From: an uncultured Flavonifractor sp.
Lineage (GTDB): Bacteria; Bacillota; Clostridia; Oscillospirales; Oscillospiraceae
Direction of reading: 5' to 3'
DNA length: 55,393 nucleotides
Assembly: GCF_944385615.1 (NCBI RefSeq)
Contig: NZ_CALWXV010000011.1
Coordinates: 1-55,393, forward strand
Shown here: piece by piece, positions 1-55,393 of the stretch
How the letters are laid out: each line of letters opens with the position of its first letter
How positions within the stretch are numbered: the stretch's first letter is position 1
The notes under the pieces: model-generated
The model's input: the letters and a program-made list of their open reading frames with translations, nothing else
What the model was told of the DNA's origin: nothing
Databases searched by the model: none
Translations under genes and position numbers: made by a program

Positions 1-52
1 CTATTTCCACCATCTCTATCACATTACGATCCATTTTTCCACGTTCCAGCAT
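1..52 (-). CDS. 5' end of an unidentified CDS, possibly IS1182-type transposase
   Basis: Seventeen open codons run off the left edge of the window on the minus strand, starting at the ATG 52..50. An AGGAGG lies 11 bases upstream (69..64), so this is a real translation start. The visible residues include R-N-V-I-E-M-V-E-I, which resembles the opening of IS1182-family DDE transposases just before their conserved LVPxDHLLRKI stretch; that stretch is outside the window. The identification is therefore a guess, supported only by the short match and by the tandem 19-bp repeats directly upstream. Confidence 0.4.
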   Translation of the reverse strand, partial: MLERGKMDRNVIEMVEI

Positions 53-90
53 CCTTCTCACCACCTCCTCTATTTTACCTCATCTAAATG

Positions 91-118
91 AAAAAGCCCA
101 GCTTTTGCTGGACTTTTT
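91..118 (-). terminator. Rho-independent terminator of the Xre-DUF3169 operon
   Basis: On the minus strand a 12-bp stem with one G-U pair and an AAAA loop ends in CTTTTT. It lies 66 bases past the DUF3169 stop and ahead of the next minus-strand start at 52. Confidence 0.7.
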
Positions 119-147
119 CGACAGGCTGGGACTTTTTCGACAGGCTG
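110..147. repeat. Perfect tandem repeat, two 19-bp copies
   Basis: The unit GGACTTTTTCGACAGGCTG occurs at 110-128 and again at 129-147 with no mismatch. It sits upstream of the transposase-like start at 52 and may mark the end of an insertion sequence; that role is inference. Confidence 0.7.
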
Positions 148-149
148 AA

Positions 150-178
150 GCCTGTATCCCACGGGATACAGGCTTTTT
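150..178 (+). terminator. Strong hairpin followed by TTTTT on the plus strand
   Basis: An 11-bp perfect stem (150-160 with 163-173) is followed by five T on the plus strand. It abuts the 3' end of the minus-strand DUF3169 gene and would block plus-strand readthrough towards it. Confidence 0.6.
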
Positions 179-183
179 GTCTG

Positions 184-930
184 TCAGGAGCGATGCTTGC
201 TGAGGCGGATACATTCCATGGCATAGGACACTTGGAGTACCCCCCACAGCAGGATGACCACAAAAATGGGCAGCAGGCCCACGTCTGCTACATAATTGAG
301 GAATACCAGCACCAGCCACAGAGCGGGGCAGACCATATTCATGATTTTATATGCATGAAAACATGCCTGGCCCATCTGGGCCCGCTCCAGTTCATCACAA
401 CTGTCCAGCCATTTTTTCTGAAAGTTGACATCATAGACGCTGCCCCGCTTTTCCGGGTTCATGCTCCGGGTTTGGTCCACCACCTTTTGCTGGAGCAAAA
501 TCAGTAGGATCATGGAAATCGGAAAGAAGATAACGCTTTGAATGGAACTATCATAGAGAAAGCTGGCGGCCAGAAAGAAGAAGTCAAACAGCATGGCCAG
601 GGTGCTCATCAGCAAGGCGTAGCTCAGCTGTCCCTCCATGATCTGGTACTCCTCATCTGATTCCTGGTCCCAGGCGGCATAGCGCTTTTTGGCTGAGCGG
701 TACAGGCAAAAACCGGGGATGAGCAGAGCGGCAGTACACACTGGAATAGCCCAGGGGGTGATGGTTCTCATCATTTGGTCCAGCCTGACCCAAATGGCAT
801 CCAGGGTGCCCAGATCCGCCGCCATGGCGGTAAAAAAGCCTGCAATGCCGCCCAGCACCCCGGCCACCAAAATCACCAGCAGGAAGCCGGGCAGAGATTT
901 CCGATTGTCCCGTTTTACCGTGTCATTCAT
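184..930 (-). CDS. DUF3169 family membrane protein
   Basis: A 248-residue integral membrane protein with about six hydrophobic segments (roughly residues 12-32, 60-80, 105-127, 132-150, 200-217 and 222-240) and a charged central loop. This layout, and its position directly after a small Xre regulator, match the DUF3169 family; the biochemical function of the family is unknown. The start chosen is the ATG at 930, because a GAGGAGG lies 9 bases upstream; an in-frame ATG six codons earlier has no such site. It overlaps the regulator's stop by 8 bases (ATGAATGA), so the two are probably translationally coupled and autoregulated through the operators at 1157-1228. Confidence 0.8.
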   Translation of the reverse strand: MNDTVKRDNRKSLPGFLLVILVAGVLGGIAGFFTAMAADLGTLDAIWVRLDQMMRTITPWAIPVCTAALLIPGFCLYRSAKKRYAAWDQESDEEYQIMEGQLSYALLMSTLAMLFDFFFLAASFLYDSSIQSVIFFPISMILLILLQQKVVDQTRSMNPEKRGSVYDVNFQKKWLDSCDELERAQMGQACFHAYKIMNMVCPALWLVLVFLNYVADVGLLPIFVVILLWGVLQVSYAMECIRLSKHRS

Positions 931-1138
931 GATCTTTTTCCTCCTCATAGGTAAAGATGTCCTCCACGGTCACGCCGCAGAGTTTTGCCAGCTTGAGGGC
1001 CAAAGTCACTGAGGGGGAGTAGTCTCCCCGCTCGATCTGGCTGATGGTCTGGCGGGATACCCCCGCCATGCGGCCCATCTCCTGCTGATTCACCCCCAGC
1101 CGGGCCCGGTGTTCCTTGAGCCGGTTGTAGAGCGGCAT
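923..1138 (-). CDS. Xre-family transcriptional regulator
   Basis: A 71-residue protein that is little more than one helix-turn-helix: residues 5-60 contain LGVNQQEMGRMAGVSRQTIS and then IERGDYSPS, the standard Cro/C1-type fold. Such short regulators usually repress their own operon with a membrane-protein partner, here DUF3169. The start is the ATG at 1138, eight bases after GGGAGG; a longer ATG start at 1162 has the ribosome site inside the gene. Three TGACAA-type half-site pairs upstream are the likely binding sites (inference). Confidence 0.9.
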   Translation of the reverse strand: MPLYNRLKEHRARLGVNQQEMGRMAGVSRQTISQIERGDYSPSVTLALKLAKLCGVTVEDIFTYEEEKDHE

Positions 1139-1156
1139 GGTATCATCCTCCCTTGT

Positions 1157-1228
1157 TGACAATGATACAGGTCAAAATGACAACTTTAATTGTCATACAT
1201 AGAATATCACTGACAAAGAAAGTTGTCA
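1157..1228. promoter_or_regulatory. Three operator-like palindromes TGACAA-N6-TTGTCA
   Basis: Two perfect copies of TGACAA-N6-TTGTCA lie at 1178-1195 and 1211-1228, and a third with a degenerate right half lies at 1157-1174. Spacings are 33 and 21 bp, near whole helical turns. The 1211-1228 copy overlaps the -35 box of the minus-strand promoter, and the others lie between promoter and start codon. They probably bind the adjacent Xre protein. Confidence 0.75.
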
Positions 1229-1229
1229 A
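1201..1229 (-). promoter_or_regulatory. Sigma-A-type promoter for Xre-DUF3169
   Basis: On the minus strand TTGACA (1229..1224), a 17-base spacer and TATTCT (1206..1201). Confidence 0.8.
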
Positions 1230-1240
1230 GATGGAATGAG

Positions 1241-1268
1241 AAAGAGCGGCATGGGTGTCCATGCCGCT
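1241..1268 (-). terminator. Terminator after the nfeD-SPFH operon
   Basis: A perfect 10-bp stem (1245-1254 with 1259-1268) and GTGT loop lie 15 bases past the SPFH stop. On the minus strand the stem is followed by CTTTCTC, a weak U tract. Confidence 0.6.
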
Positions 1269-1282
1269 CAGATGAACAAGAT

Positions 1283-2200
1283 TTACTTTTTGTCGGAGGA
1301 GGATTCAAAGACGGCCTTGGCGGAGGCGCACAGCCCCGCCAGTCCCTGAATTTCCGAGGGAATAATCAGCTTGGTGGCCTGACCGTTGGCGGCGGCCTGG
1401 AAGGCCTCCAGAGCCTTGATCTTCAGGACCTGGTCGGTGGGGCTGGCGTCGTTGAGCAGTTTGAGGGCCTCGGCAGTGGCCTGCTGGACCTTCAGAATGG
1501 CCTCGGCCTCGCCTTCGGCCTTCATGATGGCGGCCTGCTTGGCGGCGTCGGCCCGGAGGATCAGAGACTGCTTCTCGCCTTCAGCCACCAGGATCTGGCT
1601 CTGCTTCTGGCCCTCGGCCTGGAGGATGGATTCCCGGCGCTCCCGCTCGGCCTTCATCTGCTTCTCCATGGCGTCCTGGATCTCTCTGGGCGGGATGATG
1701 TTCTTCAGCTCCACCCGGTTGACCTTGATGCCCCAGGGGTCGGTGGCCTCGTCCAGAATGGCCCGCATCTTGGAGTTGATGATGTCCCGGCTGGTGAGGG
1801 ACTGGTCCAGCTCCAAATCGCCGATGATGTTGCGCAGGGTGGTGGCGGTCAGATTCTCAATGGCGCTCATGGGATGCTCCACCCCGTAAGTATACAGCTT
1901 GGAGTCGGTGATCTGGAAGTAGAGCACTGTGTCGATCTGCATGGTCACGTTGTCCTTGGTGATAACGGGCTGAGGGGCAAAGTCCACCACCTGCTCCTTC
2001 AGGGAGACCACCTTGGCTACCCGCTCGATAAAGGGGATCTTGAAGTGGACGCCCACGCCCCAGACGGTGTGGAACGCGCCCATCCGCTCGATGACGTAGG
2101 CTCTGGACTGCTGGACAACCTTTAGGTTGGCGGCCAGCAGCACAATAATGAGCACGGCCAGGATAATGATGATAATGGGGATGACAGGGATATTCGGCAT
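1283..2200 (-). CDS. SPFH/Band 7 (stomatin/prohibitin-like) membrane protein
   Basis: A 305-residue protein with one N-terminal membrane anchor (about residues 5-25, rich in Ile/Leu/Val), followed by an SPFH/Band 7 domain to about residue 185 and a long Ala/Glu/Lys-rich coiled coil (about 185-260). Members of this family form oligomeric scaffolds in membrane microdomains. The partner upstream is an NfeD-like protein, the standard pairing for bacterial SPFH proteins. The ATG at 2200 is chosen because AGGAGG lies 8 bases upstream; the ATG at 2227 would place that site inside the gene. Confidence 0.9.
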   Translation of the reverse strand: MPNIPVIPIIIIILAVLIIVLLAANLKVVQQSRAYVIERMGAFHTVWGVGVHFKIPFIERVAKVVSLKEQVVDFAPQPVITKDNVTMQIDTVLYFQITDSKLYTYGVEHPMSAIENLTATTLRNIIGDLELDQSLTSRDIINSKMRAILDEATDPWGIKVNRVELKNIIPPREIQDAMEKQMKAERERRESILQAEGQKQSQILVAEGEKQSLILRADAAKQAAIMKAEGEAEAILKVQQATAEALKLLNDASPTDQVLKIKALEAFQAAANGQATKLIIPSEIQGLAGLCASAKAVFESSSDKK

Positions 2201-2243
2201 ATTCCATTCCTCCTTATGTACAGACACACACAGATGGAGCTGC

Positions 2244-2684
2244 TCAGCTCTGTTCCGCCCGGGTCACAATGAGCTTGACCCCTTCGATCCGCAGGACCCG
2301 TACCAGAGTGCCTTTGGGGATGGGTTCCTCGGGGTCCGCGCGGGCGGTCCAGACGTTTCCGCTCACGGTGACCTGGCCCTGAGCGTTGCGGTTGTCAATG
2401 GCCTGGGTGACAACACCCTCGGCGCCCACCGCCCGGTCGGCGTTGGTGGCCACCTGTTTGGGGGTCACATAGCGCCGGGCCAGCGGCCGGATCACCAATA
2501 GGGTGGCCAGGGAGACCACCAAAAATACGGCGAACTGGATCCAAATGTTGTTCACAAAGAAGGATGTGATGAGCGCAGCCAGCGCGCCCAGCGCGAACCA
2601 CAGGGATACCAGGGTCACCGTCGCGGCCTCCAGCACTGCCAGTGCCACCAGGGCAACCAGCCAGCAAATACTGGGTATGGGCAT
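2244..2684 (-). CDS. NfeD-like membrane protein
   Basis: A 146-residue protein with two closely spaced hydrophobic stretches in the first 70 residues and a soluble C-terminal OB-fold-like part beginning near residue 85 (VGAEGVVTQ, then VTVSGNVWTARAD). This is the short NfeD class without the ClpP-like protease domain. It lies 43 bases upstream of the SPFH gene on the same strand and surely shares its transcript; the two families act together in membrane organisation. AGGAGG is 7 bases before the ATG. Confidence 0.9.
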   Translation of the reverse strand: MPIPSICWLVALVALAVLEAATVTLVSLWFALGALAALITSFFVNNIWIQFAVFLVVSLATLLVIRPLARRYVTPKQVATNADRAVGAEGVVTQAIDNRNAQGQVTVSGNVWTARADPEEPIPKGTLVRVLRIEGVKLIVTRAEQS

Positions 2685-2755
2685 AGACAGACCTCCTTTC
2701 TTAACGCTATCCTAGCATACTTCTAGAAAAAAGGGAAGTGACATTCCGTTACAGT

Positions 2756-2784
2756 TTGCCAAGCGGGCGGAAATAGGGTATACT
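2756..2784 (+). promoter_or_regulatory. Sigma-A-type promoter for the 2820-6441 operon
   Basis: TTGCCA (2756-2761), a 17-base spacer and TATACT (2779-2784), 35 bases before the first start codon. Confidence 0.75.
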
Positions 2785-2819
2785 GGTGCCAATAAACTGA
2801 CTGGAATAAGGAGCGAGAC

Positions 2820-3950
2820 ATGAGAGAGCTGGAATTGCTGATCCCCACCCTGTTCGGGCTGGAAGGGCTGTGTGCCGATGAGCTGCGGCGGCTGGGGCTG
2901 CCCCAGGTCAAGGCGGAGAATGGCCGGGTGTGCTGTAAGGCCCGGCCAGAGGATATTCCCCGGGTCAATCTGAACCTGCGCACCGGCGAGCGGGTGCTGC
3001 TGGTGGTGGGGCGGTATCATGCCGCCGACTTTGAGGCCCTTTTTGAGGGGGCCAAAGCCCTGCCCTGGGAGGACTTTATCCCCCGGGAGGGGGCCTTCCC
3101 TGTGAAAGGCCACTCCCTGAACTCCCAGCTCCACGCGGTGCCCGCCATCCAGGCGGTGCTGAAAAAGGCCCTGGCCGCCCGGCTGGGGGCCAAATACGGC
3201 ATGGACACCCTGCCGGAAAGCGGCGCCCTCTATCAGGTCCAGTTTTCCATTATGGCCGATCAGGTCACCCTGATGCTGGATACCTCGGGGGCGGGGCTCC
3301 ACAAGCGGGGCTATCGGGCGGTAGGGGTGGTGGCGCCCCTGCGGGAGACCTTGGCCGCCGCTATGGTGCTCCTCTCCCGCTATCGGGGCAGAGACCCCTT
3401 CTGTGACCCCTTCTGCGGCTCGGGCACCATCCCCATTGAGGCGGCCCTCATCGCCAAAAACCGGGCTCCCGGCCTGAACCGGGCCTTCTCCGCCCAGAAG
3501 TGGCGGTGGCTGGACAGCGGACTGTGGCTCCAGGCTGCCGACGAGGCCATGGACAAGGAGTTCCACGGGGATTACGACATCTGGGGGGGAGATATCGACC
3601 CCAAGGCGGTGGCCATCGCCCGGGATAATGCGGTAAAGGCCGACGTGGAGGACGTGGTACGTTTTGAAGTGGCCGACGCCGCCCGGTTCCACCAGGACGC
3701 CCCTGCCGGCCGGGTGGTGACCAATCCCCCCTACGGAGAGCGCATCCTGGAAAAGCGAGAGGCGGAAGAGCTTTACAGGGCCTTTGGCCGGGCGGTGCGT
3801 ACCCTGCCGGAGGGGTGGCGGGTGAGTGTGCTCTCCTCCCACACCGAATTTGAACGGACCTTTGGCCGGACAGCGGAGAAAAAGCGAAAGCTGTACAACG
3901 GTATGCTGAAATGCGACCTATTTCAATATGGGATCAACAAAGGGAGGTAG
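2820..3950 (+). CDS. THUMP-domain class I SAM-dependent 23S rRNA (guanine-N2) methyltransferase, YpsC/RlmL-like
   Basis: A 376-residue enzyme. The N-terminal half carries a THUMP RNA-binding region (about residues 45-155); the C-terminal half is a Rossmann methyltransferase with the SAM loop DPFCGSGT near residue 200 and the catalytic motif NPPYGERI near residue 302, as in RlmL/YpsC enzymes that modify guanine in 23S rRNA. The length fits the single-domain Firmicutes version rather than the long two-domain E. coli RlmLK. AAGGAG precedes the ATG by 6 bases. It heads a plus-strand operon, and only 3 bases separate its stop from the next start. Confidence 0.9.
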   Translation: MRELELLIPTLFGLEGLCADELRRLGLPQVKAENGRVCCKARPEDIPRVNLNLRTGERVLLVVGRYHAADFEALFEGAKALPWEDFIPREGAFPVKGHSLNSQLHAVPAIQAVLKKALAARLGAKYGMDTLPESGALYQVQFSIMADQVTLMLDTSGAGLHKRGYRAVGVVAPLRETLAAAMVLLSRYRGRDPFCDPFCGSGTIPIEAALIAKNRAPGLNRAFSAQKWRWLDSGLWLQAADEAMDKEFHGDYDIWGGDIDPKAVAIARDNAVKADVEDVVRFEVADAARFHQDAPAGRVVTNPPYGERILEKREAEELYRAFGRAVRTLPEGWRVSVLSSHTEFERTFGRTAEKKRKLYNGMLKCDLFQYGINKGR

Positions 3951-3953
3951 CGG

Positions 3954-5126
3954 ATGAGAAAGAAGCGGATGTACCGGGTGGCCGGCCTGTTGCTGGCCCT
4001 CTGCCTGCTGTTGGGGGGACAGGCCCTGGCGGCGCCCGTGGGAGCGGTGGTCTGGGGCTACAGCGAGGGACTGGCCCAGTGTGAGCTCAACGGCAAGTGG
4101 GGGTTTGTGGACGCCCAGAAAAAAGTGGTCATTCCGCTGCAATATGACAGCGTGGTCTCCTTTTCCCTGGGTGTGGCCGCCGTCAATCTGGACGGCAAGC
4201 TGGGGGTCATCCGGCAGGACGGCACCTATCTGATCCAGCCGGAATACGGCACGCTGCTGCCCCTGGACTGCGGGCTGTATGTGGTGCAGAAGGGGAGCCG
4301 CTGGGGTGTGGCCAGTATCCTGCCCTTTTCCGACGGACAGGGGGGAACCACCAATCTGCTTTATGATCTGGTCTATGACAGCGCCACCATCACCGAGCAG
4401 GGGGGGACCCGGGTGCTGACCCTGACCAAGGACGGGGTGGCCACCAAGATCCCGGTCTTTGAGCTGCCCAAAATTTTGGAGGAGAAGAGGGTGCCGTCCG
4501 CCCGCTTTTCTCTGACCCGGGGCAAGCTGCCCACCTTCCGGGACGTATCGCCCAAAGACTGGTTTGCGGTATGGGTGGATATCGCCTATAATGTGGGGCT
4601 GACTTCCGGCGTGGGCGGCAACCGGTATGGGCCCAGCCAGACCCTGACGGTGGCGGAGGTGCTCAAGCTGGCGGCCACCATGGAAAGCCGGTATAAAAAC
4701 GACAGCTTTCACACCAGCAGTTCCACCGGACCCTATTGGTACTCCGGGGCGGTGAACTATTGCCTGGCCAGCGGCATCATCCGCAGCGGTACATTTGACT
4801 CCGGGGACTATGCCCGGCCGGCCACCCGACGGGAGATCGCTCAGATCTTCGCCGCCACCAGTCTGGCAAAGGAAATGAGCGATTTGAACAGCCTGACCCG
4901 GGTCAAGGCATCCATCCCAGATGTGACGTCCCACACACCGGGGGCGAGCTCCATTTACAGCCTCTATGCCAAGGGGGTGCTTGGCGGTGTGGACAGTAAG
5001 CTGACCTTTAAGCCAAACGGCACCGTGACCCGGGCGGAGGCGGCCGCCATTGTGTCCCGCATGGTGCGGGCCGAGCAGCGTCTGACCCTCTGGGGCGATT
5101 ATGACGCCAGCGTACTGGTGGGATAG
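3954..5126 (+). CDS. Secreted WG-repeat protein with C-terminal SLH domains
   Basis: A 390-residue protein with a signal peptide (positive N-terminus, hydrophobic residues about 8-24, cleavage near ALA-AP). Residues about 45-130 contain WG repeats (GKWGFVDAQKKVVIP, GKLGVIRQDGTYLIQPEY, SRWGVAS). From about residue 195 three S-layer homology modules follow (FRDVSPKDWF; YWYSGAVNYCLASGII; SIYSLYAKGVLGGVDS), which normally bind secondary cell-wall polymers. It is therefore probably a wall-anchored surface protein. Start: GGGAGG is 6 bases before the ATG. It is encoded tightly behind an rRNA methyltransferase, with no obvious functional link. Confidence 0.85.
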   Translation: MRKKRMYRVAGLLLALCLLLGGQALAAPVGAVVWGYSEGLAQCELNGKWGFVDAQKKVVIPLQYDSVVSFSLGVAAVNLDGKLGVIRQDGTYLIQPEYGTLLPLDCGLYVVQKGSRWGVASILPFSDGQGGTTNLLYDLVYDSATITEQGGTRVLTLTKDGVATKIPVFELPKILEEKRVPSARFSLTRGKLPTFRDVSPKDWFAVWVDIAYNVGLTSGVGGNRYGPSQTLTVAEVLKLAATMESRYKNDSFHTSSSTGPYWYSGAVNYCLASGIIRSGTFDSGDYARPATRREIAQIFAATSLAKEMSDLNSLTRVKASIPDVTSHTPGASSIYSLYAKGVLGGVDSKLTFKPNGTVTRAEAAAIVSRMVRAEQRLTLWGDYDASVLVG

Positions 5127-5169
5127 GCGCTTCTGACGGCCGAAACTGAGAAGAGAGAGGGGGGTGCCT

Positions 5170-6126
5170 GTGCGGCACCTGTTTATCATGAATCCCTATG
5201 CGGGGAAGTATGACCGCAGCCAGGAAATGCTGGAGAAGGTGCGCTTTACCATGGCGGGCCGCCGGGAGGAATGGGCGGCGGTCCGCACCAGCGGGCCGGG
5301 CCATGCCGCCCAGCTGGCGGAGGAGGCTGCCCGGCAGGGCGACCCTCTGCGGATCTACGCCTGCGGCGGGGACGGTACACTGAATGAGGTGGTCAACGGC
5401 GCGGCGGGCCACCCACAGGTGGCAGTGACCCACTGCCCCATCGGCTCAGGCAACGATTTTCTGCGGATGTTTGGCCAGGACGCGGGCCGGTTCCGGCAGC
5501 TGGACCAGCTGCTGGATACCCCCCAGACTGCCATGGACCTCATTGACTGCAACGGGCGGCAGTCTTTAAATGTGTGCTCGGTGGGGTTCGATGCCCGCAT
5601 CGGCTTTGGGGCCGCCGACTTTAAAAAGCTTCCCCTGGTCAGTGGACAGGCAGCCTATCAGCTCTCTGCTCTGCGCACCATTATCCGGGGTATCCACCTG
5701 CCCTATCAGGTGGAGATCGATGGGAAGACCATGCCCGGCAGCCGGTTTACCTTGCTGTGCGCCTGTAACGGCCGGTATTATGGCGGAGGGTTCAACCCCA
5801 GCCCCGACGCCATGCCTGATGATGGCGTGCTGGATTTTATCGTAATTCCGGCGGTGTCCCGCTTTACCGTTCTGGCCCTCATCCAGAAGTTTGCCCAGGG
5901 CAAGATCGGAGAGATCCCCCAGGCCATCCTGCGGCGGGGTAAGGTAATGAAGGTATGGTGCGACCGGCCTACCGCCGTGAATGTGGACGGCGAGCGGGTG
6001 GAGGGAGAGGCGCTCTCCATTGGCCTGTCGGACAAAAAGGTACAGTTTTTCTATCCCGTTGGGGCCTCCTGGGGGTGTGCGCAGCCCAAGGAGTCTTGCA
6101 AACACCCGGCGGGCATGGTAAAATAA
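5170..6126 (+). CDS. Diacylglycerol/lipid kinase family protein (DgkB/YegS type)
   Basis: A 318-residue soluble kinase of the DAGK catalytic family. Visible signatures are the N-terminal NPYAGK, the nucleotide-binding GGDGTLNEVVNG near residue 65, IGSGNDFLR near residue 92 and the C-terminal beta-rich part with VNVDGER. Such enzymes phosphorylate diacylglycerol or related lipids at the membrane. The GTG at 5170 is preferred since GAGAGG lies 9 bases upstream; the GTG at 5164 is too close to that site. It follows the WG/SLH gene by 43 bases and precedes a small membrane protein by 45. Confidence 0.88.
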   Translation: MRHLFIMNPYAGKYDRSQEMLEKVRFTMAGRREEWAAVRTSGPGHAAQLAEEAARQGDPLRIYACGGDGTLNEVVNGAAGHPQVAVTHCPIGSGNDFLRMFGQDAGRFRQLDQLLDTPQTAMDLIDCNGRQSLNVCSVGFDARIGFGAADFKKLPLVSGQAAYQLSALRTIIRGIHLPYQVEIDGKTMPGSRFTLLCACNGRYYGGGFNPSPDAMPDDGVLDFIVIPAVSRFTVLALIQKFAQGKIGEIPQAILRRGKVMKVWCDRPTAVNVDGERVEGEALSIGLSDKKVQFFYPVGASWGCAQPKESCKHPAGMVK

Positions 6127-6171
6127 AGATGAAAAAGATGACAGTTCCACCACCCTGGAAAGGAGGGCTTT

Positions 6172-6441
6172 ATGTACAGAGTTGTTAAGTGGACGATGCT
6201 GGTTCTGTGTATCCTCTACCTCCCGGCAATCTTCCTGGTGCCGTTCCTGGGTTTCCTGCGTACCGATCTTTTGTCCTGGATTCTGTATGTGGCCTTTGTG
6301 CTGATGACCGTCTTTGTCTGGGGCATCAACGGCAAGGCCAACCGTACGGTGGGCCAGGGCATGGATCTGCGGGAGAAGAACGAGGATATCAAAGTGACCC
6401 AGGAGGTCCTGCGTTCCAGAGGCTATTGGAGCCAAATGTAA
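6172..6441 (+). CDS. Small membrane protein of unknown function
   Basis: An 89-residue protein with two hydrophobic helices (about residues 8-27 and 34-53) and a charged tail ending in a short helix (EKNEDIKVTQEVLRSRG). I do not recognise a family. An AAGGAGG lies 6 bases before the ATG, and codon use matches the neighbours, so it is translated. It is the last gene of the operon: a strong terminator begins 54 bases downstream. Confidence 0.75.
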   Translation: MYRVVKWTMLVLCILYLPAIFLVPFLGFLRTDLLSWILYVAFVLMTVFVWGINGKANRTVGQGMDLREKNEDIKVTQEVLRSRGYWSQM

Positions 6442-6494
6442 GCGATTTGTTAGCACTCCTCCCGTGAGTTTGTGAACAGAAATTGAATTTTTTG

Positions 6495-6536
6495 AAAATC
6501 AACCCCCTTTTTTCAAAAAAGGGGGTTGATTTTTTG
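6495..6536 (+). terminator. Strong Rho-independent terminator
   Basis: A near-perfect inverted repeat (AATCAACCCCC then six T, a C, six A and GGGGGTTGAT) is followed by TTTTT. Its descending arm overlaps the -35 box of the groESL promoter. Confidence 0.9.
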
Positions 6537-6554
6537 GGCGGAGAGGGGTATTAT
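6526..6554 (+). promoter_or_regulatory. groESL promoter
   Basis: TTGATT (6526-6531), a 17-base spacer and TATTAT (6549-6554), immediately upstream of the CIRCE operator. Confidence 0.7.
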
Positions 6555-6565
6555 CTTACACGTGG

Positions 6566-6592
6566 TTAGCACTCCGACAAAATGAGTGCTAA
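6566..6592 (+). promoter_or_regulatory. CIRCE operator (HrcA site) for groESL
   Basis: A perfect consensus TTAGCACTC-N9-GAGTGCTAA, starting 12 bases after the -10 box and therefore over the transcription start and early leader. HrcA binding here would repress groESL until heat stress. A lone TTAGCACTC at 6450-6458, with only a weak partner, looks like a degenerate second site. Confidence 0.95.
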
Positions 6593-6649
6593 CCCTCTGA
6601 ATTGGTTAATAAGAAAAAATATAGTCATACATGTAAGGAGGAACCCATT

Positions 6650-6934
6650 ATGAAACTCAAGCCTCTTGCCGACCGTGTGGTCATCAAGCTGGTCGAGGCC
6701 GAAGAAAAGACCAAGAGCGGCATCATCCTCACCGGCTCCGCCAAGGAGAAGCCCGAGGTGGCTCAGGTCATCGAGGTGGGCCCCGGCGGCCTGGTGGACG
6801 GCAAGGAAGTCACCATGACTGTGAAGGTGGGCGACAAGGTCATCACCAGCAAGTACTCCGGCACTGAGGTGAAGATCGACGGCGAGGAGTACACCATCGT
6901 CCGTCAGTCCGATATTCTCGCTATCGTTGAGTAA
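6650..6934 (+). CDS. groES: Co-chaperonin GroES
   Basis: A 94-residue protein of standard GroES length with the N-terminal LKPLADRVVIK signature, the mobile-loop region around TKSGIILTGSAKEKP and the C-terminal EYTIVRQSDILAI. It caps the GroEL ring and assists ATP-dependent folding in the cytoplasm. The ATG at 6650 is used: AGGAGG is 8 bases upstream and the leader before it contains the CIRCE operator. An upstream in-frame start at 6602 has no ribosome site. groEL follows after 90 bases. Confidence 0.97.
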   Translation: MKLKPLADRVVIKLVEAEEKTKSGIILTGSAKEKPEVAQVIEVGPGGLVDGKEVTMTVKVGDKVITSKYSGTEVKIDGEEYTIVRQSDILAIVE

Positions 6935-6937
6935 TAG

Positions 6938-8650
<1,713 letters not shown>

Positions 8651-8667
8651 GAGATTGCCAGACTTTT

Positions 8668-8706
8668 GGGCCCTCGGAACAATGTTCCGGGGGCCCTTCT
8701 TTTTAT
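8668..8706 (+). terminator. Terminator of the groESL operon
   Basis: A 13-bp stem with one U-G pair (8668-8680 with 8684-8696) and loop AAT, followed by TTCTTTTTAT. Confidence 0.9.
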
Positions 8707-8770
8707 CCCTTTTTCTAGGCAAAACGGACAACCTCCCTGCATAAGCATAAAGGACGAGGGGGTCGAGGCC

Positions 8771-9052
8771 ATGGAGCGCAACCGAAAGCGGGAGGGCCTG
8801 CTGGAAAAGACGGCGGAGGTGCTGGATCTGCCCGGGGACGTGGTGGCGGGCCTGCCCCGGCTGGAGCTCACCGGCAGCCGGGAGCTGCGGATGGAAAACC
8901 ACAAGGGCATTCTGGCTTACGGCAGTCAGGAGATCCATATCTCGGGCGGTAAGCTGATTATTAAGGTACGGGGCAGCGATTTGGAGCTGAAGGCCATGAA
9001 CGCCAGCCAGCTGCTCATCACCGGCGACATCGCCGGGATCGAACTGACCTGA
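8771..9052 (+). CDS. yqfC: Sporulation protein YqfC (YabP/YqfC family)
   Basis: A 93-residue beta-rich protein with the YabP/YqfC pattern: LDLPGDVVAGLPRLELTG, then ILAYGSQEIHISGG and a final ITGDIAGIEL. In Bacillus and Clostridia yqfC sits directly before yqfD and is expressed in the mother cell under SigE; here yqfD starts 15 bases later. The ATG at 8771 follows GAGGGGG by 8 bases. A GCATAAGCAT stretch upstream (8739-8748) is loosely like a SigE -10 region, but too weak to call. Confidence 0.9.
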   Translation: MERNRKREGLLEKTAEVLDLPGDVVAGLPRLELTGSRELRMENHKGILAYGSQEIHISGGKLIIKVRGSDLELKAMNASQLLITGDIAGIELT

Positions 9053-9067
9053 AAAGGGGGCGGGGAA

Positions 9068-10297
9068 ATGCTGCAACGGCTGGTAAACGCACTGCGGGGG
9101 AACGTGCGCCTGGAGGTGGAAGGGGCGTTTCCCGAGCGATTTCTCAACCTGTGCGCCCAGCGGGGTATCCTCTTTTGGAATGTGGAGTGGCTGGAGGATA
9201 CCCGCCTGCGGCTCACCGTCACCCGCCGGGGCAGCCGCCAGGCCACCCCCTTGGGAGAACGGGTGCTCTGTAGCGTCACCCCGGCGGCCCAGGCGGGGAT
9301 GCCCTACTTCCTGGCCCGGTTCCGCAGGCGGTACGCCTTTTGGGTAGGGCTGTCCCTCTCTCTGGCGGCGGTGTGTGTCCTCTCCTCCTTTATCCTTACT
9401 ATTGAGGTAAAGGGCAACACCACCGTGTCCACCGCCCAGATCCTCACAGAGCTGCGGCGGCAGGGGCTGAGTATTGGAACCTACGGCCCCAGCTTGGACG
9501 AGCGGACGGTGGGCAACAAGACCCTGCTCCAGCTGCCCCAGCTATCCTGGATCTCCATCAACCTGTACGGTACCCGAGCGGAGGTGCTGGTACGGGAGGC
9601 GGTGGAGGCCCCCGAGGTGGTGGACGCCAGCGATTACGGCAGCGTGGTGGCCCGTGCGTCCGGGATCATTACCAAGGTGGAAGCCCTCACTGGCGAGGCG
9701 CTGGTCAAGGTGGGAGACACGGTGCTGGAGGGGGAGACCCTGATCTCAGGTACCGTCCGTCTGGAGGGACCGGCCTACAGCGAGAACCCGGAGATCGGGA
9801 GAATCCAGGTACGGGCTTCCGGCCGGGTGTATGCCCGTACCTGGCGTACCCTCACCGCCCAGCTGCCTCTGGAGGCCCAGGTCAAGCGGTACACCGGGGA
9901 GGAGAGCACCCGGTGGTCCCTGACTGTTTTGGGCCGGCGGGCTGATTTTTTTGGAAGGGGTGGAATTTCTTTTGACAGGTATGATAAAATAAGCCGTACC
10001 TGGACCCTGACCTTACCCGGCGGCCGGGAGATGCCCCTGGCCCTGAACCGGGAGACCTGCCGGGCCTATGAGACCGAGACTTTGGCTGTGGAGCAGTCGG
10101 CGGCGGAGGCCATGCTGAAGGAGCGCCTGCTGGAGGCGCTGGAGGAGACGGTGGGGGAGGGCGAAATTGTCGGCACCGACTATACTGTGGAAACGGCGGA
10201 CGGGATGCTGAAAATCACCCTCCAGGCGGAGTGCCGGGAAGAGATCGGGCGGTTTGTGCCCGACGCTACTACACAAGAAAATGAGGCCGATCCATGA
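9068..10297 (+). CDS. yqfD: Sporulation protein YqfD
   Basis: A 409-residue YqfD family protein: a soluble N-terminal part, one membrane segment at about residues 95-115 (FWVGLSLSLAAVCVLSSFIL), and a large external domain after it containing TVSTAQILTELRRQGLSIGTYGPSLDE and VKVGDTVLEGETLISG. It is needed for late sporulation in relatives, role not biochemically defined. It is embedded in yqfC-yqfD-phoH-...-ybeY-era-recO, the conserved Firmicutes order, and its last codons overlap the phoH start by 4 bases. Confidence 0.92.
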   Translation: MLQRLVNALRGNVRLEVEGAFPERFLNLCAQRGILFWNVEWLEDTRLRLTVTRRGSRQATPLGERVLCSVTPAAQAGMPYFLARFRRRYAFWVGLSLSLAAVCVLSSFILTIEVKGNTTVSTAQILTELRRQGLSIGTYGPSLDERTVGNKTLLQLPQLSWISINLYGTRAEVLVREAVEAPEVVDASDYGSVVARASGIITKVEALTGEALVKVGDTVLEGETLISGTVRLEGPAYSENPEIGRIQVRASGRVYARTWRTLTAQLPLEAQVKRYTGEESTRWSLTVLGRRADFFGRGGISFDRYDKISRTWTLTLPGGREMPLALNRETCRAYETETLAVEQSAAEAMLKERLLEALEETVGEGEIVGTDYTVETADGMLKITLQAECREEIGRFVPDATTQENEADP

Positions 10298-11280
10298 TAG
10301 AACAGACCATCAACATCGAGCGGATGGAGGATGTCGTAGACGTCTTCGGCTCTTTTGACGAAAATATCAAGCTGGTGGAGCATGAGCTGGGGGTCACGGT
10401 GGTGAGCCGGGACGACCAGCTGAAGATCTCCGGCGAGGCGGAAAATGTGATGTATGCCGTCAAGGCGGTGGAGGGCCTGCTGGGCCTGGCGGCCCGGAAG
10501 GAGAGCATCACTGAGCAGAACGTCCGCTACATCATCAATCTGGTGAAGGCGGGCAACGAGTCCCACATCAACGACATTGCCCGGGACGTTTTGTGCGTCA
10601 CCGCCAAGGGTAAACCTATCAAGGCCAAGACCCTGGGCCAGAAGCGGTATGTGGACGCCATCAAGAAAAATACCATTACTTTGGGCATCGGCCCGGCGGG
10701 CACCGGCAAGACCTATCTTGCGGTGGCCGCCGCTGTGGCCGCGTTTCGGGACAAGCAGGTCAACCGCATCATCCTGACCCGGCCCGCCGTGGAGGCGGGA
10801 GAGCGGCTGGGCTTTCTGCCCGGCGACCTGCAAAGCAAGGTAGACCCCTACCTGCGTCCCCTGTACGACGCCCTCTTTGAGATGCTGGGGGCGGAGACGT
10901 ACCAGAAATATGTGGAGCGGGGCAACATTGAGGTGGCCCCCCTGGCCTATATGAGAGGCCGCACGCTGGACGACTCCTTCATCATTCTGGACGAGGCACA
11001 GAACACCAGCCGGGAGCAGATGAAGATGTTTTTGACCCGGCTGGGCTTCGGCTCCAAGATCGTCATCACCGGAGATATCACCCAGATCGACCTGCCCCGG
11101 GACACGGTGTCCGGCCTGAAGGAGGCCATGCGGGTGCTGGACGGGGTGGAGGATATCGCCATCTGCAAGCTGAACGAATCCGACGTGGTGCGCCATGTCA
11201 TTGTCCAGCGGATCATCAAGGCTTATGAGGCCGATGAAAACCGCCGGGCCAGAAAAGAGAACCGTGAGGTGCGGAAGTGA
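10294..11280 (+). CDS. phoH: PhoH-like ATPase/RNA helicase-type P-loop protein
   Basis: A 328-residue PhoH protein. Residues about 1-90 form the N-terminal KH-like portion; the P-loop [15 protein letters not shown] is near residue 130 and the Walker [10 protein letters not shown] near residue 230. Homologues (YbeZ/PhoH) work with YbeY in rRNA maturation and RNA metabolism; ybeY is two genes downstream here, supporting the same role. The ATG overlaps the yqfD stop (ATGA), so translation is coupled. Confidence 0.93.
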
Positions 11281-11726
11281 CCACCTTTTCCTGGTACGGC
11301 TATACGGTAGAGGTGGACGAGCAGGCCACCCGGGACTGGTACGCCCAAGCGGAAGATTGGGGCTGCACCTGCGGCCATTGCCGCAATTTCCTGGCTTTGG
11401 CCCGGGAGAGAAAACTCCCGGAGGAACTGCTGGCTATTTTGGACAGGCTGTCCATCCCGCCGGAGAAGTGTACCGAGCTCAGCGAACTGTACGATAAGGA
11501 CGGGAAGCTGCTTTATGACCTCCACTACCGGGTGGCGGGGCGGCTGGCGGCCCAGCCCCCGGAGGACGGCCCCCGTTCAGAGAACGGGCTGTGGTGCGGG
11601 GATCAGAATTTTTATCCCTATGGGGCAAAGGATTTTCCCGAGCCCTGTTTTGACGTGGGCTGGACACCCTGGCTGCCCTGGGTGCTGGACGAGCCGATCA
11701 ATGGGCCGGAGGAGGAAGAACCATGA
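11277..11726 (+). CDS. Uncharacterised protein with a CxCxxC motif
   Basis: A 149-residue soluble protein beginning with GTG that overlaps the phoH stop by 4 bases and overlaps the ybeY start by 4, so it is clearly translated within the operon. Near residue 30 it has CTCGHCRNF, a possible metal-binding or redox cluster, and it is rich in Trp and acidic residues at the C-terminus. I do not recognise the family. Its place between phoH and ybeY suggests a link to RNA processing, but nothing in the sequence proves it. Confidence 0.75.
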   Translation: MTTFSWYGYTVEVDEQATRDWYAQAEDWGCTCGHCRNFLALARERKLPEELLAILDRLSIPPEKCTELSELYDKDGKLLYDLHYRVAGRLAAQPPEDGPRSENGLWCGDQNFYPYGAKDFPEPCFDVGWTPWLPWVLDEPINGPEEEEP

Positions 11727-12220
11727 ACCACGAAATCATCATCGAGACCGAGGTAGACGGGGCGGAAGAATATGCCGACCTGCTGCGGCAGGTGATTCCC
11801 GCCGCCCTGGCGGCGGAGCATGTGGAGACAGCCTGTGAAGTGGATGTGCTTTTTACCGATGACCAGGGCATCCACCAGATCAACCTGGAGCAGCGGGAGG
11901 TGGACCGGCCCACCGACGTGCTCTCCTTCCCCATGTTTGACCTTCAGCCGGGGGAGCACCCCGGGGAGGAGGACGCCGACCCGGGCACCGGGCTGGTGCC
12001 GCTGGGGGATATGGTGATCTCTCTGGAGCGGGCCCAGGCCCAGGGAGAGGAGTACGGCCACGGCACCCGCCGGGAGGTGGCCTATCTGGCGGTCCACTCG
12101 GTACTCCACCTGCTGGGGTATGACCACATGGACGACGGCCCTATGAAGGCCCAGATGCGGGAACGGGAGGAGACCATTCTGGGAGAGCTGGGGATCACCC
12201 GGGAGGAGCAGAATGGGTAA
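11723..12220 (+). CDS. ybeY: Endoribonuclease YbeY (16S rRNA maturation)
   Basis: A 165-residue YbeY protein. The zinc-binding signature HSVLHLLGYDH (His-x3-His-x5-His) is near residue 135, preceded by PTDVLSFPM and LGDMVIS, all hallmarks of the family. It trims 16S rRNA and takes part in ribosome quality control with Era. It lies in the conserved phoH-ybeY-era block and overlaps both neighbours slightly. Confidence 0.96.
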   Translation: MNHEIIIETEVDGAEEYADLLRQVIPAALAAEHVETACEVDVLFTDDQGIHQINLEQREVDRPTDVLSFPMFDLQPGEHPGEEDADPGTGLVPLGDMVISLERAQAQGEEYGHGTRREVAYLAVHSVLHLLGYDHMDDGPMKAQMREREETILGELGITREEQNG

Positions 12221-12428
12221 CGTTGGGCGGTATGCTGCCGCTGGCGGGGCCATCTCCATCGGCGTCTGTGTCCTGCTGTGCATGGTGTTGGGCAGTTTTA
12301 TGGAAAATGCCCTGACCCTTGTGGCCTGCGGGGTGCTCTTCGCCCTGCCGGGCATTGTGATCGGCTGCACATGGGGGCTCTATGAGGCTCTGAAAGGGAA
12401 ACAAAACCACTCAGAAACGAGAAAATAA
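12213..12428 (+). CDS. Small membrane protein between ybeY and era
   Basis: A 71-residue protein that overlaps the ybeY end by 8 bases. Two hydrophobic segments (about 8-29 and 34-56) are followed by a short basic tail. In many Firmicutes this slot is filled by dgkA and/or cdd; this protein is too short for DgkA and lacks its conserved acidic residues, so I leave it unnamed. Confidence 0.65.
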   Translation: MGNVGRYAAAGGAISIGVCVLLCMVLGSFMENALTLVACGVLFALPGIVIGCTWGLYEALKGKQNHSETRK

Positions 12429-12453
12429 TGCTCAAGAAAGTTGAGGATCACCT

Positions 12454-13347
12454 ATGGAAATCAAAAAATCCGGTATGATATCAATCGTGGGACGGCCCAA
12501 CGTGGGTAAGTCCACTCTGACCAACGCCCTGGTGGGCGAGAAAATTGCCATCGTCTCCAACAAGCCCCAGACCACCCGCAACCGCATCAGCGCCGTGGTC
12601 AACCGGGGGGAGTGTCAATATGTCTTTCTGGACACCCCTGGCCTCCATAAGGCCCGCACCCGGCTGGGAGACTACATGGTGAAGGTGGTCAAGGAGAGCG
12701 TGGCCGACGTGGACGCCATCCTGCTGCTGGTGGAGCCCATTCCCCACATTGGCGGCCCGGAGGCTGAATTGATTGCCCGCATCAAGCAGCTGGGGGTACC
12801 CTCCATCCTGGTTATCAACAAGATGGACACGGTGGAGAAGGAGGCTCTGCTGGCGGTGATGCAGACCTATGGCCAGGCCCACGACTTTAACGCCATCCTG
12901 CCTATCTCGGCCAAGGAGCACGAGGGGGTGGACGAGCTGTTGGACCTGCTGGCGGAATTTCTGCCGGAAGGCCCCCAGCTGTTCCCCGACGATATGGTCA
13001 CCGACCAGCCTGAGCGGCAGGTGTGCGCCGAGATCATCCGGGAAAAGCTGCTGCTTTGCCTGGACAAGGAGATCCCCCACGGCACCGCCGTGGAGATCAC
13101 CCGGTTTTCCGAGCGGGACAATGAGATCATCGACCTGGACGCCACCATCTACTGCGAAAAGGCCAGCCACAAGGGCATTATCATCGGCAAGGGAGGCGCC
13201 ATGCTGAAAAAGATCTCCACCCTGGCCCGCACCGACATCGAGGCCTTTATGGGCACCAAGGTGTTTCTGCAAACCTGGGTCAAGGTGAAAGAGGGCTGGC
13301 GGGATAACCTGAATCTGATCCACAATTTCGGCTATCGGGACGAGTAA
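12454..13347 (+). CDS. era: GTPase Era
   Basis: A 297-residue GTPase of normal Era size. G1 is GRPNVGKST (about residue 13), G3 is DTPG, G4 is NKMD (about 127), and a KH domain with IIIGKGGAMLKKI occupies the C-terminus. Era binds 16S rRNA and assists 30S assembly. The operon context (ybeY upstream, recO 1 base downstream) is the usual one. Confidence 0.97.
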   Translation: MEIKKSGMISIVGRPNVGKSTLTNALVGEKIAIVSNKPQTTRNRISAVVNRGECQYVFLDTPGLHKARTRLGDYMVKVVKESVADVDAILLLVEPIPHIGGPEAELIARIKQLGVPSILVINKMDTVEKEALLAVMQTYGQAHDFNAILPISAKEHEGVDELLDLLAEFLPEGPQLFPDDMVTDQPERQVCAEIIREKLLLCLDKEIPHGTAVEITRFSERDNEIIDLDATIYCEKASHKGIIIGKGGAMLKKISTLARTDIEAFMGTKVFLQTWVKVKEGWRDNLNLIHNFGYRDE

Positions 13348-13348
13348 A

Positions 13349-14104
13349 ATGCACATTGCCACACAGGGCCTGGTGCTGCGGGAGGTTAACTATAAAGAGT
13401 CGGACAAGATCCTCACCGTGCTCACCGCCGAGGGGGGCAAGCGCACCGTGAAGGCCAAAGGCTGCCGGAAGAAAAACAGCCCCCTGGCCGCTGCCGCCCA
13501 GCTGCTGGTGTACTCCGACATGACCCTCTTCGCCTACAAGGACCGCATCACCCTTAACGAGGCCGAGTCCATCCGCCAGTTCTGGCATCTGAAATCCGAT
13601 GTGGAGCTGCTGGCCCTGGGCTCCTACTTTGCCGAGGTAATGGAGGTGATCTCGGTGGAGGGGCGGCCCGACCCGGCTGCCATGTCCCTGATTTTGAACT
13701 CCCTTCACGCCCTGGACAAGCTGAATAAGCCACAGGCCCTGGTGAAGGCGGTCTATGAGATGAAGCTCATGTGCCTGGAGGGCTATGAACCCCTGGCCGA
13801 CGCCTGCGCCGTATGCGGCAGGGCTGACCCGGAAGGACCCATGCTCAGTCTGGCGGAGGGTGTGCTCCACTGTGCCGCCTGCAAAAAAGAGGTAGGAGAG
13901 GGGATGTCTCTGCCTTTGACCGAGGGCGCTTTGTCTGCCCTGCGGCACATTATCTACGGCGACCCCAAGCGGCTGTTTTCCTTTGCGTTGGACGAAAAGG
14001 GGCTGGACTGCCTGGCCCGGGCATGTGAGGGCTTCCTGCGTACCCAGATGGACCGGGGCTTCCGAACCCTGGATTTTTATCAACAACTGAAAGCGGGGAT
14101 GTAA
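13349..14104 (+). CDS. recO: DNA repair protein RecO
   Basis: A 251-residue protein with the N-terminal OB fold (TQGLVLREVNYKESDKILT) and a four-cysteine zinc motif (CAVCG near residue 154, CAAC near 176) in the C-terminal half. RecO loads RecA with RecR/RecF on gapped DNA. It begins one base after the era stop. Confidence 0.95.
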   Translation: MHIATQGLVLREVNYKESDKILTVLTAEGGKRTVKAKGCRKKNSPLAAAAQLLVYSDMTLFAYKDRITLNEAESIRQFWHLKSDVELLALGSYFAEVMEVISVEGRPDPAAMSLILNSLHALDKLNKPQALVKAVYEMKLMCLEGYEPLADACAVCGRADPEGPMLSLAEGVLHCAACKKEVGEGMSLPLTEGALSALRHIIYGDPKRLFSFALDEKGLDCLARACEGFLRTQMDRGFRTLDFYQQLKAGM

Positions 14105-14105
14105 C

Positions 14106-14969
14106 ATGATCCTGTATGTAGCCGATGCCTTTACCACTGTGCGCTTTTCCGGCAACCAAGCGGGGGTGGCCCTGCTGGGAGAGGGCGATTTCCCGGCGGA
14201 GGAACTGATGCGGGCCCTGGCCGGAGAGCTGAAACACTCCGAAACTGCTTTTGTTCGCAAAACCGGGGAAAAATCCTTCCATATCCGCTATTTCACCCCT
14301 GCTGAGGAGGTAGATCTGTGCGGCCACGCCACCATCGCCGCCTTTACCGTCCTGCGGGACACCGGGGCCATCGAACCGGGAGACTATGCGCTCCACACCC
14401 GCTCCGGGGATCTGGAGATCGGGGTGGGAGCGGATGCTGTCTGGATGGATATGGCCTCCCCCACTGACGGCCGGATCTTCTCGGAGGAGGAGCAGCGGGA
14501 GCTGTATGCCGCCTACGGCCTTACCCTGGCGGACCGGCCGGAGGGGCTGGAGCCCCAGGCGGTGAGCACCGGACTGCTGGACATTTTGCTGCCGGTGAAG
14601 GATTTAGAGACGCTGGACAAGGCCGTGCAGAATGAGGGAGAGGTCACCCGCCTGTCGGAGCACTACGGCGTGGTGGGGGTCCATATGTTCTGCCCACATA
14701 CCCCCAACGCCGCCGCCCACTGCCGCAACTTTGCCCCTCTGTATGCCATCCCCGAAGAGGCGGCCACCGGCACCTCCAACGGAGCCCTGACCTATTACCT
14801 TTACCGCCGGGGGCTGATCCGGGCCGGGGCGGAAAACCGCTTTGTCCAGGGAGAGAAGATGGGCAAGCCCTCGGAGATTCTGAGCCGCATTACCGAAGAA
14901 AACGGCGGCGTCAAGGTCCGGGTGGGGGGAAGGGCCTTGCTTACCTTGCAGTGTCAGCTGTTGGGGTAA
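14106..14969 (+). CDS. PhzF family isomerase/epimerase
   Basis: A 287-residue PhzF-like protein: VADAFTTVRFSGNQAGV at the N-terminus, SETAFV near residue 42, and FTPAEEVDLCGHATIAA near residue 60, plus the second-half EEAATGTSNGAL motif. PhzF relatives have a diaminopimelate-epimerase fold and use an acidic catalytic residue; the substrate here cannot be told. It starts one base after the recO stop, an unusual neighbour in this otherwise conserved operon. Confidence 0.88.
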   Translation: MILYVADAFTTVRFSGNQAGVALLGEGDFPAEELMRALAGELKHSETAFVRKTGEKSFHIRYFTPAEEVDLCGHATIAAFTVLRDTGAIEPGDYALHTRSGDLEIGVGADAVWMDMASPTDGRIFSEEEQRELYAAYGLTLADRPEGLEPQAVSTGLLDILLPVKDLETLDKAVQNEGEVTRLSEHYGVVGVHMFCPHTPNAAAHCRNFAPLYAIPEEAATGTSNGALTYYLYRRGLIRAGAENRFVQGEKMGKPSEILSRITEENGGVKVRVGGRALLTLQCQLLG

Positions 14970-15020
14970 CGATGGGCCTCTGGGCCTTATGAAACGAATT
15001 TAACGATTTGGAGAACCTAC

Positions 15021-17393
15021 ATGACCGATTTATTTGAAAAATCCATGCAAACATTGGAGTTGCCCCGGGTGCTGGAAAAGCTGGCCGAGCAGGCGGTGAC
15101 CGAGGAGGGAAAGGACCGCTGCCGGGCTCTGCGTCCCCTCACCGACGCCGATGACGTACAGCGGGTCCTGGACGAGACCACCGCCGCGGTGAACATGACC
15201 GCTCTGCGGGGCTCTCCATCCTTCTCCGGCGTGCGGCCGGTGGGGGCCTCCCTCCAGCGGGCCAACATGGGGGGCGCGCTCAACACCCGGGAGCTGCTGG
15301 ACATCGCCGCCGTGCTGCGGGCAGCCCGCTCCGCCAAGGAGTACGGCGAGGGGGAGGGGGACCAGTCCAAGACCTGCATCGACCACCTGTTTCGCTCCTT
15401 GACCGCCAACTGGTTTCTGGAGGAAAAGATCACCGGGGCCATTGTAGGCGAGGACGAGATCGCCGACGCGGCCAGCCCGGAGCTGGCCTCCATCCGGCGG
15501 CACATCCGGGCCACCGCCTCCAAGGTACGGGACATCCTCAACCGGCTCATCTCCTCCAACCAGTCCAAATACCTCCAGGAGTCCATCATCACCCAGCGCA
15601 ATGACCGCTATGTGGTGCCGGTGAAGTCGGAGCACAAAAACGACGTGCCCGGCCTGGTCCATGACGTGTCCTCCTCCGGCTCCACCTTCTTCATCGAGCC
15701 CATGGGGGTGGTGAAGGCCAACAATGAGCTGAAGGAGCTCCAGTCCAAGGAGGAAAAGGAGATCGAGCGCATCCTGGCGGAGCTGTCCGCCGAGTGCGCC
15801 CAGTACAAGGAGGACATCAGCCAGGACTATGATCTGCTGGTCATTCTGGACGTGATCTTCGCCCGGGCCCGGCTGGCCTACCGGATGCGGGGAGCGGCTC
15901 CCCGGCTGTCGGAGGAGGGGCTCTATCTGCGCAAAGCCCGCCACCCCCTGCTGGACCCCAACAAGGCGGTGGCCAACGACCTGATGCTGGGGGAGAACTT
16001 TGACACCCTGGTCATCACCGGCCCCAACACCGGCGGTAAGACGGTGACCCTCAAGACCATCGGCCTGCTGACCCTGATGGCCCAGTGCGGCCTCCACATC
16101 CCCGTGGGAGACGGCAGCTGTGTAAAAGTGTTTAGCCGGGTGCTGTCCGATATCGGGGACGAGCAGTCCATTGCCCAGAACTTATCCACATTTTCCTCCC
16201 ACATGGTGAATATCGTGGGGATTTTGAAAGAGGCGGATGAACACACCCTCATTCTCTTTGATGAGCTGGGGGCGGGTACCGACCCCATCGAGGGCGCCGC
16301 TCTGGCCGCCGCCATTATTGAGAGTGCCCGGGATATGGGGGCCCTGGTGGCTGCCACCACCCACTATGCCGAGTTGAAGGTGTACGCCATGACCACCCCC
16401 GGGGTGGAAAATGCCTCCTGCGAGTTTGATGTGGACTCTCTGGCCCCCACCTACCGGCTGCTTATCGGTATTCCCGGCAAGTCCAACGCCTTTGCCATCT
16501 CCGAGCGGCTGGGGTTGCCCAAGGCCATCATTCAGAAGGCCGCCGCCCGCATTGACGCGGAAAACGTCCGGTTTGAGGATGTGCTCACCCAGTTGGACGA
16601 GCAGCGCCAGGAGATGGAGCGGGAGAAGGAGGCCGCCGCCAAGCTGCGCCGGGAGATGGAGGAGTCCTCCAAGACGGTACGGGAGTACCGGGCCAGGATG
16701 GAGGCCGAGCGGGCCAAAGCGGTGGAGAAGGCCCAGGCGGAGGCCCGAGCCATTCTGGACGAGGCCAGAGACACCGCCGACCAGGTGTTCAAGGAGCTCA
16801 ACGAAATGCGCCGCCGCCAGCGGAAGGAAGAGGACTGGCAGCGTATCAACGACGAGCGGGCGGGCCTGCGCCACCGGCTCAACGAGGCTGAGGACAAGCT
16901 GGGCCAGCGGCCGGAGGAGCCCGCGCCGCCCCCCACCCGTCCCGCCCAAAAGGGAGACACGGTGGAGCTGGTGAAAATGGGCACCCAGGCCACGGTGCTG
17001 GCTGTGAACAAGGATGGCTCTCTCCAGCTCCAGGCGGGTATCCTGAAGATCAACGCCAAGCAGGAGGAGGTCCGGGTGGTAGAGGGCGAGAGCGTCAAGT
17101 CCGCCAAGAAGGTGGTGGCCCGGGCTGAGCACAAGCTGCGGGCTCTGGGAGCCTCTCCCGAGGTGGACCTGCGGGGCATGATGACCGACGAGGCCATCGG
17201 GGCCCTGGACCTGTTTCTGGACAACGCGGTGCTGGGCAAGCTCAACGAGGTGCGCATCATCCACGGCAAGGGCACCGGCGCGGTGCGCAAGGCGGTGCGG
17301 GAGCACCTCAAGCGCAGCCGCTATGTGAAATCCTTCCGCCCCGGCCGCTACGGCGAAGGCGAAGACGGCGTGACCATCGCCGAGCTGAGATAA
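15021..17393 (+). CDS. mutS2: Endonuclease MutS2
   Basis: A 790-residue MutS2 protein. It has the MutS core without the mismatch-recognition domain, a Walker A GPNTGGKT near residue 333, Walker B ILFDELGAGTD near 411, a long charged coiled coil (about 510-630), a KOW-like linker and a C-terminal Smr endonuclease domain with VDLRG and HGKGTG near 755. In Firmicutes MutS2 acts on recombination intermediates and on collided ribosomes. It starts 51 bases after the PhzF-like gene, with GGAG before the ATG. Confidence 0.96.
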   Translation: MTDLFEKSMQTLELPRVLEKLAEQAVTEEGKDRCRALRPLTDADDVQRVLDETTAAVNMTALRGSPSFSGVRPVGASLQRANMGGALNTRELLDIAAVLRAARSAKEYGEGEGDQSKTCIDHLFRSLTANWFLEEKITGAIVGEDEIADAASPELASIRRHIRATASKVRDILNRLISSNQSKYLQESIITQRNDRYVVPVKSEHKNDVPGLVHDVSSSGSTFFIEPMGVVKANNELKELQSKEEKEIERILAELSAECAQYKEDISQDYDLLVILDVIFARARLAYRMRGAAPRLSEEGLYLRKARHPLLDPNKAVANDLMLGENFDTLVITGPNTGGKTVTLKTIGLLTLMAQCGLHIPVGDGSCVKVFSRVLSDIGDEQSIAQNLSTFSSHMVNIVGILKEADEHTLILFDELGAGTDPIEGAALAAAIIESARDMGALVAATTHYAELKVYAMTTPGVENASCEFDVDSLAPTYRLLIGIPGKSNAFAISERLGLPKAIIQKAAARIDAENVRFEDVLTQLDEQRQEMEREKEAAAKLRREMEESSKTVREYRARMEAERAKAVEKAQAEARAILDEARDTADQVFKELNEMRRRQRKEEDWQRINDERAGLRHRLNEAEDKLGQRPEEPAPPPTRPAQKGDTVELVKMGTQATVLAVNKDGSLQLQAGILKINAKQEEVRVVEGESVKSAKKVVARAEHKLRALGASPEVDLRGMMTDEAIGALDLFLDNAVLGKLNEVRIIHGKGTGAVRKAVREHLKRSRYVKSFRPGRYGEGEDGVTIAELR

Positions 17394-17481
17394 CGGAAAA
17401 CATACAGGGTTGGCTGGAAATGAGCCGCGGCCTATTGGTCATTCAAAACAGATTCTTCCGTGGATTTTGTGCATTTTGTCA

Positions 17482-17510
17482 TTGACGGTTTGGGATAAAT
17501 TTGCTATCCT
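17482..17510 (+). promoter_or_regulatory. Promoter of ptsH
   Basis: TTGACG (17482-17487), a 17-base spacer and TATCCT (17505-17510), 40 bases before the start codon. Confidence 0.75.
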
Positions 17511-17550
17511 ATTATACGAAGTATGCGAATGCATCTTGGGGGGAAACGCT

Positions 17551-17814
17551 ATGTATATGAAAGAGGCAGTTGTGAACAACCAGGTCGGCCTGCACGCCAG
17601 ACCGGCTACGTTCTTCATCCAGAAGGCCAATGAGTTCAAGAGCTCCATTTGGGTGGAGAAGGACGAGCGGAGAGTCAACGCCAAGAGTCTGCTGGGTGTG
17701 CTTTCTCTGGGAATCGTCAAGGGGACTTCCATCAACCTCATTGCAGACGGCCCCGACGAGAAGGAAGCCGTTGAGGCACTCATCGAGTTGATCTCTTCCA
17801 ATTTCTCCGAGTAA
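17551..17814 (+). CDS. ptsH: HPr phosphocarrier protein
   Basis: An 87-residue HPr. The phosphorylation loop GLHARPA puts histidine exactly at position 15, and NAKSLLGV puts the regulatory serine at position 46, so it keeps both the PTS phosphate-transfer residue and the HPr-kinase target used in Firmicutes carbon catabolite repression (unlike Crh, which lacks His15). GGGGGG lies 7 bases before the ATG. It is monocistronic, with its own promoter and a strong terminator; no PTS enzyme I gene is nearby. Confidence 0.95.
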   Translation: MYMKEAVVNNQVGLHARPATFFIQKANEFKSSIWVEKDERRVNAKSLLGVLSLGIVKGTSINLIADGPDEKEAVEALIELISSNFSE

Positions 17815-17830
17815 GCGACCAAAGCGAGAG

Positions 17831-17861
17831 AAAAAAGCGCCGCGTCAGCGGCGCTTTTTTT
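17831..17861 (+). terminator. Terminator of ptsH
   Basis: A perfect 13-bp stem that includes the A/T runs, with a GTCA loop and seven T. Confidence 0.95.
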
Positions 17862-17881
17862 GACCTGTGGGGCTCGGCAGT

Positions 17882-17940
17882 AAGGAGGGCATATTGCTGA
17901 TCTATGACTTTTGACGAATTGAAAGAAAAAGCCCATGCCC
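17882..17940 (+). repeat. First copy of a 59-bp duplication of the uvrC leader and start
   Basis: This stretch matches 18113-18171 at 56 of 59 positions. It contains a full ribosome site, the start codon and the first 12 codons of uvrC. The three differences are all transitions, and the two inside codons are silent (Leu TTG/TTA, Ala GCC/GCT). Confidence 0.95.
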
Positions 17941-17993
17941 CATCCCCCCAAAAGCGGAGGACGCTTTTGGGGACCCCCCAGGGGATGATTTGA
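17904..17993 (+). pseudogene. Truncated duplicate of the uvrC 5' end
   Basis: A 29-codon reading frame that begins like UvrC (M-T-F-D-E-L-K-E-K-A-H-A) with the same AAGGAGG site, then diverges at 17941 into the hairpin-rich insert and stops at 17993. It could be translated as a leader peptide upstream of real uvrC, but is more simply a relic of the duplication. Confidence 0.75.
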
Positions 17994-18112
17994 CATCCTC
18001 GGCGGAAGTGAATTCCGCCTGCGGCGAGGTTTGGCCAGTGGCCAAATGCTCGGACGGCGTAAACGCCGGGTCGCTGGCGCTCCCAGCGGCAGGGCATGAC
18101 AGACTCCAGCAA
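17941..18112 (+). repeat. Hairpin-rich insertion before uvrC
   Basis: This 172-bp segment holds five successive stem-loops: an 11-bp stem at 17946-17972; GGCGGAA-GTGAA-TTCCGCC at 18001-18019 inside an outer CCTCG/CGAGG stem; TTTGGCC-AGT-GGCCAAA at 18030-18046; CGGCG-TAAA-CGCCG at 18055-18068; and a 6-bp stem at 18072-18088. It ends with 16 bases (18084-18099) that are the exact inverted complement of uvrC bases 18164-18179. No coding potential beyond the truncated uvrC start. Confidence 0.8.
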
Positions 18113-18171
18113 AAGGAGGGCATATTGCTGATTTATGACTTTTGACGAATTAAAAGAAAAAGCTCATGCCC
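18113..18171 (+). repeat. Second (functional) copy of the 59-bp uvrC leader duplication
   Basis: Contains the AAGGAGG, the ATG at 18135 and the first 12 codons of the intact uvrC gene; partner of 17882-17940. Confidence 0.95.
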
Positions 18172-20009
18172 TGCCGCTGAAGCCGGGCGTATACATCATG
18201 CAGGACGCCAAAAATGTGGTCATCTATGTGGGTAAGGCCAAGGCCCTGAAAAACCGGGTGAGCCAGTATTTTGCCAACCTGGCCTCCCATACCGAAAAGA
18301 CCCGGGCCATGGTGAGCCAGATCGACCACTTCGACGTTATCGTGGCCGACTCGGAGTTTGAGGCCCTGGTACTGGAAAACTCCCTCATCAAGCGCCACCA
18401 GCCCCGGTACAACATCCTGCTGAAGGACGGCAAGGGCTATCCCTACATCCGCTTGACGGTGAAGGAGGAATACCCCCAATTTTCCCTGGCAGGCAAGGCG
18501 GCGGAGGACGGGGCCCGGTACTTTGGCCCTTACGGCAGCCGGGGCAATACTCAGAATATCATTGACGCGCTGCGGATCGCCCTCAAGCTGCCCTCCTGCA
18601 ACAAAAAGTTCCCCCGGGATATCGGCAAGGAGCGGCCCTGTCTCAACTACCACATGGGCCAGTGTGACGGTTACTGCCGGAAGGAAATGGACCAGAGCCG
18701 CTACCGGGAGGCCATCGACCAGGCAGTCCGCCTGCTGGAAGGCAAGTTTCAGGAGGTGGGGGACGAGCTGAAAGCCGAGATGGAGCTGGCTGCGGAGGAG
18801 CTGCGCTTTGAAAAGGCCGCAGAGCTGCGGGACCGGTACCGGGCCATTGAGCTGCTGGGCAAGCGGCAGAAGGTGGTGGCTGGCTCTCTGGCCGACACCG
18901 ATGTGGTGGGCTTTCACAAGGGAGAGACCACCAAGAGCTGCTTTGTGGCCCTCCACTTTGTGGAGGGAGAGCTGGCCGCCAAGGACTGGGACCTGATCGA
19001 CACCCCCATGGAGGAGGACACGGCGGACATCCTCTCCGCCCTGGTACGGCAGTACTACGGCGGCCGGGGGAATCTGCCCCGCCAGATCTTGCTGCCCTGC
19101 GAGCTGGAGGACCGGGTGCCGTTGATGCGGCTGTTCTCTGAGGCGGCGGGGCGGCGGGTGGAGCTGGTGACCCCCCAGCGGGGAGCCAAGATGGACCTGA
19201 TCCGCCTGGCCAACAAAAACGCGATAGAAGAAGTGGAGCGCTGGACCACCCGGGAAGAGCGGCAGAGCAAGCTGATGGAGCTGCTGGGCCGGATGCTGGA
19301 CCTGGAAAGCCCGCCCCGGCGGATGGAGTCCTATGATATCTCCAACCAAGGGGCCGACGACATTGTGGCCTCCATGGTGGTGTATGTAAACGGTAAGCCC
19401 CTGAAGCGGGACTACCGCCATTTCAAGCTCAAGGACATGGACGGCCCCGACGACTACGCCTCCATGGAGCAGGTGCTCCGGCGGCGGTTCAAGCGCTACC
19501 TGGATGGGGACGAGAAATTTGGGGACAAGCCCGACCTGCTGCTCATTGACGGCGGACAAAACCATGCTAAGGTGGCGGCGGGAGTGCTGGAAGAGCTGGG
19601 ACTGTCCATTCCCATCTTCGGTATGGTGAAGGATGACCGCCACCGCACCCGGGCCCTGGTGACGCCCGAGGGGAAGGAGATCGGCATTCAGGCAAACCAG
19701 GCGGTCTTTTCCCTCATCGGCCAGATCCAGGAGGAGACCCACCGCTTTGCCATCGAGTTCCACCGCCAGCAGCAGAACCAGCGGGTGAAGGGCTCGGTGC
19801 TGGACAAGATCCCCGGCGTGGGGGAGAAGCGGCGAAGCCAGCTGCTCAAGCACTTCAAGAGCGTAAAGAAGATCCAGGCCGCCACCCAGGCCCAGCTGGC
19901 TGAGGTGGTGGACAGACGCACCGCCCAGGCGGTCTACGACTATTTTCATCAGAAGGGGGACCAACCCACATGCGAGTCATCACCGGAATCGCCCGGGGCC
20001 GGAAGCTGA
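18135..20009 (+). CDS. uvrC: Excinuclease ABC subunit C
   Basis: A 624-residue UvrC of normal length. The N-terminal GIY-YIG nuclease is visible (GVYIMQDAKNVVIYVGKAKA near residue 18), the UVR domain (MELAAEELRFEKAAELRDRY) near 220, the RNase-H-like C-terminal nuclease around LLLIDGGQNHAKVA near 475, and tandem helix-hairpin-helices (IPGVGEKRRSQLLKHF) near 560. With UvrAB it cuts on both sides of bulky DNA lesions. Its last 40 bases overlap rsmD, giving an atypical tail rich in Ser/Pro. The leader is rearranged (see 17882-18171). Confidence 0.96.
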   Translation: MTFDELKEKAHALPLKPGVYIMQDAKNVVIYVGKAKALKNRVSQYFANLASHTEKTRAMVSQIDHFDVIVADSEFEALVLENSLIKRHQPRYNILLKDGKGYPYIRLTVKEEYPQFSLAGKAAEDGARYFGPYGSRGNTQNIIDALRIALKLPSCNKKFPRDIGKERPCLNYHMGQCDGYCRKEMDQSRYREAIDQAVRLLEGKFQEVGDELKAEMELAAEELRFEKAAELRDRYRAIELLGKRQKVVAGSLADTDVVGFHKGETTKSCFVALHFVEGELAAKDWDLIDTPMEEDTADILSALVRQYYGGRGNLPRQILLPCELEDRVPLMRLFSEAAGRRVELVTPQRGAKMDLIRLANKNAIEEVERWTTREERQSKLMELLGRMLDLESPPRRMESYDISNQGADDIVASMVVYVNGKPLKRDYRHFKLKDMDGPDDYASMEQVLRRRFKRYLDGDEKFGDKPDLLLIDGGQNHAKVAAGVLEELGLSIPIFGMVKDDRHRTRALVTPEGKEIGIQANQAVFSLIGQIQEETHRFAIEFHRQQQNQRVKGSVLDKIPGVGEKRRSQLLKHFKSVKKIQAATQAQLAEVVDRRTAQAVYDYFHQKGDQPTCESSPESPGAGS

Positions 20010-20527
20010 AGGAGCTGCCCGGCCTGGAGACCCGGCCCACCACCGATAAGGTGAAGGAGTCGGTGTTTAACATCGTTCAGTTTGATATCGAGGGCCGGCG
20101 GGTGCTGGACCTGTTTGCCGGCACCGGCCAGATGGGTATCGAGGCCCTGTCCCAGGGGGCGGCCTTCTGCACCTTTGTGGATCTGCGGAAGGAGGCCGCC
20201 GCTGTGGTGCGGGAGAATCTGGCCCATACCAGACTGGCCGACAACGCCCGTGTGATCCAGGGGGATTACCTGGCCTTTTTGACCGGCTGCCGGGAAAAAT
20301 TTGACCTGGTATTTCTGGACCCGCCCTACAACACCGGCATGCTGGAGAAGGCCCTTGAGACCATCGCCAAGATTGACATTATGACGGAGAATGGTATAAT
20401 AGTCTGCGAAAGCCCCGCCGAAGCGGCGCTGCCGGAGCTGGAAGCCCCCTATGTCCGGGGGCGGGAGTACCGCTACGGCAAGATCAAACTCACCCTTTAT
20501 CATCGCGCCAGCGGCAACAGGATGTGA
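19970..20527 (+). CDS. rsmD: 16S rRNA (guanine966-N2)-methyltransferase RsmD
   Basis: A 185-residue class I methyltransferase with the RsmD pattern: N-terminal MRVITGIARGRKL, RPTTDKVKESVFNI near residue 22, SAM loop VLDLFAGTGQMGIEA near 44 and catalytic DPPYNTGM near 120. It overlaps the uvrC end by 40 bases in another frame and is followed after 7 bases by coaD, the usual rsmD-coaD pair. Confidence 0.95.
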   Translation: MRVITGIARGRKLKELPGLETRPTTDKVKESVFNIVQFDIEGRRVLDLFAGTGQMGIEALSQGAAFCTFVDLRKEAAAVVRENLAHTRLADNARVIQGDYLAFLTGCREKFDLVFLDPPYNTGMLEKALETIAKIDIMTENGIIVCESPAEAALPELEAPYVRGREYRYGKIKLTLYHRASGNRM

Positions 20528-20534
20528 AGCCTCT

Positions 20535-21032
20535 ATGAAGACTGCGATCTACCCCGGCAGCTTTGACCCCATCACGCTGGGGCATCTCAACATCATCAAG
20601 CGGGCGGCTGTTTGCTTTGACCGGCTGATCGTCTGCGTGCTGGTGAACTCGGAAAAGGTAAACCGGGGGCTCTTTACCCCGGAGGAGCGCACAGAGCTGA
20701 TCCGCAAGGTGGTGGCCAAGCTGCCCAACGTGGAGGTGGACTGTTCAGCCACCCTGCTGGCGGAGTATGCCCGGCAGAAGAAGGCGTGTACCTTGGTGAA
20801 GGGCCTGCGGGCGGTATCTGACTACGAAAATGAGCTGCAAATGGCCCTCATTAACCGGAAACTCAATCCCAGGCTGGAGACCATGTTTCTGCCCTCCAGC
20901 GCCAAATACACCTACGTCAGTTCCAGTGTGGTCAAGGAAATGGCCCGCTATGGGGCGGACCTGTCGGACTTTGTCCCCCGTGAGATCATTGAGGACATCC
21001 GGCAAAAAATCGAAAGCGGGAGGGATCGCTGA
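20535..21032 (+). CDS. coaD: Phosphopantetheine adenylyltransferase
   Basis: A 165-residue CoaD with the nucleotidyltransferase signature YPGSFDPITLGHLNII at the N-terminus, VKGLRAVSDYENELQMA near residue 88 and the YTYVSSSVVKE ATP-binding stretch near 125. It performs the penultimate step of coenzyme A synthesis. The ATG at 20535 is chosen by comparison with the family; the frame is open further upstream but overlaps rsmD. Its stop overlaps the next start (TGATG). Confidence 0.97.
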   Translation: MKTAIYPGSFDPITLGHLNIIKRAAVCFDRLIVCVLVNSEKVNRGLFTPEERTELIRKVVAKLPNVEVDCSATLLAEYARQKKACTLVKGLRAVSDYENELQMALINRKLNPRLETMFLPSSAKYTYVSSSVVKEMARYGADLSDFVPREIIEDIRQKIESGRDR

Positions 21033-21541
21033 TGGCTACCGGTGTGGAAGAACTGCTGGATATGCTCTATGAGATGATCGAAGACGCCAAGAATATGCCC
21101 CTGAGCAGCGATAAGTGTATTTTGGAGCGGGATAAGGCGCTGGACCTGCTGGACGAGATCCGGGGACAGTTTCCCATGGAGCTGAGCGAGGCCAAAAAGC
21201 TCATTGCGGCCCGCACAGAATATATCAACTCCGCCAAGCGGGAGGGCGAGCTCATCCGCAAGCAGGCGGAGGATCAGGCCCGCCAGATGGTATCGGAAAA
21301 CGAGCTGCTGGCCCAGACCAAGCAGAAGGCCAACGAGATGATGCGTACCGCCGAGGAGCGCAGCCGGGATCTGCGCAAGGCGGCCAACGACTACTGTGAA
21401 GACGCCCTCCGCCGCACCGAGGAGGCGGTGGCCGAGGCTTATGACGAGATCAAGAAGTCCCGCGCCCGGTTCCGGGCAGTGGCCGGCGGCGGCTCCATTC
21501 CGGGAGGACGTCAGCCCTATGACGCCGCGGTGGACGAATAA
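21032..21541 (+). CDS. Coiled-coil protein downstream of coaD
   Basis: A 169-residue, highly charged, mostly helical protein. Residues about 20-150 are a continuous coiled coil rich in Ala, Glu, Lys and Arg (for example EDQARQMVSENELLAQTKQK), followed by a short Gly-rich tail. It resembles DivIVA-like or ATPase-stalk-like coiled-coil proteins commonly annotated after coaD in Clostridia, but without a defining N-terminal motif I leave it unnamed. It is translationally coupled to coaD and ends the operon. Confidence 0.7.
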   Translation: MATGVEELLDMLYEMIEDAKNMPLSSDKCILERDKALDLLDEIRGQFPMELSEAKKLIAARTEYINSAKREGELIRKQAEDQARQMVSENELLAQTKQKANEMMRTAEERSRDLRKAANDYCEDALRRTEEAVAEAYDEIKKSRARFRAVAGGGSIPGGRQPYDAAVDE

Positions 21542-21650
21542 AAAGAGAACTGAGACAGGAAACAGCAAAGGCCTCCGCTGCGTACGGCGGAGGCCTCAGC
21601 CATTTACTTCGGTATATTTACATAATACAATAAAAGGGTAACTTTTTTTG

Positions 21651-21678
21651 CGCCTTACTCCCGGGTAAGGCGTTTTTT
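21651..21678 (+). terminator. Terminator upstream of the division cluster
   Basis: An 8-bp stem CGCCTTAC/GTAAGGCG with a 6-base loop, followed by six T. A second GC-rich inverted repeat (AGGCCTCCGC with GCGGAGGCCT) lies 60 bases earlier without a T run. Confidence 0.85.
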
Positions 21679-21786
21679 AGCGCCGATCAGAAACGAAAAA
21701 GAATCGAACATATGTTTTTGGTGCAAAAAACAACGAATTTTGCGGTAAAATAAGGGAGTTTTGCAGTTAAAAAAGAGAAAAAACTA

Positions 21787-21815
21787 TTGCAATTCTGTTA
21801 CATAACATTTATACT
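21787..21815 (+). promoter_or_regulatory. Promoter of the mraZ division/cell-wall cluster
   Basis: TTGCAA (21787-21792), a 17-base spacer and TATACT (21810-21815). TGGAG and TGGGG, ten bases apart just downstream, are reminiscent of MraZ boxes but too few to be certain. The 200 bases before it are A/T-rich and carry no other recognisable feature. Confidence 0.75.
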
Positions 21816-21885
21816 GAAGAAGTCAGTGGAGCGAAATGGGGGAAATACCCACTCCAATTCACTGTGATGGAGGGAAGTGAATGGC

Positions 21886-22302
21886 GTGACCGGTACCTAC
21901 GAGCACAGCATCGATGGGAAGGGTCGCCTGTTCATTCCAGCCAAACTCCGGGAGGAGCTGGGGGCTACGTTTTATCTGGCCGTGGGCGTGGACGCCTGCC
22001 TGGCCATCTATCCCCAATCCACCTGGGACAAGTTTACAGAAAAATTTTCCTCTCTCCCTATGAGCCAGTCCAAGGTCATGCGTCCGCTGTTTGCCAACGC
22101 CGCCAAGTGCGAGCTGGACAGCCAGGGCCGTATCGTCATCCCACAGAAGCTGCGCAAGTATGCCGGACTGGAGAAAGAAGTGGTCATTATCGGCGTCAAT
22201 GACCGGGCTGAGATCTGGAGCGCAGCGGCCTGGCAGGCCCAGGAGGAGGAAGAAATGACGCCGGAGAAGATGTCCGCCTGTATGGAGATGCTGGGGTTCT
22301 GA
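21886..22302 (+). CDS. mraZ: Transcriptional regulator MraZ
   Basis: A 138-residue MraZ with two SpoVT/AbrB-like repeats: GTYEHSIDGKGRLFIPAKLRE at the N-terminus and CELDSQGRIVIPQKLRKYAG near residue 80. MraZ usually autoregulates the dcw cluster it heads. Two GTG starts are possible: 21886, 11 bases after GGAGGG, which gives the family-typical N-terminus, or 21877, which is only 2 bases from that site. I prefer 21886. rsmH begins 1 base after its stop. Confidence 0.93.
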   Translation: MTGTYEHSIDGKGRLFIPAKLREELGATFYLAVGVDACLAIYPQSTWDKFTEKFSSLPMSQSKVMRPLFANAAKCELDSQGRIVIPQKLRKYAGLEKEVVIIGVNDRAEIWSAAAWQAQEEEEMTPEKMSACMEMLGF

Positions 22303-22303
22303 G

Positions 22304-23245
22304 ATGAAGGAAACAGAGTTTTCGCATAAGCCGGTTTTACTGGCAGAATGTATCGAGGCCCTGCGCATCCGGCCGGAGGGACTCTATCTGGATGGTACCT
22401 TGGGCCGGGCGGGGCACAGCCGGGAGATTGCCCGGCGGCTGACCACCGGCCGGCTGATTTGTGTGGACCGGGACCAGGCGGCCCTGGATGCGGCGGAAGA
22501 GCGGCTGGCTCCATGGCGGGATAAGGTCATCCTGGTCCACAATAATTTTTGTCAGCTGGATGCCATTTTGGACGGACTGCACCTGAACGGCGTGGACGGG
22601 ATGCTGTTTGACCTGGGGGTATCCTCCCCGCAGCTGGACGACGCCGCGCGGGGGTTTTCCTATATGTCCGACGCGCCGCTGGATATGCGGATGGACAAGT
22701 CGGACAGCCTGACCGCCCGGGCGGTGGTCAATGAATGGCCACAGGATGAGCTGCGGCGTATCCTGTGGCAGTACGGCGAGGAGCGCTACGCCTCCGCCAT
22801 TGCGGGGGCTATCGTGCGGGCCCGGGAGAAACAGCCGGTGGAGACTACGCTGGAGCTGGTGGAAATCATCAAAAGCGCCATGCCGGCGGCGGCCCTGCGA
22901 GAGAAGCAGCATCCCGCCAAGCGTTCCTTTCAGGCCATTCGCATCGCAGTCAACGACGAGCTGGGGGCGGTAGACAGCATGGTGCGCGCCGCGGTGCCCC
23001 GCCTCAATCCCGGCGGCCGTCTGGCCGTAATCTCCTTTCACTCACTGGAGGACCGTATCGTCAAAAACGGTCTGGCAGCATACGCCAAGGGCTGTACTTG
23101 CCCGCCGGACTTCCCTGTGTGTGTGTGTGGGAAGAAGCCGCAGATTAAACTGATTACCCGAAAGCCTATTGTGTCCGGCCCGGATGAGCTGCAAGAAAAC
23201 CCACGGGCCCGCAGCGCCAAGCTGCGGGTGGCGGAAAAGCTTTGA
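22304..23245 (+). CDS. rsmH: 16S rRNA (cytosine1402-N4)-methyltransferase RsmH
   Basis: A 313-residue RsmH/MraW. Signatures: HKPVLLAECIEALRI at the N-terminus, YLDGTLGRAGHS SAM loop near residue 28, GMLFDLGVSSPQLD near 100, RGFSYMSDAPLDMRMD and a C-terminal CTCPPDFPVCVCGKKP. It modifies C1402 in the ribosomal P site. It is the normal second gene of the cluster. Confidence 0.97.
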   Translation: MKETEFSHKPVLLAECIEALRIRPEGLYLDGTLGRAGHSREIARRLTTGRLICVDRDQAALDAAEERLAPWRDKVILVHNNFCQLDAILDGLHLNGVDGMLFDLGVSSPQLDDAARGFSYMSDAPLDMRMDKSDSLTARAVVNEWPQDELRRILWQYGEERYASAIAGAIVRAREKQPVETTLELVEIIKSAMPAAALREKQHPAKRSFQAIRIAVNDELGAVDSMVRAAVPRLNPGGRLAVISFHSLEDRIVKNGLAAYAKGCTCPPDFPVCVCGKKPQIKLITRKPIVSGPDELQENPRARSAKLRVAEKL

Positions 23246-23289
23246 GGGCCAGCGGCTGATCTTACGAATGAGAATGGAGTGGAGCAGGC

Positions 23290-23844
23290 ATGGCGACTGC
23301 CGTAAAGCGCAGAAAACGTTCTAAATATGACACCGTACCCTATGATCTGTATGACGGCTCTGCGGTACGGCAGCTTCGGCAGGAAGAGGTCCTGCAGCCC
23401 CGCCGCCCCATGGTGCGGCCTCGGGAGCGGACGCTGGCCCGGCCCAGAATCCGGGTCCGGGAGGCGGGCGCCGTCTCCCCCTTCGCGGTGGTGGGCTTTC
23501 TGGCGGTGGCGGCCTTTTCGGTGCTTCTGCTCTTCAGCTATGTACAGCTGGCGGTGATCTCCGATCAGGTGGTCAGCCTGCGTTCCGAGCTGACCACCTT
23601 AAAGACCGAAGAGGCCAAGCTCCGGGCTCAGTATGAACTGGCTTATGATCTGGACGCCATCGAAAGCGGCCTGAGCGAAGGCAACACCATGGTCAAGCCT
23701 CAGAATGGACAGGTGATCTACGTGGACCTGTCGGAGCCTGATTCCGTGACCTACTTTGAGAATGAGAGCGGCGCCACTGGCCTGAGTGGCGCTGTGGAGG
23801 AGCTCCAGTCCATCGTCACGGAAATCATGGAATATTTCAGCTGA
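23290..23844 (+). CDS. ftsL: FtsL-like division protein
   Basis: A 184-residue bitopic membrane protein in the ftsL slot between rsmH and the PBP. A long basic cytoplasmic tail (residues 1-60) precedes one transmembrane helix (about 65-87) and a short leucine-zipper-like coiled coil (about 90-115), with an acidic extracytoplasmic tail. FtsL sequences are poorly conserved, so the call rests on topology and position. The cytoplasmic tail and the C-terminal extension are both longer than in B. subtilis FtsL. Confidence 0.75.
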   Translation: MATAVKRRKRSKYDTVPYDLYDGSAVRQLRQEEVLQPRRPMVRPRERTLARPRIRVREAGAVSPFAVVGFLAVAAFSVLLLFSYVQLAVISDQVVSLRSELTTLKTEEAKLRAQYELAYDLDAIESGLSEGNTMVKPQNGQVIYVDLSEPDSVTYFENESGATGLSGAVEELQSIVTEIMEYFS

Positions 23845-23926
23845 ATGGCGCCATATACTGCACTGGCAGACAATAGAGAGAGGGCTGCCCCACAAGAGGC
23901 CGCCCCTGTAACGGATACATAAGAGA

Positions 23927-23956
23927 GGGCGTAAGAAAAGAAATTTTCTTACGCCC
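23927..23956 (+). promoter_or_regulatory. Strong hairpin between ftsL and the PBP gene
   Basis: A perfect 13-bp stem (23927-23939 with 23944-23956), loop GAAA, followed only by TTCGG. The lack of a U tract argues for partial attenuation or RNA processing rather than full termination inside the cluster. Confidence 0.6.
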
Positions 23957-24018
23957 TTCGGCTATCAACCAGGTCCAAATATAAACACACAGCATCCCAC
24001 AAGCGAGGTGAGCCGGTT

Positions 24019-26454
24019 ATGGCACAGAGAAAGAAAGGCAACCGCGTGATCCGGCAGCGTCCGGATCGGCGCGCCAACCGCACCATTTTGATTCGCAGCC
24101 TGTTTTTGATGGCGATTTTTGGCCTGCTGGCCTTTATACCGCTGTTTGTCAAGCTGTGGCAGATCCAGATCAGCCAGCATGAGTATTATCAGGACCTGGC
24201 GGTCCAGCAGCAGACCCGGGACAGCACCGTTACCGCCAACCGGGGCACCATCTATGACAGCAACGGCGAGGTGCTGGCCATGAGCGCCACAGTCTACAAC
24301 GTGCAGCTCTCTCCCCGGGACCTGGTGGAGACCCAGGAGAGCTACCAGAAGGCGGTGGAGAAGGCCCAGGAGAGCGGCGGCAAGCTGCCCGACTATCCGG
24401 AGCCCACCGACCAGTTTATCGCGGAAAATCTGGCCGCCATTCTGGAACTGGAAGTGGAGGATGTCCTGGACCATTTGCAGAATAAGAACTCCCAGTATGA
24501 GATGATCAAATACCGGATCGATCCGGAGGAGTCGGACGCCGTCCAGGAATTCATCACCGAAAACCATCTGTCCCACGGCATCTATCTGATGCCCACCAGC
24601 AAGCGGTATTATCCCAAGGGCAGTCTGGCGGCCCAGGTGATCGGCTGGGTCAATCCCAATCTGGACAATGTGGGGGCCTACGGCCTGGAGGCCCAGTTTG
24701 AGAGCGAACTCTCCGGCCAGACCGGCCGGGTGGTCACCGCCAAGGACGGCGTGGGTACCGAGCTGCTCTACCGCTTTGAGGACTATTACGACGCCACCGA
24801 CGGCGATAATCTGACGCTGACGCTGGACGCCACCATCCAGTCCTACTGTGAGAGCATCCTTCAGGAGGGGGTGGAGCAGTTTGACGTCCAGGACGGCGGC
24901 TTCTGCATCGCCATGGACCCCAACACCGGAGCCATTCTGGGCTGGGCCAATTCTCCTACATATGATCCCAACGATCCCTGGACGGTCAGCGACCCGGTCT
25001 TGCAGGCCTATCTGGAATCGGTGAAAAGCAACCCCGCCTCCAACGAGGCGGCCTATCAGAAGGCGCTGGCGGAGGGGTGCTCCGCTGAGGAAGCCGCCGA
25101 GGCCTCCATATCCAATGCCAAGTGGGTGGTCCAGAACGCCCAGTGGACCAATAAGGCGGTTACCAGCTCCTACGAGCCCGGCTCCACCTTTAAGTCTGTT
25201 GTACTGGCCGCCGCCCTGGAGGAGGGCGTGGTCAGCGAGAGCGACCACTTTTACTGCTCCGGCAGCGTGATGGTGGAGGGATACGACGATCCTATCCGCT
25301 GCTCCGACCGGGACGGTCACGGCGACCAGGACTTGGCCAAAGCGGTGGCCAACTCCTGCAACCCGGCCTTTATTGCCATCGGCCAGCGGCTGGGGGCGGA
25401 AAAGTTCTACGACTATCTGGAGGACTTTGGCTTCCTGGGGCCCACCAACATTGACATGCAGGGCGAACCCAGCAGCGGCGGACAGATCGTCTGGAGCCGG
25501 GACAGCTTTACCAATGTGGACCTGGCGGTGGCCTCTTTCGGCCAGCGGTTCAATGTTACCCCTCTACAGCTCATCACCGCCGCCTCCGCCGTGGTCAACG
25601 GCGGACACCTGATGCAGCCCTACGTGGTGAGCCAGATCACCGACGCCGACGGCAACGTGATCCAGCATACCGAACCCACCGAGATACGGCAAGTGGTCAG
25701 CGAACGGACCAGTGAGCGGTGCCGCACCATTCTGGAGAAGGTGGTGGACGGCGGCACCGGTAAGAACGCCGCCGTGGAGGGCTACCGCATCGGCGGCAAG
25801 ACCGGTTCCTCTGAGACCACTGAGACAGACCACACCATCGTCTCTTTCCTGGGTTTTGCCCCGGCGGACGATCCTCAGGTGGTTATTCTGCTGGCCTATG
25901 ATAATCCCAAGCCCGCCTATCCCGGCGCCAACGTTACCGCCGATCAATGGTACATCAGCGGCGGCAACATGGCGGCCATCAAGGCCGGCGAGCTGCTGGA
26001 AAAGATTCTGGATCACCTGGGCGTGGAGAAGAGCTATTCCGCCAATGACGATGTGCTGGTGCCCAACCTGAACGGCCTGAATCTGGCCGACGCCACCTCC
26101 GCCCTGCAAAAGAACAATCTGACTATCCGCACCGTGGGCGACGGCGATACCGTCACCGGCCAGATCCCGGCCAACGGGGCCTCCATTCCCGGCGGCAGCG
26201 AAGTGGTGGTCTATATGGGTGTGGATGTGCCCACCGATCAGGTCACGGTGCCCAACCTGGACGGCCTGAGCATGGACCAGGCCAAGCAGAGACTGTCGGC
26301 CCTGGGCCTCTATCTGAAGGCCACCGGAGCCACAGAGTACGGTTCCAATGTGGTGGCCTACGACCAGTCCATTGCCGCCGGAACCAGCGTGGACCGGGGC
26401 ACGACCGTCGAGGTGCGCTTTACCGACTCCACAGCCAGCGGCGCGGGCCTGTAA
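24019..26454 (+). CDS. ftsI: Class B penicillin-binding protein with two PASTA domains (FtsI/SpoVD type)
   Basis: An 811-residue septal transpeptidase. One membrane anchor (about residues 23-45), a dimerisation domain from TVTANRGTIYDSNGEVLA, then the transpeptidase with the three active-site motifs: STFK (Ser nucleophile) near residue 393, SCN near 449 and KTG near 594. Two PASTA modules follow (about 673-733 and 741-805). It cross-links septal peptidoglycan with FtsW. Both FtsI and the sporulation paralogue SpoVD have this layout; as the only PBP here it is more likely the division enzyme. Confidence 0.93.
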   Translation: MAQRKKGNRVIRQRPDRRANRTILIRSLFLMAIFGLLAFIPLFVKLWQIQISQHEYYQDLAVQQQTRDSTVTANRGTIYDSNGEVLAMSATVYNVQLSPRDLVETQESYQKAVEKAQESGGKLPDYPEPTDQFIAENLAAILELEVEDVLDHLQNKNSQYEMIKYRIDPEESDAVQEFITENHLSHGIYLMPTSKRYYPKGSLAAQVIGWVNPNLDNVGAYGLEAQFESELSGQTGRVVTAKDGVGTELLYRFEDYYDATDGDNLTLTLDATIQSYCESILQEGVEQFDVQDGGFCIAMDPNTGAILGWANSPTYDPNDPWTVSDPVLQAYLESVKSNPASNEAAYQKALAEGCSAEEAAEASISNAKWVVQNAQWTNKAVTSSYEPGSTFKSVVLAAALEEGVVSESDHFYCSGSVMVEGYDDPIRCSDRDGHGDQDLAKAVANSCNPAFIAIGQRLGAEKFYDYLEDFGFLGPTNIDMQGEPSSGGQIVWSRDSFTNVDLAVASFGQRFNVTPLQLITAASAVVNGGHLMQPYVVSQITDADGNVIQHTEPTEIRQVVSERTSERCRTILEKVVDGGTGKNAAVEGYRIGGKTGSSETTETDHTIVSFLGFAPADDPQVVILLAYDNPKPAYPGANVTADQWYISGGNMAAIKAGELLEKILDHLGVEKSYSANDDVLVPNLNGLNLADATSALQKNNLTIRTVGDGDTVTGQIPANGASIPGGSEVVVYMGVDVPTDQVTVPNLDGLSMDQAKQRLSALGLYLKATGATEYGSNVVAYDQSIAAGTSVDRGTTVEVRFTDSTASGAGL

Positions 26455-26496
26455 CGGCTGCTGAGGAATCATCCATCCAGAAAGCGGGGTGTGTGC

Positions 26497-27936
26497 ATGA
26501 AGCTGAATGACGTGCTGGCGGGAGTGCCCCTCACCGCCCGGCAGATCCAGGACGTGGAAATCACCGGCATATGCTATGACACCCGAACCATGATCCCCGG
26601 CTGCCTGTTTGTGGCGCTGCCGGGCTATAAGACCGATGGACATAAATTTATCCAGACCGCTCTGGACAAGGGGGCGGCGGCGGTACTCTGCCGCCGCCCT
26701 CCGGAGGGAGCGGGGCCCTGGCTGGCAACCCCAGACCCGCGGGCCGCTCTGGCGGCGGTCTCGGCCAACTGGTTCGGCCACCCGGCCAGAGAGTTGACGG
26801 TGCTGGCGGTGACCGGCACCAATGGCAAGACCACCACCACCTATCTGCTGAAAGCCATGCTGGAGGGCGTGCTGGGGGCCAAAGTGGGGCTCATCGGCAC
26901 CAACCAGAACATGGTGGGCGGGGAAGTGCTCCCCGCCCACCGCACCACCCCGGAATCCTGGGAGGTGCAGAAGCTGCTGCGGGAGATGGCGGACGCCGGG
27001 TGCAGCCATGTGGTGATGGAGGCGTCCTCCCACGCTCTGGTGCTCCACCGGCTGGACGGAATCCGGTTCCGAACCGGTATTTTTACCAACTTGACCCAGG
27101 ACCATTTGGATTTCCACCACACCATGGAGGCATACCGCCAGGCCAAGGGGCTGCTCTTCCGGCAATGCGACCAGGCGGTGCTCAATTTAGACGACGAGGC
27201 GGGACGGTATTATGCCGATACCGTCCCCTGTCCTGCCGTTACCTATTCCGAGTGCCGGGACGAGGCGGACCTTACCGCCAAAAACCTGCGGCTTTTTCCC
27301 GACCGGGTGGAATTTGAGGCGGTGACCATGCAGGCCATCGCCCGGGTAAAACTGCCCATCCCCGGCGGCTTTACCATCTACAACGCCCTGGGCGTCATCG
27401 CCTGCGGGCTGACCCTGGGGCTGCCTCTGGGGGAGATCGCCGCCTCTCTGGCCAAGGCCCAGGGGGTGAAGGGCCGCATTGAGGTGGTGCCCGTTCCGGC
27501 GGACTATACGGTGCTCATCGACTATGCCCACACCCCGGACGCCCTGGAGAACATCCTGACCACCGTCCGGGATTTTACCAAAGGGCGGGTGATCTGCCTG
27601 TTTGGCTGCGGCGGCGACCGGGACCGGTCCAAGCGGCCCCAGATGGGGGCCATTGCCGGGCAGCTGTCCGATGTGGCGGTGGTCACCTCCGACAACCCCC
27701 GCACCGAGGACCCCCAGGCCATCATTCGGGACATTCTGGCGGGGATGGAGGGTACCCCGGCTCAGCGCCATGTGGAGCCCGACCGGCGGAAGGCCATCCC
27801 TCTGGCCCTGTCCCTGGCCCGGACCGGAGACACAGTGGTGCTGGCGGGCAAGGGACACGAGACCTATCAGGAGATCAACGGCGTGGAATACCATCTGGAT
27901 GAGCGGGAGGAAGTCTCCGCCTTTTTCACAAAATAG
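26497..27936 (+). CDS. murE: UDP-MurNAc-tripeptide synthetase MurE
   Basis: A 479-residue Mur ligase. The ATP loop VTGTNGKTTTTYLL is near residue 107, and the C-terminal ligase domain contains DNPR (near 405), the motif that selects meso-diaminopimelate as third residue, so the organism probably makes meso-DAP peptidoglycan. The ATG at 26497 is preferred over GTG at 26491 because of its spacing from GCGGGGT. It follows the PBP by 42 bases. murF, which normally comes next, is absent. Confidence 0.95.
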   Translation: MKLNDVLAGVPLTARQIQDVEITGICYDTRTMIPGCLFVALPGYKTDGHKFIQTALDKGAAAVLCRRPPEGAGPWLATPDPRAALAAVSANWFGHPARELTVLAVTGTNGKTTTTYLLKAMLEGVLGAKVGLIGTNQNMVGGEVLPAHRTTPESWEVQKLLREMADAGCSHVVMEASSHALVLHRLDGIRFRTGIFTNLTQDHLDFHHTMEAYRQAKGLLFRQCDQAVLNLDDEAGRYYADTVPCPAVTYSECRDEADLTAKNLRLFPDRVEFEAVTMQAIARVKLPIPGGFTIYNALGVIACGLTLGLPLGEIAASLAKAQGVKGRIEVVPVPADYTVLIDYAHTPDALENILTTVRDFTKGRVICLFGCGGDRDRSKRPQMGAIAGQLSDVAVVTSDNPRTEDPQAIIRDILAGMEGTPAQRHVEPDRRKAIPLALSLARTGDTVVLAGKGHETYQEINGVEYHLDEREEVSAFFTK

Positions 27937-28056
27937 CGCCGGAAGTTTGTTGCATTTGTAGAGTGGAAACAAGGGACAGTCTGTGATAAAATACCACGTT
28001 GGTCCATTTACACGGACAAAAATCGGCTGTGAGAGGCTTTGGAGGTTGCAAAAGAG

Positions 28057-29037
28057 ATGTTGAGGATCGTCATCAGCTGCCTGATCGGATTTGTGGTGGC
28101 CGCACTGGCGGGAAAGGCCCTGATTCCCATGCTGCGGCGCATGAAGGCTGGGCAGTCCATCAAGGAGATCGGCCCCACCTGGCATATGTCCAAACAGGGC
28201 ACCCCCACCATGGGCGGGCTTATGTTCATCATCGCCGCCATCGTGGCGGTGGCCGCTCTGGGGTGGCAGGACTTTGCCGCAGGAAGATTTGGCGGCGGCT
28301 TTGTCCTGGTGTTTGCTCTGGTATTTGGGATTATCGGCTACATTGACGACTATTTTAAAGTAAAAAAGCATGAGAATACCGGCCTGACCGCCCCCCAGAA
28401 GTTTCTCCTTCAGCTGGCGGCGGCCATTCTCTTCACGGTGCTGATGCGCAATTTTGGTTATCTGACCCCCGATCTGTACATTCCCTTTTTCAATGTGACG
28501 CTGTCGGTGCCCTGGCCCTTGTACATGGTGTTCGCCGCCTTTGTCATGGTGGGCTGCGTCAACGCTGTCAACATCACCGATGGCATCGACGGTCTGGCCA
28601 GCGGCGTCACCATGCCGGTGATGCTCTTCTTCACGGCAGTGGCCTGCTGGTGGGAACACTACGAGCTGGGGATTTTCTCCGCTGCTCTGCTGGGCGGTCT
28701 GCTGGGATTTCTGATCTACAATTTCCACCCCGCCAAGGTGTTCATGGGGGACACTGGCTCCCTCTTCCTGGGCGGCGCGGTGTGCGGTCTGGCCTTTGCG
28801 CTGGACATTCCCCTGGTGCTGATTCTGGTGGGAATTATCTACATTGCGGAAACTTTATCTGATATTATACAGGTTGGATACTTCAAGCTCACCCACGGCA
28901 AGCGGATTTTCCGTATGGCTCCCCTCCACCACCATCTGGAGATGGGCGGCTGGAGCGAGGTGAAGCTCTTCTGCGTGTTTACCGGGATCACCCTGGTTAT
29001 GTGCGTACTGGCGTTCTGGGGGGTCATGTACCGCTGA
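28057..29037 (+). CDS. mraY: Phospho-MurNAc-pentapeptide translocase MraY
   Basis: A 326-residue polytopic membrane enzyme that makes lipid I. It shows GPTWHMSKQGTPTMGG near residue 40, GYIDDYFKV near 96 (catalytic aspartates), NITDGIDGLASG near 178 and the HHHLEMGGW motif near 290. The ATG at 28057 lies 11 bases from GGAGG. The 120-base gap before it contains only a weak possible promoter. Confidence 0.96.
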   Translation: MLRIVISCLIGFVVAALAGKALIPMLRRMKAGQSIKEIGPTWHMSKQGTPTMGGLMFIIAAIVAVAALGWQDFAAGRFGGGFVLVFALVFGIIGYIDDYFKVKKHENTGLTAPQKFLLQLAAAILFTVLMRNFGYLTPDLYIPFFNVTLSVPWPLYMVFAAFVMVGCVNAVNITDGIDGLASGVTMPVMLFFTAVACWWEHYELGIFSAALLGGLLGFLIYNFHPAKVFMGDTGSLFLGGAVCGLAFALDIPLVLILVGIIYIAETLSDIIQVGYFKLTHGKRIFRMAPLHHHLEMGGWSEVKLFCVFTGITLVMCVLAFWGVMYR

Positions 29038-29073
29038 GAACGGATGGAAAGCCGGTAAGGAGGTGACGGAGCC

Positions 29074-30285
29074 ATGACAAAACGCAGGCGGGACCTGACC
29101 GTATTGCAGCAGCTGTCCCGCGGACCCATTGACATTCCGTTTCTGATGCTGGTGGTGATCCTGACGGCCATCGGCGTGGTCGCGGTGTTCTCCGCCTCCT
29201 ACCCTACCGCCATGAACGAGGGGCTCAATCCGGCCAACTATTTTATCAAGCAGGCCGGATTCGGTGTGGTTGGCCTGGTTGCCATGTACCTAATCTCCAA
29301 GATCAACTATCAGACCTTCCGGGGCCTGTCCATCTTTGTGCTGGGTGTTTCCATTGTGCTGCTGGTGCTGGTGCTTCCCTTTGGCTATGGCCGGAGCACC
29401 GTGGGCGCCCAGCGCTGGATCAGCCTGCCCATCATCGGCGGTTTCCAGCCTTCGGAGATCGCCAAGGTAGGCGTCATCATGTACTTTGCCGCCCGCCTGT
29501 CCAAGCGCAACACCGAAAAGCATAAGCGGCTCCCGCCCCGCCATCCGCTCAGCGGCCTTTATGCCTGGATGGATGAAAAGGGCGTGCTGGAGCCCATCCC
29601 GTATTTTCTGATTTTGGGCGTTGTGGCTATTTTGATGCTGATGGAGCCCCACATGTCCGGTACCATTCTGGTGCTGGTGGGCGGGGCGTCGGTGCTCTTT
29701 GCCGCCGGGATCAAGCTCTACTGGTTCGTTGGCGGCGGCACCCTGGCGGCAGCCGGCCTGTTCTTCATTATGACCCAGACCAGCTACATGGCCACCCGTC
29801 TGGCCATCTGGAAGGACCCGTGGAACGACGGCATGAACGGACGGGATAAGGGCTTCCAGATCATTCAGTCCCTGTATGCCATCGGCTCCGGCGGTCTGCT
29901 GGGTGTTGGATTTGGGAAGAGCAGACAGAAATTCCTCTACTTGCCTGAGTCGGAGAACGACTATATTTTTTCCATCTGGTGTGAGGAGATGGGCTTTGTA
30001 GGAGCGGCCATTGTAATTATTCTGTTTATCCTTCTGGTGATCCGGGGCTACTGGATCGCCGTCCACGCCCGGGACCGGTTCGGCGCTCTGCTGGTGGTGG
30101 GTATCACCACCCTGACGGCGGTGCAGGTCTTTCTGAACATCTCTGTGGTTACCAACCTGATCCCCTCCACCGGTATCTCTCTGCCCTTCTTCAGCTACGG
30201 CGGTACGGCCCTGATGATCCAGCTGGCGGAGATGGGGATGGTGCTATCCGTATCCAGGCAAATCCCAGCGCCCAAACAGGAGTAG
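29074..30285 (+). CDS. ftsW: SEDS-family peptidoglycan polymerase FtsW
   Basis: A 403-residue multipass SEDS protein: FSASYPTAMNEG after the first helix, PSEIAKVGVIMYFA near residue 128, YLPESENDYIFSIWCEEMGF near 288 and SLPFFSYGGTALMIQ near 368. It polymerises septal glycan together with the class B PBP upstream. AAGGAGG precedes the ATG. In many Firmicutes murD lies between mraY and ftsW; here they are 36 bases apart with nothing between. Confidence 0.95.
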   Translation: MTKRRRDLTVLQQLSRGPIDIPFLMLVVILTAIGVVAVFSASYPTAMNEGLNPANYFIKQAGFGVVGLVAMYLISKINYQTFRGLSIFVLGVSIVLLVLVLPFGYGRSTVGAQRWISLPIIGGFQPSEIAKVGVIMYFAARLSKRNTEKHKRLPPRHPLSGLYAWMDEKGVLEPIPYFLILGVVAILMLMEPHMSGTILVLVGGASVLFAAGIKLYWFVGGGTLAAAGLFFIMTQTSYMATRLAIWKDPWNDGMNGRDKGFQIIQSLYAIGSGGLLGVGFGKSRQKFLYLPESENDYIFSIWCEEMGFVGAAIVIILFILLVIRGYWIAVHARDRFGALLVVGITTLTAVQVFLNISVVTNLIPSTGISLPFFSYGGTALMIQLAEMGMVLSVSRQIPAPKQE

Positions 30286-30470
30286 AACAATCTAGGGGGC
30301 ATCCAATGCCCCCTAGATATGAGCCTGCGTGCCGGCGAAGCCGGCGACTTGGCTCAATACCCCCGGTTTCGCGCCCTGTGGCGCGGGTCGAGGTGTCTTT
30401 CCGGGAAGTGAATTCCCGGAAAGACAGAATTTCAATTTCTTTTATCCGCAGGCGGTCGGAGACCGTCCCT
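30286..30470 (+). repeat. Hairpin-rich intergenic block between ftsW and murG
   Basis: Four strong stem-loops follow the ftsW stop: an 11-bp stem with CCA loop (30292-30316), GCCGGC-GAA-GCCGGC within an outer GAGCC/GGCTC (30321-30355), CGCGCC-CTGT-GGCGCG (30370-30385), and a 13-bp stem with loop GTGAA (30395-30425). A weaker hairpin follows near 30452. The last strong stem shares the GGAA-GTGAA-TTCC tip seen in the block at 18004-18016. Confidence 0.75.
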
Positions 30471-30497
30471 ACTTTATGAGGAGGGGAAAAAACGCCA

Positions 30498-31631
30498 ATG
30501 AAAATCCTCTTTACCTGCGGCGGGACCGCAGGCCATGTGAATCCCGCCGTGGCCCTGGCTCAGATGTTTCAGGCCCGCAATCCGGGGTGTGAGGTGCTCT
30601 TTGTGGGGGCGGACGGCGGCATGGAGACCAGGCTGGTGCCCAAGGAGGGCTACCCCATTGAGACGGTGACCATCACCAACTTCCATCGCTCCCTCACTCC
30701 GGCGGCCATCGGGCACAACCTCAAAACCTTGCTGAACATGAATAAATCCAAAAAGCAGGCCAACGCCATTCTAGACCGGTTCCGGCCCGATTTGGTGGTG
30801 GGCACCGGAGGCTACGCCTCCTATCCGGTGGTCAACGCGGCGGCGGCCCGAGGCATCCCCACCGCCGTTCACGAGTCCAACGCTGTCCCCGGTCTTACCA
30901 CCAAGACCCTGTCCAAGGTGGTGGACGTGGTGATGGTAGGCTTTGAGGAGAGCCGCAGCCACTACGACGACCCCTCCAAGGTGGTGGTCACCGGCACTCC
31001 GGTACGGGAGGACTTCTTCCGCTATAACCGGAAGGAGGCCCGGGCCAAGCTGGGCTTCACCGACGACCGGCCTTTGGTGGTTTCGGTGTGGGGCAGTCTG
31101 GGAGCCAAGGTGATGAACGACCAGATCACCCAGTGCATCGCCCTGGAGTGTCAGAACGGCGCTCCCTGGCGGCATATCCACGGGGCGGGCCGCAATTACC
31201 AGCAGGTGCTGGACGGCCTGAAGGGGAAGGGGATCAACCTGACCCAATACCCCGGCGTGGAGGTGCGGCAGTACATCTATGATATGCCTTTGGTGATGGC
31301 GGCGGCCGACCTGGTGCTGTGCCGGGCAGGGGCCTCCACCATTGCGGAGCTCACCGCCATTGCCCGGCCGGCGGTGCTGGTGCCCTCCCCCAACGTGGTG
31401 GCCGACCACCAGACCAAGAACGCCCGGGTGCTGGCCAACGCCGGGGGGGCAGTGCTCCTGCCGGAGAGCGAGTCCAGCGGCGAAAAGCTGTACCATCTGG
31501 TAGGGCAGCTGCTGGACGACCAGAGCCGCCGGGACAGCATGAGCCGCGCCCTGCGGGAGATGGGTTCTCCCGACGCCGCGGAAAAAATTTACCAGACCCT
31601 GAAGGAATTGCTGGAAAAGCGGGCAAAATGA
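30498..31631 (+). CDS. murG: UDP-GlcNAc transferase MurG
   Basis: A 377-residue GT-B glycosyltransferase that converts lipid I to lipid II at the inner membrane face. GGTAGHVNPAVALAQ near residue 9 is the lipid-substrate loop, VGTGGYASYPVVNAA near 95 and RAGASTIAELTAI near 277 bind UDP-GlcNAc. Its ribosome site (GAGGGG) comes after the hairpin block that separates it from ftsW. Confidence 0.96.
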   Translation: MKILFTCGGTAGHVNPAVALAQMFQARNPGCEVLFVGADGGMETRLVPKEGYPIETVTITNFHRSLTPAAIGHNLKTLLNMNKSKKQANAILDRFRPDLVVGTGGYASYPVVNAAAARGIPTAVHESNAVPGLTTKTLSKVVDVVMVGFEESRSHYDDPSKVVVTGTPVREDFFRYNRKEARAKLGFTDDRPLVVSVWGSLGAKVMNDQITQCIALECQNGAPWRHIHGAGRNYQQVLDGLKGKGINLTQYPGVEVRQYIYDMPLVMAAADLVLCRAGASTIAELTAIARPAVLVPSPNVVADHQTKNARVLANAGGAVLLPESESSGEKLYHLVGQLLDDQSRRDSMSRALREMGSPDAAEKIYQTLKELLEKRAK

Positions 31632-31711
31632 ACCGGCCTTTCCTCCGACGCATAGGATGGCATACATAAGAGCCCGGGGGCTCTAAATCCTAACTGCGGA
31701 GGATGGAAGCT

Positions 31712-32959
31712 ATGTGTGCATATATCGTAGAGGGCGGACGGGCGTTACAGGGCTGTGTACAGGTCCACGGAGCAAAAAACAGCGTTTTGCCCATCCTGGC
31801 GGCCTGTCTCCTGGCTCCGGGGGCCTGTGTGATCCAGAATTGTCCCCGCCTCTCCGATGTGGAGGCATCCCTGGCCATCCTGCGCCACCTGGGCTGTCGG
31901 GCAGAGCGGGAGGGGGACGCGGTGGTGGTGGACGCTTCCGCCCCCACCCGGTTCGACGTGCCCGACGCCCTCATGCGGGAGATGCGCTCCTCTGTTATCT
32001 TTCTGGGGGCCATTCTGGGTCGCATGGGACAGGCACAGATGTGCGCCCCCGGCGGCTGTGAGCTGGGACCCCGGCCCATCGACCTGCACCTGGCCGCCAT
32101 CCGCGCCCTGGGGGGCAGGGTGGAGGAGGAGGGGGGCGGCCTGTCCTGCTCCGGGCAGCTCCATGGGGCGGATATCGTCCTTTCTCTGCCCAGTGTGGGG
32201 GCCACCGAGAACGCTATGCTGGCGGCGGTGTGCGCCCAGGGGATCACCACCATCACCAACGCCGCCCGGGAGCCGGAAATCGTTGATCTTCAGGGATTTT
32301 TACAGACTCTGGGGGCCAAGGTCCGGGGAGCGGGCAGCTCGGTCATCACCGTGGAAGGAGGGGTTCCCCTCCACGGCGGGGCCTACCGGGTCATGGGGGA
32401 CCGGATCGTGGCCGCCACCTATCTGACCGCTGCTGCTGCGGCGGGGGGCAGCGTGGAGGTCACCGGGGTGGACTGGCGCACCCTGTCTACGGTGACGGCG
32501 GTGCTGAAAGAGGCCGGCTGCCGGGTGAAAAGCGAAGACCAGCGGATCTGCCTCCAGACCGACGGCCCTCTGAAGGGGGTGCGCCCGGTGCGCACCGCCC
32601 CCTATCCCGGTTTTCCCACCGACGCCCAGGCGCCGCTGATGGCCGCTCTGGCCAGGGGAACCGGCTGTACGGTTTTTGTGGAAAACATGTTTGAAAGCCG
32701 CTACCGCCATGTGGATGAGCTGATCCGCATGGGGGCGGACATCCGGGTGGAGGGCCGGGTGGCTGTGGTGTACGGGGCCTCCCGGCTCCATGGGGCCTCC
32801 GTCCTGGCCTCCGACCTGCGGGGCGGGGCCGCCCTGGTGGTGGCTGCTCTGGGCGCGGAAGGGAAAAGCACCATCACCGGACTGCACCACATCGACCGGG
32901 GCTATCAGTCCCTGGAGTACGACTTACAGCGTCTGGGGGCGGACATCCGGCGGGTATGA
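31712..32959 (+). CDS. murA: UDP-N-acetylglucosamine 1-carboxyvinyltransferase MurA
   Basis: A 415-residue enolpyruvyl transferase, first committed step of peptidoglycan synthesis. KNSVLPILAA near residue 19 and the catalytic-cysteine loop APGGCELGPRPIDLH near 111 are intact, so fosfomycin sensitivity is expected from the family. The ATG at 31712 is 9 bases from GGAGG; the ATG at 31703 overlaps that site. murA is not usually between murG and divIB, so this is a local rearrangement of the cluster. Confidence 0.95.
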   Translation: MCAYIVEGGRALQGCVQVHGAKNSVLPILAACLLAPGACVIQNCPRLSDVEASLAILRHLGCRAEREGDAVVVDASAPTRFDVPDALMREMRSSVIFLGAILGRMGQAQMCAPGGCELGPRPIDLHLAAIRALGGRVEEEGGGLSCSGQLHGADIVLSLPSVGATENAMLAAVCAQGITTITNAAREPEIVDLQGFLQTLGAKVRGAGSSVITVEGGVPLHGGAYRVMGDRIVAATYLTAAAAAGGSVEVTGVDWRTLSTVTAVLKEAGCRVKSEDQRICLQTDGPLKGVRPVRTAPYPGFPTDAQAPLMAALARGTGCTVFVENMFESRYRHVDELIRMGADIRVEGRVAVVYGASRLHGASVLASDLRGGAALVVAALGAEGKSTITGLHHIDRGYQSLEYDLQRLGADIRRV

Positions 32960-33049
32960 ATAGAAGTTTGAGAAAATCGTAAGAATTTCTTTTCAAAAAT
33001 TCAACGATTCTGTGTGAGGATAAAGAAAAAAGAACAGGAGATCGACAGA

Positions 33050-33976
33050 ATGGCGGCAAGACGAAACAGAGGAAGACGACGGCGGAACCGAGGGCGTTTT
33101 GGCGGCCTTTATAAGCTGTTGTCCATTCTGGTCATCTTTGCCGCCATTTTGATGGGCTGTATCATCTTTTTTCGGGCCAATACCATGGTGGTGACGGGCA
33201 ACTCCCGGTACACCCAGGAGGAGATCATTGCCGCCGCCGGGGTAGAACAGGGGGACAACCTGTTTACCCTCAATAAATATCAGATCGCCGGACGGATCTT
33301 GACCCAGCTGCCCTATGTGGACGATGTGACCATCAGCCGCAAGCTCCCCGACACCCTGATCTTTGAGGTGACTGAGAGCGCCGGTGTGGCTTGGGTGGAG
33401 AGCGGCGGGTCCTACTGGCTGCTCAACGGCAGCTGTAAACTGCTGGAGATGGGGGACGCCACGCTGACAAAGGACAAGCCCCAGCTGCTGGGGCTAACCC
33501 CGGTGAATCCCTCGGTGGGCAACACCCTGACTGTGGCTGCGGAGGAGCAGGACAAACTGGAACGGCTCCAGGCCTTTCTGGAGGCCATCCAGGCCCGGGG
33601 CATGACAGGCAGCCTGACGGCTTTCCTGGATCTGAGCTCCGGCAATGAGATCCGGTTTGGATACGGAGAAAATCTGACGGTGGTCTTTCCGCTGAATGGA
33701 GATTTTGATGACGCCACTTATGAGCTCAAGCGCACCCTGGAGACCATGGACGAGCGGGGGATCACCCGCACCGGCACCTTGGATCTGAATTATGAAAGCC
33801 GGGAGGTCCATCTGCTGCCTGACCGGTGGATGCCCGAGGGGTGGAGCCCTCTGGAGGTCCCCACCGAGCCCGCCCAGCAGCAGACCGGGGGAGAGAGCAC
33901 AACCCAGGAAAACGGGGTGACAGAGCCCGTCCAAACGCCTGAGGTACCGGAGCAGGCGCCCGAGACGGAGGAATAA
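33050..33976 (+). CDS. divIB: Cell division protein DivIB/FtsQ
   Basis: A 308-residue bitopic protein: a very basic cytoplasmic tail (about 20 residues of Arg/Asn/Gly), one transmembrane helix (about 22-44) and a POTRA domain beginning NTMVVTGNSRYTQEEIIAAAGVEQG-like at about 48-115, then the beta domain and a Pro/Gln/Thr/Glu-rich tail. The start at 33050 has GGAG 9 bases upstream. It belongs to the FtsQ-FtsL-FtsB divisome scaffold. Confidence 0.9.
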   Translation: MAARRNRGRRRRNRGRFGGLYKLLSILVIFAAILMGCIIFFRANTMVVTGNSRYTQEEIIAAAGVEQGDNLFTLNKYQIAGRILTQLPYVDDVTISRKLPDTLIFEVTESAGVAWVESGGSYWLLNGSCKLLEMGDATLTKDKPQLLGLTPVNPSVGNTLTVAAEEQDKLERLQAFLEAIQARGMTGSLTAFLDLSSGNEIRFGYGENLTVVFPLNGDFDDATYELKRTLETMDERGITRTGTLDLNYESREVHLLPDRWMPEGWSPLEVPTEPAQQQTGGESTTQENGVTEPVQTPEVPEQAPETEE

Positions 33977-33992
33977 CAGCGAGGAGCGGATT

Positions 33993-34748
33993 ATGACGGG
34001 AAAGAGACGACGCAGCAAAGGCGAATTTGCGGTAGTGGTGGTGTGCATCATTGTGGGCTACCTGTTGGCGGCGCAGCTGCGCAGCGTGCGGCTCACCGGT
34101 GCGGCAGACGCCGCCAGTGCCAGCCGGCTGGAGACCTTGCAGGAGCTCTATAATGAGCAGAGCGAACAGAAGGACGCCCTGGAGGACCAGGTGGCCCAGC
34201 TGCAAAGCGAACTGAGCCATTACCGGGATCAGGCCGCCTCCGGCGATTCGGGCAGTGAGGCCCTGCGCCAGGAGGTGGAGCAGCTGGAGATCACCGCCGG
34301 GTATACCGATGTGGAGGGGCCGGGCGTGACCGTGATCCTGGAGGACTCCGCGCAGACCAATGTGACCGGCGACGAGGCCGATTATCTGATTCATGATAGC
34401 GACCTGCTCTCGGTGGTCAACGAACTGCGCTCGGCGGGAGCGGAGGCCATCTCCCTCAACGGAGAGCGGCTGCTGGCCACCAGTGAGATCCGCTGTACCG
34501 GCGCGGTGGTGACAGTCAACGGGCGGCGGTACGCCGCCCCCTATGTGATCTTCGCCATCGGAGACAGCGATACCCTGTACAGCGCCTTGACCATGCGCAA
34601 TGGGGTGGTGGATGTGCTCAGCCAGTGGGGAATCTCGGTGAAGGTGACCACCAGCGATTTGCTGCTCATCCCCAAGTACAATGGTACGGTGGAGTATCAC
34701 TATGCCAAAACAGCCGCGCCGGAGCCGCAGGAAGAGGGGGGAGAGTAA
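33993..34748 (+). CDS. DUF881 family protein
   Basis: A 251-residue protein with an N-terminal membrane helix (about 10-30), a coiled coil (about 40-85) and a C-terminal DUF881 domain (VEGPGVTVILEDSAQ near residue 107, VVNELRSAGAEAISLNGERL near 140). Homologues YlxW/YlxX are encoded between divIB and ftsZ in Bacillus with sbp, as here. Role in division or sporulation is not defined. GAGGAG precedes the ATG by 6 bases. Confidence 0.9.
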   Translation: MTGKRRRSKGEFAVVVVCIIVGYLLAAQLRSVRLTGAADAASASRLETLQELYNEQSEQKDALEDQVAQLQSELSHYRDQAASGDSGSEALRQEVEQLEITAGYTDVEGPGVTVILEDSAQTNVTGDEADYLIHDSDLLSVVNELRSAGAEAISLNGERLLATSEIRCTGAVVTVNGRRYAAPYVIFAIGDSDTLYSALTMRNGVVDVLSQWGISVKVTTSDLLLIPKYNGTVEYHYAKTAAPEPQEEGGE

Positions 34749-35138
34749 ATGCTGGAGTTGATTGGACTGCTGGTGGGTCTGGCGGCGGGCAGCCTGGTCC
34801 CATGGACCATCCCCAGCCAGTACTCCCTCTATGTGGCCGCCGGGCTGCTGGCGGCGTTGGACTCGGCCCTGGGCGGGTATTGCGCCCGGATCAAAGGGGA
34901 GTTTCACCTGCCGGTATTTCTGTCCGGTATCATCGGAAATGCCGCCATTGCCGCTTTTCTTACCTGGCTGGGACAGAAATTGGGCATCCCGCTGTACCTG
35001 GCCGCGGTGGTCGTTTTTGGCGCACGCATGTTTCAAAACTTTGCTAAAATCCGGCGGGAACTATTGACCTCGAAGCAAAAGAGAGATACAATAAATCAAC
35101 TAGATATAGTATCTTCCAGCCAGGAAGACCAGAAATAA
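34749..35138 (+). CDS. sbp: Small basic protein Sbp (DUF1290)
   Basis: A 129-residue membrane protein with three hydrophobic segments (about 3-20, 24-42, 55-75), including [23 protein letters not shown], the DUF1290 signature. It begins directly after the DUF881 stop. Its charged C-terminal tail is about 15 residues longer than the compact B. subtilis protein. Confidence 0.85.
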
Positions 35139-35194
35139 GAGGGATTTTTTCTACGTGCCTTTTCACGAATACGTTCTACATAGGAGGAGCAGTT

Positions 35195-36310
35195 ATGGCG
35201 TTTGGACTGGATACCGGGCCGGACAACGTGGTTACCATTAAGGTAATCGGTGTTGGCGGCGGCGGTAATAACGTAGTCAACCGCATGGTAAAGACCGGAA
35301 CAAAGGGTGTTGATTTTATCGCTGTGAATACGGACAAGCAGGCGCTTGCCGTTTCCAGCGCTACTTTGAAGATTCAAATCGGTGAAAAGCTGACTGGCGG
35401 TCAGGGCGCCGGCAGCGACCCCGAGGTGGGCCGCAAGTCCGCTGAGGAGAGCCGCAGCGCCGTTTCCAAGGCCCTGGAGGACGCCGACATGGTGTTCATC
35501 ACCGCCGGTATGGGCGGCGGCACCGGTACCGGCGCGGCCCCCATTGTGGCCGATATCGCCAAAGAAATGGGGATCCTCACCGTAGGCGTGGTCACCAAGC
35601 CTTTCAACTTTGAAGGCCGCCGGCGGATGATGCAGGCGGAAAAGGGCATTGAGGAGCTGCGTACCCGAGTGGACAGCCTGGTCATCATCCCCAACGAGCG
35701 GCTGAAATTTGCCACTGACCAGAAGATCACCTTCCAGAATGCCTTTGAAATCGCCGATGATGTGCTGCGCCAGGCGGTGCAGTCCATCTCCGACCTGATT
35801 AAGAATACCGGCTTTATCAACCTGGACTTTGCCGACGTCACCGCCGTCATGCAGAACGCCGGTATGGCCCACATGGGCGTGGGCCGGGCTGCCGGGAAGA
35901 ACAAGGCCGAGGAGGCCGCCAAGATGGCCATTTCCAGCCCCCTGCTGGAGACCTCCATCAACGGCGCCAAGGGCGTGCTGGTCAACGTCACCGGCTCTGT
36001 GGACATCGGCCTGGAGGAAGTGGAGACCGCTGCCAACCTGGTACAGCAGGCCGCCCATCCCGACGCCCTCATCATCTTCGGCGCCGCCTTCGACGACACC
36101 CTGGAGGACGAGATCCGGGTCACTGTTATTGCCACCGGTTTTGAGGAGCTGGAGGGGGCCATGCCCAACAAGCCCTTCACCGCCGCGGCGGAGAAGAAGG
36201 CGGTGGCCCAGCAGCCTCAGACGGCTGCAAGCGGACAGCCCCAGCCTGCCGCTCCTGTTGAGGACGATCCCTTTGAGGATATCTTCAAGATCTTTAACCG
36301 AAATCACTGA
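35195..36310 (+). CDS. ftsZ: Cell division GTPase FtsZ
   Basis: A 371-residue tubulin homologue. The GTP signature [10 protein letters not shown] is near residue 108, VNTDKQAL near 48, and the C-terminal conserved tail [10 protein letters not shown], which recruits partner proteins, is at the end. It polymerises into the Z ring. AGGAGG precedes the ATG by 6 bases. ftsA is not next to it, as it usually is. Confidence 0.98.
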
Positions 36311-36319
36311 GGTTCTCAT

Positions 36320-36356
36320 GGAGGGGCCGCCGCTACGCGGCGGACCCTCCTTTTCT
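36320..36356 (+). terminator. Terminator of the division cluster
   Basis: GGAGGG and CCCTCC enclose a 7-bp CCGCCGC/GCGGCGG stem with TAC loop, followed by TTTTCT. Confidence 0.9.
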
Positions 36357-36368
36357 ATGCCTCCAGGC

Positions 36369-36397
36369 TTGCAATCCGGCGGGAAATAGCATATAAT
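36369..36397 (+). promoter_or_regulatory. Promoter of corA
   Basis: TTGCAA (36369-36374), a 17-base spacer and a perfect TATAAT (36392-36397). The predicted start near 36404 leaves a leader of about 275 bases before corA. Confidence 0.85.
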
Positions 36398-36403
36398 AGG
36401 GGA

Positions 36404-36678
36404 CGGTTCGACGGCCGATGGAAGAGGCGGCCGGTCTGACCACAAAATGTTGATCCGTAAGGGAGTGATATGCGCCGTGAGCGGTGACCCTCTGAGTCGA
36501 GAATGCAGCGTAACTGGCACGGCGTATCTGTTCCGTGTGTGACCGGCCCCGCCGGCAGCACCCGCACGCCTGTGCCCTTTTTTGGTCCACCCGTATAGCA
36601 GGGGCGGACCAGCGAGACAATAGGTGTGCGGGGATTTTTATGCCTTTTTGACCCCTGCGCCCGGAAAGGCGTGAGAGA
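36404..36678 (+). promoter_or_regulatory. Long structured 5' leader of corA, candidate riboswitch-like element
   Basis: The leader contains nested complementary segments: GGCCGGTC (36429-36436) with GACCGGCC (36541-36548); inside it GATA-CGCCGTG (36467-36479, two-base bulge) with CACGGCG-TATC (36518-36528); then an 11-bp stem 36561-36571 with 36622-36632 enclosing TGGTCC (36583-36588) with GGACCA (36606-36611). Finally ATGCCTTT (36640-36647) pairs with AAAGGCGT (36665-36672), which covers the corA ribosome site. It lacks the GGTGAGGCTCCT-type core of the M-box Mg2+ riboswitch and I recognise no other known class. Confidence 0.6.
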
Positions 36679-37602
36679 ATGCTTTCAATTCACAAGACCA
36701 TCAACGGAAAAATGACCCGGCTGGACGCGGTACAGGACGGCTGCTGGGTCAATCTGACCTACCCCAGCGAGGACGAGCTGAACTCAGTGGCGGTGACCCT
36801 GGGCGTGGAGCCCACCTTCCTGCGGGCTGCTCTGGATGAGGAGGAGACCTCCCGTATCGACACCGAGGAGGGTCAGACCCTGATCATCATCGATGCCCCC
36901 TCGGTGGAAAAGGACGACGCGGTGGTGTACTCCACCCTCCCTCTGGGTATTATTGTGACCGAGAAGCACATCATTACCGTCTGCCTGAAGGAGACTTCTA
37001 TCCTCAAGGATTTTCAGGACGGGCTGGTGCGCAATGCCGACACCCAGAAACGGACCCAGTTCATCCTTTATATGCTGCTCCAGGTGGCCAAACGCTTCCT
37101 GCAATACCTGAAGCAGATCGATAAGATCTATAACTATATGGAGCGCCAGCTCTACAAGTCCCAGCGGAATAAGGAGCTGATCCAGCTGTTGGACCTGGAA
37201 AAGTCGCTGGTCTACTTCAATACCTCTCTGAAGGCCAATGAGGTCACGCTGGAAAAGATCCTCCGGGGCCGCATCATCACCCTTTATGAGGAGGACCACG
37301 ACCTGCTGGAGGACGTGCTCATCGAGGTGCGCCAGGCCATTGAGATGGCCAACATCTACTCCTCCATTATTTCCGGTATGATGGACGCCTTTGCCTCCGT
37401 CATCTCCAACAACCTGAACGTCATCATGAAGGTGCTGACCTCCATCACCATTTTGCTCACCATCCCCAATATCTTCTTCAGCTTCTACGGCATGAATGTG
37501 GCCAACCTGCCTCTGGATCAATTCTGGTGGTTCCCGCTGGTTCTGTCCCTGGGCGTCATTGTGGTGACAGGCGTTATCCTGAAGAAGAAGGATCTGTTTT
37601 AA
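36679..37602 (+). CDS. corA: CorA-type magnesium/divalent-cation channel
   Basis: A 307-residue CorA. The large acidic N-terminal cytoplasmic domain is followed by a long stalk helix and two C-terminal membrane helices (about 245-265 and 280-300) with the invariant YGMN motif near residue 273. It forms a pentameric Mg2+ (or Co2+/Ni2+) channel. Expression is probably set by the structured leader upstream. It ends in its own terminator, so it is monocistronic. Confidence 0.95.
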   Translation: MLSIHKTINGKMTRLDAVQDGCWVNLTYPSEDELNSVAVTLGVEPTFLRAALDEEETSRIDTEEGQTLIIIDAPSVEKDDAVVYSTLPLGIIVTEKHIITVCLKETSILKDFQDGLVRNADTQKRTQFILYMLLQVAKRFLQYLKQIDKIYNYMERQLYKSQRNKELIQLLDLEKSLVYFNTSLKANEVTLEKILRGRIITLYEEDHDLLEDVLIEVRQAIEMANIYSSIISGMMDAFASVISNNLNVIMKVLTSITILLTIPNIFFSFYGMNVANLPLDQFWWFPLVLSLGVIVVTGVILKKKDLF

Positions 37603-37608
37603 GCCATT

Positions 37609-37642
37609 GACTCGCCGCACGGCTTGCCCGCGGCGGGTCTTT
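37609..37642 (+). terminator. Terminator of corA
   Basis: A 10-bp stem GACTCGCCGC/GCGGCGGGTC with one U-G pair and an 11-base loop, followed by TTTACTACTTT. Confidence 0.75.
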
Positions 37643-37786
37643 ACTACTTTAACGGAGAAAATTTTATTGGAAAAATCCAATCTGATTCATACTGTGGTAA
37701 CATTTTTATGGCATAATCATTAGCATTGAACGAATTGGCAAAGGGGCCCCGGTCCCTGGGTATGGTAAAGAGAACGGAGGTTATTC

Positions 37787-39151
37787 ATGGCAAGCAATCC
37801 CAACTATTGTGATATTACGCCTGAAATTGAAGTTTTGGCGGGGCTGGCAAGAGAAAACAGCCGGATTGATCCGGAGGATTACGTAAAGTATGACGTCAAG
37901 CGGGGCCTGCGGGATCTGAACGGTAAGGGCGTTCTGGCCGGACTGACGGAGGTTTCCGACATTGTTGCCAAGAAGATTGTGGATGGCCAGGAAGTTCCCT
38001 GCGAGGGCAAGCTCTATTACCGTGGCGTGGACGTGGAGCAGCTGGTGGGCGGCGCTCTGAAGGAGGGCCGTTTCGGCTTTGAGGAGACTGCCTATCTGCT
38101 CCTGCTGGGTAAGCTGCCCACTAAGGAGGAGCTGGACGGCTTTACCAAGCAGTTGTCCTATTACCGCTCCCTGCCCAATAACTTTGTGCGGGATGTGATC
38201 CTGAAGGCGCCCAGCCATGATATTATGAATTCTCTGGCCCGGAGTGTGCTCAATCTGGCCTCCTATGACGACCGGGCGGATGATATCTCCCTGCCCAATG
38301 TGATGCGCCAGTGCCTCCAGCTGATCGCTTTGTTCCCCATGCTCAGCGTCTATGGCTATCAGGCCTGGAACTACAAGAGCGGCAGCAGCCTGTACATTCA
38401 CGCCCCACGGCCTGAGCTGTCGGCGGCGGAGAATATCCTCTCTCTGCTGCGGGCCGACTCCTCCTACTCCTTCTGGGAGGCCCACGTGCTGGATATCTGC
38501 CTGACCCTCCACGCCGAGCACGGCGGCGGCAACAACTCCACCTTCACCACCCATGTGGTCACCTCCTCCGGCACCGATACCTATTCCTGTATGGCGGCCG
38601 CTCTGGCCTCTCTGAAGGGCCCCAAGCACGGCGGCGCCAACATCAAGGTGGTGCAGATGTTTGAGGACATGAAGGAGCACCTGCGGGACTGGAAGGACGA
38701 GGACGAGGTGCGCCACTACCTGCGGGCTCTGCTGAACAAGCAGGCCTTTGACAAGGCGGGCCTCATCTACGGTATGGGCCACGCGGTCTACTCCCTGTCC
38801 GATCCCCGTGCCAACATCTTCAAATCCTTTGTGGAAAAGCTGTCCCGGGAGAAGGGGCGCAACGAGGAATACGAGCTCTACTCCATGGTGGCCCGGCTGG
38901 GTCCCGAGGTTATCGCCGACGAACGGAAGATGTACAAGGGCGTATCCGCCAACGTGGACTTCTATTCCGGCTTTGTGTATCACATGCTGGACCTGCCTCT
39001 GGAGCTGTATACCCCCATCTTTGCCATGGCCCGTGTGGCGGGCTGGAGCGCCCACCGCATCGAGGAGCTGATCAACATGGGCAAGATCATCCGTCCTGCC
39101 TATAAGTATGTGGGCACCCATGCCGACTATGTGCCCATGGAGAACCGCTAA
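37787..39151 (+). CDS. gltA: Citrate synthase (citrate/2-methylcitrate synthase family)
   Basis: A 454-residue enzyme condensing acetyl-CoA with oxaloacetate. The catalytic region LHAEHGGGNNSTF near residue 241 and GPKHGGANIKVV near 281, and YGMGHAVYSLSDPRA near 325, contain the family histidines and aspartate. The clade is the longer clostridial type with an extended N-terminus. The gap before it holds a perfect ATTGGA-AAAA-TCCAAT inverted repeat at 37666-37681 that could be an operator. ACGGAGG precedes the ATG. A bidirectional terminator follows. Confidence 0.93.
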   Translation: MASNPNYCDITPEIEVLAGLARENSRIDPEDYVKYDVKRGLRDLNGKGVLAGLTEVSDIVAKKIVDGQEVPCEGKLYYRGVDVEQLVGGALKEGRFGFEETAYLLLLGKLPTKEELDGFTKQLSYYRSLPNNFVRDVILKAPSHDIMNSLARSVLNLASYDDRADDISLPNVMRQCLQLIALFPMLSVYGYQAWNYKSGSSLYIHAPRPELSAAENILSLLRADSSYSFWEAHVLDICLTLHAEHGGGNNSTFTTHVVTSSGTDTYSCMAAALASLKGPKHGGANIKVVQMFEDMKEHLRDWKDEDEVRHYLRALLNKQAFDKAGLIYGMGHAVYSLSDPRANIFKSFVEKLSREKGRNEEYELYSMVARLGPEVIADERKMYKGVSANVDFYSGFVYHMLDLPLELYTPIFAMARVAGWSAHRIEELINMGKIIRPAYKYVGTHADYVPMENR

Positions 39152-39158
39152 ACAGAGC

Positions 39159-39191
39159 AAAAAGCCGCATCCGTATGGATGCGGCTTTTTT
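39159..39191. terminator. Bidirectional terminator between convergent genes
   Basis: A perfect 14-bp stem (AAAAAGCCGCATCC with GGATGCGGCTTTTT) and GTAT loop; T runs exist on both strands, serving citrate synthase on plus and the FAD oxidoreductase on minus. Confidence 0.95.
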
Positions 39192-40771
39192 CATCCCTGA
39201 GCTACCGCTTCGGCGACCCGGATACCGTCTACAGCGGCAGAAGTGATGCCGCCAGCGTACCCGGCTCCCTCTCCGCAGGGATAGAGTCCGGTGATGACTG
39301 ATTGATAATTTTCTCCGCGGAGTATACGCACCGGAGAGGATGAGCGAGTCTCCACGCCGGTGAGCACACTGTCCGGAGCGGCAAAGCCGTGGAGCTTTCG
39401 GTCAAAAACCGGCAGAGCGCCCCGCAGAGTATCGGTAACATAGCCGGGCAGGCACCGGTCCAGATCGGTAGGCGTGACGCCGGGCAGGTAGGTGGGGGAG
39501 AGGGCCCCCAGGGCTTTGGATGCCTGCCGGGCCAAAAAGTCCTTGACCGTCTGAGCGGGGGCATGATAATGGCCGCCGCCCAGCTGGAAGGCGGCTTCCT
39601 CCCAACGGCGCTGGAAGGCCACCCCCGCCAGAGGGTGATCGGAGCCAAGGTCACCTGGATTTACGCCAACCAAAAAGCCGCCGTTGATGTTTTGACCGTC
39701 TCTGGCCCGGCAGCTCATACCGTTGGTCACCAGCCGCCCCTCTTCCGAAGCGGCGGCCACCACCTGCCCGCCGGGGCAGACGCAGAAGGTAAAGGCGCTG
39801 CGGCCATTGGGCAGGTGGCAGGCCAGCTTGTAGTCGGCGGCAGGTAAACTTTCCCAAGCTGGGCCAAACTGGGCCAGAGAGAGCGCGGCCTGTCTGTGCT
39901 CGATCCGCACCCCAATGGCAAAGGGCTTCTGCTCCATAGGTACCCCAGCCTCCAGGAGCATCTGGAAGGTATCCCGGGCGGAGTGGCCGGGGGAGAGCAC
40001 CAGGGCGTCGCAGGGCAGGTCGTAGGGGCCCTGGGGGCCCTCCACAGTAAGCCCGGCCACTGCCTCACCCCGGAGGGTAAGCCCGGCCAGCTTGTGGCCG
40101 AAGCGCACGTCACAGCCCAGCCGCAGCAGTTCCTGCCGCATATTTTTTACCACGTTCCGCAGGATGTCGGTGCCGATGTGGGGTTTGTGCTGGTAGAGAA
40201 TGTCCGCCGGAGCCCCCGCCTCTACCAGCGTGCGGAACACGGTGGAGATCCGGGGATCGTGGGTGCCGGTGGTCAGTTTGCCGTCGGAGAAGGTGCCCGC
40301 GCCCCCCTCGCCAAACTGGACATTGGAGGAAGGGTCCAGCACGCCGATGGACCAGAACCGCTCCACGTCCGCCGTCCGCTCCTCCACCGGGCGGCCCCGT
40401 TCCAGCACAATGGGGGCCAGACCGTTCCGGGCCAGAAACAGGGCGGCAAACAGGCCGGCAGGACCCATGCCCACCACCACCGGCGGCAGGGGAGAAATCC
40501 GCCGCACGGTTGGAAAGACATAGGGCTGAGGCTGGAACAGGCTGACGTTTTTGTCCCGGCACCGGGAGAGGACCTTGGCTTCATCCGCCAGAGTAACGTC
40601 CACGGTACAGACATAGTGGACGTCGCTTTTTTTGCGGGCATCAATGGACTGCCGGGCCAGGGTCAGACTCTGGATCGCATCAGGCCTGATCCCCAGAATC
40701 CGGGCGGCCTTCTTTTTCAACTGACCCTTTCCGCCGTCAATAGGCAGGGGGATATTTTGAATCCGGAGCAT
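39191..40771 (-). CDS. FAD-dependent oxidoreductase (COG2509 type)
   Basis: A 526-residue flavoprotein. A basic N-terminal domain of about 90 residues precedes the FAD Rossmann loop VVVGMGPAGLFAALFLARNG near residue 98; FGEGGAGTFSDGKLTTG near 153 and the C-terminal LYPCGEGAGYAGGI near 500 fit the COG2509/HI0933-like dehydrogenases. The substrate is unknown. GAGG lies 8 bases before the ATG. It has its own minus-strand promoter and ends at the shared terminator. Confidence 0.9.
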   Translation of the reverse strand: MLRIQNIPLPIDGGKGQLKKKAARILGIRPDAIQSLTLARQSIDARKKSDVHYVCTVDVTLADEAKVLSRCRDKNVSLFQPQPYVFPTVRRISPLPPVVVGMGPAGLFAALFLARNGLAPIVLERGRPVEERTADVERFWSIGVLDPSSNVQFGEGGAGTFSDGKLTTGTHDPRISTVFRTLVEAGAPADILYQHKPHIGTDILRNVVKNMRQELLRLGCDVRFGHKLAGLTLRGEAVAGLTVEGPQGPYDLPCDALVLSPGHSARDTFQMLLEAGVPMEQKPFAIGVRIEHRQAALSLAQFGPAWESLPAADYKLACHLPNGRSAFTFCVCPGGQVVAAASEEGRLVTNGMSCRARDGQNINGGFLVGVNPGDLGSDHPLAGVAFQRRWEEAAFQLGGGHYHAPAQTVKDFLARQASKALGALSPTYLPGVTPTDLDRCLPGYVTDTLRGALPVFDRKLHGFAAPDSVLTGVETRSSSPVRILRGENYQSVITGLYPCGEGAGYAGGITSAAVDGIRVAEAVAQG

Positions 40772-40846
40772 AGAATTACCTCGTCATTCAGAATTGAAGG
40801 GATTTCTACCAGTTTGTAATGGGAAGGCTTGTAATCGCCAAGTTGC

Positions 40847-40874
40847 AGTATATCAAAAGTACGGGCACTTTCAA
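40847..40874 (-). promoter_or_regulatory. Promoter of the FAD oxidoreductase
   Basis: On the minus strand TTGAAA (40874..40869), a 16-base spacer and TATACT (40852..40847). Confidence 0.65.
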
Positions 40875-40885
40875 AGCCCAATGGC

Positions 40886-40918
40886 AAAAAAGTTCCCCGG
40901 TCCAATGGACCGGGGAAC
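40886..40918 (-). terminator. Terminator of the rubrerythrin gene
   Basis: A perfect 12-bp stem (40892-40903 with 40907-40918), read on the minus strand into six T. Confidence 0.92.
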
Positions 40919-40933
40919 CCTTTGCTTGACAAA

Positions 40934-41476
40934 TTAGCCGAAGTAACGCTTCAGCAGGCCCTCGAAAGCCTTGCCGTGACGGGCCTCGTCGCGGGCCATC
41001 TCGTGGACGGTGTCGTGGATGGCGTCCAGGTTGTGCTGCTTGGCCAGCTTAGCCAGATCAGTCTTGCCCTGGGTAGCGCCGTTCTCGGCGTCCACACGCA
41101 TCTCCAGGTTCTTCTTGGTGGAGTCGGTCAGGACCTCGCCCAGCAGCTCGGCGAACTTGGCAGCGTGCTCAGCCTCCTCGTAGGCGGCCTTCTCCCAGTA
41201 CAGGCCGATCTCGGGATAACCCTCACGGTGAGCCACACGAGCCATAGCCAGGTACATACCGACCTCAGAGCACTCGCCCTGGAAGTTCTCGCGCAGGCCC
41301 TGGATGATCTCCTCGGGAGCGCCCTTGGCCACGCCTACCACATGCTCAGAAGCCCAGGTCTTGTCGCCGCCCTGGAGCACGAACTTCTCCTTGGGAGCCT
41401 TGCAGATGGGGCAGAAATCAGGGGCGGAATCCCCCTCGTGAACATAACCGCAAACAGAGCAGACCCACTTTTTCAT
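40934..41476 (-). CDS. Reverse rubrerythrin (N-terminal rubredoxin plus ferritin-like domain)
   Basis: A 180-residue non-haem iron peroxidase. The rubredoxin part comes first ([10 protein letters not shown], then CPICKAP near residue 22), and the four-helix ferritin-like domain follows with EEAEHAAKF near residue 105 and DEARHGKAF near 165. This order is reversed compared with classical rubrerythrin and is typical of strict anaerobes such as Clostridium, where it removes hydrogen peroxide and oxygen. AGGAGG precedes the ATG. A Fur/PerR-type box sits in the promoter, in line with peroxide or iron control. Confidence 0.93.
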
Positions 41477-41538
41477 GTGTTTTTCCTCCTAATTTTACTT
41501 AAATTTTCATGTATCTAGGGTTAGCGGAAGTGCTAATC

Positions 41539-41557
41539 AGTAATGATTATCATTTCT
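41539..41557 (-). promoter_or_regulatory. Fur/PerR-family operator
   Basis: A 19-bp element centred on ATGATTATCAT matches the E. coli Fur palindrome at 14 of 19 positions by eye. It starts 7 bases after the -10 box, covering the transcription start of the rubrerythrin gene. PerR is the likeliest owner for a peroxidase; Fur cannot be excluded. Confidence 0.7.
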
Positions 41558-41563
41558 GATATT

Positions 41564-41592
41564 AAGATAGCACAACTTAACTTTTTCGTCAA
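41564..41592 (-). promoter_or_regulatory. Promoter of the reverse rubrerythrin gene
   Basis: On the minus strand TTGACG (41592..41587), a 17-base spacer and TATCTT (41569..41564). Confidence 0.8.
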
Positions 41593-41608
41593 GCCCTTTT
41601 TTAAAATT

Positions 41609-41624
41609 GGGAAAAGTTTTTCCC
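41609..41624 (-). terminator. Possible weak terminator of the small HTH/membrane pair
   Basis: GGGAAAA and TTTTCCC form a short stem followed on the minus strand by AATTTT. Confidence 0.4.
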
Positions 41625-41627
41625 GTC

Positions 41628-41780
41628 TTACCTCTTATTCCGGCGGCCATACTTCCGGTGTCCCAGCACCAGGATCGAAATGCCTACCCCTGCCAGGATG
41701 GCTCCCATCACAATCTGCCCAAAGACAGGGATAGAGAGAGCGAACGTCATGTAGCTCGTATCAATACCACCAACAGTCAT
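41628..41780 (-). CDS. 50-residue single-span membrane protein
   Basis: Short gene with a good ribosome site (AAGGAGG, 8 bases before the ATG). The product has a polar N-terminus, one hydrophobic helix (about residues 12-40, Ile/Val/Gly/Leu-rich) and a very basic end (HRKYGRRNKR). It lies 13 bases after the stop of the membrane-anchored Xre regulator and presumably shares its transcript. No family is recognised; a modulator or partner of the regulator is a reasonable guess. Confidence 0.7.
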   Translation of the reverse strand: MTVGGIDTSYMTFALSIPVFGQIVMGAILAGVGISILVLGHRKYGRRNKR

Positions 41781-41793
41781 CTTCTGTCCCTCC

Positions 41794-42159
41794 TTATCCC
41801 ATGGGTACCTGTGTCATCTGTAAAAAGCTCATCATGGTAATCAGGCCCATGATCCCCCGCACCAGCATCCAGATCCCCAGTGCCAGGGGAATGATCCCCA
41901 ACAGATACCAGCGGGGCGGATTGCTTTTAGGAGCGCCCCCCTCCGCAGGCTGAGGGTCCGGCGCTTCTCCCAGCAGAAGCTCGTCGGTGGTAATTCCAAA
42001 TACCCTGGCCAGAACCACTATTTTATCCAGCTCCGGCTGGGCGGCGTCCACCTCCCATTTGCTGACTGCCTGCCGGGATACCCCCAGTTGTTCCGCCAGC
42101 GCCTCCTGAGACAGGCCCGCCCGTTTTCGGTGTGTTTGAATCCGTTCTCCCAATGTCAT
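41794..42159 (-). CDS. Membrane-anchored Xre-family regulator
   Basis: A 121-residue protein: an N-terminal helix-turn-helix (AGLSQEALAEQLGVSRQAVS followed by KWEVDAAQPELDKI), a Pro-rich linker, and a C-terminal hydrophobic region (about 85-112) that can cross the membrane. Such HTH-membrane fusions are common in Firmicutes; ligands are generally unknown. AAGGAAGG lies upstream of the ATG. Its upstream region ends 91 bases away at the attL site of the integrated element, so the element's insertion has replaced whatever lay further upstream. Confidence 0.85.
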   Translation of the reverse strand: MTLGERIQTHRKRAGLSQEALAEQLGVSRQAVSKWEVDAAQPELDKIVVLARVFGITTDELLLGEAPDPQPAEGGAPKSNPPRWYLLGIIPLALGIWMLVRGIMGLITMMSFLQMTQVPMG

Positions 42160-42250
42160 TTTGGTTCGCCTTCCTTTCTTCCGGCCCTTCCGGATGAGTC
42201 CAGCCTATCAGACCAGGCGGTTTCTTACCATCAAGTTTGGCTGGAATTTC

Positions 42251-42267
42251 CGCAACCGCTGGTTGCG
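42251..42267. repeat. attL: 17-bp palindromic core
   Basis: CGCAACCGCTGGTTGCG, identical to 50690-50706 in the same orientation. The 7-bp arms around a GCT centre form a perfect palindrome, as expected for a tyrosine-recombinase core site. Confidence 0.85.
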
Positions 42268-42336
42268 AATGAATAAAAGAAGGAAGTCTAGTAATTGCAA
42301 TGCTTACACGGATGTTTTTAGCCTCTATATGGGCTG

Positions 42337-42359
42337 TTTTCCCCTTATGTTTTCCCTTA
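42337..42359. repeat. Left arm-type repeats of the element
   Basis: TTTTCCCCTTA at 42337-42347 and TTTTCCCTTA at 42350-42359, 13 bp apart. The same pair occurs at 50557-50578. They probably bind the N-terminal domain of the integrase. Confidence 0.7.
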
Positions 42360-43526
42360 CGAGCTGAAAACCGCCTTGATGAAGCCCTCCATGCGGGCAG
42401 CGCTGTCCTGCTTCATACGCTCCGTAAAGTGACCGTATCTGTCCAGAGTAAAGCCCGCGCTGGAATGGCCCAAGTTGCCTTGAATTGTCTTGATATCGTC
42501 ACCCGCTCGAATCGCATTGACGGCGTATGTATGTCGGAGGTCGTGGAATCTCACACTATCCAGACCGGCGGCCTTAATGGCGGCGGAAAACCACCCTTCC
42601 ACAGTCTGCTGGAGCAGCGGCCCACCAATCTGATCTGTAAACGCTAGGTTGTGGGGATTATCCCACAAAGGGCCGGCCTTGATCTGCATTTCGGCTTGCC
42701 GCCGCCGCTGCTCTTTCAGGTTTTTCAAAACAAAGGGGGCAGGGGTGATCGTCCGGCTTTTGCCGTTCTTAGGGGAGATAAACAGGCCGCTTTCCGCCCG
42801 GTGCTCGGGCCGAGTCAGCTGCTTACAGATTAGAATCGTCCCTTTCTGGAAGTCCACGCAATCCCAGGTCAGACCCAGCAGCTCGGAAAGGCGGCAGCCA
42901 GTAAACAGGGCGACAGATATCAGCAGCTCCAGGCGGCCACCCTTGACAGCTAGAAGGAGTGCGGCGGCCTGCTCATCATCCAGCGGGCAAATTTCCTTTT
43001 GTTCCATTCTGGGGAGCTGACAATCAGACGCCGGGTTCCTGGGTATATAGTCCAGCTTCACGGCCTTTTGCAACGCCTGATGAAGTACCTTATAGGCCAG
43101 CCGGACGGAGGCCGGGGAGAGCTCCAGGCCGTTGATAAACCTCTGTACCATATGAGGCCGCAGCTCAGAAAGCCCCACCGCGCCCAGGGCCGGCTTGATA
43201 TGCAGACGGACATTATTCTTGTACACCTGAACGGTAGCGGGCTTCACACCTCCTAGGTATTCCGCAGTCCATGTGTCCAGCCACACTCCAACGGTCATTT
43301 TTGTGGGTGTGGTATAGGTGCCCTGGTCAACAGCCAGAGTGGCTGCTTTGAGGCGCTGGGCTACCTCTTTCTGTGTTTTCCCGGTTATGCTCCGCTGGAT
43401 CTGCTTGCCGGTGCCGGGGTCACGGCCAACGGTGAAGCGGGCCTCCCAATAGGTATATTCCTTTCCCGAGCGGGTCACAGTTTTCTTGCGTATGGTGCCA
43501 GCGCCCGACGCTGCCTTTCTGCTCAT
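42357..43526 (-). CDS. Tyrosine recombinase (integrase)
   Basis: A 389-residue site-specific recombinase with an AP2-like arm-binding N-terminus (about residues 10-60), a core-binding SAM-like domain (TVGVWLDTWTAEYLGG, about 75-165) and the catalytic domain. The active-site residues are all present: Arg in TGCRLSELLGL, HDLRHTYAV (His-x2-Arg), the His of LGHSS and the nucleophile Tyr in TLDRYGHF. The start is the ATG at 43526, 6 bases after AAAGGAG; the ATG at 43550 would hide this site. It reads towards attL, the usual orientation. Confidence 0.95.
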   Translation of the reverse strand: MSRKAASGAGTIRKKTVTRSGKEYTYWEARFTVGRDPGTGKQIQRSITGKTQKEVAQRLKAATLAVDQGTYTTPTKMTVGVWLDTWTAEYLGGVKPATVQVYKNNVRLHIKPALGAVGLSELRPHMVQRFINGLELSPASVRLAYKVLHQALQKAVKLDYIPRNPASDCQLPRMEQKEICPLDDEQAAALLLAVKGGRLELLISVALFTGCRLSELLGLTWDCVDFQKGTILICKQLTRPEHRAESGLFISPKNGKSRTITPAPFVLKNLKEQRRRQAEMQIKAGPLWDNPHNLAFTDQIGGPLLQQTVEGWFSAAIKAAGLDSVRFHDLRHTYAVNAIRAGDDIKTIQGNLGHSSAGFTLDRYGHFTERMKQDSAARMEGFIKAVFSS

Positions 43527-43586
43527 ACGGCTCTCCTTTCCACTTGCCACTTGCGCCCGCTCGTCCTTCTATGGTACAATATGGGC

Positions 43587-43661
43587 GCGGTTTTGATTCT
43601 TGTGAGGGGTCATAATCGCTCTTGCCGCCTCTGGTGTTCCAGCACCAGGGGCGGCTTTTTT
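43587..43661 (+). ncRNA. Candidate small RNA opposite the integrase leader
   Basis: A plus-strand promoter (TTGCGC at 43551-43556, 18-base spacer, TACAAT at 43575-43580) is followed by about 55 bases and then a textbook terminator: a 13-bp stem (43624-43636 with 43643-43655) and six T. No open reading frame lies between, and no plus-strand gene precedes the terminator. On the minus strand the hairpin has no U tract, so it does not serve the repressor gene. The RNA would be antisense to the transcript between repressor and integrase. Confidence 0.55.
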
Positions 43662-43669
43662 CATGTCTG

Positions 43670-44257
43670 TCATTCTTTACTGCCTGTGGGATCGATGGCG
43701 GGATCTTTGGACTGAGGCTTACTGGAAGTGATGATCTTTTTACATTCTTCAAGAATGGGAACTACCATCTTTATAAACGCGTCCCTATCTTCTGGATTCT
43801 TACTGTCCAGCTCGGTATTGATATACGTTGATATAGATTCGAGGGTATCATCTAAACGCTGCTGTGCGGCGCCAAGATGATTAAATGCATCATCACCGGC
43901 GAGACCTGTTTCTTTGATCAGGGGCTCAGAAGATGTATCAGCACTTCTCCCCATAAGACTGTTAAGCTCGTTGACGCACTTATCAATAATACTGGCTGAC
44001 CGCTCAATAGCATTGGTATATGCGTTTATTTCAGAAGTAATTAAATCAAGGCGATTACTATCTTCATCTGAAAGAAGTTCTACATAAGAAACTCCAAGTG
44101 CGAAAGCAATACGGTTCAAAGTGTCAATCTTTGGTTTCCGTATATCGCGCTCAAATTGTCCTATATTTTGATAGGAAACACCAAGCTTTTTTGCAAGTTC
44201 TGCCTGCGTCATACCGGCTTTTAATCTTGCTGACTTTATTTTTTGTCCGGTGGTCAT
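43670..44257 (-). CDS. Phage-type repressor (Xre family)
   Basis: A 195-residue protein with an N-terminal Cro/C1 helix-turn-helix (AGMTQAELAKKLGVSYQNIG, then FERDIRKPKIDTLNRIA) and a helical, acidic C-terminal part with no S24 protease motif, so it is not a LexA/CI-type self-cleaving repressor. The ATG at 44257 follows GGGGTGA. It is divergent from the Cro-like gene at 44391, across three repeated operators, and is the likely master repressor of the element. Confidence 0.88.
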   Translation of the reverse strand: MTTGQKIKSARLKAGMTQAELAKKLGVSYQNIGQFERDIRKPKIDTLNRIAFALGVSYVELLSDEDSNRLDLITSEINAYTNAIERSASIIDKCVNELNSLMGRSADTSSEPLIKETGLAGDDAFNHLGAAQQRLDDTLESISTYINTELDSKNPEDRDAFIKMVVPILEECKKIITSSKPQSKDPAIDPTGSKE

Positions 44258-44298
44258 TAAAATCACCCCACAAATATAATAACATTTGAAAGAGCAAA

Positions 44299-44373
44299 AC
44301 ACAAGGAAAACCTTTTGTTTTAACAAATTGACAAAAGTTTTTCCTTGTGTTATAGTTATGGACACAAGGAAAT
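44299..44373. promoter_or_regulatory. Divergent switch region with three ACACAAGGAAA operators
   Basis: ACACAAGGAAAA at 44299-44310, its inverse TTTTCCTTGTGT at 44339-44350, and ACACAAGGAAAT at 44362-44373. The first overlaps the -35 of the minus-strand repressor promoter (TTGTGT-17-TATTAT); the second fills the spacer of the plus-strand promoter; the third lies just past its -10. This is a lambda-like arrangement. Confidence 0.75.
44328..44356 (+). promoter_or_regulatory. Promoter of the Cro-like/Xis operon
   Basis: TTGACA (44328-44333), a 17-base spacer and TATAGT (44351-44356). Confidence 0.85.
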
Positions 44374-44390
44374 GATTGTGAGGTGTAGAC

Positions 44391-44582
44391 ATGAGAATTG
44401 ATCGAATAAAATTTGCGACCGCTCTTGCCAAGAAGGATATTAACATACTTCGCTTAGCGAAATTATCAGGAGTATCCAGGGTAACAATAAGCGGCGTAAA
44501 ACACGGAAAATCGTGTGCCAGAACGACAGCGGAGAAGCTGGCCGCCGTTCTGGGGCAGGAGATTCTGGAAGAGGAGGCGTAA
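44391..44582 (+). CDS. Cro-like small HTH protein
   Basis: A 63-residue protein made of one helix-turn-helix (FATALAKKDINILRLAKLSG, then VSRVTISGVKHGKSC). It is divergent from the repressor and first in the plus-strand operon, which fits a Cro-type antagonist or early regulator. Its stop is 3 bases before the excisionase-like start. Confidence 0.8.
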   Translation: MRIDRIKFATALAKKDINILRLAKLSGVSRVTISGVKHGKSCARTTAEKLAAVLGQEILEEEA

Positions 44583-44585
44583 GTC

Positions 44586-44765
44586 ATGGAAAAACTGGCG
44601 TATTCGGTGCCGGAGGCAGCGGAAGTGCTGGGCGTGGGCGTGCAGGCCGTCTATAACCTGGCCCACGTTGCCGGATTCCCGGCGGTGCGGGTGGGCAATC
44701 GAATCCTGATCCCCTGCGAGAGCCTGGCCCGGTGGCTGGAGGCTCAGGTGGAAGCACAGCCATGA
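44586..44765 (+). CDS. Excisionase-like MerR/HTH_17 protein
   Basis: A 59-residue winged-helix protein: LAYSVPEAAEVLGVGVQAVY then a wing RVGNRILIPCESLARWLE, the pattern of Xis/helix-turn-helix domain 17 proteins. In integrative elements these bend DNA at att sites and direct excision. AGGAGG lies 8 bases before the ATG. Confidence 0.85.
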   Translation: MEKLAYSVPEAAEVLGVGVQAVYNLAHVAGFPAVRVGNRILIPCESLARWLEAQVEAQP

Positions 44766-44837
44766 GGCGGGCCGCCCTGGAGCGCATGGTTGCCGGCTAG
44801 CCCTGGTAGGCGCGGCGTACCTGTGTGTGGGCCTGGC

Positions 44838-44861
44838 AAATTGCCAAGCGATTGTGAATTT
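44838..44861. repeat. 24-bp palindrome, copy 1
   Basis: An imperfect palindrome with AAATT/AATTT ends and a GCCAAGCG core, 19 bases before the small zinc-ribbon gene. It matches 48536-48559 at 21 of 24 positions. Candidate operator. Confidence 0.65.
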
Positions 44862-44880
44862 CAAAAAAGGAGGCTTTTCC

Positions 44881-45030
44881 ATGTACTTCAAAGTATGCCC
44901 GAATTGTGGGGCGCATCTGGATCCGGGTGAACGCTGCGACTGTGAGGACGCAAAAGAGCCTGTCCGGCGTTGTGAGCACCGGGCAGGCCATTTCAGGAAC
45001 AGCACTATGCGGAGCTCCCGAACCAGCTAG
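44881..45030 (+). CDS. Small zinc-ribbon protein
   Basis: A 49-residue protein starting MYFKVCPNCGAHLDPGERCDC, a compact CxxC...CxC zinc-ribbon, followed by a basic tail. AGGAGG is 8 bases before the ATG. I know no defined function. It is preceded by the 24-bp palindrome and by a perfect TGGCAA-A-TTGCCA. Confidence 0.7.
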   Translation: MYFKVCPNCGAHLDPGERCDCEDAKEPVRRCEHRAGHFRNSTMRSSRTS

Positions 45031-45154
45031 AGCACGCACCAGCTTCCGGTGGGAAGTTTGACACTGTAAAGGGAATCCGGCGATAATGGGGATTTTAAGC
45101 CCATCCAGAGAGCCCCCCATACCAGCTGGAAGTTGAAGAGAGGAGTTATCGCAC

Positions 45155-45274
45155 ATGACCACTAATAAAACCCGGACGGAGCTTTCCTGCCTGACCGAGC
45201 GGGCAGATGCCAAGCAACTGTCCCTTGTGCTCGGCATTGTACGTTCTATCGTGGGAAAGGTGGCACAAGTATGA
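45155..45274 (+). CDS. 39-residue protein, first gene of duplicated cassette (copy A)
   Basis: AGGAG precedes the ATG. The product is helical and charged with a conserved C-terminal VLGIVRSIVGK stretch. It overlaps the next gene (ATGA). A paralogue of identical length with VLRIVRSIVGK lies inverted at 49066-49185. Function unknown; conservation of both copies argues it is translated. Confidence 0.65.
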   Translation: MTTNKTRTELSCLTERADAKQLSLVLGIVRSIVGKVAQV

Positions 45275-45474
45275 CCTGTCTGGAGAAAATGCGCCGCTAT
45301 ATTGAGCTCACCGGGGTTACATACAGCGATTCCACCCCGTATCAAATGAACATTGCAGAAATGATGGATCTCCGCGCTCTGGCGGAACAGGCTCCTATGG
45401 ACGCCTTGTGCCTTGCTTTTGAGTATGGGCGGGCAAAGGGCGTGAGAGCAACCAAGAACAGAGCCACAAAATAG
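45271..45474 (+). CDS. 67-residue protein, second gene of duplicated cassette (copy A)
   Basis: A small soluble protein, coupled by a 4-base overlap to the 39-residue gene. It shares a long identical core (RRYIELTGVTYSDSTPYQ and onwards for about 15 residues) with the inverted copy at 48866-49069; only the ends differ. No family known to me. Confidence 0.7.
   Translation: MTCLEKMRRYIELTGVTYSDSTPYQMNIAEMMDLRALAEQAPMDALCLAFEYGRAKGVRATKNRATK
45310..45368 (+). repeat. 59-bp perfect inverted repeat, arm A
   Basis: Identical to the reverse complement of 48972-49030. It is the best-preserved part of the duplicated two-gene cassette. Confidence 0.95.
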
Positions 45475-45488
45475 GAGAAACGAGAAAT

Positions 45489-45533
45489 CTGCGGGGGTAT
45501 GGAAGATCGCCGTACCCCCGCAGACGTTTAAAC
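45489..45533 (+). promoter_or_regulatory. Long hairpin after the small cassette
   Basis: An 11-bp perfect stem (45489-45499 with 45523-45533) and a 23-base loop. It is followed by ACGTTTAAAC, without a good U tract. Confidence 0.5.
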
Positions 45534-45543
45534 AGAGGACAGA

Positions 45544-45948
45544 ATGAGCATGGACCAATACCTGACATACACGGCAGAGGATTACCGCAACACGGTAAAA
45601 GCACTAAAGATTATGCAAAATATCCCCTTTGACAACCAGCGCAGCAGAGAAGCGCAGGAACGGGAACGGGCCATACTGGCAGCAGCATTGGAGGCGGCCA
45701 GATATGCGGCCCTGCGGATGGAAAACCCGCCTCTGACCAGGGAACATCTGAAGCGGATGCACGGACGGGCAGTATACCTGGAACACCCCGAATATTCCGC
45801 CGGATCAGCCGGAATTGTGGACGGGCACGATGAAAGCATCGTGATTCTTGGCCCTGAAGGAATAGAGCGGGGTGCGTGGTTTTGGGGGATTCCCGGCAGA
45901 TATTACCGTTTCCCTGTTGACGGCGTGGACTTATCTTTCTTCAAGTAA
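45544..45948 (+). CDS. Uncharacterised 134-residue protein
   Basis: A soluble protein with an acidic, helical N-terminal half and a C-terminal part rich in Gly/Asp (AGIVDGHDESIVILGPEGIER). GAGG precedes the ATG. It lies 46 bases upstream of the replication initiator. No family is recognised. Confidence 0.65.
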   Translation: MSMDQYLTYTAEDYRNTVKALKIMQNIPFDNQRSREAQERERAILAAALEAARYAALRMENPPLTREHLKRMHGRAVYLEHPEYSAGSAGIVDGHDESIVILGPEGIERGAWFWGIPGRYYRFPVDGVDLSFFK

Positions 45949-45994
45949 GTATGCCAGAGCCAGGACACCGGTACACCAGAGAAAGGGGCAGCAT

Positions 45995-46753
45995 ATGGCA
46001 AAGCGGAAAAAGACCATAGTGGCCGGCGACCTGATAAAGACCGTGATTTATACAGCTCCGGAGCCCAGGGACGGCCCCCGGGTACGGGCGGCCAAGTCCC
46101 GTATGACCAGCGCCGCACAGAAGGCCATGAACGATAAAACCGCGCGGGGGAAGTTGGAAATGCAGATTGCGGCCGCCTTCAAGCGGAGTGATCTTTTCCT
46201 TACCTTGACCTATCGCCCAAAAGATCTTCCGGCCAATCGAAAAGGAGCGGTAATCAATGTGCGCAAATTCCTGCGGAACATGAGGGAATACAGGAAATCC
46301 GTAGGGATTCCATTTAAATATATTTACGTCACGGAGGAAAAGCACGGAGACGGTAAATTACACCATCATATCATCATGAATGCCACCGAGCGGGACATTG
46401 AGACAATCCGCAGCCTGTGGCCTTATGGGGATGTCATTGATATTGAATACCTTGGGTGCCGGGAATATGTGACCTGGGCAGAGTACATGACAAAAGAGGG
46501 TGTAGAAGGCCGCCAGGTCGGGGCGCAGCTGTGGACTTCAAGCAAAAATCTGGAAAAACCGAAGGTTACATACAGCTATGTGGACAACGATGAGACACTG
46601 ACCGCGCCCATCGGTGCGCATGTGCTGGAGAAGGAGGAAAAGGTTACAGAGTTCGGGAGCTACTGCTACATCAAATATTATATTCCACCTAAATACTGGG
46701 GAGAGGAACGCCCGCAAAAAAGCGAGCCGTGGCCTCTTATGTCTTGTTTATAA
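45995..46753 (+). CDS. HUH-type replication initiator (ORF2/G2P-like Rep)
   Basis: A 252-residue rolling-circle type endonuclease. Motif 1 is FLTLTY (68-73), the metal-binding HUH motif is LHHHIIM (His123, His125) after EEKHGDG, and candidate catalytic tyrosines lie in YVTWAEYM (Tyr158, Tyr164). This order matches the ORF2/G2P replication-associated domain found in inoviruses, microviruses and small plasmids; it nicks an origin and primes rolling-circle synthesis. AAAGGGG precedes the ATG at 45995. It suggests the element can replicate when excised. Confidence 0.82.
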   Translation: MAKRKKTIVAGDLIKTVIYTAPEPRDGPRVRAAKSRMTSAAQKAMNDKTARGKLEMQIAAAFKRSDLFLTLTYRPKDLPANRKGAVINVRKFLRNMREYRKSVGIPFKYIYVTEEKHGDGKLHHHIIMNATERDIETIRSLWPYGDVIDIEYLGCREYVTWAEYMTKEGVEGRQVGAQLWTSSKNLEKPKVTYSYVDNDETLTAPIGAHVLEKEEKVTEFGSYCYIKYYIPPKYWGEERPQKSEPWPLMSCL

Positions 46754-46852
46754 TAAGATATAACTTTAGAACAGGGCATGTAGAATCGGTGGTTTGGGCA
46801 TTGATTTGCCGCTACACCATGCGCTATGCTAGAGGCGTAAACAGGATAAGAT

Positions 46853-46932
46853 TTGCTAAGACCCTTGCGCGGAGGTGCGCGGGCGCGGTTCATCTGAGGC
46901 CAGGTGCAGAAATCCAGGAAACGCCTTAGCAA
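46853..46932. repeat. TTGCTAAG/CTTAGCAA inverted repeat downstream of rep
   Basis: Two 8-bp arms, 46853-46860 and 46925-46932, enclose a GC-rich segment with GCGCGGAGGTGCGCGGGCGCGG-like runs. It could be part of the Rep origin; nothing proves it. The rest of 46754-46950 shows no gene. Confidence 0.35.
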
Positions 46933-46954
46933 GGCAGCCTACAGGCATCTAGCC

Positions 46955-47260
46955 AGTGGCAGATGTCTGGCAATATTCTGGCCGTATTGCGCCCCTGTCG
47001 GCCCAGTATTCCCGGAGTGAGCCAAGGGAATGGGAACCCGCTCGTTGGTGGAGGGTGGTGGCCTTCCCCTTCAGTGGGGTAGCGTGGGCCTCTATCCGGC
47101 GGCAGCTGGGCGGTGATCCCCTGGTGCTGCGCATTGCCTAGGCCGCCCCGCATACCACGGGTGGCCCTCCAGCGGGCCCAGGGAGCAGACTACGGCCCAC
47201 CTATGGGAGCCGGAGTCTCCACTTTGATAAAGCGAGCGGGCGGTGATCCTGGCCGCCGTT
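46955..47260. repeat. GC-rich degenerate repeat block 1
   Basis: Non-coding region before the sigma-like gene. It shares with the later blocks the strings GTAGCGTGGG (47079 region), CCCGCTCG-TTGGTGGAGG, and twice GGGCGGTGATCC (near 47108 and 47237). Units are partial compared with block 2. Confidence 0.6.
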
Positions 47261-47395
47261 GAGCTGGCAGCCCCCGGAATCCCGCTCGTATTAAGATGCA
47301 GTCAGGCGGCGTCGCACCCTCACACTTTGGAGGGCGAAGGGGCCGCCGTGGGGCTGTTTGGACACGGGAGTTTTGAAAAGGCGGGGTGCATCTAC

Positions 47396-47992
47396 ATGAC
47401 CAATGAAGAACTCGCAAGCATGATCCAGAGCGGGGAGCGTGGCAAGGTTCTGGAACTGTGGGGACAGGTACGGCGGTTTGCATGGCAGCAGGGTAAAAAG
47501 TGGGCAGCATACCACAGCCATGGCATGGAAATAGAGGACTACGCCCAGGTGGGCTTTTTAGCCATGCTGGACGCCTTGGGCAGCTGGAAAAGCGAAGAAG
47601 GGCGCTTTATCACCTGGTATGCCATGCGGTTAAAAGCGGCGTTTACCGCGTCGTCAGGACAGAGAACCCAGCGGGACAGAATGGACCCGCTGCAAACAAG
47701 TATGTCACTTGAAATGCCGCTACAGGACGGAGATGGGAAACAAATTTCCCTGGCGGATGTGATCCCGGATAAATCGGCGGAGCGGGATGTGGAGCAGGTG
47801 GTGGAGCGGGACTTTGTAGAGCGTAGGCGGGCAGCCGTGCGGCAGGCCCTGGTGGGATTGCCAGAGGACCAGCGCCGGGCGGTAATCCTACGCTATTGGG
47901 CCGGGCTGCCTGTTGATCCAAAGATACACCGCGAAGCCTTGCGGGCGCTGAGACGGCCCGCCGTGTCCCGGGGGTTACGGGAGTACCTGTGA
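47396..47992 (+). CDS. Sigma-70-like protein with shortened region 4
   Basis: A 198-residue protein. Residues about 1-85 resemble sigma region 2 (EDYAQVGFLAMLDALGSWKSEE and FITWYAMRLKAAF), and the end resembles region 4 (LPEDQRRAVILRYWAGLP then KIHREALRALRRP). Between these two parts the family has about 15-18 residues that form the first helix and turn of the DNA-reading HTH; here only VDP remains. Promoter -35 recognition is thus probably lost or altered. The start at 47396 is inferred from the protein; GGGGTG precedes it. Confidence 0.8.
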   Translation: MTNEELASMIQSGERGKVLELWGQVRRFAWQQGKKWAAYHSHGMEIEDYAQVGFLAMLDALGSWKSEEGRFITWYAMRLKAAFTASSGQRTQRDRMDPLQTSMSLEMPLQDGDGKQISLADVIPDKSAERDVEQVVERDFVERRRAAVRQALVGLPEDQRRAVILRYWAGLPVDPKIHREALRALRRPAVSRGLREYL

Positions 47993-48000
47993 ATAACTGG

Positions 48001-48495
48001 TGGTGCTGCTGGCCGCGCAAGCTGCTCGGGGCGGGGTTTTGGTGGTAGGCGCCCGCTCGCCGGGTGGGAGTAGTGGGCTCCCTTTTCTGGAGTGTAGCAT
48101 GGGGGCCCTGTACGGCTGCTGGGCGGTCGGCTCTCTGACAGAACAAGCGGACAGCGGTCTCCTGGCCGTGCCACATTGCCCCGGGCTGAGCTCTGGTAGG
48201 CCCTGAACATGGGTGCCAGCTTACCGGTGGAGGTTGGTGGACTTCCCCTCCTGGAGTGTAGCGTGGGGGGCCTATACGGCTGCTGCTGAGCGGTCGGCTC
48301 TCTGACAGAGCGAGCGGGCGGTGGCCTCCTGGCTGCGCAGCATTGCCCCGAGTGGACCTCTGAAGGCCAGGAGCATGGCCCCCCGCTCGCTGGTGGGGGG
48401 AATGGCCGCTGGGTGCAACCTGGGCCTCGTACGGCTGCTGAGCGGCCAGCTCTTTGACAGAACGAGCGGGCGGTGATCTAGGCCGCGCAGCGCTG
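48001..48495. repeat. GC-rich tandem repeat block 2, three units of about 155-164 bp
   Basis: CTGGAGTGTAGC recurs at 48087 and 48251, and TACGGCTGCT at 48111, 48275 and 48430, giving periods of 164 and 155 bp. Each unit ends with an AGCGGGCGGTG-like string (48144, 48314, 48464) followed by TGGCCGCGCAG-like sequence. There is no credible reading frame in this 600-base gap. Confidence 0.75.
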
Positions 48496-48535
48496 CCCGT
48501 GAGGATGCTTTTGCTGGCCGTTCTGCTTTTCGGAG

Positions 48536-48559
48536 AAAATGCCAAGCGCTTGGGAATTT
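48536..48559. repeat. 24-bp palindrome, copy 2
   Basis: Core CCAAGCGCTTGG is a perfect 12-bp palindrome; the whole matches copy 1 at 44838-44861 at 21 of 24 positions. It lies 35 bases before the small HTH gene. Confidence 0.65.
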
Positions 48560-48594
48560 AGAATTTTCGGCAAATGCAAAATGGGGGTAGGTCT

Positions 48595-48810
48595 GTGAAT
48601 AGAACCTTGCGAAGGAGAATTAAGGAGTTGCGGGAAAGAAAACATGTATCCAGGAGCGCCCTTTCTCAGCTATGCGGCCTTAGCCGAAACATGATAGGAC
48701 TGTACGAGCGGGGAGACGCTGATCCGTCTACAAAAACTGTGTGCGTCCTGGCGGACGTATTCGGGGTATCAACGGACTATCTCCTTGGAAGAACAGACCA
48801 GTGGGAATAA
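48595..48810 (+). CDS. Small Xre-family regulator
   Basis: A 71-residue helix-turn-helix protein (HVSRSALSQLCGLSRNMIG, then LYERGDADPSTKTVCVLADVF, ending LLGRTD). The GTG at 48595 is preferred, 6 bases after GGGGGT; an ATG at 48574 has no ribosome site. The 24-bp palindrome upstream may be its operator, in which case it would also control the zinc-ribbon gene. Confidence 0.8.
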   Translation: MNRTLRRRIKELRERKHVSRSALSQLCGLSRNMIGLYERGDADPSTKTVCVLADVFGVSTDYLLGRTDQWE

Positions 48811-48848
48811 AAAACAGAGCCGCCCCAGCCACAAGGCCGGAACGGCTC
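48808..48848 (-). terminator. Terminator of the minus-strand small-gene operon
   Basis: A stem of about 14 bp with G-U pairs and TTGT loop (48817-48848), followed on the minus strand by TGTTTTTT. It overlaps the stop of the plus-strand HTH gene. Confidence 0.8.
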
Positions 48849-48865
48849 AATCGAAAGTGTACAGT

Positions 48866-49069
48866 TTAGGCCCGCCTCTCCGCTCTTGCGTGGCGTTCCC
48901 CTTTGGCCCGACCATAGGTAAACGCAAGGCACAAGGCGTCCATAGGGGCCTCTTCCACCAGGGCGCGGAGGTCCATCATTTCTGCAATGTTCATTTGATA
49001 CGGGGTGGAATCGCTGTATGTAACCCCGGTAAGTTCAATATAGCGGCGCATTTTATCCACACGGGTCAT
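48866..49069 (-). CDS. 67-residue protein, second gene of duplicated cassette (copy B)
   Basis: Paralogue of the gene at 45271-45474, inverted. It is also 67 residues and identical through the central third. It is coupled by a 4-base overlap to the 39-residue gene upstream and followed by a terminator 18 bases on. Unknown function. Confidence 0.7.
   Translation of the reverse strand: MTRVDKMRRYIELTGVTYSDSTPYQMNIAEMMDLRALVEEAPMDALCLAFTYGRAKGERHARAERRA
48972..49030 (-). repeat. 59-bp perfect inverted repeat, arm B
   Basis: Partner of 45310-45368. About 3.6 kb lie between the arms. Confidence 0.95.
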
Positions 49070-49185
49070 ACTTGCGCCCCCTTTCCAACGATAGAACGTA
49101 CAATGCGGAGTACAAGGGACACTTGCCGGAGGTTGGCCCGCTCCAGCAGTGCGGAAATCTCCACCCGGGTTTCATCAATGTTCAT
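49066..49185 (-). CDS. 39-residue protein, first gene of duplicated cassette (copy B)
   Basis: Same length and architecture as 45155-45274, with the shared VRSIVGK end. The upstream context (a weak AAGGA before the ATG) differs from copy A, so the duplication is limited to the two genes. Confidence 0.65.
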   Translation of the reverse strand: MNIDETRVEISALLERANLRQVSLVLRIVRSIVGKGAQV

Positions 49186-49238
49186 GTATAGTCCTTCCTA
49201 TTGCATTTTTGATTGGCTTCTGATAAAATCAAAGAGTA

Positions 49239-49260
49239 GCCGGGGGATTGCTCCCCCGGC
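49239..49260 (-). terminator. Hairpin after the 30-residue gene
   Basis: A perfect 9-bp stem GCCGGGGGA/TCCCCCGGC, followed on the minus strand by TACTCTTTGATTTT. May be a partial terminator between the 30-residue gene and the duplicated cassette. Confidence 0.55.
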
Positions 49261-49268
49261 CCGCTGTA

Positions 49269-49361
49269 TTAGCCGTGTAAGGTGATTACAGCGCTGTGCA
49301 AGTCCATATAGGGCTTGCCGTTGGCGTACCATGTGCCGCCGAACCGCTTCAACGTGTTCAT
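49269..49361 (-). CDS. 30-residue peptide gene
   Basis: Short frame with a strong ribosome site (AAAGGAGG, 6 bases before the ATG). The peptide is soluble, mixed charge, with GGTWYANGKPY and LHSAVITLHG. It is first in the minus-strand operon controlled from the RHH operator region. No match known to me. Confidence 0.55.
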   Translation of the reverse strand: MNTLKRFGGTWYANGKPYMDLHSAVITLHG

Positions 49362-49446
49362 GGTGTGCCTCCTTTCTCCCGCTCCCCTGTGCCAGCAGGT
49401 GGGGCGGGCTTTTTGTCTGGGGGGCGTTGCCCTTCTGACACAATAA

Positions 49447-49552
49447 AGTATAATATACTTGCGTAATTATATCAATGCGCACAATATACATAATTGCGCA
49501 AGTATATTTGGTGATTTTATATATTTACGCAAGTATACAAACGAAATATAAT
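49447..49552. promoter_or_regulatory. Divergent promoters with three TTACGCAAGTATA operators
   Basis: TTACGCAAGTATA at 49525-49537, its exact inverse at 49454-49466, and TTGCGCAAGTATA at 49494-49506. Plus promoter TTTACG-17-TATAAT (49524-49552) drives the RHH gene; minus promoter TTGATA-17-TATACT (49475..49447) drives the small-gene operon. One operator overlaps each promoter and the third lies midway. Confidence 0.8.
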
Positions 49553-49585
49553 ATGTGTAATAGTACAATGAAAAGGAGGTGTATC

Positions 49586-49828
49586 ATGACTGTATCAAAG
49601 GCACAGCAGAAGGCAACGAACAAGTGGATTGAGAAAACCTACGACCGCATAAACCTGACCGTCCCCAAAGGCCGAAAAGATGAAATTAAAGCCCATGCAG
49701 AGGCCCACAGCGAGAGTGTGAACGGCTTTATCAACAGGGCCATAGGGGAAACCATGGAGCGGGACAACGCCGCTTCTGTGGCTGCTGCTGGCGGCGGGCA
49801 GAGAGAAAAGGAAATGCACCAGACATAG
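49586..49828 (+). CDS. Arc/CopG-like ribbon-helix-helix repressor
   Basis: An 80-residue protein. After a basic N-terminus comes YDRINLTVPKGRKDEIKAHA then SESVNGFINRAIGETM, the strand-helix-helix pattern of Arc-type repressors. AGGAGG lies 6 bases before the ATG. It faces three repeated operators, so autoregulation and control of the divergent operon are likely. The C-terminal tail is Ala/Gly/Gln-rich. A toxin partner immediately downstream is not seen, so I do not call it an antitoxin. Confidence 0.85.
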   Translation: MTVSKAQQKATNKWIEKTYDRINLTVPKGRKDEIKAHAEAHSESVNGFINRAIGETMERDNAASVAAAGGGQREKEMHQT

Positions 49829-49848
49829 CGCCCGGGGCTGACTGGGTG

Positions 49849-49990
49849 GAAGTTTCCCGTGGCGGGCTCCTGGCCGTCTTGGCGGTGCTGTTGGGCCATG
49901 CGGGTATCTCTCAACCTGTCCCGCTCCAGAAGGGTAGCGTGGGGACAGTGGATGCCTACCAGGGGCAAAGAAAAGGCCCCTGGCGAGGCC
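49849..49990. repeat. GC-rich degenerate repeat block 3
   Basis: Contains CCCGCTCCAGAAGGGTAGCGTGGGG-related sequence like blocks 1 and 2 (GGTAGCGTGGGG near 49936). No gene seen. Confidence 0.4.
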
Positions 49991-50031
49991 CGGGGCTTGA
50001 CAGTATGGCAATATCGGCCTATAATGAAAAT

Positions 50032-50120
50032 AGAAAGAGGCGTTGCCGGATACGGTCAGCCCTTAGAGTAGTTTGAAGTGATCGCCGTACTTGTCAGGGT
50101 GCCGGCGGTCATTTCTTTTT
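50032..50120 (+). ncRNA. Candidate antisense RNA antitoxin
   Basis: A perfect promoter TTGACA (49997-50002), 17-base spacer, TATAAT (50020-50025) points at the 3' end of the toxin gene. The transcript would end at a 9-bp stem with one U-G pair (50079-50087 with 50103-50111) and TTTCTTTTTA. It contains no frame with a ribosome site. The last bases are complementary to the end of the toxin reading frame and its 3' untranslated region, the tail-to-tail layout of type I antitoxins such as RatA. Confidence 0.7.
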
Positions 50121-50192
50121 ACGGCTCATAAAGAGGCCTATAATACCAACAATGAGAATACCAATCTGAATAAGGTCAGAATATGTAACCAT
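50109..50192 (-). CDS. Small hydrophobic peptide, candidate type I toxin (holin-like toxin family)
   Basis: A 27-residue peptide: short polar start (MVTYSDLIQ), one transmembrane helix of Ile/Val/Gly/Leu (about residues 8-22) and a basic end (MSRKKK). This is the form of the putative holin-like toxins of Firmicutes. AGGAGG lies 8 bases before the ATG. The mRNA leader has a CAGCCCTC segment that can pair with the GAGGGCTG of the ribosome site, as in other type I toxin mRNAs where translation is held back. A convergent RNA overlaps its 3' end. Confidence 0.75.
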   Translation of the reverse strand: MVTYSDLIQIGILIVGIIGLFMSRKKK

Positions 50193-50281
50193 TGGGCAGC
50201 CCTCCTTTCCGAAGATTGGAGGACAAAGAAGCTGCCCTCCATCAAGAGGGCTGACCGCTACTATCCGACAACGCCAAAGTC

Positions 50282-50310
50282 AGAATACCACATAATTAGA
50301 TCGGGCGCAA
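50282..50310 (-). promoter_or_regulatory. Promoter of the toxin gene
   Basis: On the minus strand TTGCGC (50310..50305), a 17-base spacer and TATTCT (50287..50282); the leader would be about 83 bases. Confidence 0.65.
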
Positions 50311-50329
50311 GGGTTGGAATAATGTGCCC

Positions 50330-50500
50330 AGGCGGCCAGGGGCGGGGCTACAGTGCCCCTGGCCGCGCTGATCGGCGCGGCGGTCCCGTGTTTACTCCTG
50401 CTCCAAGAGCGATGCATGGACCCCCGGTGAACTGGTGGCGTCCGTTTTTTACACCAGCGAAACGAGCGGGTGGTGATCCCTGGCGAGTGTAACTTTCAGG
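50330..50500. repeat. GC-rich degenerate repeat block 4
   Basis: Includes AACGAGCGGGTGGTGATCCC at 50461, nearly the same as 48461 and 47232, and a GGCCAGGGGC/GCCCCTGGCC inverted repeat (50336-50363). No gene seen between the toxin promoter and the right end. Confidence 0.55.
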
Positions 50501-50525
50501 AGTAGGCCTCTGCCTGATCTAAAGG

Positions 50526-50560
50526 AAAAGGGCCTTGCGTCGGCAAGACCCTTTTGTTTT
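50526..50560 (+). terminator. Terminator near the right end of the element
   Basis: AAAAGGG-C-CTTGC pairs with GCAAG-A-CCCTTTT (one mismatch), followed by GTTTTCCC. It would stop plus-strand transcripts leaving the element. Confidence 0.7.
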
Positions 50561-50578
50561 CCCTTATTTTTTCCCTTA
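50557..50578. repeat. Right arm-type repeats of the element
   Basis: TTTTCCCTTA at 50557-50566 and again at 50569-50578, 12 bp apart, matching the pair at the left end. Confidence 0.7.
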
Positions 50579-50689
50579 AAGCAAATTGACACGAGAAAAT
50601 AGCGGCATAAAATACAAGAAAAATAGTTCTCAAATAAGTAGAGATTACATTAAAATAATGCGTATTGATGGTAGCTAAAAAGAGAGTTG

Positions 50690-50706
50690 CGCAACCGCTG
50701 GTTGCG
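50690..50706. repeat. attR: 17-bp palindromic core
   Basis: CGCAACCGCTGGTTGCG, identical to attL at 42251-42267. The flanks differ, so 17 bp is the whole visible duplication. Confidence 0.85.
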
Positions 50707-50784
50707 GAGGCGAATCAAAGACAAAATTATCATAACACAATGGGAATGGCGTGTTCAAGAGGTTGCTTTTACAAAATTCGGAAT

Positions 50785-50825
50785 TTATAAGAAAAGCGCC
50801 CGCCGCAGGTTCGCGGCGGGCGCTT
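50785..50825 (-). terminator. Terminator of hsp20
   Basis: A perfect 13-bp stem (50794-50806 with 50813-50825), followed on the minus strand by TTCTTATAAATT. Confidence 0.9.
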
Positions 50826-50836
50826 GGATCGACCGC

Positions 50837-51283
50837 TTACTCAATCGCAATGGTATGGTTCTCCGGCAGCTGCTGCTGCACCACCTTGGGCAAAGTGACC
50901 TTCAGGATGCCGTCTTCAAACTTGGCCGACACATCCTTGGGCTCCACACTCTTGCCTACATAGAAGCTGCGGCTGCACTGACCAACATAGCGTTCCCGCC
51001 GCAGATAGCGGCCGTTCTTTTCCTCTTCGTCCTTATCCAGCCCCTTGGCGGCGCTGATGGTCAGATAGCCGTCCTTCAGTTCCAGCTGGACCTCATCCTT
51101 CTTGAAGCCGGGCAGATCCACGTCCAGTTCATAGGTGCTCTCGGTCTCCCGCACATCGGTCTTCATCAGGTTCTTGCCGTGCTTCCCATACAGCGGGTTG
51201 TGGGAGGGAAAGGCAGGCATCATATCAAAGGGGTCCTGGAAAAAGTCATCGAACAGATTCTCACCAAAAATGCTAGGTAACAT
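50837..51283 (-). CDS. hsp20: Small heat-shock protein Hsp20
   Basis: A 148-residue alpha-crystallin family holdase. A short N-terminal arm (FDDFFQDPFDMMP) precedes the crystallin domain from about residue 38 (MKTDVRETESTYELDVDLPG) with the conserved A-x-x-x-n-G-v-L-like FEDGILKVTLPK near residue 125. It binds unfolding proteins without ATP. GGAGG is 8 bases before the ATG. The leader is long (about 160 bases) and the promoter carries a CIRCE operator, so it joins groESL under HrcA. Confidence 0.93.
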   Translation of the reverse strand: MLPSIFGENLFDDFFQDPFDMMPAFPSHNPLYGKHGKNLMKTDVRETESTYELDVDLPGFKKDEVQLELKDGYLTISAAKGLDKDEEEKNGRYLRRERYVGQCSRSFYVGKSVEPKDVSAKFEDGILKVTLPKVVQQQLPENHTIAIE

Positions 51284-51452
51284 AAGTCATACCTCCATTC
51301 ATTCTCGACGGCTCGTAGCTGAGGGGAAGAACCCTCGCGGTGGCGAGCTTTTGTTACCTGTTCCCGGCCAATGGTGTGTCGGCCGGACATCTGATATGGT
51401 ACATCGTCTCTGGATGGGGTTCCTTTCGGCCCCCTCTCTCAAGGACACCCTT

Positions 51453-51480
51453 ATTATAGCACTGATATTAGCACTGTCAA
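51453..51480 (-). promoter_or_regulatory. Promoter of hsp20
   Basis: On the minus strand TTGACA (51480..51475), a 16-base spacer and TATAAT (51458..51453), both perfect hexamers. Confidence 0.85.
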
Positions 51481-51494
51481 GCAGAGAGTGCTAA
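51468..51494 (-). promoter_or_regulatory. CIRCE operator for hsp20
   Basis: TTAGCACTG-N9-GAGTGCTAA, one mismatch from consensus, lying across the -35 box. HrcA bound here would block polymerase directly. Confidence 0.9.
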
Positions 51495-51551
51495 TATTCA
51501 CACAATCCACAATATTTGTTTACAATTTATCTGATTTTGCCTATATAAAGA

Positions 51552-51586
51552 GGCCTGTACCCGCTGCGGCACAGCGGGTACAGGCC
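51552..51586 (-). terminator. Terminator of the cytidylate-kinase-like gene
   Basis: A perfect 15-bp stem with CGGCA loop, followed on the minus strand by TCTTTATATAG. Confidence 0.8.
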
Positions 51587-51598
51587 GTTTCAAGAAGC

Positions 51599-52192
51599 TC
51601 AAGTTTCCGTAATGGCCAGGGCGGCGGACCGGATGACTGCCACACAGGCGTCAATGCCGATCCGGCTGTTGATGCATAGGTCATATTCCCGACTCTGGCC
51701 CCAGCGTCCGGTGGCGAAGTAGTTATAATAGGAGGCTCTGGCCTTATCCTGACGGAGGACAAAGCTCTCCAGATTGTTCTCCTGCACACCGTATTCCTCC
51801 CGGGCCCGGCGGACCCGCTGATCCAAAGGCGCGTTGACAAACACCTTCAGGCAGTTGGGCTGATCCCGGAGAATGTAGTCGGCGCAGCGGCCCACAATGA
51901 CACAGGATTCCCGGGCAGCCGCCTCTTTGATGACCTTGGCCTGGGCGATAAAGACCTGGTCCGGAATAGACGGGGTCTGCACGCTGGTATAGAGATCGTA
52001 GAGGAAGCTGTTGGTGGGGCGCTGATGCTCGGCGTTGCGGATAAAATGTTCCGAAAAGCCGGTCTTTTTCGCCACGTCGGTAATCAGCTGTTTGTCGTAG
52101 AACGTGATGCCCATCTCATCGGACAGCTTTTTGGCGATGAGCCGTCCGCCGGAGCCATATTCACGGCCGATGGTAATGACGATGTGTTTCAT
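51599..52192 (-). CDS. Cytidylate-kinase-like family protein
   Basis: A 197-residue P-loop kinase. The nucleotide loop is ITIGREYGSGGRLIAKKLS near residue 6, where the usual GKS/T is replaced by GSGGR as in the cytidylate-kinase-like group (PF13189). VIVGRCADYIL near residue 100 and the Arg-rich RVRRAREEYG segment follow. The substrate is not established for this group. GGAGG lies 7 bases before the ATG at 52192. Confidence 0.88.
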   Translation of the reverse strand: MKHIVITIGREYGSGGRLIAKKLSDEMGITFYDKQLITDVAKKTGFSEHFIRNAEHQRPTNSFLYDLYTSVQTPSIPDQVFIAQAKVIKEAAARESCVIVGRCADYILRDQPNCLKVFVNAPLDQRVRRAREEYGVQENNLESFVLRQDKARASYYNYFATGRWGQSREYDLCINSRIGIDACVAVIRSAALAITET

Positions 52193-52216
52193 AAGGACAC
52201 CTCCTATCCTGACTTT

Positions 52217-52245
52217 AGTATAATACAGTTGGAGGCATTCGTCAA
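52217..52245 (-). promoter_or_regulatory. Promoter of the cytidylate-kinase-like gene
   Basis: On the minus strand TTGACG (52245..52240), a 17-base spacer and TATACT (52222..52217). It starts within 10 bases of the upstream anti-sigma stop. Confidence 0.8.
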
Positions 52246-52253
52246 AGCACTTT

Positions 52254-53573
52254 TTACCGGTGGAACTCCGGCCTGGCCGAGTAGCGGGAGGGCAGGACCT
52301 GTTCCAGGGACAGGTTGTCGATCTCCCCGTTCTCATACAGTCTGAGCAGAGCCTGGGGCTCACTGTAAACCAGTGCGCCGCCGATCCGCACGCCGTTCTC
52401 CTCTATATAGCTCTGGGCAGTACCAAAGTCCCACAGTTTGCCTTCCTGGATGGGTCCTACCAGTGCCTGGACCGCCTCGGTCCGGTCGGCCGCATAGGCC
52501 AGTACGCTTTTGAAGTGCTCCTCCGCCAATGCGCCGGTATGCATATAGGCCCTGTCTCCGAAGGAACTTCTTCCGCCCTCGGCCAGGTACTGCCAGTAAT
52601 CAAACATGGGGTATTCCTCCCAGGAGGGGGATACCCGCTCACACTCCATGGCCGCATCCTCCGGAACAATCCCCAGGAACTGCGCCAAACTGCCGGTGGA
52701 TGCATTCCAATCCGAGACTCGCACACCCGCCCAACGGAAGAAAATCTCACTGCTGCCGCCTGATTCATAGGAGTCCGCCAGTTTGGCAAACTGGACGCAG
52801 GTCAGATCCTCCGGGAAGTGGACCCAGGCCGCCACAAAGGCCGTCTTTGGCAGCATGGTCAGGTGCTCCACGGCCTGGGTGGTCGAATTGGAGCGTCCAT
52901 CTTCTTCCGGGTTCAAGGCAGGGGCTGTGTGATCCAGCATAGACAACGTATAGTCCCCCCAGCGCCTTTGTGCCTCGCTTCTGTAGGAGCCGGGCCCCAG
53001 CTTCCGGGTTACAGGCTCAGCGGTCCCGGTCAGCCCATCCACCGCATCATAGGAAATGGTGTATCGCCCAAAACCCTCGGCCTCGGTCTGAATATTGGTG
53101 GGGGTCAGGCCCGGCATCATCAATTCATAGAGAGCGGGCAGGTCCACCTCCACATCACTGCCGTTGTCCACCGTTGTGATGGTCTGATCGACAGCCACAG
53201 AGGTTTTGTCGATTACAAAGTCTACCTGTTCTTCCCGTACCTCGTTCTGGCCCACCGTCTGGGCATTGGGCCGGTAATAGAAGGAGGACACCAGGGGGTT
53301 GACCACCAACTGCACCACCAATACCGCTGCCAGCACCACGGCCGCCGCCCACAGAGCGGTGCGGCGCAGCCTGCGGTTTACAGTCCGTTTTACCTGTCTG
53401 ACCTCCGCGCTGGCGGCGGACGGGGAGCCTCCGCCTTCCTCCAGTTCCTCCAGGCCCTCTGCCAGATAGTCGGCAATGGCCTCGCTTTTCTCCAGCTCTT
53501 CCTCCACCAGGGCCCGCTCATCCTCCGTAGCGGTGCCGTTTTTGTATTTCTCCAGCAATTCCCGGAATGTCAT
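52254..53573 (-). CDS. Membrane-anchored anti-sigma factor (sigma regulator N/C-terminal type)
   Basis: A 439-residue protein. The first 65 residues (MTFRELLEKYKNGTATEDERALVE-type start) form a short helical anti-sigma region; one transmembrane helix follows (about 80-100, Ala/Val/Leu-rich) with FYYRPN after it, as in sigma-regulator N-terminal domains, and the rest is extracytoplasmic. It probably holds the ECF sigma factor at the membrane until an outside signal is sensed. The ATG at 53573 overlaps the sigma stop by 4 bases and has GGAGG 7 bases upstream. Confidence 0.82.
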   Translation of the reverse strand: MTFRELLEKYKNGTATEDERALVEEELEKSEAIADYLAEGLEELEEGGGSPSAASAEVRQVKRTVNRRLRRTALWAAAVVLAAVLVVQLVVNPLVSSFYYRPNAQTVGQNEVREEQVDFVIDKTSVAVDQTITTVDNGSDVEVDLPALYELMMPGLTPTNIQTEAEGFGRYTISYDAVDGLTGTAEPVTRKLGPGSYRSEAQRRWGDYTLSMLDHTAPALNPEEDGRSNSTTQAVEHLTMLPKTAFVAAWVHFPEDLTCVQFAKLADSYESGGSSEIFFRWAGVRVSDWNASTGSLAQFLGIVPEDAAMECERVSPSWEEYPMFDYWQYLAEGGRSSFGDRAYMHTGALAEEHFKSVLAYAADRTEAVQALVGPIQEGKLWDFGTAQSYIEENGVRIGGALVYSEPQALLRLYENGEIDNLSLEQVLPSRYSARPEFHR

Positions 53574-54058
53574 AGTGCTCCCTCCAATCTGATTTTTAAC
53601 TTTTTCCGGGCCCGGCACAGCATAGTCCGGGCCGCTCCGGGGCTGATGCCCATAGCCGTTCCCACTTCCTTCAGAGATAGCTCACCATAGTAGTATAAGG
53701 TGATGACCTCCCGGTCCAGAGGGGCCAGATCCTGAACCGCCCGGTAAACCGTCCGCCGTGTTTCCTCCCGGATCAAGTCCGCCAGCAGATCCCCGTCCCC
53801 CGCCAGCCGGTCCGGGTCAGGCGGTTCCCCGGTCAGGTGCTTCCAGCGGCGGAGCTGATCCAGCCACAGATTGCGGCACACTTTGAAGAGCCATCCCCGC
53901 CAGCCGTCTTCCGTTCCCTCCAGGGAGAGAAGCGCCCGGCAAAAGGCCTCGCTCATCAGGTCCTGGGCCTGGGCGCGCTCCTGGCAGAGGGAAAACGCAT
54001 AGAGATACAGCTCCCCGGCATACCTTTGGTAGAGCTCTTCCAACCGATGGGGCTCCAA
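53570..54058 (-). CDS. ECF-type sigma-70 factor
   Basis: A 162-residue two-domain sigma factor: region 2 with AQDLMSEAFCRALLSLEG and WLFKVCRNLWLDQLRR (residues about 30-75), and region 4 with LAPLDREVITLYYYGELSLKEVGTAMGISPGAARTMLCRARKKLK (about 112-157, quoted here as the helix-turn-helix EVGTAMGISPGAAR). The likely start is the TTG at 54058, 6 bases after GGGGGG. It is coupled to its anti-sigma partner and has an ECF-type promoter in front, so it is probably self-activating. Confidence 0.9.
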   Translation of the reverse strand: MEPHRLEELYQRYAGELYLYAFSLCQERAQAQDLMSEAFCRALLSLEGTEDGWRGWLFKVCRNLWLDQLRRWKHLTGEPPDPDRLAGDGDLLADLIREETRRTVYRAVQDLAPLDREVITLYYYGELSLKEVGTAMGISPGAARTMLCRARKKLKIRLEGAL

Positions 54059-54082
54059 TGTTCTCCCCCCTTTCAACCATAT

Positions 54083-54108
54083 AACGCTCCAACGGGAAAA
54101 AGGTTACA
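54083..54108 (-). promoter_or_regulatory. ECF-type promoter of the sigma/anti-sigma operon
   Basis: On the minus strand TGTAAC (54108..54103), a 16-base spacer and CGTT (54086..54083). This fits the AAC/CGT pattern of ECF sigma factors. Confidence 0.65.
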
Positions 54109-54205
54109 TTCCGTCATTCCGTTGCACGCTAAAGTGCAGATTGGTGCAATAGTTGCCAGCTTTCACGAAAATACTCGGCGGTTTTTGCAACTTCGCATTT
54201 TTCTC

Positions 54206-54234
54206 TTGCATTTTTTGGGATAACGCATTATAAT
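54206..54234 (+). promoter_or_regulatory. Promoter of gdhA
   Basis: TTGCAT (54206-54211), a 17-base spacer and a perfect TATAAT (54229-54234); about 95 bases of leader follow. Confidence 0.8.
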
Positions 54235-54281
54235 AGCACCAACATGACGGCGCGTATCCTTCCATACCGCGTTCAATGTGA

Positions 54282-55393
<1,112 letters not shown>

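What the first reader, a model, noticed from the sequence alone, without database searches (positions are those of the whole stretch)
49997..50310. Candidate type I toxin-antitoxin locus at the right end of the integrative element
A 27-residue gene with a strong ribosome site encodes a one-helix hydrophobic peptide with a Lys/Arg end, like the holin-like type I toxins. It has its own promoter (TTGCGC-17-TATTCT). From the other side a perfect TTGACA-17-TATAAT promoter drives an RNA of about 90 bases that ends in a terminator overlapping the toxin's 3' end. The toxin leader can also mask its own ribosome site (CAGCCCTC with GAGGGCTG). Together this is the txpA/RatA-like layout and would stabilise the element.
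Basis: partly seen in the sequence, partly recalled or inferred. Interest (0 to 1): 0.72.

Follow-up and report, generated by a model that had tools for sequence, protein, structure and literature searches.

The report
Candidate toxin peptide with antisense RNA
A mobile DNA element carries a tiny membrane-peptide gene faced by an antisense RNA that looks built to keep it silent, and the same RNA framework, fitted with many different peptides, turns up in many related bacteria.

Summary
A 27-codon ORF (50192-50109, minus) encodes a one-helix peptide with a Lys/Arg tail. A perfect TTGACA-17-TATAAT promoter (49997-50025) opposes it and should drive an RNA of about 90 nt (50032-50121), whose terminator overlaps the Lys codons and stop. 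The locus sits just inside the right end of a small integrase element; relatives show the unoccupied site. Related peptides occur in 25 of 200 same-family genomes (own included). A covariance model of the antisense RNA matched 82 of 245 order-level and 82 of 291 class-level genomes. Of 172 matches examined, 162 have the promoter and 137 a short hydrophobic ORF ending at the RNA's 3' end; 16 of 17 RNA base pairs show two-sided change. The peptides are often unrelated, so the RNA chassis looks conserved and the toxin exchangeable. Most unusually, toxin mRNA and antisense RNA begin with the same sequence, kept matched within a locus. Best reading: a type I toxin-antitoxin module, closer in layout to par/Fst than to txpA/RatA, a member of neither, without an Rfam match and not found in the papers searched. 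Toxicity, transcription and the silencing mechanism are inferred, not shown.

The parts
49997..50025 (+). antisense (antitoxin RNA) promoter TTGACA-17-TATAAT
   Evidence: promoter >=9/12 upstream of 162 of 172 model hits
50032..50121 (+). predicted antitoxin RNA, about 90 nt
   Evidence: fold; model R1 hit 50033-50120, 61.2 bits (own sequence is in the model)
50039..50063 (+). 5' element of the antitoxin RNA, the same sequence as the toxin leader's 5' element
   Evidence: 24 of 25 aligned bases identical plus one 4-nt gap; inverted repeat I5
50057..50064 (+). CAGCCCTT, can pair with toxin ribosome-site stretch GAGGGCTG
   Evidence: 8 pairs with one G-U; duplex of the 14-nt element -18.4 kcal/mol
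50075..50115 (+). antitoxin terminator hairpin, probably shared with the toxin mRNA 3' end
50109..50192 (-). toxin ORF, 27 aa, ATG start, TGA stop
   Evidence: Hol_Tox E 5.9e-4; homologues
50197..50205 (-). ribosome-site stretch GGAGGGCTG
   Evidence: sequence
50218..50223 (-). TCCTCC arm predicted to mask the ribosome site
   Evidence: folds
50234..50251 (-). leader hairpin GCCCTC/GAGGGC
   Evidence: folds
50247..50275 (-). toxin leader 5' element (GGCGTTGTCGGATAGTAGCGGTCAGCCCT)
50252..50258 (-). GCGGTCA, complementary to TGACCGC at the toxin stop (50111-50105)
   Evidence: fold; conservation test
50282..50310 (-). toxin promoter TTGCGC-17-TATTCT with extended -10
42251..42267 (+). left copy of 17-bp repeat CGCAACCGCTGGTTGCG, likely attachment site
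   Evidence: single near-copy between the flanks in G182, G022, G212 (not found by the pattern in G118)
50690..50706 (+). right copy of the 17-bp repeat
42357..43550 (-). tyrosine integrase of the element (PF00589)
45872..46753 (+). replication protein of the element (PF23343)
49475..49828 (+). weak ribbon-helix-helix-like ORF next to the locus
   Evidence: below Pfam cut-offs

Best explanation
It is a type I toxin-antitoxin module. The minus-strand mRNA encodes a 27-residue membrane peptide, by analogy a membrane-active toxin. The plus-strand RNA, from a consensus promoter, is made in excess (inferred). Both RNAs probably end in the same hairpin, so they are fully complementary there; that overlap probably starts the contact (inferred). 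The antitoxin's 5' element repeats the toxin leader's own 5' element and can pair with the ribosome site and with the stop region, so it may act in trans as a copy of the leader that keeps the mRNA shut (inferred). The mRNA alone is also predicted closed: TCCTCC masks the ribosome site and the leader pairs with the stop-codon region. If the element is lost, the shorter-lived RNA should vanish first and the toxin be made, favouring cells that keep the element (inferred). The module belongs to a widespread family, by named relatives in Clostridia, whose RNA chassis is conserved while the peptide is exchangeable.
For: Homologous copies: 23 of 200 same-family genomes by DNA, 25 of 200 by peptide, own genome included; 44 toxin ORFs in the fetched loci, 41 of 44 with an opposing promoter scored >=9 (spacing bonus included) 70-100 nt past the stop. 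Antisense-RNA model matches 82 of 245 order and 82 of 291 class genomes. Of 172 matches examined, promoter in 162 (random sites 196 of 3000) and hydrophobic ORF in 137; without duplicates and the 3 copies used to build the model, 166: promoter 156, ORF 132, both 124, neither 2. ORF nulls: 32 of 2000 random sites, 97 of 6278 other stops, 0 of 51 Lys-preceded stops. 122-sequence alignment: 16 of 17 pairs with both-side changes, 230 such cells against 65.5 shuffled, 0 of 500. Same 5' element in both RNAs: 149 of 172 beat all 30 shuffles, reverse-complement control 2 of 172; cognate 30.1 against swapped 18.2 (sd 0.30, max 19.3). Relative G182 has an element with the same order of similar segments and the module in the same place.
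Against: No transcript, toxicity or silencing data. Antisense 5' element against ribosome site: long-segment test null (1 of 41 copies p<0.05; cognate p 0.75); short test mixed (score p 0.028, energy p 0.48; 13 of 38 copies p<0.05, 3 of 41 copies without a recognisable element left out); 172-copy test p 0.0002 for ribosome site and 0.0004 for leader, but both vanish against the target of the nearest relative (69 stronger, 83 weaker; 76, 85). Leader/stop pairing is far above shuffled leaders but only slightly above swapped ends (69 against 60.7, sd 2.5, max 67), perfect Watson-Crick matches are not above (19 against 16.2), and the 87 copies with a variant stop region match the consensus better than their own by Watson-Crick count (6.68 against 6.10; with G-U 6.98 against 7.03). 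35 of 172 model hits showed no qualifying ORF. The peptide is below the Hol_Tox cut-off. The model's 3' end covers the Lys codons, so basic peptide ends are partly built in.
Confidence: 0.8

Rival explanations
1. A small membrane peptide that is not a toxin (regulatory or stress peptide), controlled by an antisense RNA.
For: No toxicity data; peptides are diverse and 5 of 10 tested had no Pfam match at E<=1.
Against: Peptide form, antisense control, multi-copy tandem occurrence and mobile-element setting fit type I toxins as reviewed (passages and one section); so much buffering is hard to explain for a harmless peptide (inference).
Confidence: 0.13
2. The shared 5' element is only a stabilising 5' stem-loop or a common protein site, and silencing is by terminator duplex plus RNase III alone, as for txpA/RatA. 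This rival concerns the mechanism, not the toxin-antitoxin reading.
For: Direct tests of pairing with ribosome site and leader are weak once relatedness is controlled.
Against: The element is kept matched between the two RNAs within a locus; before that control a cognate signal is seen for ribosome site and leader, not for coding region (p 0.42) and hardly for the 3' end (p 0.085).
Confidence: 0.4
3. A decayed or chance arrangement: a terminator between genes with a spurious short ORF.
For: An exact copy of the terminator can occur alone: the Anoxybacillus match L186 has no such promoter or peptide on inspection.
Against: Independent features coincide: 124 of 166 distinct non-training hits have both promoter and ORF, 2 have neither; the RNA covaries.
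Confidence: 0.03

Closest known systems
par of pAD1 (Fst / RNA II), Enterococcus
   Same: Convergent promoters, shared terminator, second complementarity at the toxin ribosome site, ribosome site held in a stem-loop, short one-helix peptide with charged tail, mobile element (PMC7472228, passages read).
   Different: No PXXXG motif in the peptide; antitoxin about 90 nt, not about 40; the two RNAs also share a same-sense 5' element (a DNA inverted repeat), which the passages read do not describe for par.
txpA/RatA, Bacillus subtilis skin element
   Same: Convergent, 3'-overlapping antisense RNA, hydrophobic toxin, integrated element.
   Different: About 120 nt overlap, degradation by RNase III, 59-aa toxin (PMC3531473 and PMC8167048, passages); here overlap about 45 nt (inferred ends) and 27 aa.
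Hol_Tox family (PF16935)
   Same: 17 of 35 aligned relatives match at E<=0.1, best 2.5e-6; 1 of 10 further tested peptides passes the cut-off (24.5 bits). A holin-like toxin ORF with a mapped start site is reported on C. acetobutylicum pSOL (PMC9045289, passages).
   Different: The window peptide scores 20.1 against 23.3; of 10 peptides on the same RNA chassis 8 do not match Hol_Tox at E<=1.
C. difficile prophage modules (CD0977.1-RCd11 and others)
   Same: Type I modules on mobile elements of Clostridia; shown to stabilise a prophage (PMC7699646, abstract); convergent ones described in PMC6563280 (section 4).
   Different: 34-47 residue toxins in the five prophage modules of that abstract; no sequence relation was tested here.
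aapA1 / hok long-distance closure
   Same: Predicted 5'-3' pairing that closes the toxin mRNA (aapA1 in PMC8167048, passage; hok recalled).
   Different: Processing and activation steps unknown here.

Membership tests
type I toxin-antitoxin (general) | short hydrophobic peptide with charged C-terminus | tested here: met
   sequence; hydropathy screen of relatives
type I toxin-antitoxin (general) | opposed antisense RNA with own promoter overlapping the toxin gene | tested here: met
   by sequence and conservation only; transcription not shown
type I toxin-antitoxin (general) | peptide is toxic and the RNA neutralises it | not testable with these tools
   needs experiment
Hol_Tox PF16935 | score at or above curated cut-off 23.3 bits | tested here: not met
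   20.1 bits, E 5.9e-4
par / Fst | shared bidirectional terminator | tested here: inconclusive
   hairpin is near-symmetric and the reverse strand scores weakly with model R1 in several loci, but the toxin-side U tract is poor (my reading) and the mRNA end is unmapped
par / Fst | antisense 5' region complementary to toxin ribosome site | tested here: inconclusive
   8 pairs in the window; mixed statistics
par / Fst | ribosome site sequestered in a leader stem-loop | tested here: met
   predicted folds only
par / Fst | toxin PXXXG motif | tested here: not met
   peptide has no proline; Pfam listed only Hol_Tox
txpA/RatA | long (about 120 nt) overlap and 59-aa toxin | tested here: not met
   27 aa; overlap about 45 nt if both RNAs end at the shared hairpin
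txpA/RatA | RNase III dependent decay of the toxin mRNA | not testable with these tools
   needs experiment
any Rfam RNA family | match at gathering score | tested here: not met
   0 in the window; in 18 fetched loci (of 43 searched with R1) only tRNA and RNase P

The most novel reading that the evidence does not exclude
A Clostridia-wide, RNA-defined superfamily of toxin-antitoxin modules in which the regulatory RNA chassis is inherited and the toxic peptide is swapped, and in which the antitoxin RNA represses by carrying a copy of the toxin mRNA's own 5' regulatory element (leader mimicry), the two copies being kept in step on opposite strands.
Probability: 0.4. Interest if true: 0.8.

Novelty: new variant of a known kind. 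Interest (0 to 1): 0.62.

Why it matters
A 2019 review (PMC6563280, section 4 read) says that experimentally validated type I modules in Clostridia were confined to C. difficile, and that direct search for RNA antitoxins remains difficult. Here the antitoxin RNA is the conserved part: a model of it finds matches, often several per genome, in 82 of 245 order-level and 82 of 291 class-level genomes sampled. That gives a handle on maintenance of mobile elements in these bacteria and a testable case of an antitoxin that copies its target's own leader.

Tried and rejected
Rejected: membership of txpA/RatA or Fst (see tests); the Rfam sub-threshold match at 50523-50639 (Phe_leader 32.3 bits against 55, E 0.0025), taken as a chance hairpin match; NCBIfam LPXTG_anchor (17.4 bits, above its cut-off of 15.9), taken as a hydrophobic-plus-basic resemblance because the peptide has no LPXTG motif; the L186 Anoxybacillus terminator, which lacks promoter and peptide on inspection. 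The long-segment duplex test was negative. The nearest-relative control removed the ribosome-site and leader signals. Variant stop regions do not match their own leaders better than the consensus. No match to window 49900-50400 in plasmids by DNA or to the peptide in phages. Papers: searches found none; two found 2 and 3, none on such modules by title and abstract start; others listed reviews and other work, of which I opened 7 papers: section 4 and passages (PMC6563280), passages (PMC7472228, PMC9045289, PMC8040213, PMC8167048, PMC3531473), outline with abstract (PMC7699646). Most subscription papers are not held, so absence from print is not shown.

Rows dropped:'s 70 matches the top 50 were used;'s 110, 106 (two duplicates in L293, one opposite-strand echo in L368, one weak L311 match left out);'s 26, 16 (duplicates, echoes and L186 left out). 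The regions fetched for one search were picked by me from the listed, stronger matches, so the 172 are not a random sample; 3 of them are copies used to build the model and 3 repeat another antisense sequence. The order and class samples share some genomes. For alignment A1, 34 of 41 antisense RNAs were used (7 divergent ones left out). A3's 36 peptides and the 10 were picked by me. In one search the element of L026 was placed by hand.

Full report
What is there. On the minus strand an ATG ORF at 50192-50109 encodes MVTYSDLIQIGILIVGIIGLFMSRKKK behind a GGAGG site. On the plus strand a 12-of-12 promoter at 49997-50025 precedes an RNA that folds into a 5' hairpin and a strong 3' hairpin at 50075-50115 with a U tract (z -5.42). 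The U tract is the complement of the toxin's Lys codons, and the 3' hairpin covers its stop. The toxin promoter is weak, but its form, TTG...17...TATNNT, recurs in 26 of 42 relatives against 1.5 expected, in 14 of 42 with TG before the -10 (0.02 expected).

Setting. The locus lies inside an element bounded by a 17-bp repeat at 42251 and 50690, with integrase, replication protein and regulators. In G182 of the same genus the two flanks lie next to each other, less than 100 bases apart, with a single near-copy of the repeat between them; G022 and G212 look alike, while in G118 the repeat pattern was not found. G182 has a copy of the module elsewhere, in an element where stretches similar to the window's integrase, replication protein and RHH-side ORF follow in the same order (translated similarity), the module lying in the same place; further integrase-like stretches lie beyond it. 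Between the two copies the leader (80 of 90) and antisense part (83 of 91) are more alike than the toxin core (43 of 69): the RNA frame is under more constraint than the peptide, or the peptide has been exchanged.

Relatives. DNA search matched 23 of 200 same-family genomes, peptide search 25 of 200, own genome included in both. The fetched loci hold 44 toxin ORFs, 43 of 44 with a ribosome-site-like stretch; 41 have an opposing promoter. RNAalifold on 34 antisense RNAs gives a two-part 5' hairpin and the 3' hairpin, 8 of 17 pairs with compensatory change. The model R1 matched 82 of 245 genomes of the order, 74 of these in other families, and 82 of 291 of the class, 75 of these in other orders. 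Neither promoter nor peptide helix is in the model, yet of 172 examined hits 162 have the promoter (null 196 of 3000) and 137 a hydrophobic ORF ending at the RNA's 3' end (nulls). Leaving out repeats and the 3 training copies, 166 remain: promoter in 156, ORF in 132, both in 124, neither in 2. On 122 sequences 16 of 17 pairs have both-side changes, far beyond shuffled and slid controls; this alignment was fitted to the structure, and part of helix 3 overlaps codons. A toxin profile over the phylum matched 16 of 299.

Which bacteria. One same-family genome (G066, L090) is identical over 1 kb to a named Pseudoflavonifractor record (L196), a genus of Oscillospiraceae, class Clostridia; that the class searched is Clostridia follows from this. 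Thirteen viral contigs carry the pattern.

One chassis, many peptides. The peptides in R1 hits share little: 36 that I aligned have 21% mean column identity, and 5 of 10 tested have no Pfam match at E<=1. The window's own genome holds two further strong R1 matches in tandem on contig C55 (and two weak ones elsewhere, E 0.011 and 0.86), with an unrelated peptide, MERMGNGRWAKVLRFLVCFIMILAVMIYISPKAC and a near-twin, and the same RNA elements.

The mirrored 5' element. In the window the antisense RNA (50039-50063) and the toxin leader (50275-50247) share GGCGTTGYCGGATA...CGGTCAGCCCT in the same sense. In 149 of 172 copies this likeness beats all 30 shuffles, in 2 of 172 for the reverse complement. 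It is locus-specific: cognate score 30.1 against 18.2 swapped; own leader in the top five of 172 for 102 copies; against the leader of the copy with the most similar antisense RNA, own is higher in 88, equal in 32, lower in 52. So the two ends are kept in step. A shared target would explain this: in the window CAGCCCTT can pair with GAGGGCTG at the ribosome site, and GGTCA with TGACC at the stop. But direct tests are weak or mixed, so leader mimicry remains inference.

Toxin mRNA closure. The predicted full-length mRNA folds at -72 kcal/mol (z -3.34), with TCCTCC masking GGAGG and the leader's GCGGUCA paired with UGACCGC at the stop. Over 168 copies, 69 leaders pair all 8 positions with their stop region against about 2 for shuffled leaders, and slightly above swapped ends (60.7, max 67 of 100 permutations); but perfect Watson-Crick matches are no more frequent than with swapped ends, and the 87 copies with variant stop regions fit the consensus at least as well as their own. 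Conservation is clear, covariation is not.

Known kinds. Works like par/Fst in layout (PMC7472228, passages) and may share the stabilising function of C. difficile prophage modules (PMC7699646, abstract). It is not a member of Fst (no PXXXG) or txpA/RatA, and the peptide is sub-threshold for Hol_Tox. No Rfam family matches it.

Verdict. A well-supported type I toxin-antitoxin candidate and a new variant of a known kind: an RNA-defined family with exchangeable peptides and a mirrored 5' element. All of this is comparative; no expression or toxicity is shown.

Noticed in passing
own genome contig C55 (L158, 1290-1727): Two tandem copies of the antisense RNA chassis with an unrelated 31-34 residue hydrophobic peptide.
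   Followed up: partly
L311 (G354 contig 35), L306, L304, L123: Several R1 matches in a row within a few kilobases (4 to 8 per locus), in part with near-identical peptides; reason for amplification unknown.
   Followed up: no
window 41628-41780 (-): 50-residue hydrophobic ORF with basic C-terminus beside an HTH gene, left of the likely attachment repeat; not examined as a toxin.
   Followed up: no
window 50332-50366: Perfect 12-bp inverted repeat GCGGCCAGGGGC just upstream of the toxin promoter.
   Followed up: no
window 50586-50613 (+): TTGACA-16-TAAAAT (11 of 12) near the right attachment repeat without an evident gene.
   Followed up: no
L186: Anoxybacillus record with an exact copy of the terminator pattern but no such promoter or peptide; a terminator alone is not evidence of the module.
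   Followed up: yes
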